From: a virus
IMG/VR virus record: IMGVR_UViG_3300017717_000064
Location: 1-26,053 of that record
Length of the DNA: 26,053 nucleotides
Strand: one strand, 5' to 3'
Shown: one piece after another, positions 1 to 26,053 of the stretch
Layout of the letters: the number at the start of each line of letters is the position of its first letter
Position numbering within the stretch: the stretch's first letter is position 1
Notes under the pieces: model-generated
The model's input: the letters and a program-made list of their open reading frames with translations, nothing else
What the model was told of the DNA's origin: nothing
Database searches by the model: none
Position numbers and translations under genes: made by a program

Positions 1-273
1 AGTGTGAATCTGGCCTACTGGACCAGTCATTGGCTGAACACCAACAAGTTCGTTTGCGATAACTGTTGGCATCACACGACGGATTACTGGTAAGATAACT
101 TTATTTAAAGTTGCAATGTTGCCAGCCATTGTAGAACCGCTTGCCGCGGCTTCTTGAAGATACTGTTTTGTATTTTCAAGAGTTGACTCCATTACTGCTT
201 TTTTGTTGCCTTCCAAACCGTCAGTTAGAGCGTCTTTTGTAACGTTCCAATTTTCAAATAATGCTTGTGACAT
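1..273 (-). CDS. 23: Major capsid protein gp23, N-terminal 91 codons (partial)
   Basis: The minus strand from 273 reads MSQALFENWNVTKDAL and stays open to the window edge, so only 91 codons are present. The stretch LPVIRRVMPTVIANELVGVQ followed by PMTGPVGQI is the hallmark N-terminal region of T4-type gp23, the hexameric shell protein. In T4 the leader is removed by gp21 after an I/L-x-E motif. Here L39-Q40-E41 followed by Ala is a good candidate cleavage site. The gene follows gp22 after 18 bases, with the ribosome site AGGAGA in the gap. Order scaffold then capsid is the T4 order. The identification is firm. The rest of the gene lies outside the window. Confidence 0.95.
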   Translation of the reverse strand, partial: MSQALFENWNVTKDALTDGLEGNKKAVMESTLENTKQYLQEAAASGSTMAGNIATLNKVILPVIRRVMPTVIANELVGVQPMTGPVGQIHT

Positions 274-291
274 TTTGGTATCTCCTGATTA

Positions 292-1389
292 TTAATTAAG
301 ACCCGCTAATTTGCGGAGGTTAATTATTTCGGCTTCACTATCAGTATCCTGACGCTGTGCCTTGTTTCCTGTAATCTCAGTCTTCTGAGATTCATTTAGG
401 GTTTGTGATCTCTTATCTGCTTTAGAGTCAGACTCTAAAATAGTTGGCAAATACTTGTTGTACTGTACTTTCAACTTTTCAGTTGCTACAGACTCAAGTA
501 GGTTACCCATAAGGTCACGCTTGTCTTTTGCAAGAGGCCCTAGTAGTTCAGCAAGAACTTCAGCTCTCTCGTTTGCTTCAACGATACGAGATGTTTTCTT
601 CTCTGCTTTATTAACCATTTCCTCTTTCTCGGCAACTTGCTGACGTGATTCTTCAAGTTGTGCTTTAACTTTTTCAAGTTCTTTGGTAACTTCCGAAACT
701 GTACTGCCTTCTGCTAATTCCGAACTCATAAACTCTGCCGCGAAAGTTTCGAAGATCTTACGACCAAACATATTTTCTTTCGCCTGCTGAATGTCCTCTT
801 TAAGCATGCCTAGCTCTGTCTTTAATGTAGATTCTACAATATTTGACAATTTATCGCTTGCTTTAGATATGAAATTCTTTTTAGCTTCAGCAATTATTTC
901 TTTACCTTCTTTCACTAGACGAACCTTTTCTTTATTAAGGTCCTTTTTGTCTTCATGAAATTCATTAAGTTCTGTTGTTAGTTGCTCCATTACGAAGTCT
1001 TCTAACTTCTCGAAGTTTCCTTCTTGTAATTTACGATCATCACGTAGTTCTGAAATCTCTTTTTTAAGAGTTTCCATTACAAACTGATCTAGAAGTTTTG
1101 CATGTTCCATCATTTTAGATTGATAATCAATCTTGGCGGCTACTGCATCACGCTTGTCTTCTGAGAATTCTTTAAGTTCTTTTGTAATCGTGTCAGTTAG
1201 CATCGCATCTAGTGCTTCCACCATCTGGTCTTTATCTGCGTCATAACGATTAGCGAACTCTTCTCTTAGGTCTGCTGTGATTTCTTCACGTGCTTCTGCC
1301 AATTTGGCTTCCCACGCTTCAGAAAGTGTAGTGCGTACTTCTTCGGAAAGAACTTCTGAACTTAGGAGTTGTTCTATTGCTGTTGCCAT
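292..1389 (-). CDS. 22: Prohead core scaffolding protein gp22
   Basis: A 365-aa, strongly charged protein that is predicted to be coiled coil almost throughout: long runs of E, K, L and A with heptad spacing, no Cys, almost no aromatic residues outside short spots. This is typical of gp22, the main scaffold around which gp23 assembles and which gp21 later digests. Repeated short units of the type F/L-V-M-E-x-L-K/T-x-E-L/I occur near residues 102-112 and 132-142, suggesting internal repetition. It lies between protease gp21 (1-base TAATG overlap) and capsid gp23, which is the T4 order. The ribosome site AGGAGA sits inside the last codons of gp21. Identification rests on position and composition more than on a diagnostic motif. 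Confidence 0.85.
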   Translation of the reverse strand: MATAIEQLLSSEVLSEEVRTTLSEAWEAKLAEAREEITADLREEFANRYDADKDQMVEALDAMLTDTITKELKEFSEDKRDAVAAKIDYQSKMMEHAKLLDQFVMETLKKEISELRDDRKLQEGNFEKLEDFVMEQLTTELNEFHEDKKDLNKEKVRLVKEGKEIIAEAKKNFISKASDKLSNIVESTLKTELGMLKEDIQQAKENMFGRKIFETFAAEFMSSELAEGSTVSEVTKELEKVKAQLEESRQQVAEKEEMVNKAEKKTSRIVEANERAEVLAELLGPLAKDKRDLMGNLLESVATEKLKVQYNKYLPTILESDSKADKRSQTLNESQKTEITGNKAQRQDTDSEAEIINLRKLAGLN

Positions 1390-2021
1390 TACTTTCTCCT
1401 AATGTCTAGGTTGTCAATAAGTTTAAGTACCTCTTCCTGGAGATACTTTTGTGCTTTTGTATCATTGTTTGTGGCATTTGCGACATCCATCAAAACGTTT
1501 CCACGCTTGCCATTCATGATTGCCTCATAAATGGGATTAGGATATGCATCTGGTGCACTTGGGTTAGCAACGATATCTACAGTTTGTATTTCAAAACCTT
1601 TAACAATACCGTCTCCACCGACTTCACCGCTACCTCTACTTGATACGCCTAGCTTTGCACCGCACTCCAATAGGGTTTTACAAATATTTCCCATTGGGGT
1701 AGGTAATAGTTTTAAGCGTCCATGACCATCGTCACCGTTCATCCACATTCTTTCAATTAAATGTGAAACACGATCTAGATTTACTTGTAAATCTTCCGGA
1801 TGGTCTGCTTCGCCTAATACCGAAAAACCCTCGCTAATTCTTTTAGTAATGCTTTCAACAGCATTTGCTATTTCCTTGCCAGGGTATATTCTTTGATTCT
1901 GGTTACGTTGGTTAGCTTGTACGAAAATGCCTTCCATGTATAGATCCTTGCCGCCTTGACCATTGTCTTTGGCTTCGGTTACAATACCTGCTTGGTCGTA
2001 TGAAAGTCTTTCAATAAGCAT
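1389..2021 (-). CDS. 21: Prohead core protease gp21
   Basis: A 210-aa serine protease of the herpesvirus-assemblin-like fold (peptidase family U9/S78 type). It degrades the scaffold and trims capsid proteins during head maturation. The visible catalytic elements are His74 in GEADHPED, Ser127-Ser128 in GVSSRGSG, and the conserved segment VDIVANPSAPDA (residues 148-159). The N-terminal YMEGIFVQANQRNQN region is the usual first strand. Length is close to T4 gp21 (212 aa). The start at 2021 has the ribosome site GGAG 8 bases upstream, in the end of the preceding acidic core gene, which stops 3 bases before. It is translationally coupled to gp22 downstream by TAATG. Confidence 0.95.
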   Translation of the reverse strand: MLIERLSYDQAGIVTEAKDNGQGGKDLYMEGIFVQANQRNQNQRIYPGKEIANAVESITKRISEGFSVLGEADHPEDLQVNLDRVSHLIERMWMNGDDGHGRLKLLPTPMGNICKTLLECGAKLGVSSRGSGEVGGDGIVKGFEIQTVDIVANPSAPDAYPNPIYEAIMNGKRGNVLMDVANATNNDTKAQKYLQEEVLKLIDNLDIRRK

Positions 2022-2024
2022 TTT

Positions 2025-2897
2025 TTACTCCGCCTTACCTTTTTTCTCAGCACCATGGCCTCGAGTTTCAGGTTTTAGCTTTGCACCATCACCAGGATGG
2101 GTAATACCCATGTCTTTTGCTGTTGCTACTTTAACTGGAGCAGGATTTTTTGTGTCTGTACTTACTGGTCCACCGTTTGATTCGATGTCATCAGTACCTG
2201 GTCCAACTGGTGATGCTTTTCCGTCATCGCCTGCTGGCATATCCACTGGGTGTACAGCTTTATCCTTGCCAATTTTTTGCAGTTCAGCGGCTTCGTCTAG
2301 CTTTTCGTCATCGTCATCAGCTGATTCCTCAACTTCTTCATCTGACTCGTCTAGCTCTTCGTCCTTTGCTTCTTCTAAATCATCTTCAGATTCGAAAGCG
2401 ACAGCTTCTTCAGCTGGCTCTTCGTCACCCATGATTTCTGCAAATGTAGCTTTTAGGTCGTTTAATGCATCTTCAACTGAAGCAAATTCAGCTTCAATCT
2501 TGTCGTCTGCATCTCCGTCCATATCCATTTCTTCTGCGTCGTCGGCTTCATCGCCTTCTTCGCCTTCGTCGTCAGTTGCTAGTTCCATTTCTGCATCCAT
2601 ATCTGCATCCATGTCCATTTCTGGCTCGTCATCATCCTCGCCAAATGCTTCTTCAGACTCAATTTCTGACTCGTCTGTCTCTAGGTCATCTAGGAAATCG
2701 CCGGATTCTTCATCGCCGAATTCCTCATCTAGTTCAGTTTCTACATCGTCTTCAACGATTTCGTCCTGTTCTACTAGATCAGCCCAGATATCACGTGCCT
2801 TTTCTACGAAAGCCTCGTGTAGGAGGTCCGAAGCCTTTGCTTCGTCGCCATTTACAAGAGACTCAATAACTTTAGTATAACGATCTTGAGCACTCAT
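2025..2897 (-). CDS. Acidic prohead core protein (gp68-like)
   Basis: A 290-aa protein in the position of T4 prohead core gene 68, between the gp20/gp67 pair and gp21. Residues 1-45 form an amphipathic helical head (SLVNGDEAKASDLLHEAFVE) of the kind seen in gp68-like proteins. Residues about 45-205 are extremely rich in Asp and Glu with Met-Asp repeats (MDMDADMDAEM). Residues 205-290 are Pro/Gly/Lys-rich and likely disordered. T4 gp68 is much shorter, so the acidic and disordered parts are an expansion. An acidic interior protein would fit charge repulsion of DNA before packaging, or generation of acidic peptides by gp21; this is inference. The ribosome site AAGGAGA is 8 bases before ATG. Confidence 0.7.
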   Translation of the reverse strand: MSAQDRYTKVIESLVNGDEAKASDLLHEAFVEKARDIWADLVEQDEIVEDDVETELDEEFGDEESGDFLDDLETDESEIESEEAFGEDDDEPEMDMDADMDAEMELATDDEGEEGDEADDAEEMDMDGDADDKIEAEFASVEDALNDLKATFAEIMGDEEPAEEAVAFESEDDLEEAKDEELDESDEEVEESADDDDEKLDEAAELQKIGKDKAVHPVDMPAGDDGKASPVGPGTDDIESNGGPVSTDTKNPAPVKVATAKDMGITHPGDGAKLKPETRGHGAEKKGKAE

Positions 2898-3007
2898 TTT
2901 AAATCTCCTTATAGGTTATAACACTTATATTTAAGATGTCTTACTTCAGAGTAATAGTTAATGCGAATAAAACCGCATTTTTAATAAAATACTGAATTAT
3001 TTCGGTA
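2898..3007. other. Intergenic gap with two inverted repeats
   Basis: This is the only sizeable gap inside the head cluster. It holds two short hairpins. One is AATGCG/CGCATT at 2960-2979, followed on the plus strand by five T. The other is AATACTGAA/TTCGGTATT at 2988-3009, a 9-bp stem with one wobble on the plus strand, reaching into the stop codon of the upstream minus-strand gene. Neither is followed by a good T-run on the minus strand, so neither is a convincing terminator for the head operon. They could be processing sites or attenuators that separate gp20 expression from the core genes. Confidence 0.4.
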
Positions 3008-3208
3008 TTATTCTGCAGAACCAGTATTAGCAGAGTACATTTGTTTGTAGTTGCCAACTTGTTCTATATGATCAGCTTTTGCCATTTCACGCATAGCTCT
3101 CATTTTATTTAGATGTTCTAGCGTTAATTTAGGGCGTCTAGTATCATCAAGTTCCCACTTATGACTCTCATCACCCTCTGCTGTCTGTGCTAGTTCATTA
3201 AACCTCAT
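3008..3208 (-). CDS. Small head protein at the gp67 position
   Basis: A 66-aa hydrophilic protein, MRFNELAQTAEGDESHKW at the start and a basic helical middle (EHLNKMRAMREMAKADHIEQ). It sits between portal gp20 and the acidic core protein, where T4 has gene 67 (prohead core PIP, 80 aa, processed by gp21). The start at 3208 is preferred over upstream ATGs at 3226 and 3211: the sequence GGGAGGTGATGATGAGG puts GGAGG 5 bases before the ATG at 3208. The first 11 residues overlap the last codons of gp20 in another frame. The N-terminus M-R-F-x-E-L resembles short capsid-targeting leaders. Sequence similarity to gp67 cannot be judged by eye, so the assignment is positional. Confidence 0.65.
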   Translation of the reverse strand: MRFNELAQTAEGDESHKWELDDTRRPKLTLEHLNKMRAMREMAKADHIEQVGNYKQMYSANTGSAE

Positions 3209-4865
3209 CATCACCTCCCGGATCATCAGGTACTGGACTATCTGATGTAGTCACTCCACCCTCATCTCCTACTTCACCTTCTTCAGGATTCGCATCATCT
3301 ACTGGTGTAGGAGTAAATCCTTCTATATCTCCGCCTCTAACACCCAATCCGCCTAATGCATTCTGGGCATCAAAGTCTTGAGTATTCATATCGTTGTTCT
3401 CAGCTCTCCACATCATTTCATTTTCAACTAATTCATCTTCCTGTAATCCAAGATATTTCTTCAGGATAAACCTTCTGCTTAGATACGGAACACCCTCAAG
3501 GTTGCTGAATAGTTGAGCTCTTTGTGAATCTAGTTCAATATCTCTATATTGACTAAAGCTCTGTGGTTCTGTAAACGCTAAATCAAATAAACTACTAGGT
3601 ACATCAACACCACGGAATTTAAGAAACATTTTAAATTCTTTATCTAATACTGATTGTAGTATTGCTTGAATACGTTCTACATATTTTGAGAATCTATATT
3701 CTTGAATTAATGCAGTACCCACTCTACCGTCCTGATATGTTGCAGTTCCATCATCTGGTCCTGTTGGAAGATATGAACTAGGTATTCTTAAACCTCTTAA
3801 AAGTTTATTATTAAAATATTTTAAATCGTCAATTTCACCTAAATTATCACCACCCTGTAATACATCAACTTTGGAACCTCTACCTTCTGCTGTTTGTGCA
3901 AAAAAGTAATCTTCCATAATTGATAGTGGATTATAGGCGGCATCCATTACGTTTGTACCACCACCTGTTTTATTAGGAATACGAGTTTGATGTACTTCGT
4001 TTTTAACACGTTCTACAAATGCCATTGCTTTATGAGATGGCATATTACCTACATCAATATAGAACACACGTCTTTCAGGTGCTCGTTGTACACGGTAGAT
4101 AATAATTGAATCTTCTAAAAGTTCTTTCTGTTTGTAAACTTTAAATACGCTTTCTAGTATACTATTACCAAAAGGCCAGTTTACATTCATGCCATCGCTC
4201 AATGCCATGTGTACAACGTGTTTACTATCAACTGCATACTCTGTGTTATTTTGATTATAACCACCATGATATACACCTGCATTAGATTTTGCTGGTGTAG
4301 TATACCCTGATGTTCCATTTGCTGTTGTATTTTGTAATTTACGTGTATCTACAGCAACCATATCCTGTAAATTTAATGCAATATTTTTTACAATATACTG
4401 ATCAATCTCTTTTCCAGCACTTTCATTTACAATAGCACTGCTTACATCTTCTGGATTTACCCAATACAATTTAAATGTTTCGGGATCACGTAAAAAGAAT
4501 TGATCACCATATTTAATTGCAGATCTCATTATGCCAAATGCACGTCTGTGTAATTCGTTTAGGTTACTCCACTGCCTTAGTGAAGTTCCCAATGCTTGCA
4601 CTTCTGCTTCTGTAGCATCATTATTATACTTAATTCTGAACGGAAGTTCCGTATCAGAGTCTTCTTGTGTTCCGAATTCAGCGATTGTATCTAGAGCACC
4701 GTTAATTTCAGCGTCCATATCCATTTGGTCATACTGTGTATAACGCTCTACTCTGTTCGGTTGACCAGAATACACTTCAGGCAACCAGCTCTGCCAGCGA
4801 TTTGCTTTCGCACGGCTTGTACTAGTGTCAGTATCGTATCTGGTAAAATGTTTTTTCCAACTCAT
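3198..4865 (-). CDS. 20: Portal vertex protein gp20
   Basis: A 555-aa T4-type portal protein, the dodecameric ring at the head vertex through which DNA is packaged and to which the tail neck attaches. Diagnostic stretches include SAIKYGDQFFLRDPETFKLY, VQRAPERRVFYIDVGNMP, the loop DVLQGGDNLGEIDDLKYFNN and RGLRIPSSYLPTGPDDG. Length is close to T4 gp20 (524 aa). The extra length is a C-terminal acidic, Pro/Gly-rich tail (residues about 510-555). That tail carries the ribosome site of the next gene in its codons. The start at 4865 has AGGA 9 bases upstream. The gene is separated by 26 bases from the preceding large tail-like gene, and a near-consensus late promoter lies in that gap. Confidence 0.96.
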   Translation of the reverse strand: MSWKKHFTRYDTDTSTSRAKANRWQSWLPEVYSGQPNRVERYTQYDQMDMDAEINGALDTIAEFGTQEDSDTELPFRIKYNNDATEAEVQALGTSLRQWSNLNELHRRAFGIMRSAIKYGDQFFLRDPETFKLYWVNPEDVSSAIVNESAGKEIDQYIVKNIALNLQDMVAVDTRKLQNTTANGTSGYTTPAKSNAGVYHGGYNQNNTEYAVDSKHVVHMALSDGMNVNWPFGNSILESVFKVYKQKELLEDSIIIYRVQRAPERRVFYIDVGNMPSHKAMAFVERVKNEVHQTRIPNKTGGGTNVMDAAYNPLSIMEDYFFAQTAEGRGSKVDVLQGGDNLGEIDDLKYFNNKLLRGLRIPSSYLPTGPDDGTATYQDGRVGTALIQEYRFSKYVERIQAILQSVLDKEFKMFLKFRGVDVPSSLFDLAFTEPQSFSQYRDIELDSQRAQLFSNLEGVPYLSRRFILKKYLGLQEDELVENEMMWRAENNDMNTQDFDAQNALGGLGVRGGDIEGFTPTPVDDANPEEGEVGDEGGVTTSDSPVPDDPGGDDEV

Positions 4866-4888
4866 GAGTTTTTCCTATATTATAATGT

Positions 4889-4896
4889 TATTTATT
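4889..4896 (-). promoter_or_regulatory. Probable T4-type late promoter for gp20 (AATAAATA)
   Basis: On the minus strand this reads AATAAATA, one mismatch from the gp55-dependent late element TATAAATA. It lies 24 bases before the gp20 start and overlaps the stop codon of the upstream gene, so it would give the head genes a transcript independent of the two large tail-like genes. Confidence 0.4.
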
Positions 4897-7465
4897 CATA
4901 TTCGGCAGACAATCGAACAGTTTGCTTGGCCTGTTGGAACGTCATATTCTTTAATGCTGTTTTAAATTGTCTAATAACTTCAGGCAGTTCTCCGTCTTCA
5001 CCTTGTATCATATTTGCCATGTATTCGCCCGGTGCTTCGCCATCTGGACCTAGTGTTAAATCTTGTGGTTTTGTAAGACCTGCATTTTCGTTTTCAGCAG
5101 TAACAGCCCTTGATGTCACACCATCAGCAGTAGTCATTGATTCAGCAGTTATAGATAACCCTTGTCCAACATTATAAGAAGCTTCAACAAAGGAACCACC
5201 AACGTCTCCACCGCCAAGGGCGCCGCCTATTGAACTAACACGAACATTTCCAGACGCAATTTCCTGACCAATTTGTTTACCATTAAACATATGTACAGTA
5301 ACACTTGCACCGGCGGCTTCTGTATTATACATTTCCATATAATCACCCTTGCTAAATGTTCTTCTCGTGTAACCTTGTATTGTCGGACTTTGATTATACA
5401 ACACATTTCCGTCTTTGTCAACAAAATTCGTACCTCCACCATCACTAATCAATTGGTAACCATCTGGATAGTAGTCTATTCTTGTTCCGTCGTCTTTTAC
5501 GTCTGATTTAATTGCATCGCCAAGATTACGTGCCATTTGGTTAATGGTTTTAACATAAGAAGGCATATCTGTAATAAGCATTTCTGGACCTTCTTCACCA
5601 ACAAGTGCCATTTCATTAGAACCTAAATATCCACCAATAAACCTTTGCTTCACTGATCCATCTTCATTATGTGAATTTCCATACTGCCTTATCCAATTAC
5701 GTTTACTATGTCCAGACTTTGGCATAGGCATTACTGGTACAGGTGCTTTATCCATTGACTCTAATTCTGCTTGTGCGTCAATTCTTTCTGCTACAGTACC
5801 AGACTTAATTAATTCTTCTAATTTTTTTCTTTTTTCTGTTTCTGTTTCTGGTTCTCCAGTTGATGATGATAGGTCGTCTGCTATATTTTTAATCAGTCTT
5901 GACATATCAACCATGTTTGGAGTCAATGCCTCTTGTGCTTGTAACATTAAAGAAGCCGCACTGTTAACTGCTTGTGTTACCCCGCCCTGTGCTTTTAATT
6001 GTTCACCTGTCTTTTTCTCTAGTTCTGCCATTTCTGTATCTGACATGGTTGCAAGTTTTTTATTTGCGTTTTGGAATCCAGTAAGTCCATTGTTAAGATC
6101 TAGAATAAGCCCACCAACGTTTTTATCAGTTCTCATAATAGAACCTTTTTGTACTTCAAGGTTGGCTATTCCTCGTAGTATTTCTTTTCTCGTCATCTGT
6201 ACAGAAGGATCAATAATACCATCCTGTAATTTTTGCAAAAATTCTGCTCCACCTTCTACAGAATTAAATGCCTGTATGACATCTCGATCCTGTTTGGTAG
6301 TACCAAATGTAAACTTGCCATTTGTTTCAAAGTTTTGTTGTGCCCTTGTAATCATTGACTCCATCATTGGACCAATTTTACCTAATCCGCCTTCAGCGGC
6401 TGGTAACTTGCCCAATAAATTAAAAGTTGATTTTAATGCAACAATATTATCTGCAACTTGACTTCCCATGCTTTCTCTGATTCGCTGGTTAGGTCCTGCA
6501 AAATCTGCATCACTTACTGCTTCGAATGATGAATCAATTAATTGTTTTCTATTAAATGCTGTCGCGGCCGCTAATGAAGAATTTTCAAGCATTAACTGCT
6601 GATATCCTGTTTGTAGACCTGCTCCGCCATTTGCTAATAGTGTATCTGTCTGTCCTGTTAAACGCATTACATCAATATACTGTGCATATGTGTCCATCAT
6701 TTCTTGACTTGTTTGTCCAAAGTCACCATATGCATCATTTGCTCTGTTTAAAGTATTAAACGATTCAGCAAATACAACACTACCTTTAGATATACCATTT
6801 CCTAGTGACTGTACTGCTCTTCCGTATTTGTTAATAGTTTTGGACATTGCGCCATAACTAACGCCAGCCTGATAACTAACTTCTCTTATATGTTGGAAAG
6901 ATTGAGCAGAATCCATAAAGATTGCACCACTATCAATCATAGTAGCCTGTGCTTCTGCAAACTGTTCAATCTTGGCAGATAAAAAACCGCCATATGCAAA
7001 CAATGCATTTGTTGCTATTCCAGAACCTTTAACTAATCTACCTGCCCATTCCTCGTTTATAAACTTAAACTTTTGGAGCATCTTTTCAGCAGTACCACCT
7101 TTTGCATTTGCATTGGCTACAGTATCTTTCATCTGCTTTGCCATATTAGTCATACTTGAAAGTGGTTTACTTGTGTCTCCCAATTGGTTAATAATATTGG
7201 TAGCTCTGCCTACAATGTTTCTTGCTACATCACCTATTGTTTGTGCTTGATTATAGGCACTTTCTCTTTCAACTGATTTAAGTTCACTTGTTGCCTGCTC
7301 TAATCCTTTAATATCATCAGCAGTAACATTCATTGCTTTGATTACAATATTTCTAGCCGCATCATTACTATTAATGACACTTACTAAACTTTGTAAAGTA
7401 GATTCTTTTGCCCATTCAGGAATGGTTACTAATTCACCACCAATAGGTATCTGTAGGTCAGCCAT
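4892..7465 (-). CDS. Large tail-like structural protein B (tape-measure-like, 857 aa)
   Basis: An 857-aa protein with no enzyme motif that I recognise. Residues about 15-45 contain IPEWAKESTLQSLV, closely echoed by LPKWATDDTLMSIV at the start of the upstream 911-aa protein, and other segments match too, so the two look like divergent paralogues. Residues about 150-260 are Ala/Gly/Ser-rich helical sequence. Near residue 617 is ALVGEEGPEMLITDMPSY, a motif very common toward the C-terminus of phage tape-measure proteins. The C-terminal part (from about 660) is Gly/Asp-rich and probably beta. It is coupled to the 911-aa gene by a 1-base TAATG overlap. A tape-measure or tail-lumen role is likely from the motif, but gp29 homology was not established. 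Confidence 0.6.
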   Translation of the reverse strand: MADLQIPIGGELVTIPEWAKESTLQSLVSVINSNDAARNIVIKAMNVTADDIKGLEQATSELKSVERESAYNQAQTIGDVARNIVGRATNIINQLGDTSKPLSSMTNMAKQMKDTVANANAKGGTAEKMLQKFKFINEEWAGRLVKGSGIATNALFAYGGFLSAKIEQFAEAQATMIDSGAIFMDSAQSFQHIREVSYQAGVSYGAMSKTINKYGRAVQSLGNGISKGSVVFAESFNTLNRANDAYGDFGQTSQEMMDTYAQYIDVMRLTGQTDTLLANGGAGLQTGYQQLMLENSSLAAATAFNRKQLIDSSFEAVSDADFAGPNQRIRESMGSQVADNIVALKSTFNLLGKLPAAEGGLGKIGPMMESMITRAQQNFETNGKFTFGTTKQDRDVIQAFNSVEGGAEFLQKLQDGIIDPSVQMTRKEILRGIANLEVQKGSIMRTDKNVGGLILDLNNGLTGFQNANKKLATMSDTEMAELEKKTGEQLKAQGGVTQAVNSAASLMLQAQEALTPNMVDMSRLIKNIADDLSSSTGEPETETEKRKKLEELIKSGTVAERIDAQAELESMDKAPVPVMPMPKSGHSKRNWIRQYGNSHNEDGSVKQRFIGGYLGSNEMALVGEEGPEMLITDMPSYVKTINQMARNLGDAIKSDVKDDGTRIDYYPDGYQLISDGGGTNFVDKDGNVLYNQSPTIQGYTRRTFSKGDYMEMYNTEAAGASVTVHMFNGKQIGQEIASGNVRVSSIGGALGGGDVGGSFVEASYNVGQGLSITAESMTTADGVTSRAVTAENENAGLTKPQDLTLGPDGEAPGEYMANMIQGEDGELPEVIRQFKTALKNMTFQQAKQTVRLSAEYE

Positions 7466-14660: not shown

Positions 14661-15679
14661 TATAGACTATTATATATTTCTATTAGTTGGGAGTTTTTGA
14701 TTGTAGGAGAATCAATTGCTTGTAGTTGGTTTAGTACAATTTGATCTACGTTTTCAACTTGTATATCATTATTTGTATTCCAATCTGTAGCATGTTCTTC
14801 TTTCTTTGCTGGCATGAGTGCAATCTCACGCAAGTCATACTGTTGTGCAAACGTTTCTTTAATATAGTTTGCTTCTTCATATGTAATACCTACATCAAGT
14901 GTTACCCTACAGTGTGTTTTACTTGATAGTATTTTTTCAGGATTGTCAATAAGTTTACTTAAAGGTATTGTTCTATACTTTGGTGCATCTGGCCATTGTA
15001 CAAATTCAGGTTGTCCTCCCCATTCTAAAAACATAAGACCACGTTCATCGTCCCATGCATCTGAGTAATTGTGTGGGAAGGCATTGCCTGTGTAAATGAC
15101 GTTGCCATCTTGCTGTCGTTTGTGGAAGTGTCCGGAAAATACAAATTCTGGTTTTCTGAGATCATCAGCTTTTAGCCCATGTCCTAGATCAGGCATTTGT
15201 ACCATTGCGTTCATATAGAACGAGGGGAGTTCAAAATGGCCAAACATGTATCGACATTCCACATGTTTTAATTTTTTCCATTCATCATCAACTAACCACG
15301 GCACTATGGCAACGTCGTCTTTGACAAGTATATCATCTGTAACAACGTGAATATTATCATATTCATCTGCCATTGGAATACTATGGATCTCTCGCTTCTC
15401 ACGATAATATAAATCGTGATTACCCATAATCATATATACTTCGTCAAAACTTTCACTCAACCGACGTAAGTTACTTACTGTATAGTTGAGTGTAGATACA
15501 TTGATTGTCGCCCTATGATGATGCCAATCTCCCATGAATATACACTTACGTATACCACGTTCATGGGCCTGGTTAATCATCCATATAATAAAATCTTCAC
15601 AGTCTTTGTTATGAAAGCGACTATTATTCTTCATACCAAAGTGAATGTCTGTAAAGACCACTACTTTATCGAATAGCAA
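14660..15679 (-). CDS. 47: Recombination endonuclease subunit gp47 (Mre11/SbcD-like)
   Basis: A 339-aa metallophosphoesterase nuclease, the partner of gp46. The five phosphoesterase motifs are visible: D11-x-H13 (FTDIHFG), G50-D51 (MGDWHHHR), G86-N-H-D89 (IMGNHDLYY), a GHFE motif near residue 149, and GHFHKRQ near residue 184. The fold and length match T4 gp47 (339 aa). It starts 3 bases after the gp55 stop and shares a TAATG junction with gp46. With gp46 it makes the 3' single strands used by the phage for recombination-primed replication. Confidence 0.97.
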   Translation of the reverse strand: MLFDKVVVFTDIHFGMKNNSRFHNKDCEDFIIWMINQAHERGIRKCIFMGDWHHHRATINVSTLNYTVSNLRRLSESFDEVYMIMGNHDLYYREKREIHSIPMADEYDNIHVVTDDILVKDDVAIVPWLVDDEWKKLKHVECRYMFGHFELPSFYMNAMVQMPDLGHGLKADDLRKPEFVFSGHFHKRQQDGNVIYTGNAFPHNYSDAWDDERGLMFLEWGGQPEFVQWPDAPKYRTIPLSKLIDNPEKILSSKTHCRVTLDVGITYEEANYIKETFAQQYDLREIALMPAKKEEHATDWNTNNDIQVENVDQIVLNQLQAIDSPTIKNSQLIEIYNSL

Positions 15680-15682
15680 ATC

Positions 15683-16519
15683 TTATTCCTTATTTGGGTT
15701 TGTGGCTTGCCTTGCTTCCCACTCTGCATTAAATGTTCGTGTAAAACTAGGGTTAAGTCCTTCTTCTTCTAATAAGTCGTCTCTGATGTTTTGATTACGT
15801 TTTTCTAAATTGAGAACACGGGTAAAACTGTTATTAACAGCCGCCGTATAATATGCAAATGGGTTTTGACTCTTAGCTTCGTTAAATTGTAATCCAATTT
15901 GACTTAACTGAAGAATAGCCTGCCCACGCATCTCATCCACATACGTATATCCACGCCAGTTACCACGCATACTGTATCTATGGCATAGCATTAGATACAT
16001 TTTTGCTAACTTATCGTTTGTCTTACCATGTGTAACACAGAAATGACCATCTGTCAAGTCTCCTTTCCAGTGGCTCCGTACTACTTCTTTCCAGTTATTA
16101 CCAACAAGTGCATAATGCTTAAATGGTGGGAAGTTTACCTTTGTATGGTGATCTGCCTCGGTTTTGGGTGTGTTCTTCCTATCTTCTCTAGGAATATGTT
16201 CATATGTATTGACTCTCATTACAAGTTCTTTTTCAGTAATTGTATTAGGGTCAATAGCAAATTCAGCGGCTCTTGGTTTACGTTTTTTATCCCATAATCC
16301 CTTCTCCCACTGTAATACTGCTTCTTCATGTGCTAATTTTTGTAATCTTGATGCTCTATTCTGTTTTGCTTCTTCAATTCTATCGTTTGTTATTTCTTCA
16401 ACATTATCTAATATTAAATCATAAAAATAATAATTGTCATCATCACAGTAGCAATAGGTCATCTTAGAATTGTGTATTTCTAACAACATGTCTCTATTGT
16501 TTAGGTAATTTCTTGCCAT
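15683..16519 (-). CDS. 55: Late-transcription sigma factor gp55, enlarged
   Basis: A 278-aa protein homologous to T4 gp55 (185 aa), the sigma factor that directs host RNA polymerase to TATAAATA promoters. The N-terminal NYLNNRDMLLEI matches the conserved start of gp55, and the core is recognisable from residue about 165: GKTNDKLAKMYLMLCHRY, YTYVDEMRGQAILQ, SQNPFAYYTAAVNNSFTRVL (sigma region 2-like). Between them lies an insertion of roughly 130 residues with charged helical and aromatic parts (for example ITEKELVMRVNTYEHIPRED). The start at 16519 has AAGGA 6 bases upstream. It is the first gene of the operon and is driven by a strong sigma70-type promoter. Exact late promoter octamers occur in this same window. 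Confidence 0.93.
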   Translation of the reverse strand: MARNYLNNRDMLLEIHNSKMTYCYCDDDNYYFYDLILDNVEEITNDRIEEAKQNRASRLQKLAHEEAVLQWEKGLWDKKRKPRAAEFAIDPNTITEKELVMRVNTYEHIPREDRKNTPKTEADHHTKVNFPPFKHYALVGNNWKEVVRSHWKGDLTDGHFCVTHGKTNDKLAKMYLMLCHRYSMRGNWRGYTYVDEMRGQAILQLSQIGLQFNEAKSQNPFAYYTAAVNNSFTRVLNLEKRNQNIRDDLLEEEGLNPSFTRTFNAEWEARQATNPNKE

Positions 16520-16545
16520 TGCTATTCCTTATCTGTACACCTTAC

Positions 16546-16574
16546 ATTGTATACGCTAAGTTATTGATTGTCAA
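16546..16574 (-). promoter_or_regulatory. Strong sigma70-type promoter for gp55-gp47-gp46
   Basis: On the minus strand TTGACA (16574-16569) is a perfect -35 box, followed after exactly 17 bases by TACAAT (16551-16546), one mismatch from TATAAT. Transcription should start near 16539, about 20 bases before the gp55 ATG. This is what an early or middle phage promoter read by host polymerase looks like. Confidence 0.85.
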
Positions 16575-16588
16575 GCACTTTTCTTGAG

Positions 16589-16596
16589 TATAAATA
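16589..16596 (+). promoter_or_regulatory. T4-type late promoter TATAAATA for the baseplate operon
   Basis: An exact TATAAATA octamer, 17 bases before the start of the nucleotidyltransferase gene, with the ribosome site AGGAG at 16603-16607 between them. It faces away from the gp55 promoter, whose -35 box ends 14 bases to the left. gp55 recognises this element in T4. Confidence 0.88.
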
Positions 16597-16613
16597 CAAT
16601 ATAGGAGAACGAA

Positions 16614-17222
16614 ATGCGATATTCCGATTTATTAACCGAAGCAACCACAAATCGTGTCACTGTTTTTTATGGTGGTAGATTTCAACCCATGCATAAAGGA
16701 CATTTTGCATTATACCAGAGTTTAGCACAACGCTTTGGTGCTGACAATGTATTTATCGCCTCCACTTTTGGGCAAAAGCAACAGGCTATGCATAAGTCTG
16801 GTGACTTTACTACTGATCCTTTTACGTTTGAAGAAAAGGCAAGTATTGCAAATGAAATGTTTGGTATTCCAACTGACAAGTTTGTAAACACACTACCTTA
16901 TAGACCTGAACAGGTAAAAGTAGGGAGAAGTGATTCAGAATATGCATTAGTACTTGCATTTAGTGAAAAAGACGCAGGACGTCTTAAATCTGGAGGTGTA
17001 CTTGCACCATTACCAGATGACACAAGCAAATTACAGACACCAGATGAGAATCGTGTATACTTTGTAACAATGCCAGTAAATGAAGGTGGCATGAGTGCAA
17101 CAGATTTTCGTCAAACAATGGCAAGTGAAAAACCTGAAGCAGAAAAGAAAAAAGTGTTCCAAGCGTTTTTTGGTCAAATGAATGAACGTGTATTTAAGTT
17201 TATTGAAAATAGGTTAACATAA
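16614..17222 (+). CDS. Nucleotidyltransferase (HxGH superfamily) with capsid-targeting-like leader
   Basis: A 202-aa protein of the cytidylyltransferase-like nucleotidyltransferase superfamily. The nucleotide-binding signature is GGRFQPMHKGHF (residues 20-31, with H27 and H30 as the H-x-G-H pair), and MSATDFR (160-166) replaces the usual ISGTxIR motif. Such enzymes adenylate or cytidylate small substrates (NMN, pantetheine phosphate, phosphocholine); the substrate cannot be told here. The N-terminus MRYSDLLTEATTNR resembles the T4 capsid-targeting sequence MKTYQEFIAEA, with an L-T-E cleavage motif for gp21, so the enzyme may be packaged and injected. It is the first gene after an exact late promoter and is coupled to the next gene by TAATG. 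Confidence 0.85.
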   Translation: MRYSDLLTEATTNRVTVFYGGRFQPMHKGHFALYQSLAQRFGADNVFIASTFGQKQQAMHKSGDFTTDPFTFEEKASIANEMFGIPTDKFVNTLPYRPEQVKVGRSDSEYALVLAFSEKDAGRLKSGGVLAPLPDDTSKLQTPDENRVYFVTMPVNEGGMSATDFRQTMASEKPEAEKKKVFQAFFGQMNERVFKFIENRLT

Positions 17223-19114
17223 TGGCAGATACATATCCTCAGGGTAAAACCACCGTAACTAAGAAAAAGGTAGTAGGTACTATTTCAGGCCTTAACATGT
17301 ACACTGTTAAGAAAGAAGATCCTGCATACCGTGATATAAAAGCCAAATTAGTTGCTAAAAGATTAAAACGTTCAGGTATTGATGTACGTACAAAAGATAA
17401 TCCTGATGGCAGAATGATTCCAACAGGATATACAACACGAGGCGATATTCGTCTAGTAGATTCCCAAAACACATCACCTGACTATCCTGACGGTAAGCCA
17501 TATGATTATCCAAAAAGCCGTAGTATTCCTGGACACAGTTATCTTAAAAGAAGGCGTGATGAAGGCTATATTGACACTGTTGCCACAGGTAGATATAGAT
17601 CCGGAATCATCGAAGGAACAATTGAACCTGTTGAATCAGCCAAAGGATCTACCTATAATGTAGAGAAAAAAGAAGTTTCAGTAGAAGTAGAGGTAAAGAA
17701 TACAGGTGCCGCAAAAACTGACCAACGTGGCGGACAAGGCACAAGTGATGATAATAAGGATGCTATAGCCGCCGCAGAAGAAGAAAATGCTATAGCAAGT
17801 GGAAGTTCACTTGATGGTTCAGGTGGAGCACACATACCTTCTGGAGGAATTACTCCAAGACAACAGGACGCACTTTCTGGTAGAGGAGAATTTGCTCCTG
17901 ACTCAGAATTTGAAGCACCACCAGGCTCACAGTACGAATCGCAAATCGATGTAGAAAAGGATCCGAATAGAGCACCAGTATTGGTGTTTAATGAACTTGA
18001 TGAGGCGGGCCAAAGAATACCTAATACAGGTGGCATTAAATATCTCACAAAAGAAGAGGCGATAAAATTAAATGAAGAAGGTTTAATTAAAGACAGTTTA
18101 CTTGAAGATCATATAAAAATAATTGATGCTCAGAACAAACTAGCTGATAAAGGTGAGTTTCCATTTGATAGAGAGAAATATATTATTACACCTGATGGTA
18201 AATTAATACCTAAGAACAATGTATCTAAAGATGCAGATGGTAATTATAGAGATATTACAACTGGCAGTGCATTCACAGGATTCGATGGTGAAAATGTCAC
18301 TAAAGAAGAAGTAACAAATCAACCAAGAGGACCAAGAGTAAAACAAAGTATTGCTGGTGTACCTGGAGAACATAAAGTTAGACTATATACAAAAAATCCT
18401 TCATGGTTAGAAAAAACATTAGAAACATTAAAAAAGACTGGCAACGGAATTGTATTTCCATATACGCCAACAATAAACGTCAATCATAGTGCAAACTATG
18501 GAACATATGATATTAATCAAAGCGTTGAACAACCACACTTTTATAGTATGACTCCTAATGTGTCACTTCAGCTGACTGCTGTATTCACAGCAAACACTCT
18601 AACAGAAGCAGAGTATATGCTTGCATGTATGCATTTTTTACGCACAGCAACTAAGAGCGATTTCGGGGCATATAACAATGGACTTAGAAGAACTGATGCA
18701 GGCACACCGCCTCCCGTTCTAGTTTTTAATGGTTATGGAACAGAAATGTTTAACAATATTCCTGTAATTGTTAGAAGTGTAAACTTTACTTTACCTGAAG
18801 ATGTAGATTACGTTTCAATACAAACACAAGCGGCACAATTTTTGGAAGGTGGATTTGTAGACGTAACTAACCTAGATGCAAATGGTAATAATATACAAAA
18901 TGAATTACAAACTCAGGATAATGCCGGTGGCGATATAACTGAATCTTTTGAAAAACAACCAGACGTTAATATTCCAGCTGAGTCATCAACAGTACCAACA
19001 AGTATATTGTTTAGTATTGACCTTGCACCACAGCATCCACCTGGCCAGTTACGTGACGAGTGGAACTTTAAAGACTATGCGTCAGGAGACTTATTGAGGA
19101 AAGGTTATATCTAA
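17222..19114 (+). CDS. Baseplate tail-tube cap protein, gp48-like
   Basis: A 630-aa protein. Residues about 400-545 contain the recognisable part: NGIVFPYTPTINVNHSANYG, YMLACMHFLRTATKSDFG, PPPVLVFNGYGTEMFNNIPV and FTLPEDVDYV. These are typical of the T4-type gp48/gp54-like proteins that cap the baseplate and start the tail tube. The first 230 residues are basic and then Gly/Ser/Asp-rich and probably disordered or extended. Residues 230-340 form a separate charged segment. T4 gp48 is 364 aa, so the N-terminal half is an addition. Flanked by TAATG overlaps on both sides. Whether it corresponds to gp48 or gp54 cannot be settled by eye; the role in tail-tube initiation is well supported. Confidence 0.72.
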   Translation: MADTYPQGKTTVTKKKVVGTISGLNMYTVKKEDPAYRDIKAKLVAKRLKRSGIDVRTKDNPDGRMIPTGYTTRGDIRLVDSQNTSPDYPDGKPYDYPKSRSIPGHSYLKRRRDEGYIDTVATGRYRSGIIEGTIEPVESAKGSTYNVEKKEVSVEVEVKNTGAAKTDQRGGQGTSDDNKDAIAAAEEENAIASGSSLDGSGGAHIPSGGITPRQQDALSGRGEFAPDSEFEAPPGSQYESQIDVEKDPNRAPVLVFNELDEAGQRIPNTGGIKYLTKEEAIKLNEEGLIKDSLLEDHIKIIDAQNKLADKGEFPFDREKYIITPDGKLIPKNNVSKDADGNYRDITTGSAFTGFDGENVTKEEVTNQPRGPRVKQSIAGVPGEHKVRLYTKNPSWLEKTLETLKKTGNGIVFPYTPTINVNHSANYGTYDINQSVEQPHFYSMTPNVSLQLTAVFTANTLTEAEYMLACMHFLRTATKSDFGAYNNGLRRTDAGTPPPVLVFNGYGTEMFNNIPVIVRSVNFTLPEDVDYVSIQTQAAQFLEGGFVDVTNLDANGNNIQNELQTQDNAGGDITESFEKQPDVNIPAESSTVPTSILFSIDLAPQHPPGQLRDEWNFKDYASGDLLRKGYI

Positions 19115-19401
19115 TGACAACAATTTATAGACCTGATAGTAATTTCAGAAATAACAGAATTGTTAATGGTAAATATCTCAGTATAACAGATGAACTTGTT
19201 TCTAACAAAGCAGATGTAGTTACAAGCCCTCTGATTGTTGAAGCAAAATACGACCAAAGACCAGATGTTCTAGCAAACGATCTTTATGGAAATTCAAGAC
19301 TTTGGTGGGTGTTTGCAGAATTTAATCAAGACAAATTAGTTGATCCTATCCTAGATCTAAAAGCAGGTATGGAACTTCAAGTTCCAGAAAAATTCTCATA
19401 A
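19114..19401 (+). CDS. Baseplate wedge protein with LysM-like end, gp53-like
   Basis: A 95-aa protein starting MTTIYRPDSNFRNNRIVNGK. Residues about 50-95 (RPDVLANDLYGNSRLWWVFA, then FNQDKLVDPILDLKAGMELQ and VPEKF) are a typical LysM-like baseplate motif, in which an unfolded-looking loop is followed by Y-G-x-x-x-L-W-W-x-x-A-x-x-N. The same motif is found in T4 gp53 and in P2 gpX-like proteins, which hold the baseplate inner ring together. T4 gp53 is 196 aa, so this is a reduced form. It sits between the gp48-like gene and the hub genes, with 1-base TAATG overlaps on both sides. Confidence 0.75.
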   Translation: MTTIYRPDSNFRNNRIVNGKYLSITDELVSNKADVVTSPLIVEAKYDQRPDVLANDLYGNSRLWWVFAEFNQDKLVDPILDLKAGMELQVPEKFS

Positions 19402-21248
19402 TGTACAAAACAAATATAAATGGAAATTGGAACAGTAGTGTTAACCTTGCTGGATATAAACTTACGTTATATCTTGTTAAGAAACCATTGTGGAATTCAC
19501 CAGATGCTCTTGCTAACGATAGTGGATCTATCCAAAAAGGTGATGCAATTATTATTGCAGAGACTGGTGCAACTACAGTTTTTAGTATAGACAATGTAAA
19601 CCTAACAACATTTATTAGAGGTGGACAAAAGAACGTAGATGCATCTACGGGTGTTGTACAGTTTCAATTACAAGAAGTATTAGGATTTAATTTTCTTGAT
19701 AAAATTTTAGCAGTATCATCTATATTTGGATTTTCTACAATAGCAAGTGCAAATTATGTATTAAAGGTAGAGTTTGTAGGTAGAGATCCTGAAACTGATT
19801 TACGTGTGCAGTATCCTAATATTTTCCTTTATAGTTTAGTATTTCAGGAGATACAAGCAAGTGTTTCTGAATCAGGAACAACATATGATATAATTGCACT
19901 TAACAATCAACGTATGGCAAAATATCAATCAAGTGTTTATACAAATGTTGAAATTCAAGATTTCACTACCGTTGCAGATTTTATTAAAGCAACAGAACGT
20001 GCATGTAACAAATATGAAGAAGACATGAGCAAGCAGGATCAAGGTAATCCACAGCCAAGAAAGCATTGGAAAATTAAATTAGCACCTGAACTTGCTGGTA
20101 TTGAACGAGAAGCCGTAACTGCTGACACTCGTGTTGATCATGGATTGAGAGTAGCGGCTGGTATGGCCCGCTCATCAGTAGCATCAATAAACTTAGCAGA
20201 GAGTCCAATGCAAGGTACAGGTGATACTGGTACTGCTACAAAAATGACACAAAATGAAAAAGGTACTCGTGATGCTATTATAAATCAAAACACAAACGTT
20301 GCTGATTATTTAGAAGTTATGATTACACGAAACAGTCCAGTGTTTAATCAGTATTCAGCAAAACAGAAAAAATTAATTGGACAGGTACCAATAATTAGAG
20401 CAAGTACAGAAGTAAAACAACTTGACAAGAATGATCCTAGAACTAACACTCCAGAAGTTGAGATTACAATTACAGTAGGTTTATTCAGAGATTCAACACA
20501 CCCTGATGTAGACGCAAAGAAACAAGAAGAACACATTACAAATAAACAAAAACAGCAGACTTATGCTTCAGCAATATCTGAGAGTATTGTTAAAAAATAC
20601 TTTTGGTTATACTCAGGACAAAATACTGAAGTCATGGGTTTTGATCTAAATGTAAATAACACATTTTTTATTGCACAAGATCCTAACCAAGGACAAAATT
20701 ATCCTGAAACAAGTCAAATGAAAGTGCCTAGTCAACCACTTCGTGCAACAACTATTGCACCTGGACAACGTGCATTCCTAAGTCAAATAGAAGTAGATCG
20801 TATTCCTATTGAACGTGTACAGTATGGTGTTGAAGCAACAGGTAGTAAAGCACAGAATACAAATGAAGAAACTGGTACTGCATTAGATGCGATGCATGAT
20901 AGAAATATGGCAAGGCGTGAAGAAGACTTCTTAAATATGACATTAGAAATTAAAGGTGATCCATTCTGGATGGGTACAGGTACTACTATCTCAGGTACTG
21001 AAGTACAACTCCAGGACTTACAAAACTCTACAATCTATATTGCCTTTCTAACTTATAGACCAGAAGAAAGTGTTGCATATACAGAAAATCAAAGAAGAGG
21101 TGGGTTGGATACTGCGGCAAGTGGAATATATGAAGTTTTTAAAGCAGATCAAAAATTAGCAGGCGGACAGTTTACACAGACGTTATCATGTATTAGGAAT
21201 AGAAACTTTAGTACATACCTAATGCAAAATGAACTGGAGAATTTATAA
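19401..21248 (+). CDS. Probable baseplate hub protein (gp27 position), 615 aa
   Basis: A 615-aa protein with no motif that I can name with certainty. The N-terminus MYKTNINGNWNSSVNLAGYK and the segment YPNIFLYSLVFQEIQASVSE (about 140-160) look like beta-rich tail-protein folds. Residues 200-300 are charged and linker-like. Residues about 400-470 (YFWLYSGQNTEVMGFDLNVN) resemble the domain of hub proteins that holds to gp5/VgrG. It lies directly before the gp5-like spike gene, where gp27 or gpD-type hubs occur. T4 gp27 is 391 aa, so this would be an enlarged version. Function is inferred from position and beta-rich composition. Confidence 0.55.
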   Translation: MYKTNINGNWNSSVNLAGYKLTLYLVKKPLWNSPDALANDSGSIQKGDAIIIAETGATTVFSIDNVNLTTFIRGGQKNVDASTGVVQFQLQEVLGFNFLDKILAVSSIFGFSTIASANYVLKVEFVGRDPETDLRVQYPNIFLYSLVFQEIQASVSESGTTYDIIALNNQRMAKYQSSVYTNVEIQDFTTVADFIKATERACNKYEEDMSKQDQGNPQPRKHWKIKLAPELAGIEREAVTADTRVDHGLRVAAGMARSSVASINLAESPMQGTGDTGTATKMTQNEKGTRDAIINQNTNVADYLEVMITRNSPVFNQYSAKQKKLIGQVPIIRASTEVKQLDKNDPRTNTPEVEITITVGLFRDSTHPDVDAKKQEEHITNKQKQQTYASAISESIVKKYFWLYSGQNTEVMGFDLNVNNTFFIAQDPNQGQNYPETSQMKVPSQPLRATTIAPGQRAFLSQIEVDRIPIERVQYGVEATGSKAQNTNEETGTALDAMHDRNMARREEDFLNMTLEIKGDPFWMGTGTTISGTEVQLQDLQNSTIYIAFLTYRPEESVAYTENQRRGGLDTAASGIYEVFKADQKLAGGQFTQTLSCIRNRNFSTYLMQNELENL

Positions 21249-22465
21249 TGGCATATCAAAGTACAAATAGTAGAACACCTGAGAAAGTTAAACAGGGTGG
21301 ACTTGGTGGAGTTAATCTTCTAAACGGTGTATATGTTGGCACAGTAGTTGCCAATGATGATTCAATTTACACTGGTAGAATTAAAGTACACTTTCCTGAA
21401 TTTGGTTCAGGTGGTGCGCCATACCATGTTTTATTAGTTACACCATTTGGAGGTTACACAAGTCCTAAAGAAGCAAGTGGTGATCCAACACAGTATGGTG
21501 CAGATGAGTCAGTAGAGGGTGGTGCTCCAAAAAGTTACGGCATGTGGCCACAACCACCGGCTATAGGTACAGAAGTTATATGTGCATTTACATCAAGACA
21601 TAATGTTGGATACCTCTTAGGAAGTGCTATAGGTATTGATAGAAACCATATGATGGGCGGTAAAGCAAGTGCATTAAACTATGCACAACAAGGCACCATT
21701 TTACCAGTATCTGAAAAAAATCCTTATGATCAAAACGATCCAGATACTAAACCAGCTGATCCAACAGGAAGCCAAAAACTAATTGATCAAGGATTAGAAA
21801 ACGACTTTGTACGTGGACATAGTATGAGCAGTGCAAGACGTGAGTCACCTAGTAGAGTTTTCGGACTTACAACATCTGATGGCCATGTTATTTCAATGGA
21901 CGATGGTGATGCAGAAGGTAATAGTAAAAATATTAGAATACGCACCAGAGGCGGAGCCCAAGTATTAATGGATGATGCAACACAAATTGTATTCATTACA
22001 AATCATAATGGTAATGCATATATTGAAATGGACGCTGATGGTAGAATAGATGTATATAGTCAAAAAGATATAAGTTATCATGCTGAAGGTGATTTTAATC
22101 TTCATGCTAAAGGTAATATTAACATGCAGGCAGACAACGGTGTACAAATTAAAAGTATTGGTGCAGACGGAATTAAAGTTGAAGCAACTGCTGGCGACTA
22201 TGATTTATTTGCCGCTAAAGATTTTAAATTTGAAGCAGGACAAAATGGAAATATGATTGCGGCCGGTAACTATAAAGAACAGGCAGGACGTATTGATATG
22301 AATGGTCCTGCACCAACACCAGCAACTAAAATTGAAATGAATCAATTAGTTGAAAACACAAATGTACTTGAAAGTGCAGGTACTAGAGTGCCAGAGCACC
22401 ATCCGTGGAAAGGTGCTACAGGAGTACAAGAGAAATTTAATGTTGCAAAAGGTAATACAAACTAA
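21248..22465 (+). CDS. 5: Baseplate hub spike protein gp5 (OB fold and beta-helix, no lysozyme domain)
   Basis: A 405-aa protein equivalent to T4 gp5 and to VgrG/gpV spikes. Residues about 25-135 form the OB-fold (VYVGTVVANDDSIYTGRIKV, then GTEVICAFTSRHNVGYLLGS). Residues 185-235 contain the conserved GHSMSSARRESPSRVFGLTT and the start of the strand stack. Residues about 240-345 are a triple beta-helix with short repeats (VYSQKDISYHAEGDFNLHAK) as in gp5 C-domain needles. The central lysozyme domain of T4 gp5 (residues 174-342 there) is absent; a separate lysozyme-fold gene follows at once. TAATG junctions on both sides. Confidence 0.88.
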   Translation: MAYQSTNSRTPEKVKQGGLGGVNLLNGVYVGTVVANDDSIYTGRIKVHFPEFGSGGAPYHVLLVTPFGGYTSPKEASGDPTQYGADESVEGGAPKSYGMWPQPPAIGTEVICAFTSRHNVGYLLGSAIGIDRNHMMGGKASALNYAQQGTILPVSEKNPYDQNDPDTKPADPTGSQKLIDQGLENDFVRGHSMSSARRESPSRVFGLTTSDGHVISMDDGDAEGNSKNIRIRTRGGAQVLMDDATQIVFITNHNGNAYIEMDADGRIDVYSQKDISYHAEGDFNLHAKGNINMQADNGVQIKSIGADGIKVEATAGDYDLFAAKDFKFEAGQNGNMIAAGNYKEQAGRIDMNGPAPTPATKIEMNQLVENTNVLESAGTRVPEHHPWKGATGVQEKFNVAKGNTN

Positions 22466-23190
22466 TGGAATTTAAACTCTCTTCAATACTTACAGAACAG
22501 GATCTAATAGAATTTGACTTATACACAAAAAAGTCTGAGTCAATGGTTGATGATCTTAAGGATTTAAAAAACCTTGAAGCAAGTTCACAACTTATTAATT
22601 TTTTAATCCGAGAACAGGAATGGCAAGGATATCAATATGGCAGTGGACTTGTAATTGGATATGGTACATCAGAAAAAATTAATGATATTGGACTTACAGA
22701 ATCTGAAGCGTTTAGTTTTTGGATAGATAAATTTAAGTTCACAGAAAGAAAATTTAAAGGTATACTTGGAAACATTTCTCAGTTGACACAGACACAATAT
22801 GATGCTATGCTTAGTTTATATTATCACACTGGAGATATTTTTAGTGTAGGAACAGCATCACGCAAGTTTCAAATACAACAATACATTGAAACAAGACAAT
22901 GGCAATGGTATGCTTCTGCACTAATATTAAGTGGCTTTCAACGCAACATTAGGCAGGGTGAAGCCAAGATAATGATGCTTGGTGATTACGGTAGAAATAA
23001 AGATAGAAGTATAATTAAGGCTGAGGGTATTCAAAAGATAAGACAATTATATCCTAACAGATTTATAAACGACATAGCAAAAGAACAAGCAGAGTATGTT
23101 TACTATGCAGAAACAAAAAGGTTTCTGCCCAAAATGACACAAACAAGAATGAGGCGTATAGTGGCACTATACCAGGAGAACAATGCCTAA
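22465..23190 (+). CDS. Lysozyme-fold (GH24-like) protein with altered active site
   Basis: A 241-aa protein related to phage T4 lysozyme-type muramidases. LIREQEWQGYQYGSGLVIGY (residues 47-66) corresponds to the catalytic stretch of GH24, LTESEAF (77-83) and LTQTQYDAMLSLYYHTG (107-123) are the conserved following helices, and RQGEAKIMMLGDY matches the late R-x-x-E-A motif. The catalytic Glu is probably E52 (or E50). The aspartate and threonine that complete the T4 lysozyme site appear to be replaced by Gly/Ser and Val, so activity is doubtful or differs. The N-terminus MEFKLSSILTEQ has the L-T-E end of a capsid-targeting leader. It directly follows gp5 and probably stands for the missing tail-lysozyme domain. 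Junctions: TAATG before, 8-base overlap after. Confidence 0.75.
   Translation: MEFKLSSILTEQDLIEFDLYTKKSESMVDDLKDLKNLEASSQLINFLIREQEWQGYQYGSGLVIGYGTSEKINDIGLTESEAFSFWIDKFKFTERKFKGILGNISQLTQTQYDAMLSLYYHTGDIFSVGTASRKFQIQQYIETRQWQWYASALILSGFQRNIRQGEAKIMMLGDYGRNKDRSIIKAEGIQKIRQLYPNRFINDIAKEQAEYVYYAETKRFLPKMTQTRMRRIVALYQENNA

Positions 23191-26053: not shown

Follow-up and report, generated by a model that had tools for sequence, protein, structure and literature searches.

The window, a stretch of 26,053 nucleotides, is a fragment of the genome of a marine phage of the T4 superfamily. Its minus strand encodes the portal, a 66-aa protein, a gp67-like acidic protein, gp21, a protein of phrog_10922 and gp23, with the phrog_10922 protein occupying the position of gp22. 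Genes for gp46, gp47 and a late sigma factor are found in the middle of the window, and the plus strand carries baseplate genes. Upstream of these lies the gene for an adenylyltransferase-fold protein (NT), whose N-terminus is the subject of this analysis. The features that bear on it are as follows:

151..159, minus strand: LQE41-A42 cleavage site of gp23 (gp23 gene at 1-273, minus strand)
1389..2021, minus strand: gp21-type prohead protease; PF03420 (Peptidase_S77), E 5e-25
3008..3208, minus strand: 66-aa protein, between the portal and gp67-like genes; orthologue of PA5oct gp333
15683..16519, minus strand: gp55-like late sigma factor, in divergent orientation to NT; phrog_12791, E 7e-88
16589..16596, plus strand: putative T4-type late promoter core TATAAATA, by sequence, 25 nt 5' of the ATG
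16603..16607, plus strand: Shine-Dalgarno sequence AGGAG, read directly
16614..17222, plus strand: NT, 202 aa; PF01467 and phrog_395
16614..16640, plus strand: proposed head-targeting leader MRYSDLLTE, its [LI]-x-E kept in relatives
16674..16703, plus strand: GRFQPMHKGH nucleotide-binding motif (residues 21-30), almost unchanged throughout the family alignment
17094..17111, plus strand: C-terminal SATDFR motif, residues 161-166, from the family alignment
17222..19114, plus strand: virion structural gene, its ATG overlapping the NT stop codon; phrog_12050, E 6e-46

Genes similar to those for gp53, gp5 and gp25 come after the virion structural gene. The structural gene blocks are interrupted by an ORF that, judged by eye, resembles GIY-YIG (12259-12684, minus strand), and by an HNH endonuclease ORF (23806-24354, plus strand); homing endonucleases interrupt structural blocks likewise in T4-like phages. 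One of a portal-proximal pair of genes (7465-10200, minus strand) starts at a TTG and encodes a 911-aa protein without a family match, which contains RHDGGMSADLQL..HRGHFDIVG, resembling an M15/VanY-type peptidase signature. The baseplate operon encodes a phage lysozyme (22465-23190, plus strand) with the N-terminus MEFKLSSILTE-Q; its homologue in the relative contig G003 starts with MPRTYTLSNTLSE-N, so that the near-start L-x-E is kept there too.

The surroundings of NT are highly constant. An [AC]TAAATA core was found at -10 to -40 of the gene in 56/56 relatives, while in a similar window it precedes about 12% of 1609 ORFs in related contigs. This late-promoter core marks virion genes, as it lies upstream of 82/320 homologues of proteins detected by mass spectrometry (MS) in PA5oct, against 14/211 homologues of undetected ones. 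The late sigma factor is divergently encoded upstream of NT in all 54 relatives with enough sequence, and the same structural gene lies directly downstream in 56/56. Promoter core and constant synteny together indicate that NT is a fixed late gene of the clade, not a stray metabolic gene, and it is predicted from sequence to be expressed late, together with the structural proteins.

An enzyme domain preceded by a short leader

NT matches CTP_transf_like (PF01467) at 24.8 bits (cut-off 21), along with phrog_395. Both GRFQPMHKGH and MSATDFR, whose SATDFR we take from superfamily knowledge to be ISSTxxR-like, are intact and conserved in the family alignment, and the presence of an HxGH-type motif and a Rossmann-like fold places NT in the CTP_transf_like/HIGH superfamily. 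An AlphaFold model reached a pLDDT of 86. Its first ten residues score lower than 50, and the domain begins at residue 15; as modeled, the catalytic domain, of the NMNAT/PPAT type, is intact, with a floppy leader outside it.

The best structural matches in VIA-align were PPAT (Z 11.7) and NadM (Z 11.6), and with these two tied, a substrate could not be chosen. NT has its fold and catalytic motifs in common with NadM/NMNAT and PPAT (CoaD), but is only 16-20% identical to them, lacks a Nudix domain and carries the extra N-terminal leader. The original prediction had proposed action on a nucleotide-linked metabolite, naming NAD or cofactor metabolism as an example. Its nucleotidyltransferase part stands, given the PF01467 match, while the suggestion of NAD is weakened both by the PPAT/NMNAT tie and by NadV (PF04095), of which no gene was found in nine, possibly incomplete, relative contigs, so that salvage via NadV is less likely. 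As every NadM-bearing phage in a published survey has NadV, this is a mild argument against plain NAD salvage by NT (PMC9503650). The same study argued, on the basis of late-gene context, that myovirus heads frequently carry packaged NAD/ADP-ribose enzymes, which gives the general idea of such packaging a precedent (PMC9503650). PRPP-synthetase-like genes were found in two relative contigs only.

Among sequenced phages, only two orthologues of NT were found, both distant and fused: one in Microcystis phage Mel-JY01 (639 aa; L081:5923-7842) and one in the 484-kb uncultured phage LR756508 (L125; a 919-codon open frame). Their enzyme domains are 27-28% identical to NT. Unlike NT, both proteins are fused to a C-terminal domain whose KxDG and EGIVF motifs resemble those of ligases, and neither has a matching short leader. 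The homologue from the 484-kb phage carries a ParB-like N-terminal stretch as well.

The leader MRYSDLLTE-A, with which the original prediction began, was recovered in the ORF at 16614-17222 as described. Positions 16614-16655 (plus strand) encode MRYSDLLTEATTNR, the N-terminus of the 202-aa ORF that ends at 17222, and the first strand of the CTP_transf_like domain comes directly after the start MRYSDLLTE-ATTNR. A cut by gp21 is predicted after E9, between 16640 and 16641. In a structure comparison, residue 1-4 of cellular enzymes of the same fold aligned with phage residue 13-18. Because the cellular chains start at the place of phage residue 13-15, the leader is an addition in NT, and the proposed check on cellular homologues came out in favor of the prediction. 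A close cellular homologue was sought for the same comparison; the sole match in the genome collection was a MAG contig in which the gene that follows is also the same; this contig was taken as phage and rejected.

Relatives of NT were dereplicated at 90% identity (n = 44) and, more strictly, at 75% (n = 23). Identity among the 44 is 33% in the first ten residues, compared with 73% around the active site. Despite this rapid divergence, [LI]-x-E after residue 5 was found in 39/44 relatives, where shuffled leaders gave an expectation of 9.5 and 0/5000 simulations reached the observed retention; at 75%, the figures were 19/23 and 5.4. At the level of sequence, retention of [LI]-x-E in the leader is well above chance. 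The position after the Glu is usually occupied by D, A, S or G. The other five relatives, from four lineages, have lost [LI]-x-E (starts MKLYEFNEMN, MRLFELTNTKN, MRIFEVIKSN and MQIIEVVENN), but their first six residues retain the hydrophobic pattern.

Leader motifs in T4, PA5oct and other phages

The first ten residues of T4 IPIII suffice for packaging, with residues 4 and 7 governing targeting and residues 8 and 10 processing (PMC9026906). When MKTYQEFIAE is aligned with MR-YSDLLTE, with one gap, the four governing positions are kept, as Y3, L6, L7 and E9 of NT. T4 IPII/IPIII (MKTYQEFIAE-A) and NT share an N-terminus of nine or ten residues with a basic residue 2 and two hydrophobic residues three apart, followed by [LI]-x-E and a small residue, and the phages have a gp21-type protease and the late promoter core in common. 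The NT leader is, however, one residue shorter and fast-diverging, its targeting and cleavage are predicted, and its cargo is an adenylyltransferase-fold enzyme rather than a small anti-restriction protein. Few injected phage enzymes are known, with T4 Alt as the model. Alt, an ADP-ribosyltransferase starting with MELITELFDE-D, is packaged and injected, and NT would likewise be a head-borne enzyme of nucleotide chemistry; the two are unrelated in sequence and fold, and packaging is established for Alt but proposed for NT.

The further elements named in the original prediction, a gp21 gene in the window and an LQE-A site in gp23, were both found, the former by its Peptidase_S77 match. This gp21 is 58% identical to the protease of PA5oct, which together with the Rak2-like group is the closest among sequenced phages. 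In the clade, 11/11 gp23 proteins have L-x-E at the cleavage position near the N-terminus, with A, S, T or N after it, and by analogy gp21 of the clade therefore plausibly shares the L-x-E specificity of the T4 protease.

The 66-aa protein encoded near the portal starts with MRFNELAQTAEGD, which has the hexapeptide pattern of the NT leader without [LI]-x-E; its MRFNELAQ matches MRYSDLLT in kind at each position. Among relatives, the hexapeptide pattern is present in 28/28, and [LI]-x-E in only 3/28. For this ORF, the program-called start at 3226 probably lies too far upstream. Its PA5oct orthologue, gp333 (MKINDIITEGYY), was detected by MS in virions. Both gp333 (MKINDIITEG) and the likewise MS-detected gp246 (MKIKDILVES) show the leader pattern of NT in a phage with a related gp21, although PA5oct has no orthologue of NT. 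The PA5oct cytidyltransferase gp177 (MSILTSILNN) was considered and dismissed, being neither MS-detected nor an NT orthologue and carrying no such leader.

How far such leaders identify head proteins depends on the pattern used. The original prediction had proposed a genome-wide search with the loose motif M-x(3-9)-[LI]-x-E. In T4, this motif fits 35/251 first methionines (14%) versus 59/812 internal ones, about twice the background. Most of the T4 proteins it fits are non-head proteins, cytoplasmic ones (for example ligase, Dda, UvsY and RNase H) included, and only about six of the 35 (IPII, IPIII, Alt, gp24, gp22 and gp21) are known gp21 substrates. In PA5oct, the motif did not separate MS-detected virion proteins (13/93) from others (33/325; p=0.2). 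The loose motif was discarded as a detector, as too unspecific in both phages, and a search using it would not support the claim alone. Pattern P2 (M[KR].{1,3}x[LIVFM].xE) was also dropped, with 3/93 vs 3/325 in PA5oct, an enrichment that is not significant.

A tight pattern, M[KRH][ILVFYM]x[DENQ][ILVFM]..E (that is, M[KRH]-Phi-x-[DENQ]-Phi..E), gave 7/93 MS-detected against 1/325 other proteins in PA5oct (Fisher p=1.5e-4), a value that is optimistic since the pattern, taken from marine leaders, was given its final form with knowledge of the PA5oct list. The virion set here comprises all proteins flagged as detected by ESI-MS/MS in the PA5oct record, heads and tails together. The annotated sheath, tube, fibre and baseplate proteins of PA5oct do not carry the pattern, a weak result given how few tail proteins there are. 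In CBB, with the pattern fixed beforehand, 1/55 MS-detected proteins and 2/545 others were tagged; of these three, one was the MS-detected gp299 and one is annotated as virion structural. Similarly, for Atu_ph07, where the prediction was written down before the test, 4/9 tagged genes fell within three published virion clusters, with 1.7 expected (p about 0.08). The nine tagged genes are gp043, gp047, gp063, gp199, gp480, gp487, gp548, gp561 and gp672. CBB and Atu_ph07 thus agree with PA5oct only weakly, in direction and not in strength. In T4, the tight pattern picks UvsY, which is not a virion protein. In the set of papers searched for capsid-targeting sequences beyond T4 and the giant phages, nothing was found on this clade.

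Head packaging and its alternatives

The leader of NT, its absence from cellular enzymes, its sharing with PA5oct virion proteins and the late promoter core fit a capsid-targeting sequence of the T4 type. The reading as a T4-type leader is accordingly borne out in these respects, and it is weakened by the 5/44 relatives without [LI]-x-E and by the location of the gene beside baseplate genes. We regard head packaging as the leading explanation, giving it slightly less than an even chance on the sequence evidence. In the proposed mechanism, gp55-type late transcription, suggested by the observed core and synteny, would make NT alongside the structural proteins. Residues 1-6 (M-R-Y-S-D-L) may then bind the assembling prohead core, with Y3 and L6 keeping the spacing of the T4 IPIII targeting residues 4 and 7. 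gp21 would cut after L-T-E9, L7 and E9 corresponding to T4 processing residues 8 and 10, and free the enzyme within the head. The intact enzyme could then exit with the DNA and, on reaching the new host, immediately adenylylate a nucleotide-linked metabolite; its injection is conjectural, as is any NAD chemistry.

The strongest competing explanation, which we consider unlikely while still giving it real weight, is that NT stays in the cytoplasm and acts late, on a cofactor or nucleotide in the infected cell, its N-terminus being an ordinary flexible helix or a docking or dimer element. The intact active-site motifs are in keeping with such a role, as are the frequency of the loose motif on cytoplasmic T4 proteins, the variable length of the leader and the loss of [LI]-x-E in four lineages. 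What it leaves unexplained is a retained pattern for which shuffling cannot account, the occurrence of the leader on unrelated proteins, several of them of the virion, and the fact that the late promoter core and the adjacent structural gene are both constant.

Alternatively, NT could be a baseplate or tail-associated protein, produced along with the tail and incorporated into it, the NT gene being the first of the tail operon. Some enzymes have been reported in the T4 baseplate, and the overlap of the NT stop codon with the start of a virion structural gene, the gp53-, gp5- and gp25-like genes beyond it and the 56/56 downstream synteny point the same way. Against this, the leader pattern is shared with the protein encoded between the portal and the gp67-like gene, and is missing, as far as the few PA5oct tail proteins can tell, from sheath, tube, fibre and baseplate; we consider a tail location improbable. 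That an L-x-E within ten residues of the start is a meaningless resemblance, as the 14% of T4 starts with the loose motif and its lack of enrichment in PA5oct might suggest, is very improbable in view of the 39/44 relatives and the simulations above.

Should head packaging be correct and the tag real, a cofactor-type adenylyltransferase would act as soon as infection begins, perhaps against nucleotide-based host defences. In addition, one short pattern would then allow candidate injected proteins, enzymes included, to be listed from uncultured marine phage genomes alone.

Tagged proteins in related contigs

A count of the hexapeptide pattern over eleven relative contigs of the marine clade gave 42 occurrences, with 5.2 expected from shuffling; with NT and the 66-aa core protein left out, the count was 30 against 4.8. 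The relative contigs contain a number of tagged genes with other functions. G001 encodes a tagged zeta-toxin/AAA-like kinase, and G003 a tagged protein (MKSYKEYLKES) whose gene has the late promoter core and whose family is filed in PHROG as a virion structural protein, with internal head protein at a weak score. We tentatively propose, with less confidence than for the packaging of NT itself, that in marine and jumbo phages of the T4 superfamily (PA5oct/Rak2-like) a whole set of cargo proteins packaged into the head bears the degenerate N-terminal tag M-[KR]-Phi-x-[DENQ]-Phi-..E, enzymes included: NT, a deoxyribonucleotidase and possibly the zeta-toxin-like kinase.

The deoxyribonucleotidase, a 5'-3' enzyme, is encoded in G010. 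It starts with MKINQIINE-A and continues directly into its catalytic domain, the same layout as in NT, and the neighbouring gene encodes a 1075-aa protein homologous to an MS-detected PA5oct protein. A 19-kb stretch of G010 holds about a dozen genes for proteins with unrelated bodies and a common leader, examples being MRINEV, MKVNEIV, MRINEII, MKISEIV, MRINEIT and MKINQII. This stretch (L325:13832 to L326:11171, about 189-206 kb) resembles a tagged cargo locus. Unrelated proteins with near-identical octapeptide starts (MRLIDLLES, MRLIDLLED and MRLIDLLEH) were also seen in Atu_ph07 (L355-L380).
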